From: Veillonella sp. VA142 | GTDB lineage: Bacteria > Bacillota > Negativicutes > Veillonellales > Veillonellaceae | Assembly: GCF_003992135.1 (NCBI RefSeq) | Contig: NZ_RQVN01000002.1 | Coordinates: 62,001 to 126,000, forward strand | Reading direction: 5' to 3' | DNA length: 64,000 nt | Shown here: piece after piece, positions 1 to 64,000 of the stretch | Numbering within the stretch: position 1 is the stretch's first letter | How the letters are laid out: the number at the start of each line of letters is the position of its first letter | Notes under the pieces: model-generated | The model's input: the letters and a program-made list of their open reading frames with translations, nothing else | Database searches by the model: none | What the model was told of the DNA's origin: nothing | Translations under genes and position numbers: made by a program

Positions 1-366
1 GTGCGCACTAAGTTGGTAGAAATGCAACGAGATATGGCTTCAGCGGGCGGTGTGATTCTGGACGGTAGGGATATTGGTTCCGTTGTGTTACCTAATGCGG
101 AACTAAAGATCTATTTAACAGCCTCTGTGGAAACTCGTGGCCATCGACGATGGTTGGAATTGAAAGATTCCGAGAACATTTCTTTAGAAGAGGTGTGTCG
201 TACTGTAGCAGAGCGAGATATGATGGATATGAATCGAAAAGAATCTCCTCTTGTATGTGTAGATGATGCCGTGGTTATAGAAACGGATCATCTCAGTATA
301 GAAGAAACGGTACAAACTCTTATCGACTTAATTCGTAAAGCGGAATTAGGAGGCTGTCATGGATAA
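1..366 (+). CDS. cmk: Cytidylate kinase, C-terminal part (cut by window start)
   Basis: Transfers phosphate from ATP to CMP or dCMP in the cytosol. The reading frame is open from base 1, so the gene begins upstream and the GTG at base 1 is probably an internal Val codon. The fragment shows the GRDIGSVVLP motif at residues 22-31 and the arginine-rich lid region (RRWLELKD) that cytidylate kinases have in their C-terminal half. The stop overlaps the start of plsC by 8 bases, so the two are translationally coupled. The order cmk-plsC-ispH/rpsA is common in Firmicutes. The N-terminal P-loop lies outside the window. Confidence 0.93.
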   Translation: MRTKLVEMQRDMASAGGVILDGRDIGSVVLPNAELKIYLTASVETRGHRRWLELKDSENISLEEVCRTVAERDMMDMNRKESPLVCVDDAVVIETDHLSIEETVQTLIDLIRKAELGGCHG

Positions 367-964
367 ATTTTCTGAATGCTTATGGCGATCTGCGTTTACG
401 ATCGTTTATGGATGGTGGTATAGAACAAAGGTATATGGGAAAGAAAATGTACCTAAAGAAGGGCCGGTTATCATTTCTCCAAATCATAAGAGTAATAACG
501 ACCCACCTCTATGTGGATTTGCCTTGCCGCGTCATGTGAATTTTATGGCGAAAGAGGAATTATTTAGAAATCCAATTTCAAAATTAGTGTGTACTTGGTT
601 AGGAGCCTTTCCGGTACGCCGTGGTGGAGTTGATAAAGTAGCTATTCGTCATGCTATGAATTTATTAAAAGAAAACTTAATGCTTGGTATTTTTCCAGAA
701 GGAACACGACAAAAGGGTGACACTTTAGGGCGCTTTCATGATGGCGTGGCTTCTATGGCGTTGCGCACAGGAGTACCAGTAGTACCAGTGGCTATTGTGG
801 GCAGCGACAAAATGATACGTGGAGAAGTAGCTGTTATCATTGGAAAACCAATTGCAGTAGCAAAAGCAAAAGCAACTGTAGAGGCTATTGCAGATGTGAA
901 CCAAGTGGTAAAAGTAGCGATTCAAACTATGATTGATGAATATAAAGCTGGTAAGTATAAATAG
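359..964 (+). CDS. plsC: 1-acyl-sn-glycerol-3-phosphate acyltransferase
   Basis: Acylates lysophosphatidic acid to phosphatidic acid at the inner membrane, the second acylation in phospholipid synthesis. The catalytic HX4D motif is at H43-D48 and the glycerol-phosphate-binding motif FPEGTR is at residues 112-117. At 201 aa it is normal for a short bacterial PlsC. The ATG overlaps the cmk stop and ispH-rpsA follows after 9 bases, so all three are probably cotranscribed. PlsY and GpsA, which supply the preceding steps, are encoded 3.4 kb downstream. Confidence 0.93.
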   Translation: MDKFSECLWRSAFTIVYGWWYRTKVYGKENVPKEGPVIISPNHKSNNDPPLCGFALPRHVNFMAKEELFRNPISKLVCTWLGAFPVRRGGVDKVAIRHAMNLLKENLMLGIFPEGTRQKGDTLGRFHDGVASMALRTGVPVVPVAIVGSDKMIRGEVAVIIGKPIAVAKAKATVEAIADVNQVVKVAIQTMIDEYKAGKYK

Positions 965-973
965 GGGAATACT

Positions 974-2881
974 ATGTTTACAATACGATTAGCAGAAAAT
1001 TGTGGTTTTTGTTATGGAGTAAAGCGTGCTGTTACGATGGCAGAAAAAGCGGCTGATTCAAAAGATGTGAGTTATACATTGGGACCCATTATTCATAATC
1101 CTCAAGTAGTAGGTCGATTAGAAGATAATGGTGTGTATGCTATCAATGAATTAAGTGATGTTGAAGAAGGTACTGTTATCATTCGATCTCATGGGGTTGG
1201 ACCAGAAGTGTATGAAGAGGCAGAAACACGTGGATTACCAGTGATTGATGCCACTTGTCCACATGTACAAAAGGCGCAACGAGATGCCAAGTCTGTAGTG
1301 GATGAAGGATTAACATTAGTTATTTTAGGGGAAAAGAAACATCCAGAGGTAAAGAGTATTAATCTTTGGGCAGGTAACAAAGGTATTATTGTAGAAACAG
1401 AAGAAGATGCTCAAAATATTCAATTCGTGGAAAAAATTGGGGTTGTAGTACAAACTACCTTTTCACAATTTAAGTTTCAAAGTATAATAAAAATATTAGA
1501 ACAAAAATCTAATGAGCAAAAGATCTTCAAGACAATTTGTCAGGCCACTGAGGAACGTCAAAATTCTGCTGTAGCTTTGGCGAAAGAAGTAGATCTTATG
1601 ATCGTGGTAGGTGGGAAAAACTCTGGCAACACGACTAGATTAGCAGAAGTATGTCGTGATGTAGGGTGTACTACATATCACATCGAAACTGCTACTGAAA
1701 TACGAATGACGTGGTTGAAGGACGTCACAACAGTAGGAGTCACGGCTGGTGCATCGACACCAGACTGGATAATTAAGGAGGTCATTCAGACGATGGAAAA
1801 TTTTGCAGAATTATTTGCAGCATCAGAAGCGCAAGCAGAAGAATTTAAGAAAGGTAATGTGATTGAAGGGGAAGTTGTACAAATCGATGACGAACGTGCA
1901 TATGTATCCTTTGGCTACAAAACAGAAGCACAATTAGAGAGAAAAGAAATAGCGTACCCTACACCAGCTTCTGCTAAAGATGTATTAAAGGAAGGCGATA
2001 AAATCAAAGCTGTTATCCTTAACCACATCAAAGAAGATAGCCCAATCTATCTTTCTATCACTCGTTTGGCTAAAGATGAAGATTGGCAATATGTTATTGA
2101 AGCACAAGAAAAAGATGAGCCAATTATCTGTAAAGGTGTGGATGCAATTCCTGCAGGTTTAGTCGTAACTGTTAAGTCTTTACGTGGTTTTATTCCACTT
2201 TCCCAAGGTGACATTCACTTCGTGAAATCCCTTGATAACTTAGTAGGTACAGAATTCGAAGCTAAAGTACTTGAAGTTGAAGAAAAGAAAAACCGTTTGG
2301 TTCTTTCCCGCCGTGAAGTGCTTGAAGTGGAACGCCAAGCTAAATTAAAAGAAGCGTTAGCAAATGTAGAAGTTGGCGGTACTTACAAAGGTACTGTTCG
2401 TAAAATCATGCCTTATGGTGCATTCGTTGATATCGGAGGAATCGAAGGGTTACTTCATATTTCCGACATCTCTTGGCAAAAAATTAAACGCGTTGAAGAC
2501 GTGTTAACAGTTGGTCAAGAAATCGACGTTAAATTACAATCTTTTGATGAAGAAAACAGCAAAATCTCTTTATCTTTAAAAGCATTATCCAAAAGCCCAT
2601 GGGACGTTGCAGAAGAAACAGTCCATGTAGGTGATGTGGTAACTGGTAAAGTAGTTCGCACAGTTCAATACGGTGCATTCGTTGCTATCAACGATGATAT
2701 CCAAGGTTTACTTCACATCTCTCAGGTGACTAAACAACGTAATGCAAAAGTAGAAGATTACTTGAGCCGTGGTCAAGAAGTAGAAGTAGAAGTAATTTCT
2801 TTCAACAAAGACGAAAAGAAATTAGGTTTAAAATTAACTGAGTTAATAGAACCAGTAGCCACTGAAGAAGAAGCTGAATAA
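974..2881 (+). CDS. ispH: 4-hydroxy-3-methylbut-2-enyl diphosphate reductase fused to ribosomal protein S1
   Basis: Single 635-aa ORF joining two unrelated functions. Residues 1 to about 280 are IspH (LytB), the [4Fe-4S] enzyme making IPP and DMAPP in the last MEP-pathway step. The three cluster cysteines are C13 (in GFCYGV), C95 (in DATCPH) and C189 (in TICQAT). Residues about 293-625 hold four S1 RNA-binding domains starting near 293, 380, 470 and 555; the third and fourth contain GAFVDIGGIEGLLHIS-type cores. There is no frameshift or stop between the halves. Codon use looks richer in C-ending and highly expressed codons in the S1 half. The fusion is known in Negativicutes and some Clostridia. 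IspDF, also in this window, acts in the same pathway. Confidence 0.95.
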   Translation: MFTIRLAENCGFCYGVKRAVTMAEKAADSKDVSYTLGPIIHNPQVVGRLEDNGVYAINELSDVEEGTVIIRSHGVGPEVYEEAETRGLPVIDATCPHVQKAQRDAKSVVDEGLTLVILGEKKHPEVKSINLWAGNKGIIVETEEDAQNIQFVEKIGVVVQTTFSQFKFQSIIKILEQKSNEQKIFKTICQATEERQNSAVALAKEVDLMIVVGGKNSGNTTRLAEVCRDVGCTTYHIETATEIRMTWLKDVTTVGVTAGASTPDWIIKEVIQTMENFAELFAASEAQAEEFKKGNVIEGEVVQIDDERAYVSFGYKTEAQLERKEIAYPTPASAKDVLKEGDKIKAVILNHIKEDSPIYLSITRLAKDEDWQYVIEAQEKDEPIICKGVDAIPAGLVVTVKSLRGFIPLSQGDIHFVKSLDNLVGTEFEAKVLEVEEKKNRLVLSRREVLEVERQAKLKEALANVEVGGTYKGTVRKIMPYGAFVDIGGIEGLLHISDISWQKIKRVEDVLTVGQEIDVKLQSFDEENSKISLSLKALSKSPWDVAEETVHVGDVVTGKVVRTVQYGAFVAINDDIQGLLHISQVTKQRNAKVEDYLSRGQEVEVEVISFNKDEKKLGLKLTELIEPVATEEEAE

Positions 2882-2895
2882 TTTCTATATAATAG

Positions 2896-2934
2896 AAGAA
2901 CAGTGGGTCCAATTGGACTTACTGTTCTTTTTTT
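2896..2934 (+). terminator. Rho-independent terminator after ispH-rpsA
   Basis: A 9-bp perfect outer stem (AAGAACAGT at 2896-2904 with ACTGTTCTT at 2921-2929) is followed by a run of seven T. It closes the cmk-plsC-ispH transcript. Confidence 0.85.
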
Positions 2935-2947
2935 GCGTTTGTTTATG

Positions 2948-2956
2948 TGTTACAAT
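2948..2956 (+). promoter_or_regulatory. Possible extended -10 promoter for der-plsY-gpsA
   Basis: TGT followed by TACAAT forms an extended -10 element between the upstream terminator and der. No convincing -35 is seen, so this is tentative. Confidence 0.4.
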
Positions 2957-3019
2957 ATAAATTGATAAACTATGTATTCTTACTCTTCCTGTAGGGAAGT
3001 TAAAATATGAGGTGAAAGT

Positions 3020-4354
3020 ATGTCGAAACCTTTAGTTGCGGTCGTGGGAAGACCGAATGTAGGGAAATCTACATTATTTAATGCCATTGTAAATAAACGG
3101 ATTTCTATTGTAGAAGATATTCCAGGAGTCACACGAGATAGAATTTATTTCGATGCAGAGTGGTTGCAACGAGAATTTACCATGATCGATACTGGTGGGA
3201 TTGAATTTGTTACCGCAGAAAGTCATGAAATTCCTAAGATGATGCGTTTTCAAGCGCAATTAGCTATTGAAGAAGCTGATGTTATCCTTTTTGTTGTAGA
3301 TGGTAAACAGGGAATTACTATCGCTGATGAAGAAGTGGCGAATTTATTGCGTGCTAGCGGTAAGCCTGTAATTCTTGTAGTTAATAAAATCGATAGTATC
3401 AACCAAGAAGCTAATATTTATGAGTTTTATAATTTAGGTATAGGTGACCCTATCGGTGTTTCTGCCAAAAATTTGATGAACTTAGGTGATTTGCTAGATG
3501 ATGTGGTGAAACATTTCCCTCCACAAAGTGCTAGTGAGGAAGATGAGGATACAATACATGTTGCTTTGATTGGTCGTCCTAATGTAGGTAAATCATCTCT
3601 TACCAATGCTTTATTAGGACAAGAGCGTGTTATAGTCAGTGATGTAGCAGGGACTACACGTGATTCTATCGATACACATTGGAGTCATGATGGACAGGAT
3701 TTTGTGTTAATTGATACTGCGGGTATGCGTCGTAAATCACGCATTGATGTACCTGTAGAGCGTTACAGTATTGTTCGTTCACTTCGGGCCATTGATCGTT
3801 CGGATATTGTAGTGCTAGTATTAGATGCTACAGATGGGGTTACAGAACAAGATAAAAAAATTGTTGGGTATGCTCATGAATCTGGTAAGGGGTTAGTGAT
3901 TGTTGTTAATAAATGGGATTTGATTGAAAAAGATGACAAAACTACGTTGCGATTCACAGAAGATATTTATGATGAAATGGCATTCCTACGGTATGCACCT
4001 ATCTTATTTGCATCTGCTTTAACGAAACAACGTGTTCATCGTTTAGCAGAACTTATCAAATATGTATCTGAGCAACAACATATGCGTATTTCTACAAGTG
4101 TATTAAATCAACTATTATCAGATGCTCAAACAGTAAACCCAGTGCCATCTCGTGGGGGACGGATTCCTAAAATTTATTATATGACACAGGCAAGCGTAAA
4201 ACCTCCTACTTTCATTTTATTTGTGAATGAACCAGAATTAATTCATTTCTCCTATGTGCGTTTCTTGGAGAACCGTCTTCGTGAATCATTTGGCTTTGAA
4301 GGGACTCCAATTCGATTAGTACTTCGTGGTAAGAAGGGAACTGATGAAGAATGA
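3020..4354 (+). CDS. der: Ribosome biogenesis GTPase Der (EngA)
   Basis: Essential double GTPase for 50S subunit assembly. Two tandem G domains are visible: G1 loops at residues 10-18 and 185-193, both GRPNVGKS, and G4 motifs NKID at 122-125 and NKWD at 297-300. A C-terminal KH-like domain runs to residue 444. Length is typical of the family. A good ribosome-binding site (GAGGTGAAAG) precedes the ATG. The stop overlaps the plsY start by 4 bases (ATGA). It follows a terminator and probably starts a new operon with plsY and gpsA. Confidence 0.96.
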   Translation: MSKPLVAVVGRPNVGKSTLFNAIVNKRISIVEDIPGVTRDRIYFDAEWLQREFTMIDTGGIEFVTAESHEIPKMMRFQAQLAIEEADVILFVVDGKQGITIADEEVANLLRASGKPVILVVNKIDSINQEANIYEFYNLGIGDPIGVSAKNLMNLGDLLDDVVKHFPPQSASEEDEDTIHVALIGRPNVGKSSLTNALLGQERVIVSDVAGTTRDSIDTHWSHDGQDFVLIDTAGMRRKSRIDVPVERYSIVRSLRAIDRSDIVVLVLDATDGVTEQDKKIVGYAHESGKGLVIVVNKWDLIEKDDKTTLRFTEDIYDEMAFLRYAPILFASALTKQRVHRLAELIKYVSEQQHMRISTSVLNQLLSDAQTVNPVPSRGGRIPKIYYMTQASVKPPTFILFVNEPELIHFSYVRFLENRLRESFGFEGTPIRLVLRGKKGTDEE

Positions 4355-4950
4355 TAACAATGGAAATTGCTGTATTAGTTTTGATTGCTTACGTAATAGG
4401 TTCCATTCCTACAGGCTTAATTATTGGAAAACTTTTTTTCCATACTGATGTGCGTCAATATGGCAGTAAAAATATTGGTGCTACTAATACCTATCGAGTA
4501 TTAGGTATGAAAGCAGCCCTACCAGTGTTCTTAGGTGATGCAGGAAAAGGAGCTATTGGTGTGCTCTTGTTTTCACCGAATCCAGAATGGATGATTGTAG
4601 GTGGCTTATGTGCCATGATTGGACATAATTGGTCTATTTTTCTTAGGTTTTCCGGTGGTAGAGGGGTTGCTACTGGATTAGGCGTGCTCATTGCATTATC
4701 ACCGATTGCTGCATTAATTTGCTTTGCTGTGTGGGCTAGTATTGTAAAGTTCACTTCCTATGTATCCTTAGGCTCCATCGTGGCAGCTACACTAGTACCT
4801 ATTGTTATGTACTATTTATCTGAACCATTACCATATATTATTTTTGGCGTTGTAGCAGCATTGTTCGTCGTATTCCGTCATAGAGAAAATATTATGCGTC
4901 TTTTACAAGGAAAAGAATTAGCTGTGAAACGTATTACAAAGGATGAGTAA
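4351..4950 (+). CDS. plsY: Acyl-phosphate:glycerol-3-phosphate acyltransferase PlsY
   Basis: Multi-pass inner-membrane enzyme that acylates glycerol-3-phosphate from acyl-phosphate, the first step in phospholipid synthesis. The sequence shows the conserved YVIGSIPTG N-terminus, the GSKNIGATNTYRV loop and the SGGRGVATGLG motif, with hydrophobic segments throughout. At 199 aa it is normal size. The ATG at 4351 overlaps the der stop; an in-frame ATG at 4360 is an alternative. gpsA follows after 2 bases and supplies the glycerol-3-phosphate substrate. Confidence 0.95.
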   Translation: MITMEIAVLVLIAYVIGSIPTGLIIGKLFFHTDVRQYGSKNIGATNTYRVLGMKAALPVFLGDAGKGAIGVLLFSPNPEWMIVGGLCAMIGHNWSIFLRFSGGRGVATGLGVLIALSPIAALICFAVWASIVKFTSYVSLGSIVAATLVPIVMYYLSEPLPYIIFGVVAALFVVFRHRENIMRLLQGKELAVKRITKDE

Positions 4951-4952
4951 TT

Positions 4953-5954
4953 ATGAAAATTGCAGTTATTGGCTCTGGTAGCTGGGGTACTGCATTAGCT
5001 CTGAAAGGGATAGAGGCAGGCCACCAAGTGACCATGTATTGTCGTACGGAAGAAAAGGCCAATTATTTACGTGAATATCGGATTAATCCTTATTTACCAG
5101 AGGTAGTATTACCGAGTTCACTTGAGTTTCAGCATTCTTACGAAACTGCCTTGGAAGGTGCAGATGTAGTGTTATTAGTTACACCATCTAGTTATGTACG
5201 AAGTACTTTACAGGAGTTGAAACAGTATTTAGAACCATCTATGATTATTGTAGGGTGCTCTAAAGGATTGGAAAAAGATAGTGAAAAGCGATTATCCTTG
5301 GTTATTGAAGAAGAAGTTCAAGGTTTAGTGAAAGCGATGGCTATTTTATCTGGTCCAAATCATGCGGAAGAAGTAGGCCGCAATTTGCCGGCTGCTACAG
5401 TGGTAGCCAGCCAACAGGAAGAGGCTATCTGTATATTACAAAAAGCTTTGGGGGGACCAAGCTTTCGGGTGTACGGTAATACAGATGTAATCGGTGTTGA
5501 ATTAGGGGGGGCTACAAAGAACATCATAGCCTTAGCAGCAGGTATAGCGCATGGCATGTGTTTAGGAGATAATTTGTTGGCAGCCTTACTGACTCGTGGA
5601 CTTCATGAAATGACGAAGTTTGGCGTTGCCATGGGAGCAAAGGCGGAAACTTATGCAGGACTTTCAGGAATGGGGGATTTAATCGCTACATGTATGAGTC
5701 CTCATAGTCGAAATCGTCGGGCGGGTCAAAAGTTAGCCGATGGAGAGACTATGGAAGATATAATCATCCATTCCCAAATGGTGGTGGAAGGATTTTTTGC
5801 TGTTCGTATCATTTATGACTTAGCCAAGGCAAAGGGGATTGATATGCCTATCACGAATGCACTGTATGAGGTATTATATCATCAGGTTCCTCCTACGGAA
5901 GTGTTGATGCAGTTGATGATGCGTGATGTAAAACAAGAAGTTTGCAATAAGTAA
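4953..5954 (+). CDS. gpsA: NAD(P)H-dependent glycerol-3-phosphate dehydrogenase
   Basis: Reduces dihydroxyacetone phosphate to sn-glycerol-3-phosphate for phospholipids. The N-terminal Rossmann motif is GSGSWGTA at residues 7-14, and the family motifs ILSGPNHAEE, GATKNIIALAAG and GLSGMGDL are present. The family's usual length matches the 333 aa here. It lies 2 bases after plsY, so the precursor enzyme and the acyltransferase are made together. Confidence 0.95.
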   Translation: MKIAVIGSGSWGTALALKGIEAGHQVTMYCRTEEKANYLREYRINPYLPEVVLPSSLEFQHSYETALEGADVVLLVTPSSYVRSTLQELKQYLEPSMIIVGCSKGLEKDSEKRLSLVIEEEVQGLVKAMAILSGPNHAEEVGRNLPAATVVASQQEEAICILQKALGGPSFRVYGNTDVIGVELGGATKNIIALAAGIAHGMCLGDNLLAALLTRGLHEMTKFGVAMGAKAETYAGLSGMGDLIATCMSPHSRNRRAGQKLADGETMEDIIIHSQMVVEGFFAVRIIYDLAKAKGIDMPITNALYEVLYHQVPPTEVLMQLMMRDVKQEVCNK

Positions 5955-5986
5955 TGAACTATGAGGAAGATTTCATAAAAAATCTA

Positions 5987-6015
5987 TTGTACCACATAGT
6001 AAAATCATGTAGAAT
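5987..6015 (+). promoter_or_regulatory. Probable sigma-A promoter for rsmD-coaD
   Basis: TTGTAC (5987-5992), a 17-bp spacer and TAGAAT (6010-6015) lie 25-50 bases upstream of the rsmD start in an 85-bp gap. Confidence 0.5.
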
Positions 6016-6039
6016 ATACAAGTACAGGTAGTAAAATAT

Positions 6040-6585
6040 ATGAGAATTATTTCAGGGACAGCTAAAGGGCATACTATACAAGCTCCAAAAGGTATGGATA
6101 CAAGACCTACACAAGATCGAGTGCGTGAAAGTATTTGTAATGTCATACAAAGTCGAAGAGGATTTTTTGAGGCGCAGGTGCTAGATTTATTTTCTGGAAC
6201 AGGTGCGCTCGCCATCGAATCTTTGAGCCGCGGTGCTAGTCATGCTGTTGCGGTAGATACGCGTACTGATACGTGCATTAGTAAGAATGCACAACATTGT
6301 AAGGTAGAAGACCGATTGGAAATTATGAAATGTACTATGGAATCGGCACTTTCACGGCTACAAGGAAGACAGTTTCAGTTGATATTTTCAGATCCTCCTT
6401 ACGAAAAAGGGTATGTTCAAAAAACGTTGGTCTTAGTGGAAGAGTTACAATTACTTACCGAAGATGGCTTTTTAATTATAGAACGCCATAAGAATGAAAC
6501 ATTAGAATTATTGCCCAAGTGGGTGGTTGTAAAAGCCTTATCCTTTGGGTATACTCGCGTTGATATTTTATGTCGAGAACCGTAG
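6040..6585 (+). CDS. rsmD: 16S rRNA (guanine966-N2)-methyltransferase RsmD
   Basis: SAM-dependent methyltransferase acting on assembled small subunits. The N-terminus MRIISGTAKG is diagnostic, the SAM-binding motif DLFSGTGALAIE is at 49-60, and the catalytic DPPY motif is at 118-121. 181 aa is typical. coaD follows 15 bases downstream, the widely conserved rsmD-coaD pair. Confidence 0.95.
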   Translation: MRIISGTAKGHTIQAPKGMDTRPTQDRVRESICNVIQSRRGFFEAQVLDLFSGTGALAIESLSRGASHAVAVDTRTDTCISKNAQHCKVEDRLEIMKCTMESALSRLQGRQFQLIFSDPPYEKGYVQKTLVLVEELQLLTEDGFLIIERHKNETLELLPKWVVVKALSFGYTRVDILCREP

Positions 6586-6600
6586 AAAGGGGCTTATATC

Positions 6601-7092
6601 GTGAGAATTGGGGTTTGTCCAGGTAGTTTTGATCCTGTCACTAATGGGCATATAGATATATTTGAGCGAGCTAGTAAACTAGTAGATAAGTTAATCATAG
6701 TGATTTTAGAAAATCCGAATAAAAAGTATTTATTTACCTTGGATGAACGGGCTCGGTTAATTCGTCAATCAGTAGCACATATCCCAAATGTTGAAGTGGA
6801 TTTTGGAACTGGTTTGTTGAATGATTATGTCAGATCAAGAGATAGCCATATTATTATCCGTGGTCTACGTGCACTAAGTGACTTTGAATACGAGTTTCAG
6901 CGTGCTTTATTTTCAAAATATTTGGATGATGATATTGAAACTGTATTTATTATGACTAATAATAAATATGCCTTTGTAAGCTCTACGGGTATACGAGAAT
7001 TAGCTAAATATGGTGGTAAATTAGAGGGTTTGGTGCCTACTGTTGTGAAACAAGCCCTAGAGAATAAATTTAAAACAGTACAAGAACAATAG
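6601..7092 (+). CDS. coaD: Phosphopantetheine adenylyltransferase
   Basis: Fourth step of CoA synthesis: ATP plus 4'-phosphopantetheine gives dephospho-CoA. The nucleotidyltransferase motif GSFDPVTNGH lies at residues 8-17 and the C-terminal VSSTGIRELA motif is present. The start is GTG, fixed by the conserved MRIGVCPGSFDP N-terminus. 163 aa is normal. CoaBC, which acts just before, and CoaE, which acts just after, are also in this window but in separate operons. Confidence 0.95.
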   Translation: MRIGVCPGSFDPVTNGHIDIFERASKLVDKLIIVILENPNKKYLFTLDERARLIRQSVAHIPNVEVDFGTGLLNDYVRSRDSHIIIRGLRALSDFEYEFQRALFSKYLDDDIETVFIMTNNKYAFVSSTGIRELAKYGGKLEGLVPTVVKQALENKFKTVQEQ

Positions 7093-7101
7093 GAGGAGAC
7101 T

Positions 7102-7542
7102 ATGAGAACGGAAAAATTATTAGAAGAGTTGGAAAATTTGATTGTTACAAGTAACAATATGATTATGACAAATAAAAAATTAATTGAAGAAGAAGAAATT
7201 ATGCGTATAGTAGATGCCTTAACAGAATCTTTACCACTTGAATTAGAAGAGTCTCGTCGTATTGTAGCAGAACGTGATCGCATTGTAGCGGAAGGTCAAA
7301 AACAAGCAGATGCTTTGATTGAGCAAGCAAAAGAATATATCCAAAAGTTGACAGAAGAAAGTGAATTAGTGAAACAAGCTCAAGAGCATGCTAATCATAT
7401 TATTGCGGAAGCTAACAAATCCTCCGAAGAACTTAAAAATAGCTCTATTCAATACGCTAGTGATGTGTTCAAATATGTAGAATCTAATTTAGAACGCACT
7501 TTAGAAGCATTACAAGAAAATCGTCAAACATTATATAAATAA
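7102..7542 (+). CDS. Coiled-coil protein of unknown function next to coaD
   Basis: 146 aa, strongly helical, rich in Glu, Gln, Ala and Leu with heptad-like spacing over most of its length and no signal peptide, membrane segment or cysteine. The middle (around residues 53-110, with repeated AEGQKQADALIEQA-like stretches) resembles the stalks of F/V-ATPase peripheral subunits and DivIVA-like proteins, so automatic annotation may call it an ATPase subunit; nothing in its context supports that. It starts 9 bases after coaD with a strong ribosome-binding site (AGGAGGAG) and ends at a terminator, so it is the last gene of the rsmD operon. Confidence 0.75.
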   Translation: MRTEKLLEELENLIVTSNNMIMTNKKLIEEEEIMRIVDALTESLPLELEESRRIVAERDRIVAEGQKQADALIEQAKEYIQKLTEESELVKQAQEHANHIIAEANKSSEELKNSSIQYASDVFKYVESNLERTLEALQENRQTLYK

Positions 7543-7550
7543 TTCACTTT

Positions 7551-7586
7551 AGACTGTAGCAAGATATAATTTGTTACAGTCTTTTT
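7551..7586 (+). terminator. Rho-independent terminator after the coiled-coil gene
   Basis: A stem of about 12 bp with one mismatch (AGACTGTAGCAA at 7551-7562 against TTGTTACAGTCT at 7571-7582) runs into a T tract. Its 3' arm is nearly identical to that of the terminator at 8281-8325. The rest of the 7543-7787 gap shows no ORF or RNA that I recognise; a weak TTGAAA/CATACT pair (7705-7734, 18-bp spacer) could serve the next gene. Confidence 0.8.
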
Positions 7587-7787
7587 GTATGTAAAATAGA
7601 TGGTATACATTTTTACTTTTAACGGTATTAGAAATGCCATGTTAGATACTATCGATTTAAAGTACTATATGCCTATGTAAGCAAGGGATAATTCATAGTT
7701 AATTTTGAAAGAAATTAAAAGGAGTTTTCATACTCTTGTCGAATACTAACAATATCAGTTTCATGTAATACTAAGAGGAGGTATACT

Positions 7788-8234
7788 ATGAATTTTGAAA
7801 TTCGTAATGGCCACGATTATATTGATGAAGTTAAAGATTTATTTGTAGAGTATGTACGATCCTTAGGCGTATCCGCTAATGTGAGAGAGTTTCATGGGTT
7901 GGAAAACAAATATAAAGGTGAAGGAGAAGCTTTGTATATTGCTTTCATTGATAACAAACCAGCTGGTTGTGTAGCGTTACGCAATGTAGATAGTAAAACA
8001 GCAGCTATGAAACGCTTGTACGTTCGCCCTGCATTTAGGCATAGCTCGTTAGGTACTAATATGGCAAAATTAGTAGTGGAAGATGCTCGTGAATTTGGAT
8101 ATAAAACATTGTTGTTAGATACATTACCGAGTATGGAAAATGCAAAAGAGTTATACACAACGTTAGGATTTAAAAAATTAGATAGTACGAAGAAAGCAGT
8201 AAAAACTGTAGTTCATTTATCATTGCCTTTATAG
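7788..8234 (+). CDS. GNAT-family N-acetyltransferase
   Basis: 148-aa acetyl-CoA-dependent acyltransferase, substrate unknown. The GNAT fold is seen in the MKRLYVRPAFRHSSLGTNM segment (motif A, degenerate pyrophosphate loop) followed by GYKTLLLDTLPSMENAKELY and the GF of LGFKKL near the C-terminus. It has its own strong ribosome-binding site (GAGGAGG). It is a one-gene unit between two closely related terminators. Small-molecule versus protein substrate cannot be decided from sequence. Confidence 0.88.
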   Translation: MNFEIRNGHDYIDEVKDLFVEYVRSLGVSANVREFHGLENKYKGEGEALYIAFIDNKPAGCVALRNVDSKTAAMKRLYVRPAFRHSSLGTNMAKLVVEDAREFGYKTLLLDTLPSMENAKELYTTLGFKKLDSTKKAVKTVVHLSLPL

Positions 8235-8280
8235 AGGCTGATCATTGATGGATTTTTTATTCATAAGATACATAAGAAAG

Positions 8281-8325
8281 AAGCTGTGACAAATTATGTA
8301 CATCGTAATTTGTTACGGCTTTTTT
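8281..8325 (+). terminator. Rho-independent terminator after the GNAT gene
   Basis: A long stem (8281-8296 against 8306-8321, two non-canonical positions) is followed by a T run. It shares the sequence TAATTTGTTAC with the terminator at 7551-7586. Confidence 0.82.
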
Positions 8326-8388
8326 ACAAATGGAGTTTCTTGACCTTTCATAGAGAAAAATATAGATGTATTACTAAGCAAGATGCTG

Positions 8389-8394
8389 TATAAT
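8389..8394 (+). promoter_or_regulatory. Possible -10 element for coaBC
   Basis: A consensus TATAAT lies about 55 bases upstream of the coaBC start. A -35 at the right distance is poor (TGTATT, 16-bp spacer). Confidence 0.4.
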
Positions 8395-8449
8395 AGGGTG
8401 AGTGAAGAGAGTCTATTAATCGAATTAGTTCTATAGGAAGGTGAGACCT

Positions 8450-9631
8450 TTGAAAGGTAAACATATAGTAGTAGGCGTAACAGGAGGGATTGCGGCCTAT
8501 AAAGCAGTCGAATTAGTTAGCCGCTTGTGTAAAGCGGGAGCAACGGTTAAAGTAGTGATGACGAAAAATGCTACGAAACTTGTAAGCCCTCTTGTATTTG
8601 GAGAAATTAGCAAACATCCTGTATCAGTAGATATGTTTGAAGATATTCATGACTGGAATGTAGAGCATATAGCTTATGCAACATGGGCAGATGCCTATGT
8701 GGTGGTCCCAGCAACAGCTAATATACTGGCAAAGATGGCACATGGTATTGCGGACGATATGTTATCTACCCAATTGTTGGCTACAACCACTCCTGTGTTT
8801 GTATGCCCAGCGATGAATAGTAACATGTATGTGCATCCAACGGTGCAAGAAAATTTAAATACCTTACGTGGTAGAGGCATCTATGTGTTAGAGCCAGATA
8901 GTGGACTCCTAGCATGTGGAGTAGAAGGAAAAGGTCGTTTGCCAGAACCACAAAAGATAATGAACTGGGTGGACTTTCATTTAGGGAAAACAGAATTACT
9001 ACAAGGTAAAACAGTTATTGTAAGTGCTGGTGGTACGCAAGAGGCAATTGATCCAGTTCGATATATTACGAATCGTTCCAGTGGAAAAATGGGATATGCA
9101 GTGGCGTTGAAAGCAGCCCAAGCAGGAGCTAAGACAATTTTGGTATCTGCTCCTACGGATCTAGCTGCGCCAATTGGTGTAGAGCGTATCATAGTCCGTT
9201 CTGCTACGGAGATGAAAGAGGTAATCGATAGTTACTATGACTCTGCAGATGCTGTGATTATGGCCGCAGCTGTGGCGGACTATCGTGTAGCTAAAGTAGC
9301 AGATAATAAAATAAAAAAACAAGAAACTATGACATTAGAGTTGGTAAAAAATCCGGATATATTAGCAAGCTTAGGGGACCGTAAACAGCATCAAAAATTA
9401 ATTGGTTTTGCCGCGGAAACGCAAGATGTCATTACCTATGGAATAGAAAAAGTGCGCAAAAAAAATTTGGATATGTTAGTGGCTAATGATGTGAGTAAAT
9501 CCAATGCTGGATTTGATGTAGATACCAATGAAGTGATCTTTATTTATCCTGGTGATCAAATTGTGAATTTACCAAATATGTCAAAACATGATGTGGCGGA
9601 ACGTATTATTCAAGCCTTGGCAGACCTATAA
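8450..9631 (+). CDS. coaBC: Bifunctional phosphopantothenoylcysteine decarboxylase / phosphopantothenate-cysteine ligase
   Basis: Makes 4'-phosphopantetheine by ligating cysteine to phosphopantothenate (CoaB, C-terminal half) and decarboxylating the product (CoaC, N-terminal FMN half). CoaC motifs seen are GVTGGIAAYKA, PAMNSNMYVHP near residue 120 and the catalytic ACGVEGKGR near 155-163. The CoaB half shows SAGGTQEAIDPVR and NRSSGKMGYA. I chose the TTG at 8450 because the Shine-Dalgarno-like AGGAAGGTGA sits at the right distance; a GTG at 8441 would lie inside that site. The metK promoter lies within the 3' end of this gene. Confidence 0.93.
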   Translation: MKGKHIVVGVTGGIAAYKAVELVSRLCKAGATVKVVMTKNATKLVSPLVFGEISKHPVSVDMFEDIHDWNVEHIAYATWADAYVVVPATANILAKMAHGIADDMLSTQLLATTTPVFVCPAMNSNMYVHPTVQENLNTLRGRGIYVLEPDSGLLACGVEGKGRLPEPQKIMNWVDFHLGKTELLQGKTVIVSAGGTQEAIDPVRYITNRSSGKMGYAVALKAAQAGAKTILVSAPTDLAAPIGVERIIVRSATEMKEVIDSYYDSADAVIMAAAVADYRVAKVADNKIKKQETMTLELVKNPDILASLGDRKQHQKLIGFAAETQDVITYGIEKVRKKNLDMLVANDVSKSNAGFDVDTNEVIFIYPGDQIVNLPNMSKHDVAERIIQALADL

Positions 9632-9645
9632 ATATATGCTATAAT
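9617..9645 (+). promoter_or_regulatory. Strong sigma-A promoter for the riboswitch-metK transcript
   Basis: TTGGCA (9617-9622), a 17-bp spacer and TATAAT (9640-9645) with the extended TG at 9637-9638. The -35 and part of the spacer lie inside the last codons of coaBC. Transcription would start near 9652, just ahead of the riboswitch. Confidence 0.7.
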
Positions 9646-9689
9646 GACATGTAGTGATTTTAAACTAAGTATTATATGTATGATACAAG

Positions 9690-9825
9690 TCTCATCAAGA
9701 GTAGTGGAGGGAGAGGCCCTTTGAAGCTACAGCAACCATTCCTTAGGGGAGAAGGTGCTAAATCCAACGATCTTTGATCGGAAGATGGGGATATGATTCC
9801 TCATCTTGGGATGAGGAATTTTTTT
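9690..9825 (+). ncRNA. SAM-I (S-box) riboswitch with terminator
   Basis: The leader contains the S-box core: the ATCAAGAG...GTGGAGGGA segment (9694-9713), GCCCT..GAAGC and CAGCAACC (9716-9737), then GGTGCTAAATCCA (9744-9756). P1 pairs TCTCATC (9690-9696) with GATGGGGA (9784-9791). The same GATGGGGA strand can pair instead with TCCTCATC (9798-9805) as antiterminator. The terminator stem is 9796-9805 with 9810-9819, plus a T tract to 9825. By analogy with the family, SAM binding favours P1 and hence termination, lowering metK expression when SAM is plentiful. Confidence 0.95.
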
Positions 9826-9840
9826 ATTGGAGGTTTATTC

Positions 9841-11031
9841 ATGGCAGAAAAACATGTATTTTTCACTTCTGAATCTGTAACAGAAGGTCATCCAGACAAA
9901 ATTGCTGACCAAATTTCAGATGCTGTATTGGATGCTATTTTAGAAAAAGATCCAACAGCACACGTTGCCTGTGAAACATTAGTAACTACAGGCCAAGTTC
10001 ATGTAGTAGGCGAAATTACCACAAAAACGTATGTAGATATTCCTCATATTGTTCGTGATACAATTCGTGAAATTGGATATACACGTGCAAAATTTGGCTT
10101 TGATGCGGATACTTGTGGCGTTAATGTAGCGATTGATGAACAATCTACAGATATCGCAATGGGCGTAGATGAAGCATTGGAATCTCGCGAAGGTGGTAGT
10201 GATGCGTTCGATAAAATCGGTGCTGGCGACCAAGGTATGATGTTTGGTTTCGCATCTAATGAAACTGAAGAGCTAATGCCTATGCCTATTAGCTTGGCGC
10301 ATCGTTTATCTCGTCAATTAACAAAAGTTCGTAAAGATGGTACATTGCCTTACCTTCGTCCAGATGGTAAAACACAAGTAACAGTAGAATATGTTGATGG
10401 CAAGCCAAAACGCATTGAAACAATCGTTATTTCTACACAACATGGTCCAGAAGTATCCTTAGAACAAATCCAAGCAGATATTAAAAAATATGTTATTGAT
10501 CCAGTGCTTCCAGAAGGATTTATTGATGAAAATACTAAATATTTTATCAACCCAACTGGCCGTTTCGTAATCGGTGGTCCACAAGGTGATGCTGGTTTGA
10601 CTGGTCGCAAAATTATTGTAGATACGTATGGCGGTATGGCTCGTCATGGTGGCGGAGCTTTCTCCGGTAAAGATCCTACAAAAGTTGACCGTTCTGCAGC
10701 ATATGCAGCTCGTTATGTAGCTAAAAATATCGTGGCAGCTGGTCTTGCTGATAAATGTGAAGTACAAGTAGCTTACGCAATTGGTGTAGCAAAGCCGGTA
10801 TCTATCATGGTGGAAACATTTGGTACTGCAAAAATTGAAGAAGAAAAAATCTCTGCATTAGTAAGCAAACATTTTGACCTTCGTCCAGCAGGTATCATCA
10901 AAATGTTAGACTTGTTGAAACCACATTACAAAAAAACTGCTGCCTATGGTCATTTCGGCCGTACTGACGTAGATCTTCCTTGGGAACGTACAGATAAAGC
11001 AGAAGCACTTCGTAAAGAAGCTGGTTTATAA
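9841..11031 (+). CDS. metK: S-adenosylmethionine synthetase
   Basis: Makes SAM from methionine and ATP in the cytosol. The N-terminus [20 protein letters not shown] carries the ATP-site GHPDK (residues 16-20); [12 protein letters not shown], the methionine-loop region and the P-loop-like [14 protein letters not shown] are all present. Length is 396 aa, normal. The start is the ATG at 9841 with GGAGG 8 bases upstream. An in-frame ATG at 9793 was rejected because it would read through the riboswitch terminator. Its own product regulates it through the upstream SAM-I riboswitch. Confidence 0.97.
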
Positions 11032-11071
11032 TGGGTAAAGATTTGTCATTCACTTTTGAGTGATACACATA

Positions 11072-11108
11072 TAGAGGATAGAGACGCAAGTCTTTGTCCT
11101 CTATTTTT
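11072..11108 (+). terminator. Rho-independent terminator after metK
   Basis: TAGAGGA (11072-11078) pairs with TCCTCTA (11097-11103), with an inner GAC/GTC pairing, followed by five T. The remainder of the gap to priA (11109-11295) is AT-rich and shows no ORF, RNA or repeat that I recognise. Confidence 0.75.
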
Positions 11109-11295
11109 GTTATTCTAGACATGATGTGTATAAATCATAAGAGTCTAGGTTGTCATGTAAACACTTCTAAGAGGATGGGATTAGTGTACTAACATATTTG
11201 CTCCTATAACCTCATATATATTCTTTTTAAAAATGCTATAACGTAAAAATATGTAGGACTAAGATATGAAATAGTATGAATCATAGGTATAAACG

Positions 11296-11304
11296 TGGTA
11301 TAAT
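11296..11304 (+). promoter_or_regulatory. Extended -10 promoter for priA and downstream genes
   Basis: TGG followed by TATAAT (11299-11304) predicts a start near 11311, about 20 bases before the priA ATG. No clear -35 is seen. A start this close argues against the upstream in-frame GTG at 11310 as initiator. Confidence 0.5.
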
Positions 11305-11330
11305 GGAGAGTGTTTAGTCAGGAGGTTATA

Positions 11331-13511
11331 ATGCGTTTAGGTGAAATTATTATCAATCGTCCTGCGAAACAATTGAATAAACCTTTAACCTATGAAATAC
11401 CTGACTCATTCGGAGATGTACCTATTGGAACTCGCGTGGCGGTTCCGTTGGGAGCCTCGAAAGAAGAAGGAATCCTTGTAGGTTATTGTGACATAGAAGA
11501 TCCACCATTTGTGATTAAATCCATATTAGCGGTGTTAGATCCAACGCCTTGGTTTTCATCGGAAATGCTGAGTACAGCTCGTAAGCTAAGTGAGTATTAC
11601 TTATGTACCTTTGCAGAGTCATTAAGTTTATTTACTGTGGATAAAAGTAAATTAAAATCCTATGACAGACCTAAAATGGAATGGCTTGTGCCTAAAGAAT
11701 CCTTTCATGTGGAACTTTTTTCAGAAAAAAAACGAAAGCAGCGTTTGTTGGCAGCATACTTATTGGAGTATGGTGCCACATCTGTGAGTACCTTGCGATT
11801 GGCGGGATTTAGCCTGCCTGTGATTAAGCAAGTAAAAGAATCTTCTCATATTGATATAGAATGGCGTTACGAAATGACGAAAACGCGCTATGAGCAAGTT
11901 GTGGATAGTATAGACATTCCTTTAACAAAGGCACAGCAGTCTGTATATATGCCAATTCAGAAATGCATTGCTAATCATACAAGTAAAGCCTTTTTACTAC
12001 ATGGCGTAACAGGTAGCGGGAAAACGCAGGTGTATCTAAAAGCTGTGCAAGAAACGATTCGACAAGATAAGATTGCTATTATTCTAGTTCCAGAGATTGC
12101 TTTAACGACACAAATCGTACGACGATTTGTAGAAAGGTTTGGGCAAGAAGTTGTGGTATTCCATAGTCAGTTGACAAAATCGGAACGTTATAACAATTGG
12201 GAACGATTACGCCGGAAAGATAGCCATATTATCATTGGTGCTCGTTCTGCCGTGTTTGCACCAACAGAAGATATTGGTCTTATTGTAGTAGATGAGGAAC
12301 ATGATCCATCCTATAAGCAACAGGATATAACTCGATACGATGCACGTATGGTGGCTAGATGGCGAAGTGAAAGTCATCAATGCCCAGTTATATTTGGTTC
12401 TGCTACACCGTCTATACAAGCCTATTATTTAGCAGACAAAGGTGTCTATCATTTACTATCTTTAGAGCATCGTATTTTTCATCAACCCATGCCTAAGGTT
12501 ACAGTTGTAGATATGAAAGAAGAAATGTTCTATGGGAATTACTCTGTATTTTCTATGGCATTGGATACATTAATTCAAGAAACGCTACAGAAACGGGAGC
12601 AGATGATTCTCTTGTTGAATCGAAGAGGTCATAGTACATTTGTGATGTGTCGAGATTGTGGTAAACCTATCCAGTGTCCACACTGTGATATATCGATGGT
12701 CTATCATCAAGCAGGACAGGACTTGCGTTGCCATTATTGTGATCATCATGAAAAAGTACCTCAAATGTGCCCTCATTGTAGTAGCCGTAAGATTAAATTC
12801 TTTGGTACAGGCACACAAAAGGTAGAAGAAGAATTAGCAAAACGATTTCCACAAGCTAGAATTGCTCGTCTTGATCAAGATACGACATCTAAAAAGGGTG
12901 AATCACAGCGTATTTTAGAAGCTTTTGGAGCAGGCCAATATGATATTTTATTGGGCACGCAAATGGTGGCAAAAGGACATGATTTTTCAAATGTTACCGC
13001 AGTAGGAATAATTACAGCTGACTCTGTCTTGCATATTCCTGTGTATACGGCTGCTGAAAGAACATTTAATTTATTAACACAAGCAGCTGGCCGTGCTGGA
13101 CGTGGTGATAAACCAGGAAATGTAGTAGTACAAACCTATAGTCCTGAACATTACGCCATTCAGCACAGTACACATCATGATTATATTAGTTTTTATCAAG
13201 AAGAAATAGAGGCTCGTAAAGCCTTGTTGTATCCACCCATTGGTGAAATGATACAAATTACCTTATTAGATGAAAAGCTTCCAGTAGTGCGAACAAGAGC
13301 GACAGAATTAGCCAACACTTTGCGCCAGTCCTGTGTAGGTCAGCGCATAGATATATTAGGGCCCTATGAAAATGGTGCCGCAAAGATACGAGATATGTAT
13401 CGACTTTGTATTATGATTCGTGGAGTTGATTTATCGAAATTAAAATCATACATGTATCGTTCAGATACATTTACATTACCCCATATCTATATAGATGTGG
13501 ATCCAGTATAG
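11331..13511 (+). CDS. priA: Primosomal protein N' (replication restart helicase PriA)
   Basis: 3'-5' DNA helicase that reloads the replisome at stalled forks. Seen are an N-terminal DNA-binding region, the Walker A motif GSGKT at 228-232, the DEEHD helicase motif at 321-325, and a zinc-binding module with four CXXC pairs (CRDC, CPHC, CHYC, CPHC) between the two helicase lobes. Length is 726 aa from the ATG at 11331, which has AGGAGG upstream. It opens the classic Firmicute cluster priA-def-fmt-rsmB-rlmN-PP2C-kinase-rsgA-rpe. Confidence 0.95.
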   Translation: MRLGEIIINRPAKQLNKPLTYEIPDSFGDVPIGTRVAVPLGASKEEGILVGYCDIEDPPFVIKSILAVLDPTPWFSSEMLSTARKLSEYYLCTFAESLSLFTVDKSKLKSYDRPKMEWLVPKESFHVELFSEKKRKQRLLAAYLLEYGATSVSTLRLAGFSLPVIKQVKESSHIDIEWRYEMTKTRYEQVVDSIDIPLTKAQQSVYMPIQKCIANHTSKAFLLHGVTGSGKTQVYLKAVQETIRQDKIAIILVPEIALTTQIVRRFVERFGQEVVVFHSQLTKSERYNNWERLRRKDSHIIIGARSAVFAPTEDIGLIVVDEEHDPSYKQQDITRYDARMVARWRSESHQCPVIFGSATPSIQAYYLADKGVYHLLSLEHRIFHQPMPKVTVVDMKEEMFYGNYSVFSMALDTLIQETLQKREQMILLLNRRGHSTFVMCRDCGKPIQCPHCDISMVYHQAGQDLRCHYCDHHEKVPQMCPHCSSRKIKFFGTGTQKVEEELAKRFPQARIARLDQDTTSKKGESQRILEAFGAGQYDILLGTQMVAKGHDFSNVTAVGIITADSVLHIPVYTAAERTFNLLTQAAGRAGRGDKPGNVVVQTYSPEHYAIQHSTHHDYISFYQEEIEARKALLYPPIGEMIQITLLDEKLPVVRTRATELANTLRQSCVGQRIDILGPYENGAAKIRDMYRLCIMIRGVDLSKLKSYMYRSDTFTLPHIYIDVDPV

Positions 13512-13519
13512 GAGGAAAT

Positions 13520-13996
13520 ATGGCAGTTTTAGAAGTTATGAAAACAGGGCATCCTGTGTTGAAACAAATAGCAGAACCAGTAGAGTTTGTAAATAAAAAG
13601 ATTCGTCAATTATTAGATGATATGGCGGAAACTATGTATAAAACAGATGGTGTAGGTTTAGCGGCACCACAAGTCAATGTATCTAAACGTATTATTGTAT
13701 TAGATGATGGTAATGGGCTTATCGAAGTGATTAACCCAGAAATTGTAAAAAAAGAAGGATCTCAAATTGGCTTAGAAGGTTGTTTAAGCGTACCAGAGCT
13801 GTTTGGTGATGTAGAACGATACGACAAAATTGAAGTGCATGGTATCAATCGAAATAATAAAAAGATTAAAATTAAAGCAGAAGGCTTTTTAGCACGTATT
13901 TTCCAACATGAAATTGACCATTTGAATGGTATTTTATTTGTAGAAAAGTTAGTGAACCCTAATGAGATTTTTATCCATAAAAAGGAACAACAATAA
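13520..13996 (+). CDS. def: Peptide deformylase
   Basis: Metalloenzyme that removes the N-formyl group from nascent proteins. All three family motifs are intact: GVGLAAPQ at 44-51, EGCLS at 86-90 (Cys metal ligand) and HEIDH at 130-134 (two His ligands and catalytic Glu). 158 aa. The stop overlaps the fmt ATG by one base, coupling it to the enzyme that adds the formyl group to Met-tRNA. Confidence 0.96.
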   Translation: MAVLEVMKTGHPVLKQIAEPVEFVNKKIRQLLDDMAETMYKTDGVGLAAPQVNVSKRIIVLDDGNGLIEVINPEIVKKEGSQIGLEGCLSVPELFGDVERYDKIEVHGINRNNKKIKIKAEGFLARIFQHEIDHLNGILFVEKLVNPNEIFIHKKEQQ

Positions 13997-14973
13997 TGAA
14001 GCCATTACGCATAGTATTTATGGGAACTCCAGATATAGCAGTTCCAACGTTACAGGCTTTAATCGATAGTTCCCACTCAGTAGTAGGTGTATTCTGCCAA
14101 CCAGATAAGCCGAAAGGACGAGGCAATAAATTGCAAATGCCACCGACTAAGGAATTGGCGTTGCAGTATGATATTCCTGTGTATCAACCGAAATCTTTGC
14201 GCAATGAAGAAGCAGAGGAATTGTTGCAAACTTTGGCTCCTGACATTGTTGTAGTCATTGCGTATGGTAAGATTTTACCTCCTTGGCTTATTCATCAGCC
14301 TCCATTAGGCTGTATTAATCTACATGCCTCTTTATTGCCGAAATTTAGAGGTGCAGCACCTATACAATATGCCATTCTACATGAAGAGTCAGAAACGGGT
14401 ATGACGATTATGCATATGGATGAAGGATTAGATACAGGTGATACTTTGCTCATGGAACGCATTCCAGTGACAGAAGAAGATACATCTGGTACCGTTTTTA
14501 CAGCCTTAGCAGAATTAGGAGCACAAATGATTGTACCAGCCGTAGATGCTTTACAAGCAGGCACATTAACAAGAGTCCCTCAAAATCATGAAGAAGCCAT
14601 TGAAACGGGAAAAATTACGAAAGAGATGGGGCATCTCAATTTTACAGAACCAGCACATACATTGGCTGCAAAAATTAGAGCCTTCAATCCAAGTCCTGGA
14701 TGTTATACATTCTTAGATGGTAAACGGATTAAGTTCTGGCATGCAAAAATAGACCCTACCTCTAAGTATGCGCCTGAACATTTACAAGGGGCTTGTGGCT
14801 ATCCTAAAGAGGGAACAATAGTGCATGTAGATAAAGAGTCTTTCAGTATTTTTACTGGACATGGAGTTTTACGAGTTACTGAAGTGCAACCAGAAAATAA
14901 AAAGCGAATGAATGCAGGTGATTTTGCTCGTGGTCATCAGTTAGCAGTAGGAGCTTACTTTGGGGATGAATAA
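13996..14973 (+). CDS. fmt: Methionyl-tRNA formyltransferase
   Basis: Formylates initiator Met-tRNA using 10-formyl-THF. The N-terminal Rossmann start is FMGTPDIAVP; the catalytic segment N108-L-H110 leads into ASLLPKFRGAAPIQ; the C-terminal OB-like domain includes the FNPSPGCYT region. 325 aa is normal. The start overlaps the def stop by one base and the next gene begins inside its last codons. Confidence 0.96.
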   Translation: MKPLRIVFMGTPDIAVPTLQALIDSSHSVVGVFCQPDKPKGRGNKLQMPPTKELALQYDIPVYQPKSLRNEEAEELLQTLAPDIVVVIAYGKILPPWLIHQPPLGCINLHASLLPKFRGAAPIQYAILHEESETGMTIMHMDEGLDTGDTLLMERIPVTEEDTSGTVFTALAELGAQMIVPAVDALQAGTLTRVPQNHEEAIETGKITKEMGHLNFTEPAHTLAAKIRAFNPSPGCYTFLDGKRIKFWHAKIDPTSKYAPEHLQGACGYPKEGTIVHVDKESFSIFTGHGVLRVTEVQPENKKRMNAGDFARGHQLAVGAYFGDE

Positions 14974-15736
14974 ATCTTATCGCTTATATTTAACGATGAC
15001 TTCTGTGGCGTTGCTATTGATATCCGTGGTATGGGGTTGGGTAGTCTGGATGATGTATCCTAGCTTATCTCAATGGGGGGCTATTGCAGGGTATATCGGA
15101 GTGGGCGTTTTACTACTCCCCATATTAATTGGGTGGTTTATGTGGATATATATGGCATTAGTCACAATGTACTCTATACAACATCCGATTTTATTGCGAC
15201 TATCTAATCGCGGGTTATATCTTTTATTTCCTTTAGTGACGGTCTTAGGCAGATGTTTTGGATATACCAAGGATGAAGTGAGTCAATCCTTAATTGCTTT
15301 AATCAATCATCTTGTTAGCACCCAAGTGTATCGCGTGGAACCAGAACGTTTATTACTACTCACACCACATTGCATACAGCTATCTAGTTGTGTACATAAA
15401 GTAACTACAGATGTACATAATTGTAAGCGTTGTGGTGGATGCCAAGTAGGAACCTTACTAGATATTGCAGATACGTATGGCTGCCATTTTATAGTAGTTA
15501 CGGGTGGTACATTAGCACGTTTAAAAATCAAGGAAATTCGCCCTCAAGCGATTGTGGCTATCGCTTGTGAAAGAGACCTAGTTAGTGGTATGGCAGATGT
15601 GTTTCCTATTCCCGTAATTGGTGTCTTAAATGAACGACCTTGTGGTCCTTGTTGTAATACGAGAGTCAACACAGAAGATATTAGACTTGTCATAGAGAGG
15701 TTACTGTATGGAAACGAAACAAAAGAAAGAACATAA
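14966..15736 (+). CDS. DUF116-family membrane protein with Cys-rich domain
   Basis: Function unknown. Two hydrophobic segments (about residues 8-28 and 38-65) are followed by a soluble DUF116 domain. That domain carries a cysteine cluster near 142-160 (CVHKVTTDVHNCKRCGGC), the invariant GGTLARLKIKEIRP stretch, VAIACERDLVSG and a C-terminal RPCGPCCNTRV. The cysteines suggest a metal or Fe-S site, which is inference. The ATG at 14966 overlaps fmt by 8 bases; a TTG at 14960 is less likely. The 3' end overlaps rsmB. Placement between fmt and rsmB is common in Clostridia and Negativicutes and hints at a translation or one-carbon role. Confidence 0.82.
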   Translation: MNKSYRLYLTMTSVALLLISVVWGWVVWMMYPSLSQWGAIAGYIGVGVLLLPILIGWFMWIYMALVTMYSIQHPILLRLSNRGLYLLFPLVTVLGRCFGYTKDEVSQSLIALINHLVSTQVYRVEPERLLLLTPHCIQLSSCVHKVTTDVHNCKRCGGCQVGTLLDIADTYGCHFIVVTGGTLARLKIKEIRPQAIVAIACERDLVSGMADVFPIPVIGVLNERPCGPCCNTRVNTEDIRLVIERLLYGNETKERT

Positions 15737-17066
15737 AAATATTCGGCGCCTAGCTATGAAAGCCTTAGTAGATATTCATCGAGATAAGAAGTATGCCAAT
15801 ATTGTATTGCCTCAGTATATGATACAAGAAAGACTAGAAGATTTAGATCGTAGATTCTTTACAGAATTGGTATATGGTGTGGTGCGACGTCAAAACTATT
15901 TAGATGCCGTTATCGTTCACTTTACCAAGAAATCAGTTAAAAAATTATCTCTTTTTGTGTTAGAGATTCTAAGACTTGGTGTGTACCAATTACTTTATAT
16001 GGATAAGGTACCATCAAGTGCTGCGGTAAATGAAAGTGTAAAACTTACCAAAAAAGTGGCACCCGGTACGGATCGTTTTGTCAACGCTGTACTTCGCAAT
16101 GTAGATAGACAACGTGAAGATATCGGAGTCGACGCCTTAGCCACTTCAGAAGAGGAACGGATTTCCTATATTTATAATCAACCTCTTTGGCTAGTCCGTT
16201 TATGGATAGATCAACGAGGTATAGAAGAAACAATAGATCTTTGTGAATGGTTCAATGAAACTCCGTTATTGACAGCGCGTGTGAATACATTACGAATGAG
16301 TCGTCAAGATTTATTAGAAGAACTTTCACTGGCAAACTGGGTGGTAGAGCCCAGTCATATGATTCCAGATGCGATTATCATCAAATCTCATAAAGGTCAA
16401 TTACAGGAAGCAAAATGGGTCCAAGAGGGATTGATGACATTTATGGATGAAGCATCTATGGCTGTGGCTTACGCAGTACAACCTCAAGAACATATGCAGA
16501 TTTTAGATACCTGTGCAGCACCGGGAGGTAAAACATTGCATATGGCAACCCTAATGGGCAATACAGGAACCATCGTAGCTACAGATATTCATGAGCATAA
16601 GGTAGAACTGTTACAGGCAAATGCCAAACGTATGGGTATGTCTAATGTACAAGCTCAACAAGGTGATGCTACAGTAAAAGAGGTACAATGGAAAGATTCT
16701 TTTGATGTCGTACTTGTAGATGCACCATGTTCAGGACTAGGAATCTTACAGAAGAAACTAGATATGCGATGGCGAAAAGAAGAATCACAATTACAAGAAT
16801 TGCCAAAGTTGCAGCAACAAATATTGCAAAATGCTAGTTCCTATATCAAAGTAGGTGGACACTTAGTATATTCTACATGCACCATAAATACTTTGGAAAA
16901 TGAAGGGGTTGTGGAAAGATTTTTACAAAAGAACCCTAATTTCGTCTTAGAAGATGTGGCTCCCTTGTTGCCGTTTGCAGCAGAAGGCCCTATGGTTACT
17001 TTATTGCCACATGTATATGATATGGACGGATTTTTTATAGCCCGTTTACGTAAGGAGAGAGCATGA
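15708..17066 (+). CDS. rsmB: 16S rRNA (cytosine967-C5)-methyltransferase RsmB
   Basis: Methylates C967 of 16S rRNA. The N-terminal third is a NusB-like RNA-binding helical domain; the C-terminal half is a SAM methyltransferase with CAAPGGKT (P272-T276), DAPCSGLG (C341) and STCTINTLENE (C391), the two catalytic cysteines of m5C enzymes. 452 aa. The ATG lies 29 bases inside the DUF116 gene. An in-frame ATG at 15756 is possible but would remove conserved residues. The stop overlaps rlmN by 4 bases. Confidence 0.94.
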   Translation: METKQKKEHKNIRRLAMKALVDIHRDKKYANIVLPQYMIQERLEDLDRRFFTELVYGVVRRQNYLDAVIVHFTKKSVKKLSLFVLEILRLGVYQLLYMDKVPSSAAVNESVKLTKKVAPGTDRFVNAVLRNVDRQREDIGVDALATSEEERISYIYNQPLWLVRLWIDQRGIEETIDLCEWFNETPLLTARVNTLRMSRQDLLEELSLANWVVEPSHMIPDAIIIKSHKGQLQEAKWVQEGLMTFMDEASMAVAYAVQPQEHMQILDTCAAPGGKTLHMATLMGNTGTIVATDIHEHKVELLQANAKRMGMSNVQAQQGDATVKEVQWKDSFDVVLVDAPCSGLGILQKKLDMRWRKEESQLQELPKLQQQILQNASSYIKVGGHLVYSTCTINTLENEGVVERFLQKNPNFVLEDVAPLLPFAAEGPMVTLLPHVYDMDGFFIARLRKERA

Positions 17067-18112
17067 TAGAATTACTTGGACTTTCATTGCCAGCATTAAG
17101 TAAAGTTGTGACAGATGGAGGGTTTCCAAAATTTAGAGCAAAACAGATTATGGATTATATCTATCAACGTCACGTATTCTCTATGGAAGATATGGTTCAG
17201 CTTCCACAGACAATGCGTGAATGGCTTACCACACACTGTACGATTACATTGCCTACAGTGGTGCGAGAATCTACTAGTTCAGATGGAAATACGAAGAAGT
17301 TATTGCTCAGATTTTCTGATGGCCATCAAGTAGAAACAGTACTGATGAAGCAACACTATGGCAACTCTGTGTGTTTATCATCTCAAGTGGGATGTGCGAT
17401 GGGATGCATTTTTTGTGCATCTACTACAGAAGGCTTATTTCGTAATCTAACAGTAGCTGAAATTGTAGGGCAGTTGTTACTCTTTGAAAGTATTATTAAA
17501 GAAGAAGTGCATTCTATTGTTGTCATGGGATCAGGAGAGCCATTACAAAATTTTGATCATATCATGGAAGCATTGCAATTTATTCATGAAAAAGAAAGTT
17601 TTAACATAGGCTATCGCCGTATGACTGTATCTACCTGTGGGTTAGTTCCCAATATTTATCGTTTTGCGGAACTAGAATTACCGATTACATTAGCTTTATC
17701 ATTACATGCTACGACAGATGAAAGTCGAAAAAAGATTATGCCTATAGGTGCTACCTATGCTTTACAAGACGTGTTAGATGCTGTGGCAGAGTATTATCGA
17801 CGTACGGAGCGCCGTGTTACCTTTGAATATATTTTGATTAAAGATGTGAATGCCACTGAAAAAGAAGCTCATGAATTAGGTACGATTGCAAAACAATTTC
17901 CACATTGCAATGTCAACTTAATTCCGGTGAATGGAAATGAACATATTAATTTATATAAACCGCCTATGAAAGAGATGCAAGAGTTTAAGTCCATTGTAGA
18001 ATCTTACGGCGTGTCTGTGACGATTCGTAAAGAAATGGGCGATGAAATTCAAGCAGCTTGTGGACAGTTGAAAATACAACATCAACAATCTTTGAAAGAA
18101 GGGATGTTATGA
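17063..18112 (+). CDS. rlmN: 23S rRNA (adenine2503-C2)-methyltransferase RlmN (dual specificity)
   Basis: Radical SAM enzyme that methylates A2503 of 23S rRNA and, in the family, A37 of some tRNAs. The 4Fe-4S CxxxCxxC motif is C111, C115, C118 (GCAMGCIFC). The GSGEPLQNFD segment and the C-terminal GDEIQAACGQL with the mechanistic Cys are present. 349 aa, typical. Both ends overlap neighbours by 4 bases (ATGA). Confidence 0.96.
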   Translation: MIELLGLSLPALSKVVTDGGFPKFRAKQIMDYIYQRHVFSMEDMVQLPQTMREWLTTHCTITLPTVVRESTSSDGNTKKLLLRFSDGHQVETVLMKQHYGNSVCLSSQVGCAMGCIFCASTTEGLFRNLTVAEIVGQLLLFESIIKEEVHSIVVMGSGEPLQNFDHIMEALQFIHEKESFNIGYRRMTVSTCGLVPNIYRFAELELPITLALSLHATTDESRKKIMPIGATYALQDVLDAVAEYYRRTERRVTFEYILIKDVNATEKEAHELGTIAKQFPHCNVNLIPVNGNEHINLYKPPMKEMQEFKSIVESYGVSVTIRKEMGDEIQAACGQLKIQHQQSLKEGML

Positions 18113-18807
18113 TTAGTTTAGGAATTAGTAAAACTGGATTAGTTCGCCAACGAAATGAAGATCGCTTTTATGCTCAAGGACCATTACTCATTGTAGCAGA
18201 CGGTATGGGTGGTTACACCGGCGGAGAGTATGCTAGTACCATGGTAGTTGACACCATTGCAGAAGTAGTTAATGAGGCTACTGAAATGTCTACCGAAGTA
18301 TTAGAGAATGCCATTCTACAAGCGAATCGCATGGTATATGAAAAGAGTCAATCCTACAAAGAGTTGGAAGGGATGGGAACTACAGCGGTTGTAGCGTATG
18401 TACAAGAAGATACCCTGTATTGGGCTCATGTAGGAGATAGTCGTTTGTATATATATGGATCAGAAGGGTTACTTCGTATGACAAAAGACCATTCTATGGT
18501 ACAGCAATTAGTAGAAGCGGGAACAATCACCGAAGAAGAAGTCATTCATCATCCGAAACGAAATATGTTGACTCGAGCCATTGGTGTATATGAAACTGTA
18601 GAAGTAGATACCGGCGTAGTTGAAGTACATCAGAATGACCGAATCCTATTATGTAGTGACGGTTTGTCTGGTTATATTGAAGAATCTAAGATTGAACTAG
18701 TACTTTCAGAAGAAAATAATGAAAGTAGAGCATTAGAAGATTTAGTGCACCTTGTGTATGATGCGGGAGCACGAGATAATGTAACAATCGTACTTGGACG
18801 TATATAA
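18109..18807 (+). CDS. prpC: PP2C-family Ser/Thr protein phosphatase (PrpC/Stp type)
   Basis: Mn2+-dependent phosphatase that reverses phosphorylation by the adjacent kinase. PP2C motifs in order: RQRNEDRFY near the N-terminus, VADGMGGYTGGEYAS (metal-binding DG), HVGDSRLY, LLCSDGLSGY and the C-terminal GARDNVTIVLG. 232 aa. The start is ATG 18109, overlapping the rlmN stop as ATGA; the upstream TTG at 18058 lies well inside rlmN and was rejected. The kinase starts 11 bases downstream. Confidence 0.94.
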   Translation: MISLGISKTGLVRQRNEDRFYAQGPLLIVADGMGGYTGGEYASTMVVDTIAEVVNEATEMSTEVLENAILQANRMVYEKSQSYKELEGMGTTAVVAYVQEDTLYWAHVGDSRLYIYGSEGLLRMTKDHSMVQQLVEAGTITEEEVIHHPKRNMLTRAIGVYETVEVDTGVVEVHQNDRILLCSDGLSGYIEESKIELVLSEENNESRALEDLVHLVYDAGARDNVTIVLGRI

Positions 18808-18818
18808 AGAGGTGACTT

Positions 18819-20723
18819 ATGGATAAACATACATTAGTAGGATTGGTCTTTGACCATCGCTATGAGGTTCAACAGAAGATTGGCGTTGGCGGTATGGCCG
18901 ATGTATATCGTGGGAAAGACACACTATTAGGACGACCTGTAGCAATTAAAATTCTTCATCAAAACTTTGGTAGTGATCAAGATTTTGTAGCTCGTTTTAA
19001 ACGTGAAGCACAAGCGGCAGGAAAACTGAATCATCCGAATGTAGTAAGCATGTACGATGTTGGTTTTGATCAAGGCTTTCATTATATTGTCATGGAATAT
19101 GTGTCTGGATGCACTTTAAAAGAATATATTCAGCATCATGGTGCTCAGGTGACTGTGCAAGAAGCGGTGAAAATTACAGTAGCCATTGCAGAGGGGCTAG
19201 AGCACGCACATATGATGGGGATAGTGCATTGTGATGTAAAGCCACATAATATATTGATTACTGATTCTGGACGTGTGAAGGTAACGGATTTTGGTATTGC
19301 AAGAGCTATTAATTCTGCCACAACTATGATGTATACCAATTCTGTCATGGGTTCAGCTCATTATATCTCTCCGGAGCAAGCTAGTGGTAAGAGTATTAAT
19401 GTGAGTACAGATATTTATTCATTAGGGGTTGTTCTTTATGAATTATTAACTGGGGAAGTTCCTTTCAGAGGGGAAACACCTGTTAGTGTAGCTTTACAAC
19501 ATGTGAAAGACCGCGTAGTAGCACCACGAATTAAGAATGCCATGATTCCACCACAGTTAGAGCAAGTAGTACTAATGGCATTGGAAAAAGAGCCTGGTAA
19601 ACGATTTGGATCCATTTCTGAAATGATTCAAGCATTACGTATGTCATTAGGCTATCGAGGCGGTACATCAGCACGACCAATACAACATGATTTTGCTACA
19701 CAAGTATTGCCACCGCTGGAAACAGAAGTATTAGAAGAAGAGGAAGAGCAGCCAGAAGGCATATTGGCAAAATTAGGTAGTTTGCCACAAAAATATGTGA
19801 TTGGCGGTGCTGTATTTGCCTTTTTGCTTGCTTTCTTATGGGCCTTTTTGAGCTTTGGTAACTTCTGGAGTAATTCTATCGTAGACGTACCAAATGTGGT
19901 AGGTAAACAATTAAGTGTAGCTACGAGATTATTAGAAGAGCGCCATTTACGAGTATCTAGTTCAGAAGTAACCAATTCGGATGTACCGGCAGGACAGGTT
20001 GTTTCACAAAGCCCTGAGCCAGGTGAATCTGTCAAAGAACAGCGCATGGTACATTTAGTTGTCAGCAAAGGTGCTGGAGATATTACTATACCAGATTTAC
20101 AAGGGATGAGTTTTGATCAAGCTAGAGAAAAATTAAAAGCTTTAGGTTTATCAATTGGTAAGATTTCCTATGAAAATGATCCTAGTAAAGATGATGGCGT
20201 AGTGCTTAGTCAAGGATTGCAAGCGGGAGGTAAAGCTTCCAAAGGCGCCACTGTAGATATTACGATTAATCAAACTAAAGGAACTACAGTAGAGATTCCT
20301 AATGTAGTGGGTATGACTATTAAAGAAGCCAAAGAAGCGTTGGGAAATTTAGGTTTAAGTATTGGTAAAATTTCTGGATCCAATGAAGACTCTGCAGTTG
20401 TTACCGCTGTTAGTCCTGCTCCAGGGTCATCTGTGAAACGGGATGAAAGTATTACCTTGGTAGGTCAATCAAAAGATGGAAAAAAAGATGGAACGAATGC
20501 TAAGCAAGGCGGTGCTACCAAAGGGGTTGTGGATGTAACAGTGCCAAACGGGCGTGCCTCGCAACATGTGAAATTAGTGGTCATCGATGATGATGGTGGA
20601 CGTGTTGTGTACGATGGTACTAATGCACCAGGAGACCGCATTGTAAAAAGCGTGTCTGGATCAGGTAATGTACGAGTTCAGATATACTTAAATAATGCGT
20701 TAGTACAAGAGCAATCCTTATAG
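18819..20723 (+). CDS. prkC: PASTA-domain Ser/Thr protein kinase (PrkC/StkP type)
   Basis: Membrane kinase that senses peptidoglycan fragments or lipid II and controls cell-wall and growth processes. Kinase domain residues about 14-275: glycine loop at 22-27, catalytic Lys K44, HCDVKPHN at 137-144 (D139), DFG at 157-159. One membrane segment lies near 328-350, then three extracytoplasmic PASTA repeats (about 356-420, 425-490, 497-560) and a short C-terminal domain. The usual HRD arginine is Cys138, so this is a non-RD kinase by motif. Paired with the PP2C gene just upstream. Confidence 0.95.
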   Translation: MDKHTLVGLVFDHRYEVQQKIGVGGMADVYRGKDTLLGRPVAIKILHQNFGSDQDFVARFKREAQAAGKLNHPNVVSMYDVGFDQGFHYIVMEYVSGCTLKEYIQHHGAQVTVQEAVKITVAIAEGLEHAHMMGIVHCDVKPHNILITDSGRVKVTDFGIARAINSATTMMYTNSVMGSAHYISPEQASGKSINVSTDIYSLGVVLYELLTGEVPFRGETPVSVALQHVKDRVVAPRIKNAMIPPQLEQVVLMALEKEPGKRFGSISEMIQALRMSLGYRGGTSARPIQHDFATQVLPPLETEVLEEEEEQPEGILAKLGSLPQKYVIGGAVFAFLLAFLWAFLSFGNFWSNSIVDVPNVVGKQLSVATRLLEERHLRVSSSEVTNSDVPAGQVVSQSPEPGESVKEQRMVHLVVSKGAGDITIPDLQGMSFDQAREKLKALGLSIGKISYENDPSKDDGVVLSQGLQAGGKASKGATVDITINQTKGTTVEIPNVVGMTIKEAKEALGNLGLSIGKISGSNEDSAVVTAVSPAPGSSVKRDESITLVGQSKDGKKDGTNAKQGGATKGVVDVTVPNGRASQHVKLVVIDDDGGRVVYDGTNAPGDRIVKSVSGSGNVRVQIYLNNALVQEQSL

Positions 20724-20731
20724 GAGAGACT

Positions 20732-21592
20732 ATGAAACAAGGTGTTGTAATTAAGAATGTGAATGGCTACTTTTATGTGCAAACCCCAAGTGGAGATGTA
20801 CATGAATGTAAGGTTCGAGGACGGTTAAAGAAAGAACGATATTCTCTCTTAGTAGGAGATACGGTCAGCATTACAAACGATGGTTGGATTGATTCTATCG
20901 AAGAGAGAAGAAATTCATTACGTAGACCAGCTATTGCCAATATTGACCAAGTCATTGTAGTAGTAGCTGCACGAGAGCCAGACATTCATCCTTTACTATT
21001 GGATCGTTTATTAGTGATGATTCATCATAGTCATATTCCTCCCATACTAGTGATTAATAAGTACGATTTGCATACAGAAGACACGGTGAAATTGAAATCT
21101 ATTTATGAAAATATCGGTTACACTGTACTCTGTACGTCCACGTATACTGGTGAAGGGATTGATGAATTACGATATGTATTACATGGTAAAATCAGTGCCT
21201 TTGCCGGTCCTTCTGGGGTAGGTAAAAGTAGTTTGCTTAATGCAGTGGATCCGAACTTTGCCTTTCAAACAGGAGCGGTTAGTGACAAGATTAAACGTGG
21301 GCGCCATACAACGCGCCATGCCTCTTTATACAGCTTAGATGAAAGTTCCTTTATCATGGATACACCAGGATTTTCAGCTTTAGATCATACAGGGATGACT
21401 GTAGAAGAATTAGTGCATACATTCCCCGAGTTTGGTGACCATGATAGGGGATGCAAGTTTAGTCCTTGTTCCCATAGTCATGAACCGATTTGCTCTGTGA
21501 AAGAAGCCTTAGCTGGTGGACAGATTAGTGAGCAACGATACCAATCGTATTTGACGATTAAATCAGAACTTGAAGATCAAAGGAGACGATAA
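20732..21592 (+). CDS. rsgA: Ribosome small subunit-dependent GTPase RsgA
   Basis: Circularly permuted GTPase in late 30S maturation. An N-terminal OB fold is followed by G4 (NKYD, 109-112) before G1 (GPSGVGKSS, 159-167) and G3 (DTPGF, 210-214), the permuted order diagnostic of the family. A C-terminal zinc knuckle is formed by C241, C246, H248 and C254. 286 aa. It starts 8 bases after prkC and the rpe start follows its stop by one base. Confidence 0.95.
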   Translation: MKQGVVIKNVNGYFYVQTPSGDVHECKVRGRLKKERYSLLVGDTVSITNDGWIDSIEERRNSLRRPAIANIDQVIVVVAAREPDIHPLLLDRLLVMIHHSHIPPILVINKYDLHTEDTVKLKSIYENIGYTVLCTSTYTGEGIDELRYVLHGKISAFAGPSGVGKSSLLNAVDPNFAFQTGAVSDKIKRGRHTTRHASLYSLDESSFIMDTPGFSALDHTGMTVEELVHTFPEFGDHDRGCKFSPCSHSHEPICSVKEALAGGQISEQRYQSYLTIKSELEDQRRR

Positions 21593-21593
21593 A

Positions 21594-22241
21594 ATGATTC
21601 AAATTGCCCCCTCTATGTTATCGGCAGATTTTTCAAATTTAAGAGAAGATATTCGTATTATTGAAGAAGGTGGTGCGGACTTATTACATATTGATGTGAT
21701 GGATGGGCATTTTGTGCCAAACCTAACATTTGGTGCTCCTGTGGTAAAAGCATTACGTCCACATACGAAGTTGCCTTTTGATGTCCATTTAATGGTAGAT
21801 AACCCAGGTGATTATGTTGAAGAGTATGCCAAGATAGGCGTGGAGTATTTCACCTTTCATTGGGAAGCTGTGCCACATGCACATCGTTTGATTCAAGCTA
21901 TCAAAGCAACTGGTATGAAAGCAGGCGTTTCCTTAAATCCATCTACGCCAGTATCCTTATTGGAAGATATTGCAGAAGATTTAGATTTAGTTCTAATTAT
22001 GAGTGTAAATCCAGGTTTTGGTGGACAATCATTTATTCATAATGCAGTCAAAAAAATAAAACAAGCTCGAGAATTATTGGATTCTGTAGGCAATACAGAT
22101 GCTGTTGTAGAAGTAGATGGTGGTATTAATTTGGAAACTGCTCCATTAGTGCGTGAGGCAGGGGCCACCCTATTAGTAGCTGGTTCTGCTGTATTCGGAG
22201 CAGAAGATAGAGCACTGATGATTGACAAATTACGAGGCTAA
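21594..22241 (+). CDS. rpe: Ribulose-phosphate 3-epimerase
   Basis: Interconverts ribulose-5-phosphate and xylulose-5-phosphate in the pentose phosphate pathway. TIM-barrel motifs are intact: MIQIAPSMLSADF at the N-terminus, HIDVMDGHFVPNLTFG, DVHLMV, MSVNPGFGGQSF and VDGGIN. 215 aa from the ATG at 21594, which has AAAGGAG upstream. The earlier in-frame start inside rsgA was rejected. Confidence 0.96.
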   Translation: MIQIAPSMLSADFSNLREDIRIIEEGGADLLHIDVMDGHFVPNLTFGAPVVKALRPHTKLPFDVHLMVDNPGDYVEEYAKIGVEYFTFHWEAVPHAHRLIQAIKATGMKAGVSLNPSTPVSLLEDIAEDLDLVLIMSVNPGFGGQSFIHNAVKKIKQARELLDSVGNTDAVVEVDGGINLETAPLVREAGATLLVAGSAVFGAEDRALMIDKLRG

Positions 22242-22242
22242 T

Positions 22243-22608
22243 ATGATTCGAGTAGGTACAGATATCATAGAGATTCATCGCATGGAGCAAGCTATTGGCC
22301 GAGATACTTTTTTACAACGAGTATTTACGGACTATGAACGAAACTATGCATGGGGGCGTAACAAACAGGCCGCTGCATCTTTTGCGGGTATCTTTGCCGC
22401 TAAAGAAGCTTGTGTAAAAGCCTTAGGGACAGGGTTTCGCCACGGTTCTTGGCAGGATATCGAGATTACTCACGATGCATGGGGAGCCCCTGTCCTTACC
22501 TGTACGGGCTATTTTGGACAACAAATGAAAGCCTTAGGATATGAAACTCTGCAAGTTTCTATTAGCCATTGTCGTGAATATGCTACGAGTACTGTCATTG
22601 TATATTAG
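22243..22608 (+). CDS. acpS: Holo-[acyl-carrier-protein] synthase
   Basis: Transfers 4'-phosphopantetheine from CoA to apo-ACP. The N-terminal GTDIIEIHRM (Mg2+ Asp) and the FAAKEACVKALGTG motif (catalytic Glu and Lys) are visible, with a C-terminal VSISH segment. 121 aa, normal. The ATG at 22243 starts one base after the rpe stop; a TTG at 22222 inside rpe was rejected. The acpS-nnr pair is a common Firmicute arrangement. Confidence 0.95.
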   Translation: MIRVGTDIIEIHRMEQAIGRDTFLQRVFTDYERNYAWGRNKQAAASFAGIFAAKEACVKALGTGFRHGSWQDIEITHDAWGAPVLTCTGYFGQQMKALGYETLQVSISHCREYATSTVIVY

Positions 22609-22619
22609 AGGATATACCC

Positions 22620-24212
22620 ATGCGATTATTAACACCAAAGCAAGTTAACATAGTAGATCAATATATTGAAAGTTTGGGACTCCCTGTATCTCATTTAATG
22701 GAACAAGCGGGGCGATCAGTGTTTGAAGTACTGCACACATATATAGAAGAAATAGATGGACCTAAAGGAGTCCTATTTCTTTGTGGCATTGGCAATAACG
22801 GTGGTGATGCCTTAGTGGCAGCACGTTTGCTGACAGAAATGCCTGAAGTGACTCCCTATGTTGTTGTGTTAGGCAATCCGAAAGACGGATCTCCATTGTT
22901 TCAACAACAATGGAAGATGGTACATACTCTAGAAGATACGATTACGATTGTGACTAATGAGATGATGCAGTCTAATGGGAATGTAATACCCTCTCATATA
23001 TTACGTGATGTAAGTCTGGTAGTGGATGGTGTGTTTGGCACAGGATTTCATGGTGAGTTACCAAGACAGATAGGAGCTATTTTTGAACAATGTAAAGAAT
23101 GGCGTTCTAATAGTGAGACAAGAAAATGTATTTCCATTGATATTCCTAGTGGTGTAAACGGTTTAACAGGAAATGTCGACGTCTCTTCATTCAGGGCAGA
23201 TGAAACAATTACATTGTTAGCACCTAAAGTGGGGATGCTCTTCTATCCAGGAAGAGAACGCGTGGGGTATATGAGTATCGGCAGTATCGGATATCCTTTT
23301 CCGCATCATGCCTTGAGGGAATCGGTTCATAATGGGCCAGAAATCTATTGGAACAAGGCAGATTCTTTGTCTGTAGAGGCTCGTTCACCCCTTGCTCATA
23401 AAGGGACGAATGGTCACGTCTATATTTTGGGTGGTTCTCCAGGAATTTATGGTGCACCCATATTAAGTGCGGAAGGAGCATTACGCAGTGGAGCTGGAAA
23501 GGTCACTATTGTATCTGGTGCGGATAACCTAGATGCATTGCGATCTTTGAGTCGACCTGAAATGATGATTCGTAATTGTAATGATGCAGAACAACTAGAT
23601 GGAAATAGCACAGTAGTCATTGGCCCTGGTGGTGGCAGAAGCAATAGTGATAGGAAACATTTACTTCAATGGATGCAATCTGTTACAGATAGCCACATGG
23701 TACTTGATGCAGACGGTCTCATAGCGCTTTCTAATGATGTATCACTGTTAAAACAGTGCTCGTATACATTAGGTAAGAAAGGCTATGCCGTTGTAGTTAC
23801 ACCGCATTTAGGTGAATTCTCCGCGCTTACAGGAATTCATATAAGAGAAATATACAATGACCCTATTGGTTATGCGCAAGCATTTGCAAAAGAGTACAAT
23901 GTATATGTAGTGCTTAAAGGACAACCAACAATTCTTGCTACTCCATTTGGTAGAGTATACATAACGACAATAGGTAACCCATACATGGGTACAGGCGGCA
24001 TGGGTGATGTATTAGCTGGTGTCATTGGTTCCCTGTTGAATCAAGAACAGGATCCTATGAATGCTATTAATGTTGCAGTGTATGCTCATAGTTGTGCGGG
24101 AGATATAGCACTAGATGATTGTGGCCCAGGATTTACTCCTACAGAGGTGGCACAACGAATTGGTCGTGTACTAAGAACGATCGATGGATACAAGCCGGTT
24201 TTACCACTGTAA
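22620..24212 (+). CDS. nnr: Bifunctional NAD(P)H-hydrate repair enzyme (epimerase and ADP/ATP-dependent dehydratase)
   Basis: Repairs hydrated NADH and NADPH. The N-terminal YjeF domain (about 1-215) has FLCGIGNNGGDALVAARL; the C-terminal ribokinase-like dehydratase (about 240-520) has SPLAHKGTNGHVYILGGSPG and GTGGMGDVLAGV near 457-468. 530 aa is normal for the fused form. It starts 11 bases after acpS. Confidence 0.94.
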   Translation: MRLLTPKQVNIVDQYIESLGLPVSHLMEQAGRSVFEVLHTYIEEIDGPKGVLFLCGIGNNGGDALVAARLLTEMPEVTPYVVVLGNPKDGSPLFQQQWKMVHTLEDTITIVTNEMMQSNGNVIPSHILRDVSLVVDGVFGTGFHGELPRQIGAIFEQCKEWRSNSETRKCISIDIPSGVNGLTGNVDVSSFRADETITLLAPKVGMLFYPGRERVGYMSIGSIGYPFPHHALRESVHNGPEIYWNKADSLSVEARSPLAHKGTNGHVYILGGSPGIYGAPILSAEGALRSGAGKVTIVSGADNLDALRSLSRPEMMIRNCNDAEQLDGNSTVVIGPGGGRSNSDRKHLLQWMQSVTDSHMVLDADGLIALSNDVSLLKQCSYTLGKKGYAVVVTPHLGEFSALTGIHIREIYNDPIGYAQAFAKEYNVYVVLKGQPTILATPFGRVYITTIGNPYMGTGGMGDVLAGVIGSLLNQEQDPMNAINVAVYAHSCAGDIALDDCGPGFTPTEVAQRIGRVLRTIDGYKPVLPL

Positions 24213-24251
24213 TAACTATTGTAATAAAAAGCGATTAGAAAGTACTTAAAA

Positions 24252-25181
24252 ATGAGAAAAAGAATATATAAATATTTACTTCTGTTAGGTGTGTTGGCAG
24301 TAGCGCTACTCAGTCTGTTGGGCTGTGGAAAAGAACTTTCACAGGTGAATGCAAATTCTGCCAAGACAGAGGTCAGTCAATCTACGCAAGCACCGACGGG
24401 TACCATGAAGATTCATGTATTGGATATCGGACAAGGAGATGCTATTTTAATCCAGATTGGGGATAAATTTTCAATGATTGATACAGGAGATACAGATCAT
24501 AGACCTCAAGTAGTTGCATTATTAAAAAAATATGGTGTGAAAGAGTTAGAAAATGTAATTTTAACACATCCCCATGCTGATCATATTGGTGGTTTCTATG
24601 CGATTGCAAAAGCGATTCCTATTAAACGTGTCTATGATAATGGTATAGAGATTGATAACGGAACGTATAGAACATACTTGAAAATGATAGAGACCAAGAA
24701 GATTCATCATGAAACACTTCATAAGGGTGATCGGTTAGACCTAGGTAATGGAGCATATTTTGATGTATATGCCCCGTGGAAAGGGGAAATATTAACGGAC
24801 AAAAAAGGTGAAGTCCATCAAAATAATAATTCTATTGTTGGTAAACTAACTTTTGGTAAGTTTTCTATGCTCATGACTGGTGATGCTGAAAAAGAGGAAG
24901 AAGCGCGTCTCATTAAAGAACAAAATACGAAAATGTCTAGTAAAATCTTAAAAGTTGGACACCATGGTAGTAATGGTTCTAGTCAAAAAGATTTTATTCG
25001 TTCTGTTCGACCAGAGGCAGGTGTTATTTCTGCAGGATTACATAATTCTTATGGACATCCCGGGGAAAAAGCCATGGCACGATTATTGGAAGAACATGTA
25101 GATATCTATCGTACAGACACGATGGGAACTGTTACCATTCGGACAAATGGTACAGACTATGATATCCAACGAGAACGATAA
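24252..25181 (+). CDS. Secreted MBL-fold lipoprotein related to the ComEC hydrolase domain
   Basis: 309 aa. A lysine/arginine-rich N-terminus, a hydrophobic stretch (9-22) and a lipobox SLLGC with C25 mark a lipoprotein. After a short polar linker comes a metallo-beta-lactamase domain: DIGQGDAIL at 58-66, the metal-binding HPHADH (H106-H111), MTGDAE, GHHGSNGSS near 236 and SYGHPG. These match the soluble C-terminal domain of ComEC/Rec2, but the ComEC membrane channel is absent. The substrate is unknown; extracellular nucleic acid or a phosphodiester is an inference from ComEC. The ribosome-binding site is weak (AGAAAG). Confidence 0.87.
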   Translation: MRKRIYKYLLLLGVLAVALLSLLGCGKELSQVNANSAKTEVSQSTQAPTGTMKIHVLDIGQGDAILIQIGDKFSMIDTGDTDHRPQVVALLKKYGVKELENVILTHPHADHIGGFYAIAKAIPIKRVYDNGIEIDNGTYRTYLKMIETKKIHHETLHKGDRLDLGNGAYFDVYAPWKGEILTDKKGEVHQNNNSIVGKLTFGKFSMLMTGDAEKEEEARLIKEQNTKMSSKILKVGHHGSNGSSQKDFIRSVRPEAGVISAGLHNSYGHPGEKAMARLLEEHVDIYRTDTMGTVTIRTNGTDYDIQRER

Positions 25182-25217
25182 AAGAATGTAATAGTCACTG
25201 ATACAGGAGTGAGAAAC

Positions 25218-26135
25218 ATGAATATAATTGTAACTGGTGGTGCCGGTTTTATTGGATCACATCTAGTTGATAGATTGATTCAAGAGGGACATCGTGTACT
25301 TGTGATTGACAACTTAAGTAGTGGATTGCGGGAATTTGTGAATGAACAAGCTGAATTTTTAAAACTAGATATACGAGATAATAAGATACATGACATATTT
25401 GAAGACTTTCAACCAGATTATGTGTTTCATGAAGCAGCGCAAACAGTAGTAGCAGAATCCATGGTACATCCAACAGAAGATTGTGATATCAATCTAATGG
25501 GACTATTGAACTTATTACAAGCCTCAGTTAAAGTGGGTGTTAAAAAATTCCTTATGCCATCTTCTGCTGCAGTATATGGTGATATAGAGGTATTACCCCT
25601 TACAGAAGAATTGGCAGGAGTGCCTCGTTCTTGTTATGGATTGACAAAACTAACTACGGAAGGATATTTGCGCATTTACCAAGAATCTTTTGGATTGCCG
25701 TATATTTGCTATCGATATTCTAATGTATATGGACCACGTCAAGGCAATGGTGGTGAAGGTGGTGTTGTTAGCATTTTCTGCGAACATGTAGCGAATGGTG
25801 AATCCATTAAAATTTTTGGCGATGGAGAACAAACACGTGACTTTGTCTATGTGGATGATGTAGTGGAAGCTAATATATTGGGGTTAGATAATGATGTAAC
25901 GGGGGTTATCAATGTGAGTACAGAAACTGGAATTTCTGTAAATGAATTAATCAACACATTAGAACATATTGCTGGCACTAGTGTAGAACGTCATTATGAA
26001 GCACCACGCATTGGTGATATTAAACATTCTTTATTGAGTACTGCAAAAGCAAAACAATGTTTAGGGTATATGCCTAAATGGACATTACAAAAAGGACTGG
26101 AAAACACCTATTACTATGTGAAAGGTAATAGATAA
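25218..26135 (+). CDS. NAD-dependent SDR epimerase (UDP-glucose 4-epimerase-like)
   Basis: Extended short-chain dehydrogenase: GGAGFIGSH at 7-15 binds NAD, the catalytic Ser region reads PSSAAVYGD, and the YxxxK pair is Y140 and K144 (YGLTK). Motifs such as YRYSNVYGPRQ and DGEQTRDFVYVDDV fit nucleotide-sugar 4-epimerases of the galE/WbpP type. 305 aa from the ATG at 25218 (AGGAG 8 bases upstream); GTG 25209 was rejected. It is distinct from the galE at 29949, so it may act on a different UDP sugar such as UDP-GlcNAc or UDP-GlcA. Substrate is inference. Confidence 0.88.
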   Translation: MNIIVTGGAGFIGSHLVDRLIQEGHRVLVIDNLSSGLREFVNEQAEFLKLDIRDNKIHDIFEDFQPDYVFHEAAQTVVAESMVHPTEDCDINLMGLLNLLQASVKVGVKKFLMPSSAAVYGDIEVLPLTEELAGVPRSCYGLTKLTTEGYLRIYQESFGLPYICYRYSNVYGPRQGNGGEGGVVSIFCEHVANGESIKIFGDGEQTRDFVYVDDVVEANILGLDNDVTGVINVSTETGISVNELINTLEHIAGTSVERHYEAPRIGDIKHSLLSTAKAKQCLGYMPKWTLQKGLENTYYYVKGNR

Positions 26136-26184
26136 CATCATAGATCTTTGCGAAGGCAAAGCTCTTTGTTATTGAGGAGGAATT

Positions 26185-27183
26185 ATGCAAATTAATGCAG
26201 CTGTATTGGAAGTCTTTGACTTTACATCATCTATGTCGGCCTATTCAGATCATCCTATGGATATTACTGAACCAGAAATACAAAGCTATCTTGAAATGCA
26301 TGTGATGAAAGCATTACAAGATCCTAGTGCACGAACCGGATATATATCTGACCAAACACCGTGGGGGAGAAAGGTAAAACAACTAGAGAATAAAGAAGTA
26401 TCTTTAGTAGACTTTGGAAAAGACTTGGGAGATACCTTATTTACGTATATGGCACAAGCGATGGATCCTTGTGTGCTCGATATGATTGTCTGTGAAGCCA
26501 AAGGGGAACAAGACTACCTTTGCATCTTACTTTGCAAAGCCCATGATGGGTATACGCATCAACTTTACTCAGAAGAAGATGGTTCCTTGGCTACAAAGTT
26601 AGTAGAACATCGTGTGGTTTTACCAACAGTGACACAAAAATTATATGCCTTTGCAAGTATTAAACTTTCTGATTTATCCATTCGTCTCTTTGAACCGAAA
26701 GGTGAATATGATGGAGAGAAAATGTACTTTTTGGAAGAACGGATCTTTCAAGTTACCACACATCCATCTTCTAAAGATACAGTGAAAAAAGTGCGCACTG
26801 TGGTAGATCGAATTTCTAAAGCTCATGAGCAAGATGGTGTGGCTGCTATGGCAAAAACAAAAGAATTACTTGCTAAGAATGCGGAACTATCTGACACCCT
26901 AGAAGCACTTCATATTATTGAACAAGTATTTGATACGAATCCTATTCAACGGGAAGCTGCTATCAAGGAATTAGCAGAAGAAAATCTACTTGAACCATTG
27001 CCGGTGAGTCGGACCTATGCGACTAAAGTGGGAAAACAACATAAAATTAAAACCGATACGGGTATTGAACTTTCATTTCCAGTAGAATATATGAATGATC
27101 GTGAGTTTATAGAAATTTCGACAAATGAAAATGGTACTTTACGTATTGAATTAAAAAATATTTCAAAGATTACCAACAAATAG
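26185..27183 (+). CDS. Nucleoid-associated protein, NdpA/YejK family
   Basis: 332 aa, no signal peptide or membrane segment. The overall pattern, with an N-terminal half ending in a hydrophobic core and a C-terminal PVEYMNDREFIEI segment, fits the 37-kDa nucleoid-associated family (NA37) known from E. coli YejK. Role: probably nucleoid binding, but function in the family is poorly defined. It has a good ribosome-binding site (GAGGAGG). A small CTTTGC/GCAAAG hairpin (26146-26161) lies just upstream. YbaK follows after 8 bases. Confidence 0.75.
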   Translation: MQINAAVLEVFDFTSSMSAYSDHPMDITEPEIQSYLEMHVMKALQDPSARTGYISDQTPWGRKVKQLENKEVSLVDFGKDLGDTLFTYMAQAMDPCVLDMIVCEAKGEQDYLCILLCKAHDGYTHQLYSEEDGSLATKLVEHRVVLPTVTQKLYAFASIKLSDLSIRLFEPKGEYDGEKMYFLEERIFQVTTHPSSKDTVKKVRTVVDRISKAHEQDGVAAMAKTKELLAKNAELSDTLEALHIIEQVFDTNPIQREAAIKELAEENLLEPLPVSRTYATKVGKQHKIKTDTGIELSFPVEYMNDREFIEISTNENGTLRIELKNISKITNK

Positions 27184-27191
27184 GGGGTCTT

Positions 27192-27680
27192 ATGAGTAAA
27201 AAAGGACATAAAAAAACAAATGCATTACGTATACTAGATACTCACCATATTGACTATGAAGTGTTTACCTACGAATGGTCAGAAGAACGTGGTGCCGGTA
27301 TACATGTAGCTGAATCTTTGCATATTCCGCCAGAACAAGTATTTAAAACACTTGTAGGTAAAGGCAATGTAACAGGTCATGTAGTATTCTGTATTCCTGT
27401 AGAAGGGGAATTGGATATGAAACAAGCGGCACGCGTGAGTGGAAATAAATCGGTAGAACTCATAGCGGTAAAAGATTTATTACCGTTAACGGGATACTTA
27501 CGTGGGGGCTGCTCACCATTAGGGATGAAAAAAGCATTTCCTACTTATTTTGATGATAGTATTAGCTCCATTCCTATGGTCTATGTCAGTGCAGGCCTTA
27601 GAGGAATGCAAGTGAAAGTCAATCCAAAATCATTAGTAGACGTAGTAGGTGGCACTGTAGCGCCACTGACGATGGGGTAA
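27192..27680 (+). CDS. ybaK: Cys-tRNA(Pro)/Cys-tRNA(Cys) deacylase YbaK
   Basis: Trans-editing enzyme that hydrolyses mischarged Cys-tRNAPro. The N-terminus KKTNALRILD, the FKTLVGKGNVTGHVVFCIPV strand and the GYLRGGCSPLGMKKAFPTY signature are typical of YbaK. 162 aa, family length. The RNase H1 gene begins 2 bases after the stop. Confidence 0.93.
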   Translation: MSKKGHKKTNALRILDTHHIDYEVFTYEWSEERGAGIHVAESLHIPPEQVFKTLVGKGNVTGHVVFCIPVEGELDMKQAARVSGNKSVELIAVKDLLPLTGYLRGGCSPLGMKKAFPTYFDDSISSIPMVYVSAGLRGMQVKVNPKSLVDVVGGTVAPLTMG

Positions 27681-27682
27681 AT

Positions 27683-28387
27683 ATGGCAAAGAAATATTAT
27701 GCTGTTCGAGTAGGACACAATCCAGGAATCTACGTGACTTGGTCTGACTGTGAAGTGCAAGTCAAAGGCTTTCCTGGTGCGCAGTATAAATCATTTCCTA
27801 CGGAAACAGAGGCAAAAGCCTATTTGGGCAACGTAAATATAGATAATAGTTCGATTGCCAAACAACGTGGGGCAAAGAAAACATCGGTTGGGACTTCTAA
27901 AAAAATGAGCCTAGGGGAATATCTTAAGACACAGACGGATGACATACATCAAATGGTGGAATCGGACCCTTGTGAAGTGCGCGCTTTTATCGACGGTAGT
28001 TTTGATAAGCGAAAAGGTGTGGTTGGCTCTGGAGGGGTTATCCTTCTTGGTACAAAAGAAGTAGAGTTTTCTCTTTCCAGTACAGAACCTAATCATGTGG
28101 CCTATTGGAATGTATCTGGGGAATTATTAGCGGCACTTCATGTGGTGGACTATGCACTAGACCATGGGTATACCTCATGCTCTCTTTATTATGATTATAT
28201 GGGTATTGAAATGTGGGCTACAGGTAGATGGAAAACAAATAATCCATTAACAACGAGTTATGCAAAACGAATGAAAGAAGCTAGCAAACAAATTCGTATT
28301 GATTTTCATAAGGTAAAAGCTCACTCTGGTATTGCCTACAATGACCGTGCAGATGCATTGGCAAAGAAAGGAACTGTACTAAAATAA
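27683..28387 (+). CDS. rnhA: Ribonuclease H1 with N-terminal hybrid-binding domain
   Basis: Cuts the RNA strand of RNA-DNA hybrids. Residues 3-48 form a viroplasmin-like hybrid-binding domain (YYAVRVGHNPGIY...SFPTETEAKAYL), as in eukaryotic RNase H1 and some Firmicutes. The catalytic domain follows a linker, with active-site residues D104, E147, D171 and D221 all present. 234 aa. Transcribed with ybaK. Confidence 0.92.
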   Translation: MAKKYYAVRVGHNPGIYVTWSDCEVQVKGFPGAQYKSFPTETEAKAYLGNVNIDNSSIAKQRGAKKTSVGTSKKMSLGEYLKTQTDDIHQMVESDPCEVRAFIDGSFDKRKGVVGSGGVILLGTKEVEFSLSSTEPNHVAYWNVSGELLAALHVVDYALDHGYTSCSLYYDYMGIEMWATGRWKTNNPLTTSYAKRMKEASKQIRIDFHKVKAHSGIAYNDRADALAKKGTVLK

Positions 28388-28433
28388 CACTGGTAGGAAA
28401 TTTCTTGTAAAATTCCTTTAATCTCTCCGTGAT

Positions 28434-28462
28434 TTGATGTACAATAAAAGTACAATTACAAT
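28434..28462 (+). promoter_or_regulatory. Sigma-A promoter for pgi-galE
   Basis: TTGATG (28434-28439), a 17-bp spacer and TACAAT (28457-28462) precede pgi. A TGTAC/GTACA inverted pair overlaps the spacer and a further TGTACA follows, so an operator is possible. Confidence 0.6.
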
Positions 28463-28485
28463 CATACTGTACATAGGAGGAAACT

Positions 28486-29946
28486 ATGAAACGTATTCAA
28501 TTAGACTCTGGTTTTGTTTATGATTATACAAATATGATGTTGCCTGGTGGAGTGACAGAAGCAGATGTAACAAACTTAGGAACTGCTATTTCTGATGCTT
28601 TAGCAGCAGCGGAACAAACGCGTCATCATGGTGTTGTGAAAGGCCATCTATCCAAAGATGGAGAACCTGAATTAGTACTTTTCCCACAATTACCATATGT
28701 GGTAGAAGGGCATATTAATAATCCTACAGTGATGGCTAGATTAGATGCTTTAAGAAATAAAAAAGTCAGTACTGTAGTAAGCTTTGGTATTGGCGGTTCA
28801 TTCCTAGGTGGTAAAGTATTATTTGATGTATATTGTGGGGAGTTTTGGAACTCCATGAGTGATGAAGAACGTAATCATTGCCCACGTATGTACTTCAGTG
28901 GAAATAATGTTGACCCTGTACGTACCCAAGAGTTAATCAAGCAATTACAAAGAGAATGGAAAGAGCAACAATTTTTAGAGGACCATGCTCATGTGCCTAA
29001 TGAGTATAAAGTATTATTGGTGTTAATTTCTAAATCTGGCTCTACCATTGAACCAATGACGAACTTTATGATTGTGAAAGAAGCCCTAGAAGTGGCAATG
29101 ATCGATTATGAAGTGTTAGTAGTAACAGATCCTAGAGATGATGAAAAAGAAACATTACTTCATAAGTTGGCCGTTGCAGAAGGTTGGGGAGACTCTATCT
29201 TTGCTGTACCAGATGGTATTGGTGGCAGATTCTCTGTGTTCTCAGAAGTAGGATTGGTTATAGGAGCTTTATTAGGTTTTGATATTCATGCCTATTTAGA
29301 AGGTGCTAAAGCAGCGGATATAGCAGCTCAAGAGCAAGATGTTTGGAAAAATCCAGCTTTACTGAGTGCTGTATTAAAATATATTGGTTCTGAACAATAT
29401 GGTCGTCATATTGAAGTGTTCATGCCTTATGCAGATCGTTTGAAATCCTTATCTGAATGGTATGTACAGTTACTAGCGGAATCCTTAGGTAAAGAGAAAG
29501 ATGATAAATCTGGACACTATGGTCGTACTCCAATTGTGGCAGTAGGTACTACAGACATGCATGCCCAAACACAGGAACATCAAGAAGGTCGTTATGATAA
29601 AGTTGTATCTTTCGTCGATGTAGAAAATTGGCACGTATCTTTAACAGTACCACATATGTATGATCAATACAGTAAACTTGAAGCTCTGGCAGGCCTTGAT
29701 TTAGGCTTTATCAATCGTGCAGCACTAGCATCTAATGCAGAGTCCTTAGCAAGCGATAGACGATTTAATGGCACCTATCAAGTTCCAACGATGAATGCGT
29801 TCCATTTGGGAGAATTGATGTTTACTATGTGCTGGGCCATCTACTTTGAAGGTCAATTAGCAGGGGTAGATGCTTTCAATCAACCAGGCGTAGAAGTATA
29901 TAAAAAATTGTTAGGACCTAAACTTTCAAAAGCACAGGAGAAGTAA
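28486..29946 (+). CDS. pgi: Glucose-6-phosphate isomerase
   Basis: Interconverts glucose-6-phosphate and fructose-6-phosphate. SIS-domain sugar-phosphate motifs are present (SFGIGGSFLGG, LISKSGSTIEPMTN), as is GGRFSVFSEVGLV and the C-terminal PGI signature GQLAGVDAFNQPGVEVYKK. 486 aa, a little longer than the approximately 450-aa Bacillus form. AGGAGG precedes the ATG. It is followed 2 bases later by galE, so fructose-6-phosphate is linked to nucleotide-sugar supply, which fits gluconeogenic LPS precursor synthesis. Confidence 0.95.
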   Translation: MKRIQLDSGFVYDYTNMMLPGGVTEADVTNLGTAISDALAAAEQTRHHGVVKGHLSKDGEPELVLFPQLPYVVEGHINNPTVMARLDALRNKKVSTVVSFGIGGSFLGGKVLFDVYCGEFWNSMSDEERNHCPRMYFSGNNVDPVRTQELIKQLQREWKEQQFLEDHAHVPNEYKVLLVLISKSGSTIEPMTNFMIVKEALEVAMIDYEVLVVTDPRDDEKETLLHKLAVAEGWGDSIFAVPDGIGGRFSVFSEVGLVIGALLGFDIHAYLEGAKAADIAAQEQDVWKNPALLSAVLKYIGSEQYGRHIEVFMPYADRLKSLSEWYVQLLAESLGKEKDDKSGHYGRTPIVAVGTTDMHAQTQEHQEGRYDKVVSFVDVENWHVSLTVPHMYDQYSKLEALAGLDLGFINRAALASNAESLASDRRFNGTYQVPTMNAFHLGELMFTMCWAIYFEGQLAGVDAFNQPGVEVYKKLLGPKLSKAQEK

Positions 29947-29948
29947 GA

Positions 29949-30929
29949 ATGAATATTTTAGTGACAGGTGGCGCAGGGTATATTGGTAGCCATACAGTAC
30001 GTGCCTTATTAGGTGCAGGTCACCAAGTAGTGATTGTGGATAATTTATCTCGAGGCCATAAGGAGTCAATCCCTGCAGGAGTACCATTCTATGAAATGGA
30101 TATTACAAATCCTGCATTAGGTGAGGTTCTGGATACACATAAAATTGATGGCATTATGCATTTTGCAGCACATTCTCAAGTTGGGGAATCTATGGTAAAT
30201 CCATCTATCTATTATGAAAATAATGTAGTAGGTTCCTACCGATTAGTAGAAACAGCTCGTAAGCATGGAGTGAATCGATTGGTATTCTCCTCTACGGCAG
30301 CTGTCTATGGGGAACCAGAAGTAGTACCTATTATGGAAGATGCAAAATGGAATCCCACCAATGTGTATGGCCGTACAAAATTGATGATTGAAGATATGCT
30401 GCGTGACTATAGCAAAATTTATGGATTTAAATTTGTAGCACTGCGTTACTTTAATGCAGCAGGAGCGGATCCATCTGGTGAAATTGGTGAAGATCATACA
30501 CCAGAAACACATTTAATTCCACTTATTATTGATGCAGCCTTGGGTAAGCGTGAATCCATCACTGTATTTGGTACAGACTATGATACAGCAGATGGTACAT
30601 GCGTACGTGATTATGTACATGTAAATGATTTAGCTTCCGCACACATTTTAGCTATGGAATACCTATATCATGGTGGTGAATCCGATGTGTTTAACTTAGG
30701 TTCAGGCAATGGTTTCAGTGTGAATGAAATCGTGGCAGCTACTAAAGAAGTAACAGGTGTCGATTTCCGTGTTGATTACGGTGAACGTCGTGCTGGAGAT
30801 CCAGGCACGCTGATTGCATCCTCTGAAAAAATTCATGCTAAACTTGGTTGGAAGCCAGTTCATAGTACAGTACAAGAAGTGATTCGTGATGCTTGGAATT
30901 GGCATCAATTACATCCGGAAGGATATTAA
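29949..30929 (+). CDS. galE: UDP-glucose 4-epimerase
   Basis: Interconverts UDP-glucose and UDP-galactose. NAD-binding GGAGYIGSH at 7-15, catalytic SSTAAVYGEPE, Y140 and K144 (YGRTK), FNAAGADPSGEIGEDH and RDYVHVNDLA are all canonical GalE. 326 aa. Immediately downstream of pgi. The PilP-like gene starts 19 bases further on, possibly in the same transcript. Confidence 0.95.
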   Translation: MNILVTGGAGYIGSHTVRALLGAGHQVVIVDNLSRGHKESIPAGVPFYEMDITNPALGEVLDTHKIDGIMHFAAHSQVGESMVNPSIYYENNVVGSYRLVETARKHGVNRLVFSSTAAVYGEPEVVPIMEDAKWNPTNVYGRTKLMIEDMLRDYSKIYGFKFVALRYFNAAGADPSGEIGEDHTPETHLIPLIIDAALGKRESITVFGTDYDTADGTCVRDYVHVNDLASAHILAMEYLYHGGESDVFNLGSGNGFSVNEIVAATKEVTGVDFRVDYGERRAGDPGTLIASSEKIHAKLGWKPVHSTVQEVIRDAWNWHQLHPEGY

Positions 30930-30948
30930 TCGTATATGGGAGGGCATG

Positions 30949-31680
30949 ATGAAAGTTTCATCTACGCAAGACCTCTACAATCGCATAATGAAGTATATAC
31001 GCACACACGGTCGTCTCGTTTTCGGGGCGACCGTTTTATTGTGCCTCATTTGCTATCTTGGTTGGAGAGAGTCGGCATGGTCAGAAGTAGAGCGATTAGA
31101 AAGTCCTGTGCAAGCCCATCGTAAAAGTGATGTAATAGGACAAAATAAAAATGTAAAAGTGGATAAGGGAGGAGAAGATGACAAAATTAAATTAGTAAAT
31201 GGAGATAAAAAACATAAAGGGCGTAAACAAGAAAAAAGTTCTCCTCTAGAGGAAGACACAGATAAGGGTAAACTTATCTTTCCTATACGGAATGTAGTGC
31301 GACCCTATCCTTTACTAGATACGTTTTCAAAGGAATTAACGAGAGATACTCCGACAGCCGTAATAGGTGCAGAAAAGATTATTATGGATAACATGAATGG
31401 AAAAGGTAATAAAAATAGTGTAGAAGGATACACCGTACAATCCTATGGTAATGATACGGGTAGAAACAGGCATGAGAGACATGAGGTAAAACCTGTAAAA
31501 GAGATACAAGTGCAATTGTTGGGGATTATACAAGGGGAGGCGCCCGTAGCTGTGTTAGATATTAATGGAAGCACTCATACTGTGTATGAAGGAGATGTAG
31601 TTGATGGTGTGCAGGTGTATACGATTACTGATGCAAGGGTACAAATTCAAGTGAATGGTTCTGTTCAATGGATAGAATAA
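30949..31680 (+). CDS. PilP/GspC-like inner-membrane protein of a secretin system
   Basis: 243 aa. A short cytoplasmic N-terminus is followed by a membrane segment (about 22-42, FGATVLLCLICYLGW), a long charged Lys/Glu-rich low-complexity linker and a C-terminal domain of about 60 residues (VQLLGIIQGEAPVAVLDI... EGDVVDGVQVYTI). This domain resembles the HR domain of GspC and the beta-domain of PilP, which dock on a secretin. I chose ATG 30949 (GGGAGG 5 bases upstream) over ATG 30946 and the earlier 30886. The secretin gene follows. PilM, PilN and PilO are not in the window. Confidence 0.65.
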   Translation: MKVSSTQDLYNRIMKYIRTHGRLVFGATVLLCLICYLGWRESAWSEVERLESPVQAHRKSDVIGQNKNVKVDKGGEDDKIKLVNGDKKHKGRKQEKSSPLEEDTDKGKLIFPIRNVVRPYPLLDTFSKELTRDTPTAVIGAEKIIMDNMNGKGNKNSVEGYTVQSYGNDTGRNRHERHEVKPVKEIQVQLLGIIQGEAPVAVLDINGSTHTVYEGDVVDGVQVYTITDARVQIQVNGSVQWIE

Positions 31681-31737
31681 AGGCGGGATACAAACTATGC
31701 GGAGTAAGAGCTCGAAACAGAAAGAAAGGAGATTCGT

Positions 31738-32964
31738 ATGTGGATTAGAATATTAAAATATGTTAGAAGGAGTATAGTAATTCCTATCCATCAATCTATA
31801 TATCGATGGGGAATTGCATATGCTTTGATACTGATAGTCTTAGGAACTTTCCCTGTAGGAGCAGTACATATTATGGCCAAAGATATGCCTTTGCGAACAT
31901 TGGTGCAAACCATAGCAAGAACAGAGAAACTTTCAGTGGTAGGGTTAGATACATTAGATGGAAAGGTTACTTTAGAAGTAGAAGAAAGCTCTGGGAGAGA
32001 GGCTATTAACAAATTGGGATCACAGTTAGGTTTTTTAGTGTATGAAGAGGGTGGAACATTTATTGTAGAAGGTCGCCACGAAGAAAAAGAACGTCGACAT
32101 GTACGACGAATTGTAGCGGAGTCGTCCACCCCTGAAGAATTGAGCAATCTTATTCAGTCCGTCGTACCTAAAGAACATATACAAGTAATACCAAGCACTA
32201 ACGAAGTCATCTATTATGGAACGGTTCATGAAATTTTAGAAGTAGAAAAATTACTTCGATCTTGGCATACCGCACCAAAACAAGTACAGTTAGATGTGGC
32301 GGTGTTAGCTATGGAAAAAGGCTATGCAAAAGAACTGGGGGTACAATGGTCATTCCCTGGGCTGCAAAGTTCAGGGCTGTCCATGCATGGAAAGTCTGAG
32401 TCAGGTGTGGAAGGGAATGTACATATTGGTCATATTCCAAAGGGAACATCATACTCGTTTTTAGCGCACCCTGAAGTATCTGCTAAAGAAGGAAGTAGCC
32501 GTATGGCACTGATAGCAAGACCTAGTATTGTGGCTATTAATGGGGAGGAAGCGACTATTCTAATTGGTGAACGCGTGCCGGTAACAGTAGAGTCCATTCA
32601 AAATGGAGTATCGAGAACGAGCATTCGCTATGAAGAGGCAGGTATACGATTGCGATGTAAACCTTATGTATTACAAGGAAATCACATTGATACCATTGTA
32701 GAAGCCGAAGTGAGTAACCCTACCCTAGTTCCTGAAATGAAAGCCTATCGTATTACCACACGGCAAGCAAAAACGAGAGTACGTATACCTGATGGAGAAA
32801 CTTTGGTCATTGGTGGATTAATGGATCGACGTACCATACATCAATGGCAAAAGGTGCCAATCTTGGGAGATATTCCACTTTTTGGAAAACTATTTCAACA
32901 TAGTCGTAAAACGAAAGATGAAGTAGAGCTATACATTTTAGTTACTGCTAAGGTAATTCAGTAA
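31738..32964 (+). CDS. Secretin (PilQ/GspD family), short form
   Basis: 408-aa outer-membrane channel subunit for a type IV pilus or type II-like system. A signal-like hydrophobic stretch (about 24-43) precedes an STN/N0-like domain (around 45-110) and an N1/KH-like domain (about 115-175). The secretin core (about 180-405) contains LDVAVLAMEKGYAKELGVQW, the GERVPVTVES strand, RVRIPDGETLVIGGLMD and VPILGDIPLFGKLF, the last two being secretin signatures. It is shorter than PilQ of Proteobacteria because it has fewer N domains. It forms a pair with the PilP-like protein upstream. A type IV pilus role is inference. Confidence 0.85.
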   Translation: MWIRILKYVRRSIVIPIHQSIYRWGIAYALILIVLGTFPVGAVHIMAKDMPLRTLVQTIARTEKLSVVGLDTLDGKVTLEVEESSGREAINKLGSQLGFLVYEEGGTFIVEGRHEEKERRHVRRIVAESSTPEELSNLIQSVVPKEHIQVIPSTNEVIYYGTVHEILEVEKLLRSWHTAPKQVQLDVAVLAMEKGYAKELGVQWSFPGLQSSGLSMHGKSESGVEGNVHIGHIPKGTSYSFLAHPEVSAKEGSSRMALIARPSIVAINGEEATILIGERVPVTVESIQNGVSRTSIRYEEAGIRLRCKPYVLQGNHIDTIVEAEVSNPTLVPEMKAYRITTRQAKTRVRIPDGETLVIGGLMDRRTIHQWQKVPILGDIPLFGKLFQHSRKTKDEVELYILVTAKVIQ

Positions 32965-33011
32965 ATAAGAAGGTAAAATGCCATATATACTCATTCACTA
33001 TTTCAATATGC

Positions 33012-33028
33012 CTTATCAATATGATAAG
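33012..33028. repeat. Small inverted repeat upstream of the large exoprotein gene
   Basis: CTTATC and GATAAG are separated by 5 bases in the 125-bp gap between the secretin and the exoprotein gene. It could be an operator for the CDI-like locus; there is no T tract, so it is not a terminator. Confidence 0.35.
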
Positions 33029-33089
33029 ATAAAAGCATAGAACATATCGGATTTTATAGGTATGATCGTTATGTAATAGAGGTATTGAT

Positions 33090-36000
33090 ATGAAAAAAGA
33101 AAGAAAAGAACTCTTAACGTTATGGATTACGTTGTCTTTGCAATTAGGGACCTATGCGGCGCAGGGGATTGTCAGTCATGAGGTAATGGTGGACAATAGT
33201 CAGGCTGTTCCCGTTATACAGATTGCAAGTCCGACCCATGGTGTATCCCATAATCGGTATGAGTCCTTTTCTACAGATACGGGGGCTATCTTTAACAACG
33301 CCACTACACCTACAGTTAGTACTCAGATTGGTCCTGTAAATGCAAACCCTAACTTACGAGAGCCTGCGAGCCTTATTGTCAACGAAGTAGTAGGGACTTC
33401 TACATCACAGTTAGCAGGAACTTTTGAAGTAGCAGGACAGCCTGCGGAGGTGGTCATTGCCAATCCAAACGGGATATCTATCAAAGGCGTTCATTTTATC
33501 AACACCCCAAAAGCTACATTTACCACAGGTATTCCCCATATGGTAGATGGTCAGTTAGAAAACTTTGTTATTGAGAAAGGAAATATTGAGGTAACAAGAG
33601 GCATCAATGCACCTACAGAACAAAGTGGAGCTAACTCATATACCCCTATTTCAAAGGTAGACCTATTAGCAAAGACGATACGTATCAATGCAGATGTGGT
33701 GGCACAAGATACGATTCGTGCTGTCACAGGACGTAATACAGTGAACTATTCGGATGGAACTGTAACAGCCATGAAATCTGGGGAAAGTACACCTACGGGG
33801 GTTGCCTTAGATGTAGGGGCTCTTGGTGGCATGTATGGAAATACCATTTCTTTAATCGGTACAGAAACGGGAGTTGGAGTTAATATCAGTGGCTCTATCG
33901 ATGCCATAGCGGGCACCCTACACATTGACACAGCAGGAAATCTCACCATCGAGCAAGGTGGTTCACAGCAAGAGCCTACTAGCATTCACAGTGCTAAAGA
34001 ATTGGAAATTCGTAGCCAAGACTTACATAATCATGGCACCATAGTGGGCGATGAAACTGTGACAATACAAAGCGGTACTCTGACCAACGATGGAAACCTA
34101 CAAGGAAAACAGATTGAGGCCAATATTACTAATCTACGTGGACAGGGAGTGATTTCCAGCGCAGATAATCTAACTATCCAAGGTACAGACTCTATTGTGT
34201 ATCAAGGAGGCATGCGCTCTCAGTCTGGGGATATCACTGTACGTGGGAAACAGGTAGAAGTAGATCGGAATCATATACAAGTAGTATCAAAAGATAAATT
34301 GCATATAGAATCGCAAACACCTACACCGGAAACACCTGTAGATATCCTAAAACCAACACTAGAGAATCCTTTACATACACCGACTATACAACCTATCCCA
34401 CACATACCTAGCAAGGTTGTGGTAGAGGATACACAAGAAGAGTTACCCATTACTGTAGATGTAAATGCTCCTAAGAATCGTCAACCGATCCTAGATACGA
34501 CGCGGAATGGCATAGACATCCTACACATTGCCGGTGTTGATGGAGACGGTGTTTCTCACAATGCATATACACAGTTTAATGTGAAAGAGCGAGGCCTTAT
34601 TCTTAATAATGCTACGAAATACACAAAAACTCAGTTAGCTGGTTACATAGATAAAAATATGTTCTTAGCTGGGAATGGAGCTAAGACAATCATCAATGAG
34701 GTCACTTCTACGAGTCCATCTATTTTGAAGGGATATATAGAAGTGGCAGGAAATCCAGCAGATGTAGTCATTGTGAATCCTAATGGTATGACCGTCAATG
34801 GATTGGGTGTAATCAATGGCACTCATATGACCCTGCAAGGGAAAGATTATATAGATATCGTAGGAAAGGGATATGGGGGACAACAGATAGATAGTACTTT
34901 TAGTAGTGATCGCCTCCGTAACCGCCGCAGTGAACTATGGGGTCATCACCTTCGTATTGACACAGAGACCCTAGAGAATACAGGAAATATTGCGGCAGAT
35001 ACCATGCATATATCTGCCAAAACAATGCTCAATGCAGGGTTTGTAGAAAGCAAAGATACGCTCCAATTTGCTGGAAATGAGCTTGTACAAGATAAGGGCA
35101 TTATGAAGGCAAATCAGAATGTACATATCTCAGCAAACCATATTCGTAATAGTAATTCCTCTGTATTAGAAGCTGGTACTAGTGTGCATATCACGGGAGA
35201 TACGTTAGAGAACGATGCGTCCCATGTGGTCAGTCACGGTGTGATGGACTTAGGCGTAGGCAATGTAGAAAATATAAATACGGGCGCCATCATTGCGAAG
35301 GATACCCTGCAGATACAAGGGAATACCTTTGCCAATACTAAGGGCATTCTCTTTGCAAAAAACGATGCAGAGATAGATATGAAAGAGGATGTGACGAACA
35401 CCGGTGGACTGTGGCATGTGCTAGGTAATTTGCGTGTGCAAGGTCGTCATATTCGGAACATCAATACCAGTGGGTCTTACTTTGGCTCAGATATGTATAT
35501 AAAAGGCAATGCCTATGTACTAGGAATGGAGAGTTTTGAAAATAGGTCTTCAGATGTCATTGTCAAGGGTAATCTCACTATCAAAGCCCCTAAGATACAA
35601 AACCATAAGGATGTGTTTAAGACTGGGTGGACCATTTCAGAAGAAGATAAGTATGAGGGCATACCATATCTAGACCAGCCTAACTATTATGAGGCAGATA
35701 GAAAATACCATAGAACGATTCATACAGGTACCATAGAAGAAGAAACTGCCACATCTAGAATACTGAGTGATGGTACCATCCATATTACAGGGCAAACTGT
35801 GCAAAATACATATAGCCAGATTATGGCGAAGGATGGCTTACAAGTTACGGCAGATTCTGTTACTAACACAGGCTATCAAGGGACAGTTCATTATGATGAT
35901 ATAGGCCGAGATAGACATTACTGGAAGTATAAAAAGAAAAAACGCTTTTGGAAACATAAAAAGTGGGTCTATGGACATACAGATATTCCTTATGAACATC

Positions 36001-39000
36001 ATGAAATCTTTGATGCTGAAAGTAGTCCATCTAGTGAACGTATTGCTGTATTAGGCAGTCACGGAACTACGAGCATCCAGTCTAATGAATTTACCAATAC
36101 AACACTTGAGGCAGATGGAACAGCCTATGCGGTGCGAGATAAAAAAGTTGAAACTGCGGTGGCACTTACAGATATTTCTAAATTAGTGACCCCCGTGTTG
36201 GAACCATCAAAACAACTCTACATGACGACGGAGCCCCTTGCCGTAGCTAAGGTAGAAGAGAATCCCTTATATACAGATAAAAAGCAATTTTTGTCTAGTG
36301 ACTATATGGTTACTAGATTACAAGCAGACCCAGAACGAGTGTATACTCGATTACGCAATGGATACGAAGATCAAGAAATCGCCAAAGAAGAACTCCGTCA
36401 AGGTGGTCATACCCTTACAAAATATACAGGTCATGATCAGTCTTTACTTTCAGGGATTCCTAACAGCCTGTTACAACCTGGAGATTTGCGCAAAGATGGT
36501 AGTATCGTCTTAGGTAAAGATGTGCAGGTAATAAGCCAAAAAGTAGATAATACGGGCAGCATACAAGCTAAGGACTCTCTGTCCATTACAGGGAATCATG
36601 TCCGAAACCTCAGTGGGTCTATGAATGGCAATCTAGTGTCTATACGCACAGATATCTTGAAAAATATTTCGGGTCGTATACATGGTAAAGATGGTGTACA
36701 TATAGAAGGAAAGGACATCCGTAACGAAACACAAGTAACAAGTAACACTTCGTTTGGACGTCGACAAGATACAGCGCATGGAAATGCTAGTATCACTAGT
36801 GACGGCGGTATCCATATCCAAGGGGATACTATACGTTCTGTAGGTGCTACTATACATGGAAATAGTACGGTCAGCCTAGCAGGGAAAGATATACAAGTTT
36901 CTGCTCGTGCCTTACAAAATCGCTATATAGGTAGTGGAGTGACCTTAGAGTCCACTAAGTACCTAGGAAGTACCGTACAAGGACATACGGTGCAAGTCCA
37001 AGGGGGAGAGATCACCTTACAAGGCTCCCGTATGATGGGACACACTGTGGACCTTAGCGGGAACTCTCTAACCCTTACGAATGTAACAGATAGAACTTTG
37101 TCAGATGTAGCAGTAGGTGCTAGAGGTAGTGACTATTTCAACCGTAAGATGGTCATAGAAGAACAGAATCTAGGAGCGACCATTGAAGGCGAGACTGGTG
37201 TTAAGGTGCGTATGGATAACAATGTATCCATGAAAGCAAGCACTATACATAGTAAAACGGGCCTTGTAGATGTGCAAGCAGGTCGAGTCTCTATTGCACA
37301 TGGTACGGAGCGCCATGAAATAGTATCTGAGGTACATCAAAAAGATAGAGGGTTCTTGTCATCTACTACAAGGGATATCTATGACCATAGACGAACAGAT
37401 ACGGTAGTAGGCTCTACGATTTCCAGCGGTACGGTTAAGGTAGATGGTAAGCAAGACGTACTAGTTAAAGCCAGTCATATAGTGGGGGATACTGATGTTA
37501 CGGTTACGAGTGCAGGCAATTTGACCATTACATCAGCACAGGAAGAATCTGGTGCCACTCATCGTGAGGAAGTACGTAAATCTGGTATCTTTGGTAATGG
37601 CGGTCTTAGCCTTACCATTGGTACACAAAGACAAGTAGATACCTATGATGTTAAGAGCAGTGTAGCCAAAGGCAGTGTGATTGGAAGTCGCTTTGGTTCT
37701 GTCACCTTAGGGGCTACAGGATCTACACAAGTAGAAGCTAGTGATGTAGCATCGAAAGGGGATATTCAGGTTCAAGGCTCTGGCGTAACAATCCGCAATG
37801 GGTATACCACATCCCATACAGGAGAAACACATAGATTTTCTAAAAGTGGGCTTACTCTCTCTTTGTCGAATCGCTTAGTAGATACTACAACCAATGCAGT
37901 AGGTACACTCACACGAGCAAATTCTGTAAAAGACGAACGATTGAAAGCCCTATTAGCCTACAAAACCTATGACGATGCTAAGACATCTATAGAAAAATCT
38001 AAACTGAAAGACCAAGCCAAGAGTTTACACCTCAATCTATCTTTAGGCACAGAACGAAGCGAAGCTTCTACGAATGTAGATAGTAAGATAGCAAAAGGAT
38101 CGACCGTTGTATCCGATGGACATATTCGTATTGCTGCTAAGAAGGATGATATCCGCATAGAAGGAAGCGATGTACAAGGCAAGGACATTACCTTAGATTC
38201 TGCGAACAGTATCTATGTGAAGGGCAAAGAAACGACTTCTGAGATGACCCAGAGTATGAAACAGAAACAAGGATCTCTTGGTATTTCTTATGATGTATTA
38301 CAACACCGATTCTCCGATATATCCGTCAATGCCAGTGGTAGTAAAGGAAATATAGCTGGTACAGATATAGTCCATGACCCTACGAAGATACGTGCAACGA
38401 ATGCCCTTGCACTGACTACAAAACAGGATGTACATATCAAAGATGGTGTTCTTAAAGGGGAGGCTATCCAAGCAAATATTGGTGGTAATTTAGAGATTCA
38501 CTCTGTACAGGATACACATGATTATACAGACCATACTACATCAGGTGGCATGAGTCTTAGCCTATCTAAAAAGGGAGCATTTAACTCGTTACAAGGTTCC
38601 TTGCAACGGACGGATATAGATAGCAAATACACCTCTGTGATTCACCAGTCTGGACTCTATGCAGGTAGTACAGGATTCAACATATCCGTAGGCAACACAA
38701 CCACATTAGAAGGGGCTCTGTTAGCTAGTAAAACAGATACGAATACACTGAAAACAAAACAGTTAGTTATGAAGGATATGGAGAATAGGGCGAAGTATAC
38801 CTATGGGTCTAAGGGAGTGTCGTACCTAGCGGATCCAACGATTGGAAAAAGCAGTAAGCAATATAACGAACTTGGATTGGTACCTACGATTATGCCTGGG
38901 GAACAAGGAATATCTAATAGCACAACCTATTCAGCAATCGCTAAAGGAGTGCTAGAAGTGGAGCAGCCTGAGGTAAATCTCAATACTATCCGTAGAAACA

Positions 39001-40919
39001 CAGAAGATTCACTACATACATTATCTGCTATTTTTGATAAGCAAGGTATTGCAGAACGACAAGAAACAGCTAAACTATTCAGCAAGTATATGAATGAAGC
39101 GATTCATAGATTTGGTGAAATGAGAGATGCAAGAGGACAACGAATTTATGAAGATGGTTCACCTGAAAAGGTCGCATTGCATGCACTATCTGGTGCCATT
39201 ACATCAGCTATTGTAAAAGGAAATCCTACAACTGGAGCCATATCTGGTGGACTCAATGAAGCGTTGATACAATCTATAAGCAAACTAGCAAAGGATCACC
39301 CAGCAAGGGCACAATTATTATCTGCTAGCCTTGGCTATACCGTAGATAAGCTATTAGGTGGCAGTGGATTAGAAGGTGCTAGCATTGCACAAGCTGGAAC
39401 GAAGTGGAATAGTTATGGACCTCGTAGAAGATATAATGGAGAAGTCACAGTACAGTTGATAGGGGCATTACAAACCAAAGTAGCTAATAAGGAACCTATA
39501 GAGTTAAAGGATATTGAAAATGTAAAATTTAGTATACTAAATAATGGAGAAGAGGAAGAAGTCTCGATTAGAGATTTACCAGATCTATATATTGTGTGGG
39601 TGGCCGATAAAAATGGTCTTGGACAAGATTATCAAGTTAATAAAGTTAAAGGAAGACTAGACCCAATATATGGGGATTTTAAAATCCAGAAAGTTGGTGT
39701 AAAGGATAATAACGGTAAAAAGGCTATCATTTATACAGGGTATGATGCTATCTTAGCAAACGAATTAGGTTTACAGTCGACCGATGAAAAGGGAGTGCCT
39801 TTAGGTGATGCTATTCAGAGTAAACATGTTAGAGAGTTTTTAGGTGGTTTTAGAGAAGGCTTTGGCGATGCTTTAAAAAGTGATATAGAAGGGCAAAAAG
39901 AGTTTTTAGAAGAATTAATATTTAATCCACTTGGCGTGATACATGATATACAGAAATTAGTGGAAAATTTAAGTCAGGCTTCTAATATGCAACAGTATAG
40001 AGAACAATTATCGCAGATAACTAATGAAATGTATCGGACTGCATTTAGTAATGATAATAAGAGAATAGGAGTCTTGTTAGGTCAAGCTACGGAAATAGTA
40101 GCAAGTATTTTATTAAGTCCAGATAAGATAAAACTCTCTAAGGTTAAGTTTTTAAGTCAAGTATCTAAGATAATGGAATATACACCTCAACGCGTTAAGT
40201 TCGAAAAAGCATTTGAAACTGCCGTTGCTATGGGGAATATTGTTGATGAAGAAGAAACTCTAATCAAGATAAATAAGCTAAATGCTGTTGAAAATAAAGT
40301 AGAATCTATTGGAAAAGAAGCTAAAGTGATAGCTAAGGATACAAAGGCTAATAAAAAAGTAGAAATTAACGGAAAAGAATCTCCTAAAAAATCTATTCCT
40401 GAAACGGTAAGTCCTACTACAAACACAACAAGCTTAGCTGATAGTCCAGATATTTATCGGAATGGTGAGCAATATAAACCGGGTACGAAAACAAGAGAAT
40501 TAAAAGAGAATATTGTATATGAGAGTAAAGGATATTATTACCAAACCGATGAATTAGGGCGTATAAAGGCTGCCCAAGGTAATTTGCGATTAGAAGATGG
40601 TGTACGAAATAACGGAGATCAATTAAAAGCAGGTTATGAAGACCGATTACCAAACGACCATGGTGGGCATCTGATAGCTAGAATCTTTGGTGGATCAGGA
40701 GAATTAGATAATCTAGTTGCTATGGATAAAATTGTGAATACTAGTAAATATAGAAAAGTAGAAAATCAATGGCAAAAAGCATTGAAAGAAGGAAAGGAAG
40801 TGCAAGTAACGATAGATATAGTATATGATGGAGCAAATAAAAGACCAATAAAGTTTAATGTAAATTATGTTATTGATAAAGAAAAAGCGACAGAAAGCTT
40901 TTTAAATGGAGGCGCATAA
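33090..40919 (+). CDS. Filamentous-haemagglutinin/CdiA-like TpsA exoprotein with C-terminal nuclease toxin
   Basis: 2609-aa secreted protein, probably exported by the TpsB encoded at 42538. In order: signal peptide (about 1-24); first TPS domain (about 26-220, GVSHN...NNAT, NPNGI near 125); Thr/Pro-rich linker (about 408-460); second TPS domain (about 462-640, NPNGM near 562); haemagglutinin repeats; a very basic aromatic patch near 943-965; a CdiA-like segment (SSDYM...NGYEDQ, about 1070-1095); FHA-2-type repeats (about 1300-1950); pretoxin region (about 2004-2114) ending TKWNSYG in place of VENN; a helical region; and an Endonuclease_NS_2-type domain with DHGGHLIA (D2523-A2530) and FGGSGELDNLVAMD. 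The region after about 2114 is AT-rich. The stop overlaps the next gene by one base. Toxin activity is inferred. Confidence 0.9.
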   Translation: MKKERKELLTLWITLSLQLGTYAAQGIVSHEVMVDNSQAVPVIQIASPTHGVSHNRYESFSTDTGAIFNNATTPTVSTQIGPVNANPNLREPASLIVNEVVGTSTSQLAGTFEVAGQPAEVVIANPNGISIKGVHFINTPKATFTTGIPHMVDGQLENFVIEKGNIEVTRGINAPTEQSGANSYTPISKVDLLAKTIRINADVVAQDTIRAVTGRNTVNYSDGTVTAMKSGESTPTGVALDVGALGGMYGNTISLIGTETGVGVNISGSIDAIAGTLHIDTAGNLTIEQGGSQQEPTSIHSAKELEIRSQDLHNHGTIVGDETVTIQSGTLTNDGNLQGKQIEANITNLRGQGVISSADNLTIQGTDSIVYQGGMRSQSGDITVRGKQVEVDRNHIQVVSKDKLHIESQTPTPETPVDILKPTLENPLHTPTIQPIPHIPSKVVVEDTQEELPITVDVNAPKNRQPILDTTRNGIDILHIAGVDGDGVSHNAYTQFNVKERGLILNNATKYTKTQLAGYIDKNMFLAGNGAKTIINEVTSTSPSILKGYIEVAGNPADVVIVNPNGMTVNGLGVINGTHMTLQGKDYIDIVGKGYGGQQIDSTFSSDRLRNRRSELWGHHLRIDTETLENTGNIAADTMHISAKTMLNAGFVESKDTLQFAGNELVQDKGIMKANQNVHISANHIRNSNSSVLEAGTSVHITGDTLENDASHVVSHGVMDLGVGNVENINTGAIIAKDTLQIQGNTFANTKGILFAKNDAEIDMKEDVTNTGGLWHVLGNLRVQGRHIRNINTSGSYFGSDMYIKGNAYVLGMESFENRSSDVIVKGNLTIKAPKIQNHKDVFKTGWTISEEDKYEGIPYLDQPNYYEADRKYHRTIHTGTIEEETATSRILSDGTIHITGQTVQNTYSQIMAKDGLQVTADSVTNTGYQGTVHYDDIGRDRHYWKYKKKKRFWKHKKWVYGHTDIPYEHHEIFDAESSPSSERIAVLGSHGTTSIQSNEFTNTTLEADGTAYAVRDKKVETAVALTDISKLVTPVLEPSKQLYMTTEPLAVAKVEENPLYTDKKQFLSSDYMVTRLQADPERVYTRLRNGYEDQEIAKEELRQGGHTLTKYTGHDQSLLSGIPNSLLQPGDLRKDGSIVLGKDVQVISQKVDNTGSIQAKDSLSITGNHVRNLSGSMNGNLVSIRTDILKNISGRIHGKDGVHIEGKDIRNETQVTSNTSFGRRQDTAHGNASITSDGGIHIQGDTIRSVGATIHGNSTVSLAGKDIQVSARALQNRYIGSGVTLESTKYLGSTVQGHTVQVQGGEITLQGSRMMGHTVDLSGNSLTLTNVTDRTLSDVAVGARGSDYFNRKMVIEEQNLGATIEGETGVKVRMDNNVSMKASTIHSKTGLVDVQAGRVSIAHGTERHEIVSEVHQKDRGFLSSTTRDIYDHRRTDTVVGSTISSGTVKVDGKQDVLVKASHIVGDTDVTVTSAGNLTITSAQEESGATHREEVRKSGIFGNGGLSLTIGTQRQVDTYDVKSSVAKGSVIGSRFGSVTLGATGSTQVEASDVASKGDIQVQGSGVTIRNGYTTSHTGETHRFSKSGLTLSLSNRLVDTTTNAVGTLTRANSVKDERLKALLAYKTYDDAKTSIEKSKLKDQAKSLHLNLSLGTERSEASTNVDSKIAKGSTVVSDGHIRIAAKKDDIRIEGSDVQGKDITLDSANSIYVKGKETTSEMTQSMKQKQGSLGISYDVLQHRFSDISVNASGSKGNIAGTDIVHDPTKIRATNALALTTKQDVHIKDGVLKGEAIQANIGGNLEIHSVQDTHDYTDHTTSGGMSLSLSKKGAFNSLQGSLQRTDIDSKYTSVIHQSGLYAGSTGFNISVGNTTTLEGALLASKTDTNTLKTKQLVMKDMENRAKYTYGSKGVSYLADPTIGKSSKQYNELGLVPTIMPGEQGISNSTTYSAIAKGVLEVEQPEVNLNTIRRNTEDSLHTLSAIFDKQGIAERQETAKLFSKYMNEAIHRFGEMRDARGQRIYEDGSPEKVALHALSGAITSAIVKGNPTTGAISGGLNEALIQSISKLAKDHPARAQLLSASLGYTVDKLLGGSGLEGASIAQAGTKWNSYGPRRRYNGEVTVQLIGALQTKVANKEPIELKDIENVKFSILNNGEEEEVSIRDLPDLYIVWVADKNGLGQDYQVNKVKGRLDPIYGDFKIQKVGVKDNNGKKAIIYTGYDAILANELGLQSTDEKGVPLGDAIQSKHVREFLGGFREGFGDALKSDIEGQKEFLEELIFNPLGVIHDIQKLVENLSQASNMQQYREQLSQITNEMYRTAFSNDNKRIGVLLGQATEIVASILLSPDKIKLSKVKFLSQVSKIMEYTPQRVKFEKAFETAVAMGNIVDEEETLIKINKLNAVENKVESIGKEAKVIAKDTKANKKVEINGKESPKKSIPETVSPTTNTTSLADSPDIYRNGEQYKPGTKTRELKENIVYESKGYYYQTDELGRIKAAQGNLRLEDGVRNNGDQLKAGYEDRLPNDHGGHLIARIFGGSGELDNLVAMDKIVNTSKYRKVENQWQKALKEGKEVQVTIDIVYDGANKRPIKFNVNYVIDKEKATESFLNGGA

Positions 40920-42472
40920 TGTTTGCAGAAGAAAAAAAGTTGCTGATGGAAAAAAGTTTAATACAGGCAACCAGAGAACTAGGCGATACATGTATCCCTG
41001 GCAATTGGTCAAAGATATTAGTTTATGCTGAAGTAAGTTCAATATCATATACGAGCAGTTTTATAGTCGTATATGATGATGATTCTTTTATAGTTGAAAA
41101 TGATTTATTTATAATTTCTAACTATACTAGAAAAAATATTTCAGATTTAGGGGTAAAATTAGGAGAAATAGCACATAGTGCTTATAGTAGTATAGCAAAT
41201 GAAGAGAATGAAGAGGATTGTCTTTTGGAGTTTGTTGAGTTAGAACTGGATTCCAATGGAAATAGTCAAATATATTATCATGAACTTCCATTAGAGTATG
41301 AATATTTCACTACACCAAGAGTAATCTGGGAGTATAGAAAGATAGGACTTACAAGTCGTGTTTTTTGGTACTCTGAAGTATCTAGTTTAGTAAAACAACT
41401 AAATATCATTCCAGAAAAAATACTCAAGAATAGGCTTGATACTATTAATTTAGTTAACATTTTGAATAACATAATTAAGAAAAAAGAAATTTATTTGAGA
41501 GATTTTATTTCTAAGGACTGCAAAAACATGTATTTTCATTTGGATACAATTTGTAATAAGGAAAAATTAAATATCTATATTGAGTATGCGGATAATACAT
41601 GGATTAAAGAACGAAATATACAATCAAAATTTGCTGGTATTAATGATTTTAGAGTGGCAGCTCTTTATTGGGACTGGTCTGATGAGTTTAATAGTATGCA
41701 TACAATTTTAGGAAAAAAATATACATCATTAGATTGTATATTTAATATTTCCACAGGCGAACTCTCTTATGTATATGACAATGTCACAGAAGATAATTTT
41801 ACTGATGAACTAGCTTTGCTAAATGCCTGGGAAAAGCGGTATTTTTCCCCAGATGGGAAACCTTTGCACACGCATGCAATAGCACCGTATGAGGGATGTA
41901 TCACAGGGACTATGCACATAGATATGTCTCAGTTTATTCAAGAGGAGGAAGAAGAAGTGGCTAGTGTAGATCCAGCTATAGAATTTACAGGAGAAGATAT
42001 TCACGATTTGATTCCACAATATCTTCAAAATAGTTACGATATTTTGTATTCTATCTTGCCAGGTACATATCATCGAGTATACCTATATGTAGAGAATGAT
42101 GGAACGGTATGCCGTCAACTAGGATATATCATTGTCGACGGCGAATACCTTACTTTTGAAGAGATGGTAGATCGGAAGGTGGTTTCTAAGGCGACTTATG
42201 ATGCTACGATGGAACAACTAGCACTATGGTCGAATCACATGCGAAATGCATTTATTGCATGCCATCTTGAGCCGTGGACGGTGTTCTCCTATATGCTAGA
42301 TGAAGAGCGACATATTTCTACTAACTTTGGTTACGATGTATTAGCAGAGCAAACCTATGACAATGAACTCTTTGACCTATGGTCTTATGAAAAATTAGGA
42401 ATTAAGAGTCCTAACTTGCCTGAAGACAAGATAGCAACTATTGTACCAGAAAATGAATATGCAAAATTTTAA
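40919..42472 (+). CDS. Putative immunity protein of the nuclease exoprotein (YezG/DUF600-like C-terminus)
   Basis: 517 aa, cytosolic, acidic, no signal peptide or membrane segment. It overlaps the exoprotein stop by one base, the usual place for a CDI immunity gene. The last third (about 355-517), with DLIPQYLQNSYDILYSIL, GTYHRVYLYVEN and EPWTVFSYML...NFGYD, resembles the YezG (DUF600) family, whose B. subtilis member neutralises the YeeF nuclease. The first two-thirds may contain one or two diverged copies (for example WSKILVYAEVSS near 25-40). The first two-thirds are markedly AT-rich (11 of 60 G+C at 41101-41160) and the last third is not (25 of 60 at 42121-42180). The immunity assignment is inference from position and similarity. 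Confidence 0.65.
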   Translation: MFAEEKKLLMEKSLIQATRELGDTCIPGNWSKILVYAEVSSISYTSSFIVVYDDDSFIVENDLFIISNYTRKNISDLGVKLGEIAHSAYSSIANEENEEDCLLEFVELELDSNGNSQIYYHELPLEYEYFTTPRVIWEYRKIGLTSRVFWYSEVSSLVKQLNIIPEKILKNRLDTINLVNILNNIIKKKEIYLRDFISKDCKNMYFHLDTICNKEKLNIYIEYADNTWIKERNIQSKFAGINDFRVAALYWDWSDEFNSMHTILGKKYTSLDCIFNISTGELSYVYDNVTEDNFTDELALLNAWEKRYFSPDGKPLHTHAIAPYEGCITGTMHIDMSQFIQEEEEEVASVDPAIEFTGEDIHDLIPQYLQNSYDILYSILPGTYHRVYLYVENDGTVCRQLGYIIVDGEYLTFEEMVDRKVVSKATYDATMEQLALWSNHMRNAFIACHLEPWTVFSYMLDEERHISTNFGYDVLAEQTYDNELFDLWSYEKLGIKSPNLPEDKIATIVPENEYAKF

Positions 42473-42537
42473 TAAGAAGGTGTATAGTATTGTACAGGGG
42501 AGAATATTTGATTGAACATATTTAGAAAGGTATTACC

Positions 42538-44190
42538 ATGAGAAAAGTCATCTTAGCACTCGCACTTTTGTCTATGGGTGTTGTCAATTATAGTACCTAT
42601 GCCAATACTATAGATGAGCAAGGTAAACTGTTAGACCAGATGGAACGTTCTATATCTCATGTGGAACAAAAGGAAGCACCGGCTTTCACAGTTCTTACAG
42701 AGGGAATAGTACATCAAAAGGTAAATCAACTATCGAATGATGAGCCAGAATTTTTAATTCATCATATTGAACTTTCACAGGTTCCACCAGAGTTTAGTTT
42801 TCTGCAAACGATGGTGGCTAAGAAAGAACATCAATCGTATGGGGTAGAAACCATTAATACCTTGTTGCAGGAACTTAATGCAGCTTTACTAGATAGAGGT
42901 TACGTTACCTCTAAGGTCTATATGGAGCCTCAAAATATAGGGAGTGGCACACTTCGCTTATCCTTACTGGTAGGAACCGTGGAAGACATACAATTTAAGG
43001 GTGTAAAAGGTAATTATACCAATGCATTAGCCTTTCATAAGGGGCATATCTTAAACATACGGAAGATAGAACAAACTGTAGATAATTTAAATACAGTACC
43101 CCATCAGAAGGCTAAGGTACAGTTACAACCTGGAAGTCAGTTAGGTACATCTATTGTCGTATTTCAGATAGAAAATAAGTCTAAAGTAGAAATCAACACT
43201 GGATTTGATAATTTTGGTAATGAAGGGACAGGGCACTTGCAAGGAAATATGTCCATCACAGTAGCTAGACCATTAGATCGTAGTGATACCTTGTACTATA
43301 GCTTAACTAAAACTAGACACTCGGATAGTGTTAATACAAGCACATCAAATTATGTATCATACCAACTACCTATTGGATATGATAGCATTACCCTTAGCCA
43401 TTCTAATTCAGACTATCAACAAGGGGTTGCCTATGCCATTAAACCATTTATTTCTAGCGGTAACTTTACTAGTGATGAATTACGATGGAAACATGTATTG
43501 CACAGAAACAGTCAACAGATTACAGAATTAGTGCAAGGTCTTACACATAAGACAAGGCATTCTTTTATTAATAGTAGTGAAATTGATGTGCAACGGAGAA
43601 ACACCACGTCTTGGTCCATAGGAATACATCAAAAGCGGTATAGCAAGAATGGAAGTTTAGATTGGTTGGTGCAATATGAAAGAGGTGTTCCTTGGTGGGC
43701 TAGTCCTGGACCTACCGATTATTTAGGAGAAGCTACCACACAATATCATATATATACGGGGAAAGTGAACTATCATCGTACAATGACTCTTTGGAATCGA
43801 AAAGCTACCTATACAATGGAAGCGAAAAGACAGTATACGAATAGTAAGCTGTACAGTAGTGAGTTCTTTACTATCGGTGGATGGTATACTGTGCGTGGCT
43901 TTACCGGAGATAGAAATCTAGCCGCAGAACGAGGGTTCTATGTACGGAACACCTTGGATGTATCACTGAATCAGAATCATACAGTGTATGTAGGTTTAGA
44001 TTATGGTAAAGTGTACGGAAAATCTACGGAAGATATATTGGGTACAGAACTATGGGGCGGAGCCATTGGCATGAAAGGACACTATGGAAGTGCTAACTAT
44101 AATATATTCTTGGCCACATCGTTACAAGTACCAAACGGTTTTACAGTGCCACATCGAGTCCTAGGAATACAGATGAGTGTAGCATTATAA
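42538..44190 (+). CDS. TpsB outer-membrane transporter (FhaC/ShlB/HecB family)
   Basis: 550-aa beta-barrel that exports a TpsA exoprotein across the outer membrane. A signal peptide (about 1-22, ending STYA) is followed by a POTRA domain (about 72-140, with LNAALLDRGYVTSKVYMEPQ), a second POTRA, and a 16-strand-type barrel (about 215-550). The conserved VRGF of the L6 loop is at 452-455, and YVGLDYGKVYG is near the C-terminus. It lies 65 bases after the immunity gene, giving the order A-I-B rather than the more usual B-A-I. Presence of TpsB requires an outer membrane. Confidence 0.92.
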   Translation: MRKVILALALLSMGVVNYSTYANTIDEQGKLLDQMERSISHVEQKEAPAFTVLTEGIVHQKVNQLSNDEPEFLIHHIELSQVPPEFSFLQTMVAKKEHQSYGVETINTLLQELNAALLDRGYVTSKVYMEPQNIGSGTLRLSLLVGTVEDIQFKGVKGNYTNALAFHKGHILNIRKIEQTVDNLNTVPHQKAKVQLQPGSQLGTSIVVFQIENKSKVEINTGFDNFGNEGTGHLQGNMSITVARPLDRSDTLYYSLTKTRHSDSVNTSTSNYVSYQLPIGYDSITLSHSNSDYQQGVAYAIKPFISSGNFTSDELRWKHVLHRNSQQITELVQGLTHKTRHSFINSSEIDVQRRNTTSWSIGIHQKRYSKNGSLDWLVQYERGVPWWASPGPTDYLGEATTQYHIYTGKVNYHRTMTLWNRKATYTMEAKRQYTNSKLYSSEFFTIGGWYTVRGFTGDRNLAAERGFYVRNTLDVSLNQNHTVYVGLDYGKVYGKSTEDILGTELWGGAIGMKGHYGSANYNIFLATSLQVPNGFTVPHRVLGIQMSVAL

Positions 44191-44299
44191 ATATCTGAGG
44201 TAAGCATTCCTTATAGAGATGGCAATATATAATAGGAAGATGTAGTTAGTTTAATTATTTGATGGCTCCTAAGTTTTGTTGAGGGGGTAGTAAATTGCC

Positions 44300-44328
44300 T
44301 TGCAAAAGGTGGGGATTATTACTATAAT
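44300..44328 (+). promoter_or_regulatory. Sigma-A promoter for glyA
   Basis: TTGCAA (44300-44305), a 17-bp spacer and TATAAT (44323-44328), with start expected near 44335. The region 44191-44299 after tpsB shows no recognised terminator. Confidence 0.7.
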
Positions 44329-44367
44329 AAAGGGTAGATTGAAATGTTTCTTTCACAGGAGGTTACC

Positions 44368-46253
<1,886 letters not shown>

Positions 46254-46271
46254 ACGGTGTTGTCCGAAGAG

Positions 46272-46309
46272 TAATGCGCGTTTCTTTAGTAGTAACGCGC
46301 ATTATTTTT
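46272..46309 (+). terminator. Rho-independent terminator after upp
   Basis: AATGCGCGTT (46273-46282) pairs perfectly with AACGCGCATT (46294-46303), followed by a short T run. It ends just 16 bases before radA. Confidence 0.8.
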
Positions 46310-46325
46310 ATAAGAAGGGATATGT

Positions 46326-47702
46326 ATGTCAAAAAAGAAAACAGTTTTTTTCTGTTCAGAATGTGGTAATGAGTCATCGAAATGGTTTGGACGTTGTACC
46401 GCTTGTGGTGCTTGGAATACTGCAGTGGAAGAAGAACTGCAACCGGAAGTTAAAACAAAACATGTAGCGTCTTATCGCCCGGTGCAAGATGAAGACAACA
46501 AGCCCAAGGCTCTGACAGAAATTGAAGTAGGAGCCATTGCTCGAATTACTTCTGGATATGGAGAAATTGACCGTGTTCTTGGCGGTGGTATTGTACCAGG
46601 TGCGTTGATTTTGCTTGGTGGGGATCCAGGTATTGGTAAGTCTACTTTACTGTTACAAGTGTCTGGTCGTATTGCAGAAGAGTCAGGTAAAGTTTTATAT
46701 GCATCTGGAGAAGAATCAGATATGCAGTTAAAGTTGAGAGCTCATCGACTAGGTATCAATTCTTCTAATCTATTAGTGCAGGCAGAAACTAATTTAGATA
46801 CCATATTGAATGAAGCCAAACGAAGTCAACCAATGCTACTTGTCATTGACTCCATCCAAACTATGTATGTAGGATCTGTAGAATCAGCACCGGGTAGTGT
46901 CAGTCAAGTTCGTGAATGTACGGCTAGACTGTTACGCTTTGCAAAAGACCAAGATATTCCAGTCATCATCATTGGACATGTTACCAAAGATGGTACCATC
47001 GCAGGGCCTCGTATGTTAGAACATATGGTGGATGTAGTATTGTATTTTGAAGGAGAACGGTCCTATCAATTCCGTATCTTACGGGGTATCAAAAATCGAT
47101 TTGGGTCTACTTCTGAATCGGGTCTCTTTACCATGGAAGAGGAAGGCTTAGGTGAACTCCTCAATCCATCAGCTACTCTATTAGCTGAGCGGTCAGAAGA
47201 AGAAACGGGATCTGCTATCATGGCATACCTAGAAGGGGTACGCCCTATTCTAGTAGAAGTACAAAGTTTAGTGGTCTCTACAGCTTTTGGCATGCCACGA
47301 AGAACAGCGATTGGTTATGATTTAAATAAGCTGATTTTGCTCCTAGCTGTATTAGAAAAACGCTGTGGCTTTACATTAGGTAATAAAGATGTGTATGTCA
47401 CTATTATCGGGGGGTTAAAAGTCAATGAACCGGCATGTGATTTAGCCATGGCAGTGGCGATTATCTCTAATTTAAAAAACAAGCCAGTGCCTCCAGATAT
47501 GGTAATCTTAGGTGAAGTAGGATTGACAGGTAATATTCGTAGTATTCCAAGAATAGAACAACGAATTGCAGAAGCTAAGAAATTAGGATTTAAACAATTT
47601 GTGATTCCTGCTGGTAATGTAAAACAGTTGAAAGGAATACAAGAAGGTATCTCTATACAAGGTGTTACCAGTATTCAAGAAGTAATGAAAAATATTTTCT
47701 AG
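46326..47702 (+). CDS. radA: DNA repair protein RadA (Sms)
   Basis: RecA-related helicase that promotes branch migration in recombination. Zinc finger C10, C13, C24, C27; Walker A GGDPGIGKST at 98-107; RadA-specific KNRFG at 256-260; C-terminal Lon-protease-like domain (about 285-458). 458 aa. First gene of the conserved radA-yacL-ispD/F-gltX-cysS order. Confidence 0.96.
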   Translation: MSKKKTVFFCSECGNESSKWFGRCTACGAWNTAVEEELQPEVKTKHVASYRPVQDEDNKPKALTEIEVGAIARITSGYGEIDRVLGGGIVPGALILLGGDPGIGKSTLLLQVSGRIAEESGKVLYASGEESDMQLKLRAHRLGINSSNLLVQAETNLDTILNEAKRSQPMLLVIDSIQTMYVGSVESAPGSVSQVRECTARLLRFAKDQDIPVIIIGHVTKDGTIAGPRMLEHMVDVVLYFEGERSYQFRILRGIKNRFGSTSESGLFTMEEEGLGELLNPSATLLAERSEEETGSAIMAYLEGVRPILVEVQSLVVSTAFGMPRRTAIGYDLNKLILLLAVLEKRCGFTLGNKDVYVTIIGGLKVNEPACDLAMAVAIISNLKNKPVPPDMVILGEVGLTGNIRSIPRIEQRIAEAKKLGFKQFVIPAGNVKQLKGIQEGISIQGVTSIQEVMKNIF

Positions 47703-47724
47703 CCCTATGTGTAGAGTCATTAGG

Positions 47725-47750
47725 ATGTATGATTTATTAGAATCATACAT
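47725..47750. repeat. Perfect 10-bp palindrome upstream of yacL
   Basis: ATGTATGATT and AATCATACAT are separated by 6 bases between radA and the PIN/TRAM gene. There is no T tract after it (CGGGAAAG follows), so it reads as an operator or weak attenuator rather than a terminator. An RNA hairpin would leave the ribosome-binding site free. Confidence 0.6.
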
Positions 47751-47788
47751 CGGGAAAGCATGCGGTATAAAAAAGAGGAGGTGACCTT

Positions 47789-48928
47789 ATGATCTATAAA
47801 TTATTGCGATATGCCATTGCTATCTTATTTGGTAGTATGGGGTATGTCGGAGCAGATGCACTATCAACACTTATGGTATCTGTGTGGGATGAACAGATGC
47901 TGCAAATGGGAGTATTTGGAATCTCTGCTATGACGATATTGTACTATACACTAAGTATCCTATTAGCTGCCTTTATCGGTTATTTAGTATCTAAGTATAT
48001 TTTACGTATAGGTCTAAGAGTAGCAAAACAAATTGAACGTATTTTAAGTCGGGTGCCTAGTCAACAACTAGTAGCTGGCACGATAGGATTATTATTTGGA
48101 CTCATTATTGCTAATTTAATTGGGATGGCCTTTGAGCGTGTTCCAATTATTGGCTCATACTTGCCTATCGTGCTCAGTGCTGTATTAGGATATATTGGGA
48201 TTCGTTTGGGGATGGATAAAGGACCTGACTTATACAAAACCATGGTATCGTATACTTTTAGAGGGGGACGTAACAAAGGTAGAACGATTAAAGAACCAAA
48301 AGAAAAAGAAACGCAACCTCAAACTTGTTCTGCTAAGGTCTTAGATACATCGGTTGTCATTGATGGTCGAATTTTAGATATTGTGAATACAGGATTTTTA
48401 GAAGGACCTTTCATAGTGCCTGTATTTGTGCTAGAAGAATTACAAAAATTGTCTGATTCTGCGGACACTTTGAAACGTAATCGAGGTAGACGAGGCTTAG
48501 ACTTACTGCAGACAATGCGTGAAAAATTAACAGATTCTATGGAAATTATAGATGTTGACTATGAAGACTTGTCCGAAGTAGATTTGAAATTGATTCGCCT
48601 CAGTATGGATAAACATTGGAAGCTTATCACTAATGATTTTAATCTGAATAAAGTAGCTACCTTGCAAGGAGTTGAGGTGTTGAATCTAAATGATTTGGCA
48701 AATGCTATTAAGCCGAAAATGATGAGTGGTGAAACCTTACTAGTACGTATTATGAAAGCTGGTAAAGAACCACATCAAGGTGTTGCTTATTTAGATGATG
48801 GGACCATGATTGTTGTAGAAAATGGTGTAGACCATGTGGATCAAACGGTGAATGTTGTAGTTACTTCTGTATTACAAACCAGTGCGGGACGAATGATTTT
48901 TGCCCGTGTTGAGGAATCAAATTCCTAG
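47789..48928 (+). CDS. yacL: PIN/TRAM domain membrane protein YacL
   Basis: 379 aa. About four membrane segments lie within residues 1-150. A PIN nuclease-like domain starts near 183 (VLDTSVVIDGRILDI, then VFVLEELQKLSDSAD and the acidic residue in TNDFNLN), followed by a TRAM RNA-binding domain near 320-375 (SGETLLVRIMKAGKEPHQGVAYLDDGT). The acidic PIN residues look intact, but the biological substrate of YacL is not established. In B. subtilis it lies in the same radA-yacL-ispD order. Confidence 0.93.
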   Translation: MIYKLLRYAIAILFGSMGYVGADALSTLMVSVWDEQMLQMGVFGISAMTILYYTLSILLAAFIGYLVSKYILRIGLRVAKQIERILSRVPSQQLVAGTIGLLFGLIIANLIGMAFERVPIIGSYLPIVLSAVLGYIGIRLGMDKGPDLYKTMVSYTFRGGRNKGRTIKEPKEKETQPQTCSAKVLDTSVVIDGRILDIVNTGFLEGPFIVPVFVLEELQKLSDSADTLKRNRGRRGLDLLQTMREKLTDSMEIIDVDYEDLSEVDLKLIRLSMDKHWKLITNDFNLNKVATLQGVEVLNLNDLANAIKPKMMSGETLLVRIMKAGKEPHQGVAYLDDGTMIVVENGVDHVDQTVNVVVTSVLQTSAGRMIFARVEESNS

Positions 48929-48940
48929 AAAGGGAGTGCC

Positions 48941-50107
48941 ATGATCAGTTGTATCTTATTAGCTGCAGGTGCAGGACGCCGAATGGGCTATACAGAGAAT
49001 AAAGTATGTATGCCATTGGGACAGTACACAGTGTTACAATGGAATTTACATCATATGAAGCAATGGGAAGGCTTAGAAGAAGTCATTGTGGTTGTATCGG
49101 GAGACGATCAATTGTCTATTCAAGAACAAGTGGAAGCTATGCAGGTACCGTGGATGGTGCAATATGTGATTGGTGGAGCAGAACGGCAAGACTCTGTAGC
49201 AGCCGGACTTTCACAGTTAGCAAATGAAGCAGAAATCATACTTGTTCATGACGGAGCAAGACCATTGGCAAATAAGGAGTTAGCTCATCGAGTAGTTGAG
49301 GGAGCTAAAGCATATGGAGCTGCGGTGCCAGCTATTCCCGTGGTAAATACGATAAAACGAGTGAATGCAGAAGGATATGTAGAAGAAACATTACTACGTT
49401 CTGAATTATATGGAATGCAAACGCCTCAAGGGTTTCAAACAGCTGTGTTATTAGATGCCTATGTATATGCGGAAGAACACAGGTATAAAGGAACCGATGA
49501 TGTATCCTTAGTTGAGTTTCAAGGAAAGCCAGTGCACATTGTGGAAGGGGATAGAAAAAATATTAAACTAACAGTCCCTGAAGATGTGGTGATTGCTAAG
49601 AAGTATTTAGGAGTGGAACCGATGATGCGAATTGGTTATGGTTATGATATCCACCGTTTCAAAGCGGGGCGACCTTGTGTATTAGGTGGTGTATCTATCG
49701 ATAGCCCTATTGGCCCTGATGGGCATTCTGATGCGGATGTATTGATTCATGCCCTTATGGATGCTATGTTGGGGGCAGCCGGAATGCGAGATATTGGGTA
49801 TTATTTTCCCCCAGAAGATGATGCTTTCAAAGGGATTTCTAGTAGGCTATTATTAGAAAAAGTGGTACAATTATTAAAGGACTCAAATTTTGGAATCTAC
49901 AATGCAGATATCATGGTCATTGCGGAAGCTCCTAAATTGAAGCCTCATATTGAAGAGATGAAAAAAAATCTAAGTGCGGATTTAGGTATTCCACTTAGTA
50001 GAATTAGTATTAAAGCAACGACAAATGAAGGGTTAGGTGCCTTGGGAAGAACAGAAGGTATAGCCGCACAAGCTGTTGTTTCAATGTATGAAAGAGAGGA
50101 GTTATAA
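48941..50107 (+). CDS. ispDF: Bifunctional IspD/IspF (MEP cytidylyltransferase / MECDP synthase)
   Basis: Two MEP-pathway enzymes in one chain. Residues 1-227 are IspD (LAAGAGRRM nucleotide motif, HDGARPL). Residues 229-388 are IspF (RIGYGYDIH with the zinc-binding Asp and His, GHSDADVLIHALMDA, TNEGLGALGRTEGI). The join is MM at 228-229 without a linker. 388 aa. In Bacillus the two are adjacent genes at this locus. IspD and IspF act two steps apart, with IspE between them. Confidence 0.95.
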   Translation: MISCILLAAGAGRRMGYTENKVCMPLGQYTVLQWNLHHMKQWEGLEEVIVVVSGDDQLSIQEQVEAMQVPWMVQYVIGGAERQDSVAAGLSQLANEAEIILVHDGARPLANKELAHRVVEGAKAYGAAVPAIPVVNTIKRVNAEGYVEETLLRSELYGMQTPQGFQTAVLLDAYVYAEEHRYKGTDDVSLVEFQGKPVHIVEGDRKNIKLTVPEDVVIAKKYLGVEPMMRIGYGYDIHRFKAGRPCVLGGVSIDSPIGPDGHSDADVLIHALMDAMLGAAGMRDIGYYFPPEDDAFKGISSRLLLEKVVQLLKDSNFGIYNADIMVIAEAPKLKPHIEEMKKNLSADLGIPLSRISIKATTNEGLGALGRTEGIAAQAVVSMYEREEL

Positions 50108-50110
50108 CTC

Positions 50111-51550
50111 ATGAAAGTTCGTTTTGCACCGAGTCCAACCGGTCCATTTCATATTGGTGGAGCTCGCTCCGCATTGTTTAACTTTTTGTTAGCGCGTAAA
50201 GAAGCTGGTACATTTTTATTGCGTGTAGAAGATACGGACCAAGTTCGTTCCACTCGTGAAAGTGAAGAAAATATTAAGGCAGCTCTTAAGTGGCTTGGTA
50301 TGGATTGGGATGAAGGTGTTGATGTAGGGGGCGAAGCAGGCCCATATCGTCAAACAGAACGATTAGATATTTATGAACAAGTGACCAAACAATTATTAGA
50401 ATCTGGTCATGCTTACGAATGTTATTGTTCCCAAGAAGAGTTAGAGGCTGTTCGTGAGGACCAATTACGTCGTGGTGAAACACCAAAGTACAATGGACAT
50501 TGTCATCATTTAACGGAAGAACAAAAAGCTGCTTACAAAGCAGAAGGTCGTAAACCAACTATCCGTTTACGCGTTCCATTGCATGAAACAGTCGCTTTTG
50601 ATGATATGGTACGTGGTCATGTATCCTTTGAATCCGATGGAATTGGAGACTTTGTCATTGTAAAATCTGATGGGATTCCAGTCTATAACTATGCTGTCGT
50701 AGTGGACGATCATACAATGGGAATTTCTCATGTGATTCGAGCGGAAGAACATTTATCGAATACACCACGTCAAATCGTAATTTATAATGCATTAGGTTGG
50801 GATGTGCCAACATTTGGGCATATCTCCTTAATCATGGGTAAAGATGGTAAAAAAATGAGTAAGCGCCATGGTGCAACATCTGTCGACCAATATCGTGAAC
50901 TAGGATATTTACCAGAAGCTATTGTGAACTTTTTAGCACTCCTCGGTTGGGCTCCTGAAGGAGAAGAAGAGTTGTTCACTATGGAAGAGTTAACACACCA
51001 ATTTTCTATGAATCGAGTAGCTAAAAATCCAGCTGTTTTTGATATCGACAAATTGAACTATATCAACTTTAACTATATGAAACAATTGACACCAGAAGCT
51101 TTGTATAACTTATGTTTACCTCATTTGGTGAAAGCTGGCTACGCTAGTGAAAGTCCATCTGCAGAAGAACAAGCATGGCTCACAATGCTTTGTACTTGCG
51201 TGAAAGACCACATTAGTTATGGTGCCCAAATTGTGGATGAAGTAGGAATGTTCTTCCAAGATGATATCGTAGAAGATACAGAACATTCTGAAGAAATTGC
51301 TGCAGTTAAAGCAGAAGAAACCTATCCAACAGTGATTGGGGCTTTCAAAGAAAAAATTGAAGCTATGGACGAGATTACCCCAGATGCTGTGAAAGCGGCT
51401 ATTAAAGCGATTATGAAGGAAACTGGACTGAAAGGCAAATTTGTATTTATGCCGATTCGTATTGCTACGACAGGTCAAATGCATGGTCCAGATTTGAACT
51501 ATATTATTACTTTATTTGGCAAAGAAAAGGTACTTCGCCGTTTAGGCTAA
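50111..51550 (+). CDS. gltX: Glutamate-tRNA ligase
   Basis: Class I synthetase. The HIGH-type motif is FHIGG at residues 13-17 in RFAPSPTGPFHIGGARS, and KMSKR is at 248-252. 479 aa with a full C-terminal anticodon-binding domain, unlike the short GluQRS at 62457. Whether it also charges tRNAGln cannot be read from the sequence. Confidence 0.96.
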   Translation: MKVRFAPSPTGPFHIGGARSALFNFLLARKEAGTFLLRVEDTDQVRSTRESEENIKAALKWLGMDWDEGVDVGGEAGPYRQTERLDIYEQVTKQLLESGHAYECYCSQEELEAVREDQLRRGETPKYNGHCHHLTEEQKAAYKAEGRKPTIRLRVPLHETVAFDDMVRGHVSFESDGIGDFVIVKSDGIPVYNYAVVVDDHTMGISHVIRAEEHLSNTPRQIVIYNALGWDVPTFGHISLIMGKDGKKMSKRHGATSVDQYRELGYLPEAIVNFLALLGWAPEGEEELFTMEELTHQFSMNRVAKNPAVFDIDKLNYINFNYMKQLTPEALYNLCLPHLVKAGYASESPSAEEQAWLTMLCTCVKDHISYGAQIVDEVGMFFQDDIVEDTEHSEEIAAVKAEETYPTVIGAFKEKIEAMDEITPDAVKAAIKAIMKETGLKGKFVFMPIRIATTGQMHGPDLNYIITLFGKEKVLRRLG

Positions 51551-51574
51551 GTGCATACAAGGAGGCTATTTCTA

Positions 51575-53023
51575 ATGAGAGAACTGACAGTTTTCAATAC
51601 GATGACCCGCGAAAAATCACTGTTTCAACCTGTGAAAGAAGGGGAAGTTAGCATCTATGTATGCGGTGTAACGCCATATAATCATCCTCATATTGGTAAT
51701 GCACGCCCTTTTGTGACTTGGGATACCATCCGTCGCTATTTGAGCCATGTGGGCTATAAAGTAACATACATTCAAAACTTTACAGATGTGGATGACAAAA
51801 TCATCAATACATCTAATGGTGAAGGGGTAGCATGGAATGTAATTTCCGATCGCTATATTGATGCATACTATGATGTAATGGATGCCTTACATGTGCGTCG
51901 TGCTGATGTATATCCTCGCGTATCTACGCATATGGAAGAAATCATTGCCATGATTTCTACATTGATTGACAATGGATATGCCTATGCAGTAGACGGTGAT
52001 GTGTACTATCGTGTAGAGAAATTTGAGCATTATGGTAAACTATCTGGTCGTACTTTAGACGATATGGAAGCTGGTGCTCGTGTAGATGTAGATGACCGTA
52101 AGGAAAACCCAATGGACTTTGCTTTGTGGAAAGCGGCAAAACCAGGCGAACCATTCTGGGAAAGCCCATGGGGACAAGGCCGTCCAGGCTGGCACATTGA
52201 ATGTTCCGCCATGAGTCAAAAATATTTGGGCGAAGAGTTTGACTTCCACGGTGGAGGATCTGATTTAATCTTCCCTCATCATGAAAATGAAATTGCTCAA
52301 TCCGAAGGATGCTCTGAACATCATCCAGCTGTACGTTATTGGGTGCACAATGGTTTCATTACGATCAACCAAGAAAAAATGAGTAAATCCTTGAACAATT
52401 TCTTCTTGGTGAAAGATATTCTAGAACAATATAGTGCAGATGCATTGCGTTTCTTCTTGTTGAGTACACATTATCGTAGTCCATTGGACTTCAGTGATGA
52501 ACGCTTAGATGAAGCGACTAAGGCTATTGAACGATTCCAAACTGTGATTGACAACTTATTGTACTTAGAAAGTCGTCCAGAAGGATTGTGTGAACTGGAA
52601 GCAGCAGAGTTGTTGAAAAATGCTCGTAACTATAAAGAAGAGTTTGAAGCAGCTATGAGCGATGATTTCAATACAGCCTTAGCAACAGCACCAATTTATG
52701 GTTTGGCAAAAGAAATTAACATCTATTACCAATCTGTTCAAAGCTGTGATGGCACTGTATGCCATAGTACTATTGGTGAAGTTAAAGAGATCTTTAAAAT
52801 GATGTTAGGTATTCTTGGTTTATTAGAAGAAGGCTGGAAAGGTCAAGAAACTAGTAACGAAGAATACAATCAATTAATGGAAGTCATCTTAAATATTCGT
52901 CAATGTGCACGTGAGCAAAAACAATGGGGCATTGCAGACTCCATTCGTGATGAATTGGCCAATATTGGAATTGTCATCGAAGATTCCCCACAAGGGGCAC
53001 GGTGGAAAAAACGTGAACTTTAA
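51575..53023 (+). CDS. cysS: Cysteine-tRNA ligase
   Basis: Class I synthetase with HIGN at 39-42, KMSKS at 268-272 and the zinc ligand C30 in YVCGVTPYNH. 482 aa from the ATG at 51575 (AAGGAGG upstream); the earlier in-frame GTG at 51551 was rejected. It overlaps the mini-RNase III start. Confidence 0.96.
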   Translation: MRELTVFNTMTREKSLFQPVKEGEVSIYVCGVTPYNHPHIGNARPFVTWDTIRRYLSHVGYKVTYIQNFTDVDDKIINTSNGEGVAWNVISDRYIDAYYDVMDALHVRRADVYPRVSTHMEEIIAMISTLIDNGYAYAVDGDVYYRVEKFEHYGKLSGRTLDDMEAGARVDVDDRKENPMDFALWKAAKPGEPFWESPWGQGRPGWHIECSAMSQKYLGEEFDFHGGGSDLIFPHHENEIAQSEGCSEHHPAVRYWVHNGFITINQEKMSKSLNNFFLVKDILEQYSADALRFFLLSTHYRSPLDFSDERLDEATKAIERFQTVIDNLLYLESRPEGLCELEAAELLKNARNYKEEFEAAMSDDFNTALATAPIYGLAKEINIYYQSVQSCDGTVCHSTIGEVKEIFKMMLGILGLLEEGWKGQETSNEEYNQLMEVILNIRQCAREQKQWGIADSIRDELANIGIVIEDSPQGARWKKREL

Positions 53024-53471
53024 TCGATACAAACAGCTACGATCTATGGCGATTGATAAATTAAAATCTTCAGTGAAAGTAGAAGTAAATGGAGAGGGTC
53101 CTTTAGAGGACTCTCTTATGCTTGCTTATATTGGAGATGGTGTATATACCTTATTTATCAGAAATCGTGTAGTAGAAACAGGCATAACAAAAACACAAAT
53201 ACTTCATGATGTAGTGACGTCATTTATCAATGCAAAAGCACAGGCGAAAGTATTACAGGCATTAGAGCCAACTCTGACAGAGGAAGAGTTATTAGTGGCA
53301 AAACGGGCTCGCAATAGTAATGTACATGTACCCAAAAGTGCCAGTGTACAGGAATACCGCATGAGTACAGCCTTTGAGGCGCTGTTGGGGTATACCTATC
53401 GCAAGGGAGATGAAGAGAGGCTTACTACTCTCATGGAATTCGCTTTTGCTGAAACGTTGTCACGTATGTAG
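53013..53471 (+). CDS. mrnC: Mini-ribonuclease III
   Basis: Matures 23S rRNA ends. It is an RNase III catalytic domain without a dsRNA-binding domain: EDSLMLAYIGDGVYTLFIRN carries the catalytic Asp, and the dimer-forming helix region (SASVQEYRMSTAFEALLGY) carries the catalytic Glu. 152 aa from GTG 53013, preceded by GGTGG; an ATG at 53046 is the alternative and would still keep the domain. It overlaps the end of cysS by 11 bases. Confidence 0.9.
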   Translation: MNFNRYKQLRSMAIDKLKSSVKVEVNGEGPLEDSLMLAYIGDGVYTLFIRNRVVETGITKTQILHDVVTSFINAKAQAKVLQALEPTLTEEELLVAKRARNSNVHVPKSASVQEYRMSTAFEALLGYTYRKGDEERLTTLMEFAFAETLSRM

Positions 53472-53480
53472 CATGAATAT

Positions 53481-53700
53481 AAATACGCCATAGGCTTCCA
53501 TCAATTATTTTGTATTGAAGTCTGTGGTGTTTTCTTAATCTTTGGAATAGGAGAGCACGGCATATTCCTTCAGAAACGGTATTTCATAATGTTTCTTCAG
53601 GAACACGCCGTGCTCTTCTAGGTCTTCGGCTAATTATCAGAAAGCCACAGACTTCTTATAGCAGATACAATATATCTTTATGGAAGTCTATGGTGTATTT
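53481..53700. repeat. Long imperfect palindrome (about 220 bp)
   Basis: The two halves are inverted copies with scattered mismatches and small indels: AAATACGCCATAGGCTTCCA at 53481 against the reverse complement of the segment ending at 53700, GAAGTCTGTGG (53517-53527) against CCACAGACTTC (53645-53655), GAGCACGGC (53553-53561) against GCCGTGCTC (53607-53615), and AGAAAC (53572-53577) against GTTTCT (53591-53596). The loop is about 13 bases. The whole region would fold into one hairpin about 100 bp long as DNA cruciform or RNA. No ORF, no transposase and no clear target-site duplication are seen. It could be a MITE, a structured RNA or a long terminator for the upstream operon. Confidence 0.8.
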
Positions 53701-53753
53701 CTCTAAACGTATATAGGGGACAACGTTTCAGCGGGTGGTGCTCATGTCTTATT

Positions 53754-53782
53754 TTGGGATTGTTCTCTTTTAATGGTATAAT
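53754..53782 (+). promoter_or_regulatory. Sigma-A promoter for rlmB
   Basis: TTGGGA (53754-53759), a 17-bp spacer and TATAAT (53777-53782), with an extended TGG just before the -10. Between the palindrome and this promoter is a small inverted pair (AAACGT 53705-53710, ACGTTT 53723-53728). Start expected near 53789, leaving a leader of about 115 bases without a recognised motif. Confidence 0.7.
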
Positions 53783-53902
53783 AAAGTAACAACTAGTAGT
53801 GGCTAGTTTTTATAGATTCTAATGATATGACATAGATGCTATGTAATGGTAATAGCTTAACTAATATAGGTAGTATTACTGTTGGGAAGGTTTGAGGTTT
53901 TC

Positions 53903-54622
53903 ATGGATACGTTTATTGTAGGTCGTAATGCTGTGCGTGAAGCGCTGAAGTCGGATCGAGGGATTCATCGTATTTTGGTGGTGGAAGGGAAGCAAGGTGG
54001 TTCGCTTTCAGATATATTGGGTTTGGCAAAGTCTAAGGGTATTGAGGTTCGTCGTGTGAAGGAACGGGACTTACAGAAATATCCTAGTGATGTGCCGAAT
54101 CAAGGTGTGGTAGCCTTGGTGAATGCTGTGAAGTTCCAAGAGTTACAAGATGTGTTGCTGGCATGTACGGAAGAGCATCCGTTGTTAATTTTAACGGATG
54201 GTGTGGAAGATCCTCATAATATGGGGGCCATCATTCGTACGGCAGAGTGTGTTGGTGCTACGGCTGTATTGATTCCCAAACGTCATAATGCGCCTATTAA
54301 TGCGACGGTAAGTAAAACCTCTGCAGGGGCTGTAGAATCGATTCCTTTGGTGCAAATTGGTAATGTAGCACAGACCATTGAGCAATTAAAAAGTCAAGGA
54401 TTCTGGGTGATGGGTGCTCATATGGATGGGACTGTGATGTATGATGTCAATATGACAGGTCCTATTGTATTGGTCATTGGTAATGAGGGAAAAGGTCTAA
54501 GTCGATTGACAAAGGAATTGTGTGATGTATTGGTAACGATTCCTATGTTTGGAACCATTAACTCATTAAATGCATCGGTAGCAGCAGCGGTCCTTTTATA
54601 TGAAGCGAGACGTCAACGATAA
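53903..54622 (+). CDS. rlmB: 23S rRNA (guanosine2251-2'-O)-methyltransferase RlmB
   Basis: SPOUT-family methyltransferase of the TrmH/RlmB group. N-terminal RNA-binding domain starts FIVGRNAVREAL; the SPOUT motifs are DGVEDPHNMGAIIRTAE, VIGNEGKGLS and IPMFGTINSLNASVAAA. 239 aa from ATG 53903 (GAGG upstream), preferring it over TTG 53882. rae1 follows after 10 bases. Confidence 0.93.
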   Translation: MDTFIVGRNAVREALKSDRGIHRILVVEGKQGGSLSDILGLAKSKGIEVRRVKERDLQKYPSDVPNQGVVALVNAVKFQELQDVLLACTEEHPLLILTDGVEDPHNMGAIIRTAECVGATAVLIPKRHNAPINATVSKTSAGAVESIPLVQIGNVAQTIEQLKSQGFWVMGAHMDGTVMYDVNMTGPIVLVIGNEGKGLSRLTKELCDVLVTIPMFGTINSLNASVAAAVLLYEARRQR

Positions 54623-54632
54623 TAGGTATACT

Positions 54633-55169
54633 ATGAAAAAAGATATTTTAATTGTAGATGGGTATAATGTTATTTTTGATTGGGCTGACTTGAAATCACT
54701 CAGTAAGGAGTCTTTAGAACATGCCCGATTAGAATTACGTCATAGATTACTCAATTATGGGACCTATAAGGGATATAAAATTATTCTTGTATTTGATGGT
54801 AAGCACGCACCTTTTACAGCAGATGAACAACGTATATCTGCAGATTTTATTGAAGTCTTTACAGGTACCCATGAGACGGCAGATGCTTATATTGAGCGTG
54901 AAGTCTTTAGTAAAAAGGGTCAATATAAAACAATCTATGTAGTAACAAGTGATGGGGAAGAACAAAACCAAATTTTAGGATTTGGAGGATTACGCATATC
55001 AGCACGTGAATTACGTCATCAAATAGACTTAGCTAAACAAGAAGAACGAAAACGATATACAGGTTATCATCAACGTGATGCTATGACATTACAACGTAAT
55101 GAATTAGGTGCACATATTGATGGGGATGTGGCTGAAAAATTAGAACGTATGAGACGAGGAGATTTATGA
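54633..55169 (+). CDS. rae1: Rae1/YacP-family NYN (PIN-like) endoribonuclease
   Basis: 178 aa. The N-terminus DILIVDGYNVIFDW carries the first catalytic Asp of the NYN domain, TADAYIER and VTSDGEEQ the others. B. subtilis Rae1 (YacP) cuts mRNA in the ribosomal A site; assignment here is by motif and by the conserved rlmB-rae1 order. ATG 54633 chosen over the upstream in-frame ATG at 54600, which lies inside rlmB. In Bacillus sigH follows; here it is replaced by convergent rpsT. Confidence 0.9.
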   Translation: MKKDILIVDGYNVIFDWADLKSLSKESLEHARLELRHRLLNYGTYKGYKIILVFDGKHAPFTADEQRISADFIEVFTGTHETADAYIEREVFSKKGQYKTIYVVTSDGEEQNQILGFGGLRISARELRHQIDLAKQEERKRYTGYHQRDAMTLQRNELGAHIDGDVAEKLERMRRGDL

Positions 55170-55283
55170 GAGTAGCTCCTTTTGTTATGGTATCCATGAT
55201 ATCCATTATATGGCAATACTAAAAGAAGTAGATATATGTATAATAGTATCTATGGTGAATCCAAAATATAAGAGGTAACATAT

Positions 55284-55336
55284 AAAAAAGAGGGTTAACT
55301 AAGAGAAATAGTATTTCTCCTTGTTAACCCTCTTTT
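55284..55336. terminator. Bidirectional terminator between rae1 and rpsT
   Basis: AAAAGAGGGTTAAC pairs with GTTAACCCTCTTTT, with further inner pairing of GAAAT and ATTTC. It has an A run on one side and a T run on the other, so it can stop transcripts from both the rae1 and rpsT directions. The gap from 55170 to here has no recognised feature. Confidence 0.9.
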
Positions 55337-55344
55337 AGAGTTCA

Positions 55345-55605
55345 TTATAGAGCATTTACTTTAGCTGCTAAGTTGGATTTTTTGCGAGCTGCAGTATTTT
55401 TATGAAGAACGCCTTTGGAGGCTGCTTTATCAATTACGCTTGTAGCATGAACTAGTGCTTTTTTAGCTTCTTCTACAGCGCCTGCTTGAGCAGCTTCTAC
55501 AGTCTTACGAGTAGCTGTACGAATTTGAGATTTTACAGCAGAGTTTTTCGCACGACGTTCAGCATCCGTTTTTACGCTTCTAATACTGGATTTAATATTT
55601 GGCAA
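55345..55605 (-). CDS. rpsT: 30S ribosomal protein S20
   Basis: 86 aa, basic, binds 16S rRNA early in 30S assembly. The protein reads (M)PNIKSSIRSVKTDAERRAKN, matching S20. The start is a TTG at 55605-55603, with AAGGAGG spaced 8 bases before it; the GTG that gives MTQLPN lies inside the ribosome-binding site and is rejected. E. coli rpsT also starts with UUG, where it is tied to autoregulation. It is the only confident minus-strand gene in the window. Confidence 0.93.
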   Translation of the reverse strand: MPNIKSSIRSVKTDAERRAKNSAVKSQIRTATRKTVEAAQAGAVEEAKKALVHATSVIDKAASKGVLHKNTAARKKSNLAAKVNAL

Positions 55606-55646
55606 TTGAGTCACCTCCTTGTGATTTACTGTATTATTACTAAAGT

Positions 55647-55675
55647 AGTATATCATAGGGCGTACAGTTTTGCAA
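55647..55675 (-). promoter_or_regulatory. Sigma-A promoter for rpsT
   Basis: On the minus strand TTGCAA (55675-55670), a 17-bp spacer and TATACT (55652-55647) give a near-consensus promoter about 40 bases before the start codon. Confidence 0.75.
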
Positions 55676-55770
55676 CTATTTTTATATATACTCTGAGGAA
55701 TATCGGCTTGTACAGCAAGGGTTTATACAGGAATGACCTCTATTTTCATCACTCATAAGAGCTAGAAATA

Positions 55771-55779
55771 TGGTATAAT
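55771..55779 (+). promoter_or_regulatory. Extended -10 promoter for polA
   Basis: TGG plus TATAAT (55774-55779), about 37 bases before polA and divergent from the rpsT promoter. The -35 is poor. Confidence 0.5.
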
Positions 55780-55815
55780 TAAAAGTACATAAATCAGTCA
55801 ATAGGAGAGTAGTAT

Positions 55816-58431
55816 ATGAAAAAATTAATGGTTATAGATGGTAGTAGTTTATTATATCGGGCGTTCTTTGCATTACCACCATTACAAAATGCATTAGGGG
55901 TTCCTACGAATGCAGTATATGGGTTTTTAACTATGTTAACAAAGCTTTATGAAGAAATCAATCCTGATTATATTGCAGTAGCATTTGATAAAGGAAAGCA
56001 GACGTTCCGTATGGATATTTACGAAGACTATAAAGGAACTCGTCAAAGTGCACCAGATGAATTGCGCCCACAATTTAGCTTGATCCGTGAAGTGTTAGAA
56101 TCTTTAGGTATCATTGTCATTGAAGAAGAAGGATTTGAAGGCGATGATATTATTGGCTCGTTGAGCAAAAGATGGGGCTCGTCAGACCTTGCTGTTCATA
56201 TCATTACTGGTGATAGAGACAACCTACAACTAGTCGATGAGTATACCAGTGTGTTTTTAACGAAAAAGGGCATCACGGATATGCTTCATGTGACTATGGC
56301 TAATATGGAAGAACTGTATGGGTATGGTCCTCAAATGGTCATTGAAATGAAGTCTCTCATGGGAGATTCTTCTGATAATATTCCAGGTGTGCCTGGTGTT
56401 GGTGAAAAAACAGCCCTTAAACTATTGAATCAATATGGTACTCTCGAAGGTGTATATGAGCATATTGAGGAACAAAAGGGAAAACTGAAAGAACGATTAG
56501 TAGACAATAAAGAGTTAGCGTTCATTTCACATCAACTAGCTACCATCAAAATAGATATGGATATGCCTTATGAACTAGAGCAATTTGTTCCTATTGTACA
56601 TCGTGGCGAAGTGACACCTTTATTTGAAAAGTTAGGCTTTCACGCAGTAACACCAAGATTACTAAAGGCTATGGGTGTGGCAGAAGAAGGGACTCTATTC
56701 GATCAATTCTTAGCTCCACCAGCAGAAGAAATTGAATTAACTCATGTCACAGAGGTACCACGAGAATTTTATGAAGATAAAATCATCAGTGTAATTCTAA
56801 AAGAGGCTGGAACACATCCATTCAGAACCATAGAAGCTTTATACTTATATAATGGGGATACCCAATTAGTTGTGAATGGATTCGTGGATGTAGCACATGT
56901 GGAAACAGTCTTTGAAGGGGCTAAGGAAGTTGTTACAGATAACGCAAAATTGTTATTTGAAGTCCTAGGGACTGAAACAACAGGTCGTATTTCTATTTTA
57001 AAAAAAGAAATAGTTCATATTAAAGATATAACTTTAATGGCCTACTTATTAGATCCTACACGGGCGAACTATGGTATGACCTATTTATGTGAACGTTTTG
57101 GACAGCCTTCTATTCCTGCCATGGAAAATGAAACAGAGTGGGCTCTACAAGCACAAGCTTTATACGACATGCACGAGAAGGCTACGGAAGAGATGAAAAC
57201 AGCTGGTGTGTGGGACCTATATAGAGATATTGAACTGCCATTGCTACGTACACTCTGCGTATTAGAAAAAAATGGTATTTATATGGATGTAGATCAGTTA
57301 CACAGCACGTTGGAGCGCTTCAAAGCAGAGGTTAGTGAACTACAAGAAAAGATATTTACGTTAGCTGGAGAAACTTTCAATATTAATTCACCTAAACAAT
57401 TGGGTATCATTCTTTTTGAAAAGCTACAATTACCAGTCATTAAGAAAACAAAAACAGGCTATTCCACTGATGCGGAAGTCCTAGATATGCTTAGAAATGA
57501 CCATGAAATTGTAGAACAAATTTTAGCCTATCGTTCTGTTGTGAAATTAGTATCTACCTACTTAGAAGGATTTGAAGGACTTGTGAATCCTCATACTAAT
57601 CGAATTCATACTTCTTTTAATCAAATGGTAACAGCCACTGGCCGTTTAAGTAGTTCCGATCCGAATTTACAAAATATTCCTGTACGCAGTGAAAAAGGAC
57701 GTGAAATTCGAGCCTTATTTAAGCCAAATGATGGATATGATATGTTCGTCAGCGCCGATTATTCTCAAATTGAATTGCGTATTTTAGCTCATTTGTCGGA
57801 AGATCCAGCCTTGATTCAAGCGTTTCAAAATGGAGAAGATATTCACCGTTTTACAGCAGCGGAAGTCTTAGGTAAGTCTTTAGATGAGGTAACTCCTTTA
57901 GAACGTTCTCATGCAAAAGCTATCAATTTTGGCATTATCTATGGCATTAGTGACTTTGGTTTGTCTCGCGACTTAGGCATTACGAGAGCAGAAGCAAAAG
58001 AATATATTGAGCTATATTTCAGTCGTTATCCAAAGATTAAAGGGTATATGGATCATATGGTGCAAGAAGCACATGAAACAGGCTCTGTACGCACTATGTT
58101 TGGTCGTGTTCGCCCATTACCTGATATTAATAGTCGTAACTTTAACCGTAGATCCTTTGCGGAACGTACAGCGATGAATACGCCAATTCAAGGGACGGCG
58201 GCAGACATTATTAAGTTAGCCATGAACCAAGTAGAACAAGCGCTAGAAGAGCAAGGCTTGCAATCCCGTATTTTATTACAGGTACATGATGAACTCGTGT
58301 TAGAAGCGATAGAATCGGAACGAGCACAAGTAGAAACTCTGTTGCGAAATTGTATGGAACAAGTAGTGATATTACGTGTGCCATTGCAGGTAGATGTGCA
58401 CAGTGCAAACAACTGGGCAGATGTAAAATAG
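55816..58431 (+). CDS. polA: DNA polymerase I
   Basis: 871 aa. Residues about 1-290 form the 5'-3' exonuclease (VIDGSSLLYRAFFALP, ITGDRDNLQLVD, GDSSDNIPGVPGVG). Residues about 305-460 occupy the 3'-5' exonuclease position but lack the DxE start motif and other metal ligands, so proofreading is probably absent. The polymerase domain has motif A at D648 (DYSQIELR) and motif C HDELVLE with D825. Role: Okazaki fragment maturation and repair. Confidence 0.96.
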   Translation: MKKLMVIDGSSLLYRAFFALPPLQNALGVPTNAVYGFLTMLTKLYEEINPDYIAVAFDKGKQTFRMDIYEDYKGTRQSAPDELRPQFSLIREVLESLGIIVIEEEGFEGDDIIGSLSKRWGSSDLAVHIITGDRDNLQLVDEYTSVFLTKKGITDMLHVTMANMEELYGYGPQMVIEMKSLMGDSSDNIPGVPGVGEKTALKLLNQYGTLEGVYEHIEEQKGKLKERLVDNKELAFISHQLATIKIDMDMPYELEQFVPIVHRGEVTPLFEKLGFHAVTPRLLKAMGVAEEGTLFDQFLAPPAEEIELTHVTEVPREFYEDKIISVILKEAGTHPFRTIEALYLYNGDTQLVVNGFVDVAHVETVFEGAKEVVTDNAKLLFEVLGTETTGRISILKKEIVHIKDITLMAYLLDPTRANYGMTYLCERFGQPSIPAMENETEWALQAQALYDMHEKATEEMKTAGVWDLYRDIELPLLRTLCVLEKNGIYMDVDQLHSTLERFKAEVSELQEKIFTLAGETFNINSPKQLGIILFEKLQLPVIKKTKTGYSTDAEVLDMLRNDHEIVEQILAYRSVVKLVSTYLEGFEGLVNPHTNRIHTSFNQMVTATGRLSSSDPNLQNIPVRSEKGREIRALFKPNDGYDMFVSADYSQIELRILAHLSEDPALIQAFQNGEDIHRFTAAEVLGKSLDEVTPLERSHAKAINFGIIYGISDFGLSRDLGITRAEAKEYIELYFSRYPKIKGYMDHMVQEAHETGSVRTMFGRVRPLPDINSRNFNRRSFAERTAMNTPIQGTAADIIKLAMNQVEQALEEQGLQSRILLQVHDELVLEAIESERAQVETLLRNCMEQVVILRVPLQVDVHSANNWADVK

Positions 58432-58509
58432 TAGAATTTTATAATTTCGGTGCTATCGTTTGTGTATAAAATAGTTAAGCATGAGTAGAATCAAATGTGG
58501 GGTGTAAAT

Positions 58510-59124
58510 ATGTATAAAATCGGACTCACAGGAGGCATTGCGTCTGGAAAAAGTACAGTGTTACGATGGTTACAAAAAAAAGGTGTCCCCTATATTGATG
58601 CCGATGTAGTGGCTAGAGAAGTAGTTGAGCCAGGAACGCCAGGTTTGCAAGAATTGGTACAGGCTTTTGGACCTAATACAGTCCTAGAAGACGGTACGTT
58701 ACATCGTACCTATATTGGTAGCCTTGTGTTTTCTGATCCCAAAGCCTTGGAGACTATCAATTCTATATTGCAACCTCATATTAGACGGCGCATACAAGAA
58801 TTGACAGAAGAATGGGATACAAGAGGAAAACAGGCAGTTATCTATGATATACCATTGATGTTTGAAACAGATTGGCATACGCAGATGGATGAGATTTGGC
58901 TTGTCTATGTAAACCCTGTGACACAACTAGAACGTTTGATGAAACGAAACTCTTATTCTGAACAAGAGGCACTCGATCGTATCCATAGTCAAATGAGTTT
59001 AGATGACAAACGTTCCTTGAGTACAGTGGTTATAGATAATTCTGGGTCTATGAAACAATTAGAAAAGCAATTACGTAAATTATGGAAAACAGCGAAAATT
59101 CACTTTCAGAAGGAGGAAGTATGA
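58510..59124 (+). CDS. coaE: Dephospho-CoA kinase
   Basis: Last step of CoA synthesis. The P-loop GLTGGIASGKST lies at residues 5-16, and YIDADVVAREV and the RRR of HIRRRIQEL follow. 204 aa from ATG 58510; an earlier in-frame ATG at 58495 is less likely because the GGGGTG ribosome-binding site lies just after it. Stop overlaps the transglycosylase start as ATGA. polA-coaE adjacency is common in Firmicutes. Confidence 0.94.
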   Translation: MYKIGLTGGIASGKSTVLRWLQKKGVPYIDADVVAREVVEPGTPGLQELVQAFGPNTVLEDGTLHRTYIGSLVFSDPKALETINSILQPHIRRRIQELTEEWDTRGKQAVIYDIPLMFETDWHTQMDEIWLVYVNPVTQLERLMKRNSYSEQEALDRIHSQMSLDDKRSLSTVVIDNSGSMKQLEKQLRKLWKTAKIHFQKEEV

Positions 59125-59684
59125 GGGTATCCACAGCATTTGCTTGGCTAATCGTTGTCCTAACGGCTTACTATGTGCAATATGGACAACCCTATTTAGC
59201 CAGACAGTATGCGTATCCGTTAGCATATGAAAGCGCAATAATGAAACATGCATCTACCTACCATGTACGACCATCTATGGTTACTGCTGTGATTTATACG
59301 GAAAGTAAGTTTGATACGAATGCAAAATCTTTGCCTGGTGCCATAGGATTAATGCAGTTGATGCCTGAGACAGCGCACTGGATTGGCGAACAATTAAATC
59401 AGTCTAACCTGTCCGACCAGGACATTAAAGAACCAAACACGAACATACAGTTGGGGACTTGGTATTTATCATATTTATTAGAAGAGTTCAAAGGTAATGA
59501 AATCTTAGCTTTAGCAGCCTACAATGCGGGACGTGGTCATGTGGAGGAATGGATGCAGACCTATGGTTGGGATGATACTTTTGATGATGTAGACAAAATT
59601 CCATTTCCAGAGACGAAAGATTACGTGAAACGCGTGATGGCGTATGAATCACAGTATCAATCATTATATAGTCAATTACGATAA
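59121..59684 (+). CDS. Lytic transglycosylase (SLT domain), membrane-anchored
   Basis: Cleaves peptidoglycan glycan strands. A hydrophobic N-terminus (about 5-19, signal anchor) is followed by an SLT domain: YTESKF with catalytic E61, SLPGAIGLMQLMPETA (69-84), and LALAAYNAGRGHVEEW. 187 aa. AGGAGG precedes ATG 59121. The coaE-transglycosylase order is known in Firmicutes. Acts in the periplasm of this diderm, an inference from organism type. Confidence 0.92.
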   Translation: MRVSTAFAWLIVVLTAYYVQYGQPYLARQYAYPLAYESAIMKHASTYHVRPSMVTAVIYTESKFDTNAKSLPGAIGLMQLMPETAHWIGEQLNQSNLSDQDIKEPNTNIQLGTWYLSYLLEEFKGNEILALAAYNAGRGHVEEWMQTYGWDDTFDDVDKIPFPETKDYVKRVMAYESQYQSLYSQLR

Positions 59685-59695
59685 GGAAAGAATCC

Positions 59696-60340
59696 ATGGA
59701 TGCAATTATAAAAGAATGTGAAACCCTCGACTTATCTTGGTTAGACCCCACTATTGGAAACTTTCACTTAGTGGTGGAACAAAAAGCTATATCATCTACT
59801 GTATATAGTCTCTTTTATTATTTAAATGATAGAAATTGGCGTTGGTCAGTTCTCTATGACACAGAAGTAGGAGATTATATGGTACGCATTACAGTGCCTT
59901 TAGTAGAGTTTGTAGATATTGCTTTTATACGTGAGTCTTTAACCCCGTTTATAGAGAATTTAAAAGCCAACTATAAAGCATCTATGATGACACGATTTAT
60001 GGCTCCCCAAGAGGGGTTTTGCTATGAATACAAGCAGAAGGGCATACCTCAGTGGAATTATGCAGGGGTATTACCAGAAACAATTGAAGGATATCATTTA
60101 GATGTGACTCCTCATACAGCATTAGACATGATTAATGGATCTTATATTATTGGCACTTATGTCAAAGATAGTGAGGAAACAGGGGTAGTCTTATTTTATA
60201 ATACATTCCGTGACGAATTCTTTGGTGAAACTAGACAACAGGGTTATCCAGGAATTACACATGACTTGGATGCAATTACTTTAGATAAATTTGAGCAAGC
60301 TTTGACGAATCATTTACAAGAAGTATTACTTAGTTTATAA
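59696..60340 (+). CDS. Uncharacterised protein
   Basis: 214 aa, no signal peptide, membrane segment, metal-binding motif or recognisable domain. Mixed alpha/beta character with several aromatic-rich strands (SLFYYLNDRNWRWSVLYD) and an acidic average. It lies 11 bases after the lytic transglycosylase and shares its orientation, so it may be cotranscribed. A real gene is supported by a normal ribosome-binding site (AAGGAAAG) and codon use like its neighbours. Function not assigned. Confidence 0.7.
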   Translation: MDAIIKECETLDLSWLDPTIGNFHLVVEQKAISSTVYSLFYYLNDRNWRWSVLYDTEVGDYMVRITVPLVEFVDIAFIRESLTPFIENLKANYKASMMTRFMAPQEGFCYEYKQKGIPQWNYAGVLPETIEGYHLDVTPHTALDMINGSYIIGTYVKDSEETGVVLFYNTFRDEFFGETRQQGYPGITHDLDAITLDKFEQALTNHLQEVLLSL

Positions 60341-60434
60341 CCTACCTATGCTATTTACTAAGTTACATGGTACGTTTTTAGGTAGTATGTAATAGTGATA
60401 CTTTTGTATAGCGAATAGAAATAGAGGAAGCATT

Positions 60435-62447
60435 TTGGAACAGATCCGAATAGAAAAACTTGGGAAATCCTTTGGGATACGAGAAATTTTCTCTAACGTA
60501 TCCTTTACCATACGACAAGGTGAACGTCTCGCTTTAGTAGGTCCTAATGGGGCAGGTAAATCGACGTTAATGAAGTGCATACTAGGTATAGAAGAACATG
60601 ATGCAGGGGTCATTGTGAAAGACAGTAGTATCACTATTGGCTATTTACAGCAAGATATCAATTTAGGTGATGCCAGCTTAGAAGAAGAAATTCAAACGGC
60701 TTGGGCTGATGTACAGCACCTTGAATCTCAGTTACAAGCATTAACGACAGAATTAGAAACTCGAGATGCCACAGAACAGGGTATGCGTCGTTTATCCTAT
60801 TTACAAGAACGATTAGAATGGCTTGGTGGATATGATTATGAAAAACAAAGCCAACGTATTGCTTATGGCTTAGGATTTAGTGACGAAGATCTAAAGAAAA
60901 AAGCCAGTGAATTTTCTGGGGGACAAAAAACTCGTATTAACTTGGCGAAAGCCTTGGTACGTCGCCCAGACTTTTTATTTCTTGACGAACCTACTAACCA
61001 TTTAGATATGCCAATGTTAGAGTGGTTAGAAGGATACTTAAAATCCTATAAAGGTGGCATTGTCATTATCAGCCATGATCGGTATTTCTTAAATCAAGTG
61101 GCTACAGAAGTGGTGGAATTGGCTCATCATAAAGTACATACCTATAAAGGTAATTATAGCCAGTTCTTAAAGCAACGAGAACAACAACGAGTAGCGTATC
61201 AACGTGCGTATGAAAAGCAACAAGAACACATTCGTAAAACAAAAGAATATATTGACAAATATCGAGCAGGTATAAAATCTAAAATGGCTCGTGGTCGTCA
61301 ATCACAGTTAGATAGATTAGAGCGATTAGAGGCACCTGACCAAGATAGAGAGTTTACCTTTACATTTCCTAAGCCAGAAATGAGTGCAGACCGAGTATTG
61401 ATGGTGGAAGATGTATCTATTGGTTATGATGCAGAACATCCAGTGGCTACACATATTACAACGACCTTGCGTCGTGGAGATATAGTAGGTTTAATCGGAG
61501 CCAATGGAGCTGGAAAATCGACTCTTGTAAAAACAATTATGGGAGAAGTCAATACACTGGATGGAACGATTACCACTGGAAATCGAGTGCAGACAGGCTA
61601 TTTTTCGCAAGAACATGAAGAGTTACATCCTACTTGGTCTGTGTTACAAGAGATTATGGCTCCTTATGATATGTCAGAAGAAGCTGCTCGCAGTGTATTA
61701 GGAGCCTTTCAATTTAGAGGGGATGATGTGTTCAAGTTAGTAGGAGATTTATCAGGTGGAGAACGGGCAAGGGTAGCCTTATTACAGTTATTTTTAGAAG
61801 GTCGTAACTTCTTAATCCTCGACGAACCGACAAATCATTTAGACATCCCTACACGAGAAACAGTGGAGCAAGCCTTACAACAATTTGAAGGAACTTTGTT
61901 AATCATCTCCCATGACCGGTATTTGTTAGATGCAGTGGCAAAACGCATTGTGGTCTTAGATAATGGTGGCATTGAAGAGTTCCATGGCAATTATTCGTAT
62001 TACAAAGAAAAAATGTTGGAACGATCCGTCTTAGCAGCACAACGATTAGAAGCGGAGCAGATGAAGTGCAACAATATGTCTAGTCATACAGCAGGAAAGA
62101 CCGACAATGCTAGAAATACAGCAGTGAGTACTGATTCTAATGCTGAGATACATAAAGGTACATCAGGGACTGCTATGACAGAGAAACAAAATACAAGTTT
62201 TTCAGAAACAGCGACAACTCCTAAAAAGAAAACGAATTCTTTTATGGTAGAAAAGGAATTAGCCAAAGTAGAATCAGATATTGCACGGTATGAGGCGACA
62301 GTTAAAATGTATACGGTACAGCTACAGGATCCATCTATACAAGGAGATATATCAGAATATGAACGATTATCTCAGGATTTGGCCAATACTACATCACAGT
62401 TAGAGGCCCTCTACGAGCGGTGGGAACACCTTAGTGAAGAGGCTTAG
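60435..62447 (+). CDS. ABC-F family ATPase (Uup/YdiF type)
   Basis: Soluble tandem-ATPase protein of the translational ABC-F group; some rescue stalled ribosomes or give antibiotic resistance. Walker A GPNGAGKST at 36-44 with SGGQKTRINL and DEPTNHLD; second GANGAGKST near 355 with LSGGERARVAL and DEPTNHLD. A P-site-type linker sits between the domains and a C-terminal coiled coil spans about 600-670. No membrane domain. The start is TTG 60435 with GAGGAAG upstream; it gives the expected N-terminus EQIRIEKLGKSFG. 670 aa. Confidence 0.92.
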   Translation: MEQIRIEKLGKSFGIREIFSNVSFTIRQGERLALVGPNGAGKSTLMKCILGIEEHDAGVIVKDSSITIGYLQQDINLGDASLEEEIQTAWADVQHLESQLQALTTELETRDATEQGMRRLSYLQERLEWLGGYDYEKQSQRIAYGLGFSDEDLKKKASEFSGGQKTRINLAKALVRRPDFLFLDEPTNHLDMPMLEWLEGYLKSYKGGIVIISHDRYFLNQVATEVVELAHHKVHTYKGNYSQFLKQREQQRVAYQRAYEKQQEHIRKTKEYIDKYRAGIKSKMARGRQSQLDRLERLEAPDQDREFTFTFPKPEMSADRVLMVEDVSIGYDAEHPVATHITTTLRRGDIVGLIGANGAGKSTLVKTIMGEVNTLDGTITTGNRVQTGYFSQEHEELHPTWSVLQEIMAPYDMSEEAARSVLGAFQFRGDDVFKLVGDLSGGERARVALLQLFLEGRNFLILDEPTNHLDIPTRETVEQALQQFEGTLLIISHDRYLLDAVAKRIVVLDNGGIEEFHGNYSYYKEKMLERSVLAAQRLEAEQMKCNNMSSHTAGKTDNARNTAVSTDSNAEIHKGTSGTAMTEKQNTSFSETATTPKKKTNSFMVEKELAKVESDIARYEATVKMYTVQLQDPSIQGDISEYERLSQDLANTTSQLEALYERWEHLSEEA

Positions 62448-62456
62448 GAGGTTTCT

Positions 62457-63383
62457 ATGAAAGGTCGTTTTGCCCCCAGCCCTACAGGCCATATGCATGT
62501 AGGGAATTTGTGGGTAGCATTTTTGTCCTATTGGTCTGCACGACGCCAAGGTGGTGAGTATATTGTCCGCATCGAAGATGTGGATACGCAACGTTCTAAA
62601 CCAATCTATGCAGATCATATATTAGAAGATTTATCTTGGTTAGGTTTTAGTTGGGATGAAGCACCTACGTATCAATCCCAACGTTTAGATATATATGAAA
62701 GATATCTACAAGAATTACGTACCCAAGAACGGTTATATCCATGTTATTGTAATCGAGCTCGCTTACAGGAAATCAGTAGTGCTCCTCATCAAGGTGAAGC
62801 CCATCATGTATACGATGGATATTGTTTAACCCATGAGCCGACTATAGGTGAAAGACCTCCTTCTTGGCGATTTCATATGGAGGATATAAGAGGATCCTTT
62901 CAGGATATATATCGAGGTACGGTAGATTATGAAATCCAATCTTGTAATGGTGATATCGTGTTAAAGCGATGGGATGGAATGATTGCCTATCATCTGGCAG
63001 TGGTCATTGATGATTATGAAATGGGGGCCACAGAAGTGATTCGAGGCAATGATTTATTACCTGTAACGGGTCATCAAATTGCGTTAGGTCAGACATTTGG
63101 ATTTCCCAAATTACAATATGGTCATGTGCCTATGTTAGTGGATACAGAAGGGTATCGCTTATCTAAACGGCAACAAAGTATAACCATGCGTGATTTACAG
63201 AATCAAGGGGCTACACCAGAGAGTCTATGGGCTTGGTTCGCCATCGAAACAGGGTTACTTACAATAAAAGACTTACCGATTTGTGGGAAGGTTACACTTT
63301 CAGAGTTACTCACTATTGATATTTCAAAAATTCTCTTAGAACAAGATACAATTAAATTGACAAACTTCGATGTTATGGTATGA
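62457..63383 (+). CDS. gluQ: Glutamyl-Q tRNA(Asp) synthetase
   Basis: Attaches glutamate to the queuosine at the wobble position of tRNAAsp. A truncated GluRS: HVGN at 14-17 in RFAPSPTGHMHVGN, a zinc site (CYC...YDGYC near 98-122), and LSKR near 231-235, with no anticodon-binding domain. 308 aa against 479 for the gltX product here. Nine bases after the ABC-F gene. Implies the genome makes queuosine. Confidence 0.92.
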   Translation: MKGRFAPSPTGHMHVGNLWVAFLSYWSARRQGGEYIVRIEDVDTQRSKPIYADHILEDLSWLGFSWDEAPTYQSQRLDIYERYLQELRTQERLYPCYCNRARLQEISSAPHQGEAHHVYDGYCLTHEPTIGERPPSWRFHMEDIRGSFQDIYRGTVDYEIQSCNGDIVLKRWDGMIAYHLAVVIDDYEMGATEVIRGNDLLPVTGHQIALGQTFGFPKLQYGHVPMLVDTEGYRLSKRQQSITMRDLQNQGATPESLWAWFAIETGLLTIKDLPICGKVTLSELLTIDISKILLEQDTIKLTNFDVMV

Positions 63384-63406
63384 TAGTAAAGTATGAGGTG
63401 ATACGT

Positions 63407-63778
63407 ATGTCAATGGAAACAGCGATCCAAGAAAAAACGTGGGCCGTATTAGGTGCCACAACAAGAACCGATAAGTTCGGATATAAGATTTTCAAACATC
63501 TTTTGAATAAAGGATATACAGTGTATCCAGTAAATCCTAATATTACATCTATCGATGGTGTACAATGCTATCCAAGCTTGCATGAGTTGCCAGTAGTACC
63601 TACTGTGGTCGACTTTGTGGTACCAGAAAAAGTTGGATTAGAAGCTCTAGATGCTTGTAAAGAGTTAGGGATTAAGACCGTTTGGCTACAACCAGGTGCG
63701 GATAAACCGGCAGTAGTGAAAAAGGCAACTGAATTAGGTCTTGAAGTAATTCAAGATTGTGTATTGATTCAAATTTAA
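63407..63778 (+). CDS. CoA-binding-domain protein (YccU family)
   Basis: 123 aa, a single Rossmann-like CoA-binding domain related to succinyl-CoA synthetase alpha: WAVLGATTRTDKFGYKIFKHLLNKGY, YPVNPN, VDFVVPE and LQPGA. No catalytic activity is known for these small proteins. Start chosen at ATG 63407 (GAGGTGA upstream); ATG 63380 overlaps gluQ by 4 bases and is the alternative. Confidence 0.9.
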   Translation: MSMETAIQEKTWAVLGATTRTDKFGYKIFKHLLNKGYTVYPVNPNITSIDGVQCYPSLHELPVVPTVVDFVVPEKVGLEALDACKELGIKTVWLQPGADKPAVVKKATELGLEVIQDCVLIQI

Positions 63779-63790
63779 TAGGAGGCTTAC

Positions 63791-64000
63791 ATGAGCGCAA
63801 TTATTGATGTAACAACAGCAAATTTTAAAGAAGTAGTAGCAGGAAATGATAAAGTAACTGTCGTAGATTTCTGGGCACCATGGTGTGGATACTGTATTCG
63901 CATGATGCCAGTATATGATGAATTGGCAGCTGCGTTAGGCGACAAAGTGACATTAACAAAAGTAAACACTGACGAACAACCTGAATTGGCACAGTTCTTC
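63791..64000 (+). CDS. trxA: Thioredoxin, N-terminal part (cut by window end)
   Basis: First 70 codons visible from ATG 63791 with AGGAGG upstream. VVDFWAPWCGYC carries the redox pair C32 and C35 with Gly-Tyr between them instead of the usual Gly-Pro. Otherwise standard thioredoxin (TLTKVNTDEQPELAQFF). Reduces protein disulfides in the cytosol; a WCGYC site may shift redox potential. The C-terminal cis-proline lies outside the window. Confidence 0.9.
   Translation, partial: MSAIIDVTTANFKEVVAGNDKVTVVDFWAPWCGYCIRMMPVYDELAAALGDKVTLTKVNTDEQPELAQFF

Follow-up and report, generated by a model that had tools for sequence, protein, structure and literature searches.

A palindrome between mrnC and rlmB

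In Veillonella sp. VA142, the co-directional genes mrnC and rlmB lie on a 64,000-nt stretch of contig NZ_RQVN01000002.1 (hereafter, the window), with an imperfect palindrome between them and no ORF of at least 60 aa in the gap. The upstream gene is probably mrnC (encoding Mini-III), a name that follows the original prediction and our own judgement: Pfam gives its protein an RNase III domain and nothing beyond, and no NCBIfam model matched it. The features of the locus are as follows.

53046..53471, + strand: upstream gene, putative mrnC, encoding a stand-alone RNase III domain protein (ORF, Pfam)
53448..53732, + strand: whole palindrome, a local element with nested arms round a core (arm pairing, RNA fold)
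53448..53470, + strand: outermost helix, left arm, inside the final mrnC codons and stop (arm pairing)
53481..53700, + strand: outer arm pair, the extent first proposed (arm pairing)
53517..53655, + strand: inner arm pair, matching the family arms GTAGCCTGTGGCG / CGCCACAAGGCTAC (arm pairing, consensus)
53552..53619, + strand: core hairpin (GAGCACGG ... CCGTGCTC), 68 bp, the dispersed repeat common to other copies (genome matches)
53574..53594, + strand: near-invariant tip AAACGGTATTTCATAATGTTT (pattern counts, core alignment)
53710..53732, + strand: outermost helix, right arm, which complements the end of mrnC (arm pairing, score 16)
53754..53782, + strand: promoter-like site (TTGGGA, spacing of 17, TATAAT, with TG before it) between palindrome and rlmB (scan)
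53903..54622, + strand: downstream gene rlmB (ORF, RlmB match)

The original prediction placed here a 220-bp imperfect palindrome whose halves align as inverted copies over nearly their whole length. The palindrome is real and longer than 53481-53700, spanning 285 bp (53448-53732), with its left arm entering the end of mrnC. The inverted match of the halves holds for the outer arm pair (53481-53504/53677-53700; 88% complementary), the inner arm pair (53517-53539/53633-53655; 78%) and the core arms (53548-53582/53586-53620; 80%), and continues into an outermost helix (53448-53470/53710-53732; 87%) whose left arm is formed by the last codons and the stop of mrnC. It contains the longest of the three short-range inverted repeats of at least 25 nt in the window. 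A 25-nt, perfect-looking hairpin (92%) at 55286-55336 lies between two convergent genes; one strand of it ends in T and starts with A, and it looks like an ordinary two-way intrinsic terminator.

When folded as RNA, 53450-53730 reached a minimum free energy of -121.5 kcal/mol, as compared with -58.8 (sd 4.8) in 200 shuffled sequences (z = -13.0), none of which folded as well; the opposite strand of the palindrome gave a z of -12.2. At the gathering score, an Rfam scan of the whole window assigned no family to the palindrome, its sole match being a SAM riboswitch elsewhere (9689-9791, + strand; 84 bits), and Rfam matches over elements in four other loci were far below that score. Promoter-like matches were not in excess (3 found, 3.4 expected from shuffles).

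The core hairpin belongs to a repeat family restricted to the genus

We searched the same genome using a 301-bp region as the query and found at least 56 matches at E ≤ 1 and at least 49 at E ≤ 0.01, counts that are possibly low, with 40 of 48 candidates scored. Most of these cover the core only (query positions ~113-180, corresponding to 53552-53619 of the window). All six Veillonella genomes examined (G000 to G005) match the query, with 19-52 matches each. The 21-base tip, allowing at most one mismatch, occurs 41, 39, 30, 6, 43 and 37 times in G000 to G005, respectively, and is absent from 22/22 other genomes of the same bacterial family, with reversed-pattern controls also at 0; a right-arm pattern gave the same split (6/28 genomes). 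Among GTDB species genomes, the exact tip was found in 92 stretches, all from Veillonella sp. 3310, 3891, VA137, VA139 or CHU740. A generic tip, CAAAC-N12-17-GTTTGYTC, occurs 45, 66, 42, 49, 52 and 50 times in G000 to G005 (controls, 1-2) and 0-3 times in the 22 other genomes (controls, 0-4). Among the matches listed, the generic tips read mostly TGATCCTACGGTAG in G003 and mainly TGATACAGTGGTTAG and GGTATTTCATAAT in G001.

Searches of plasmids and phages with the window region, and of IMG/VR with the tip, gave no match; a 16-base arm pattern (CGCCACAAGGCTNCTAC) is found exactly in two IMG/VR contigs (L176:1421-1437 and L177:1091-1107), either by chance or as a real copy. The best-ranked matches listed in our literature searches included no report of this repeat in Veillonella, and the available part of the genome announcement of Veillonella sp. 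Va142 (PMC6430328) has no word beginning with "repeat". The palindrome between mrnC and rlmB is a copy of a new, genus-restricted family of small non-coding palindromic repeats, which are short, non-coding and dispersed in many copies, as are MITEs.

Aligning 177 copies produced a consensus of ~205 bp, itself an imperfect palindrome, that starts with TAaatCGTCaCTTGTtacGCTATGtAGCc, carries the core GAGCACGG...AAACGGTATTTCATAATGTTT...CCGTGCTC and ends with GCTACTACGCgTAACtGCGTTCCTcAGGG. Its two halves match as inverted copies over almost the full length, akin to the terminal inverted repeats of MITEs, and its extreme ends pair poorly. Tandem units also exist, for example 2.9 units of 147 bp at 98%.

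The differences between the two halves had been described as compensating-looking, and the family covaries accordingly. In 62 cores, hand-chosen for variety from 159 distinct ones (one of the 62 being interrupted), the 24 core pairs were formed in 97.4% of cells as compared with 82.9% in shuffles, and 18 of the 24 pairs changed on both sides, although these counts are not of independent events because paralogues and orthologues are mixed. The outer core helix shows two-sided changes at all ten of its pairs, and four AAAC/GTTT pairs hardly vary; stem changes are compensated, and the tip they surround is near-invariant. The repeat thus exists in many copies, is found throughout the genus genomes and covaries, contrary to a single, unconserved sequence free of covariation.

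Some copies (L003, L007, L038, L047) carry a second arm type (GTCACGTTCA ... TGAACGTGAC) round the core, inside an outer GAGCACGG stem, and the mrnC hairpins of G001, G003, G004 and G005 use this arm type as well. At three other loci (L010, L021, L029), the right arm of the element breaks off into a common sequence beginning GGCTCTTTGTCAAATG, which looks like the end of an insertion sequence, possibly of the ISL3 type.

Elements follow stop codons on the strand of the gene

The core hairpin occurs after many unrelated genes. Of the copies in the six genomes, we placed 188 distinct ones (orthologous sites included), 180 of which have an upstream ORF of at least 80 aa. This ORF is on the strand of the element in 157/180 copies and on the other strand in 23/180. 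For the 157 same-strand copies, the distance from the stop codon to the tip has a median of 81 nt and 10th and 25th percentiles of 64 and 73 nt, so that in many copies the element begins at or near the upstream stop codon; the larger distances include tandem copies. We further counted strands in the named loci of at least 6 kb, setting apart 33 edge cases, 6 elements inside ORFs, 10 between convergent genes and 9 between divergent ones. Between co-directional genes, 82/86 elements lie on the strand of the genes. Where the co-directional genes oppose the local majority, 13/15 elements are still on the genes' strand, indicating that the strand of the element tracks the gene and not the direction of most genes nearby, and weakening replication direction as the cause of the bias.

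Akin to pneumococcal SPRITE elements, these hairpins near the 3' ends of coding sequences have a T-rich tract behind them. Over the first 20 nt beyond the right stem, T makes up 53% of the bases, as compared with 30% in 20-mers drawn at random from these loci, and 132 of 165 copies have at least five T in eight positions; stem ends were set here by a fixed offset, and some of the T could pair with A in the left arm. Gene ends with an element had canonical terminators outside the core in 20/64 cases, and those without one in 50/167; the core itself passed the canonical terminator test in 14/64, and the scan called no terminator at the window copy. Position, strand, T-rich tract and retention together suggest a terminator-like or 3'-end-protecting role. 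The earlier proposal of a very long terminator is thus plausible as far as gene strand, stop codons and the T-rich tract are concerned, but the window copy is no textbook terminator and canonical terminators show no excess.

Nesting within tips and the history of gene ends

Certain tips are interrupted directly after ...ATG, and it is to these that our count of nested insertions was limited. All 14 continue with the left end of the element at the same base; a separate pattern for insertion in the opposite orientation at such tips found 0 cases. By eye, a short TG(T) repeat would fit the nested junctions. The flanks of the copies are repetitive, and we found neither a filled/empty pair at the strain level nor a firm target duplication. 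Some sites have outer arms specific to the locus (groups 12 and 31; mrnC). In group 27 one outer arm encloses different cores, in group 31 a hairpin lies within another hairpin, and in group 34 one site has no hairpin in another genome (L142).

In sister genera of the same family, rlmB starts -8 to +38 nt from the mrnC stop in 10/11 loci; at the eleventh (L163), the motif search did not locate an rlmB start. The gap measures 431 (G000), 716 (G002), 658 (G003), 667 (G004) and 730 (G005) bases, and in these five genus genomes contains between one and three tips that can be recognised. In G001, mrnC is followed by hairpins, but a motif search of the next 6.7 kb detected no rlmB. Hairpins therefore occur after mrnC in all six genus genomes, as they do at two further gene ends (L184-L189 and L190-L195); a third (L178, L179) has a hairpin in the two genomes with a clear orthologue. 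At mrnC and these three gene ends the hairpin persists across species and the tips differ, a comparison that gives no unbiased estimate of conservation because the genes were chosen for carrying the element in at least one genome. The dozens of genome matches, the nested insertions and the near absence of the gap in sister genera all support the MITE-like element suggested at the outset.

At mrnC, the outermost right arm complements the native coding end of the gene with a score of 16, which none of 37 other right flanks reached. Across 38 loci, the corresponding mean score was 8.87 as compared with 8.42 (permutation p = 0.04), a signal carried by mrnC, L091 and, weakly, L075; right arms are therefore not generally templated from the coding end of the host gene. 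At mrnC, this arm may have arisen by local template switching; alternatively, the element may have retained a target stem at its ends.

Search for a mobilising enzyme

The Y1_Tnp domain (PF01797) of RAYT transposases was found in 0/6 genus genomes by a search that was positive in 5/14 control genomes; the RAYT that accompanies REP elements is thus lacking from these genomes. IS110 was found in 0/6 genus genomes and reverse transcriptase (RVT_1) in 1/6. Among the ORFs listed between elements, none was a clear transposase partner.

The sole transposase-like genes seen beside the arrays, lying between hairpin copies, are of the Rpn family (recombination-promoting nuclease/putative transposase; TIGR01784):

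L095:5440-6243, - strand: Rpn-family gene (TIGR01784 scan)
L054:1890-2783, - strand: Rpn-family gene (TIGR01784 scan)
L141:2451-3242, - strand: Rpn-family gene (similarity)
L102:5598-6389, + strand: Rpn-family gene (similarity)

A hairpin lies within 140 nt of the stop in 2/10 related ORFs, which makes no case for the Rpn nuclease as partner. The hairpin arrays of several genomes also include a CptIN-family type III toxin gene (L004:657-1139, - strand; NF047359, 206.5 bits against a cut-off of 90), with relatives at L042:656-1138, L076:5521-6003 and L101:3974-4456; the NF047359 scan covered L004 only.

Interpretation and alternatives

Taken together, the palindrome probably belongs to a genus-specific family of palindromic repeats that are non-coding and mobile-like and are perhaps kept as terminator-like hairpins at gene 3' ends. 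Both the mechanism of mobility and the role at transcript ends are what we infer from anatomy. In an ancestor of the genus, elements would have entered the mrnC-rlmB junction and pushed rlmB away. A hairpin-recognising activity would copy elements into hairpin tips and gene ends; once transcribed, the hairpin and the T-rich tract after the core would have a terminator-like or 3'-end-protecting function, and this would account for the position, strand and retention of the copies. More speculatively, the element could be a self-targeting "homing hairpin", non-coding and inserting site-specifically, in one orientation, into the apical loops of hairpins at gene 3' ends. The ends of dozens of genes would then be shared landing sites, their tips overwritten by a different module in each species, through an enzyme yet unrecognised; we regard this narrower proposal as doubtful.

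The repeats might instead have spread without transposition, by ordinary recombination and by template switching at replication-stalling hairpins (gene conversion and quasi-palindrome correction), which would make arms match and swap tips with no transposase. The lack of a partner enzyme among the three families searched favours this account, as do the single outer arm round different cores in group 27, the tandem 147-bp units matching at 98% and the complementarity of the right arm at mrnC to the mrnC coding end. That complementarity is not general, however, with few loci behind the permutation p of 0.04, and the 14/14 interrupted tips sharing one junction and one orientation suggest a site-specific reaction; we hold spread by these routes alone to be rather unlikely. 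It is still less probable that the palindrome is a very long intrinsic terminator of mrnC under selection, with the other copies a gene-end device spread by duplication and mobility past or incidental. Gene-strand orientation, the position at stop codons, the T-rich tract after the stem and the persistence of hairpins in 6/6 genomes at three gene ends would all fit such a device, but canonical terminators nearby are neither in excess nor in deficit, the scanner made no call at the window copy, and nested insertions and changing tips exceed what a terminator needs.

The proximity of long double-stranded RNA to an RNase III-type gene, and the hairpins after mrnC in 6/6 genus genomes, bring to mind a structured RNA or an RNase III/Mini-III target that regulates mrnC in cis. 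We consider this very improbable: the palindrome has no Rfam family at the gathering score and elements in four other loci score far below it, and the gap is missing from sister genera. The original prediction also put forward a structured RNA made from the mrnC operon; one specific to that operon finds no support, given the many unrelated genes that the hairpin follows. That prediction's set of options (MITE, terminator or structured RNA) is supported in part.

If the palindrome does belong to mobile-like repeats kept at gene ends, then genes, core ones such as mrnC among them, would harbour at their 3' ends a DNA family of this kind that changes transcript ends after having parted two ancestrally adjoining genes. 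The six species, with 42-66 generic tips in each genome, would offer a natural test of hairpins as terminators and of hairpin-into-hairpin copying.

Comparison with known repeat families

The family is best read as MITE/REP-like and, by description, comes closest to the pneumococcal SPRITE and BOX elements and to the enterococcal EFAR. In the parts of the source available, SPRITE elements of Streptococcus pneumoniae are hairpins with a U-rich tract (~48%) near the 3' ends of coding sequences, suggested to be co-opted as terminators, and BOX elements are modular, with tandem units (PMC3049150). The accessible text of a review adds that pneumococcal small repeat families insert into one another (PMC10969869). 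By description, the Veillonella repeats share with SPRITE and BOX the small intergenic hairpin, the T-rich tract, the position at CDS 3' ends and the tandem units. Unlike them, they form one end-to-end palindrome that starts at the stop codon and is bound to the gene strand, with covarying stems and a fixed tip, and nest at one base of their own tip.

REP super-families with GTAG or CGTC tags, as far as the excerpt seen describes them, are palindromic, 20-40 bp long and mostly downstream of coding regions, the GTAG REPs being linked to RAYT transposases (PMC3733652). The left end of the Veillonella repeat reads CGTC, and GTAG further in, akin to these REPs and to BIMEs, whereas its ~205-bp consensus is far from 20-40 bp and Y1_Tnp is found in 0/6 genomes. 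The same excerpt names the EFAR elements of enterococci as MITEs (PMC3733652). EFAR, from another genus, may be likened by description to the Veillonella family. In the latter, insertion into tips of its own kind is seen, and some sites have locus-specific outer arms. EFAR is reportedly palindromic, ~170 bp long and modular, and is said to integrate into stem-loops, with parts of the target stems kept at its ends; we know of no stop-codon start or tip-specific nesting for it.

Mobile hairpins with no known enzyme have also been proposed in fungal mitochondria, in the form of short double hairpins. Unlike these elements of organelle DNA, the Veillonella repeat is one long nested hairpin. The mitochondrial double-hairpin elements are named in the portion of PMC5910586 available. 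Set beside all of these, the Veillonella family presents an unusual mix: a start at the stop codon, orientation with the gene strand, covarying stems round a fixed tip, and insertion of elements into tips of their own family at a single base.
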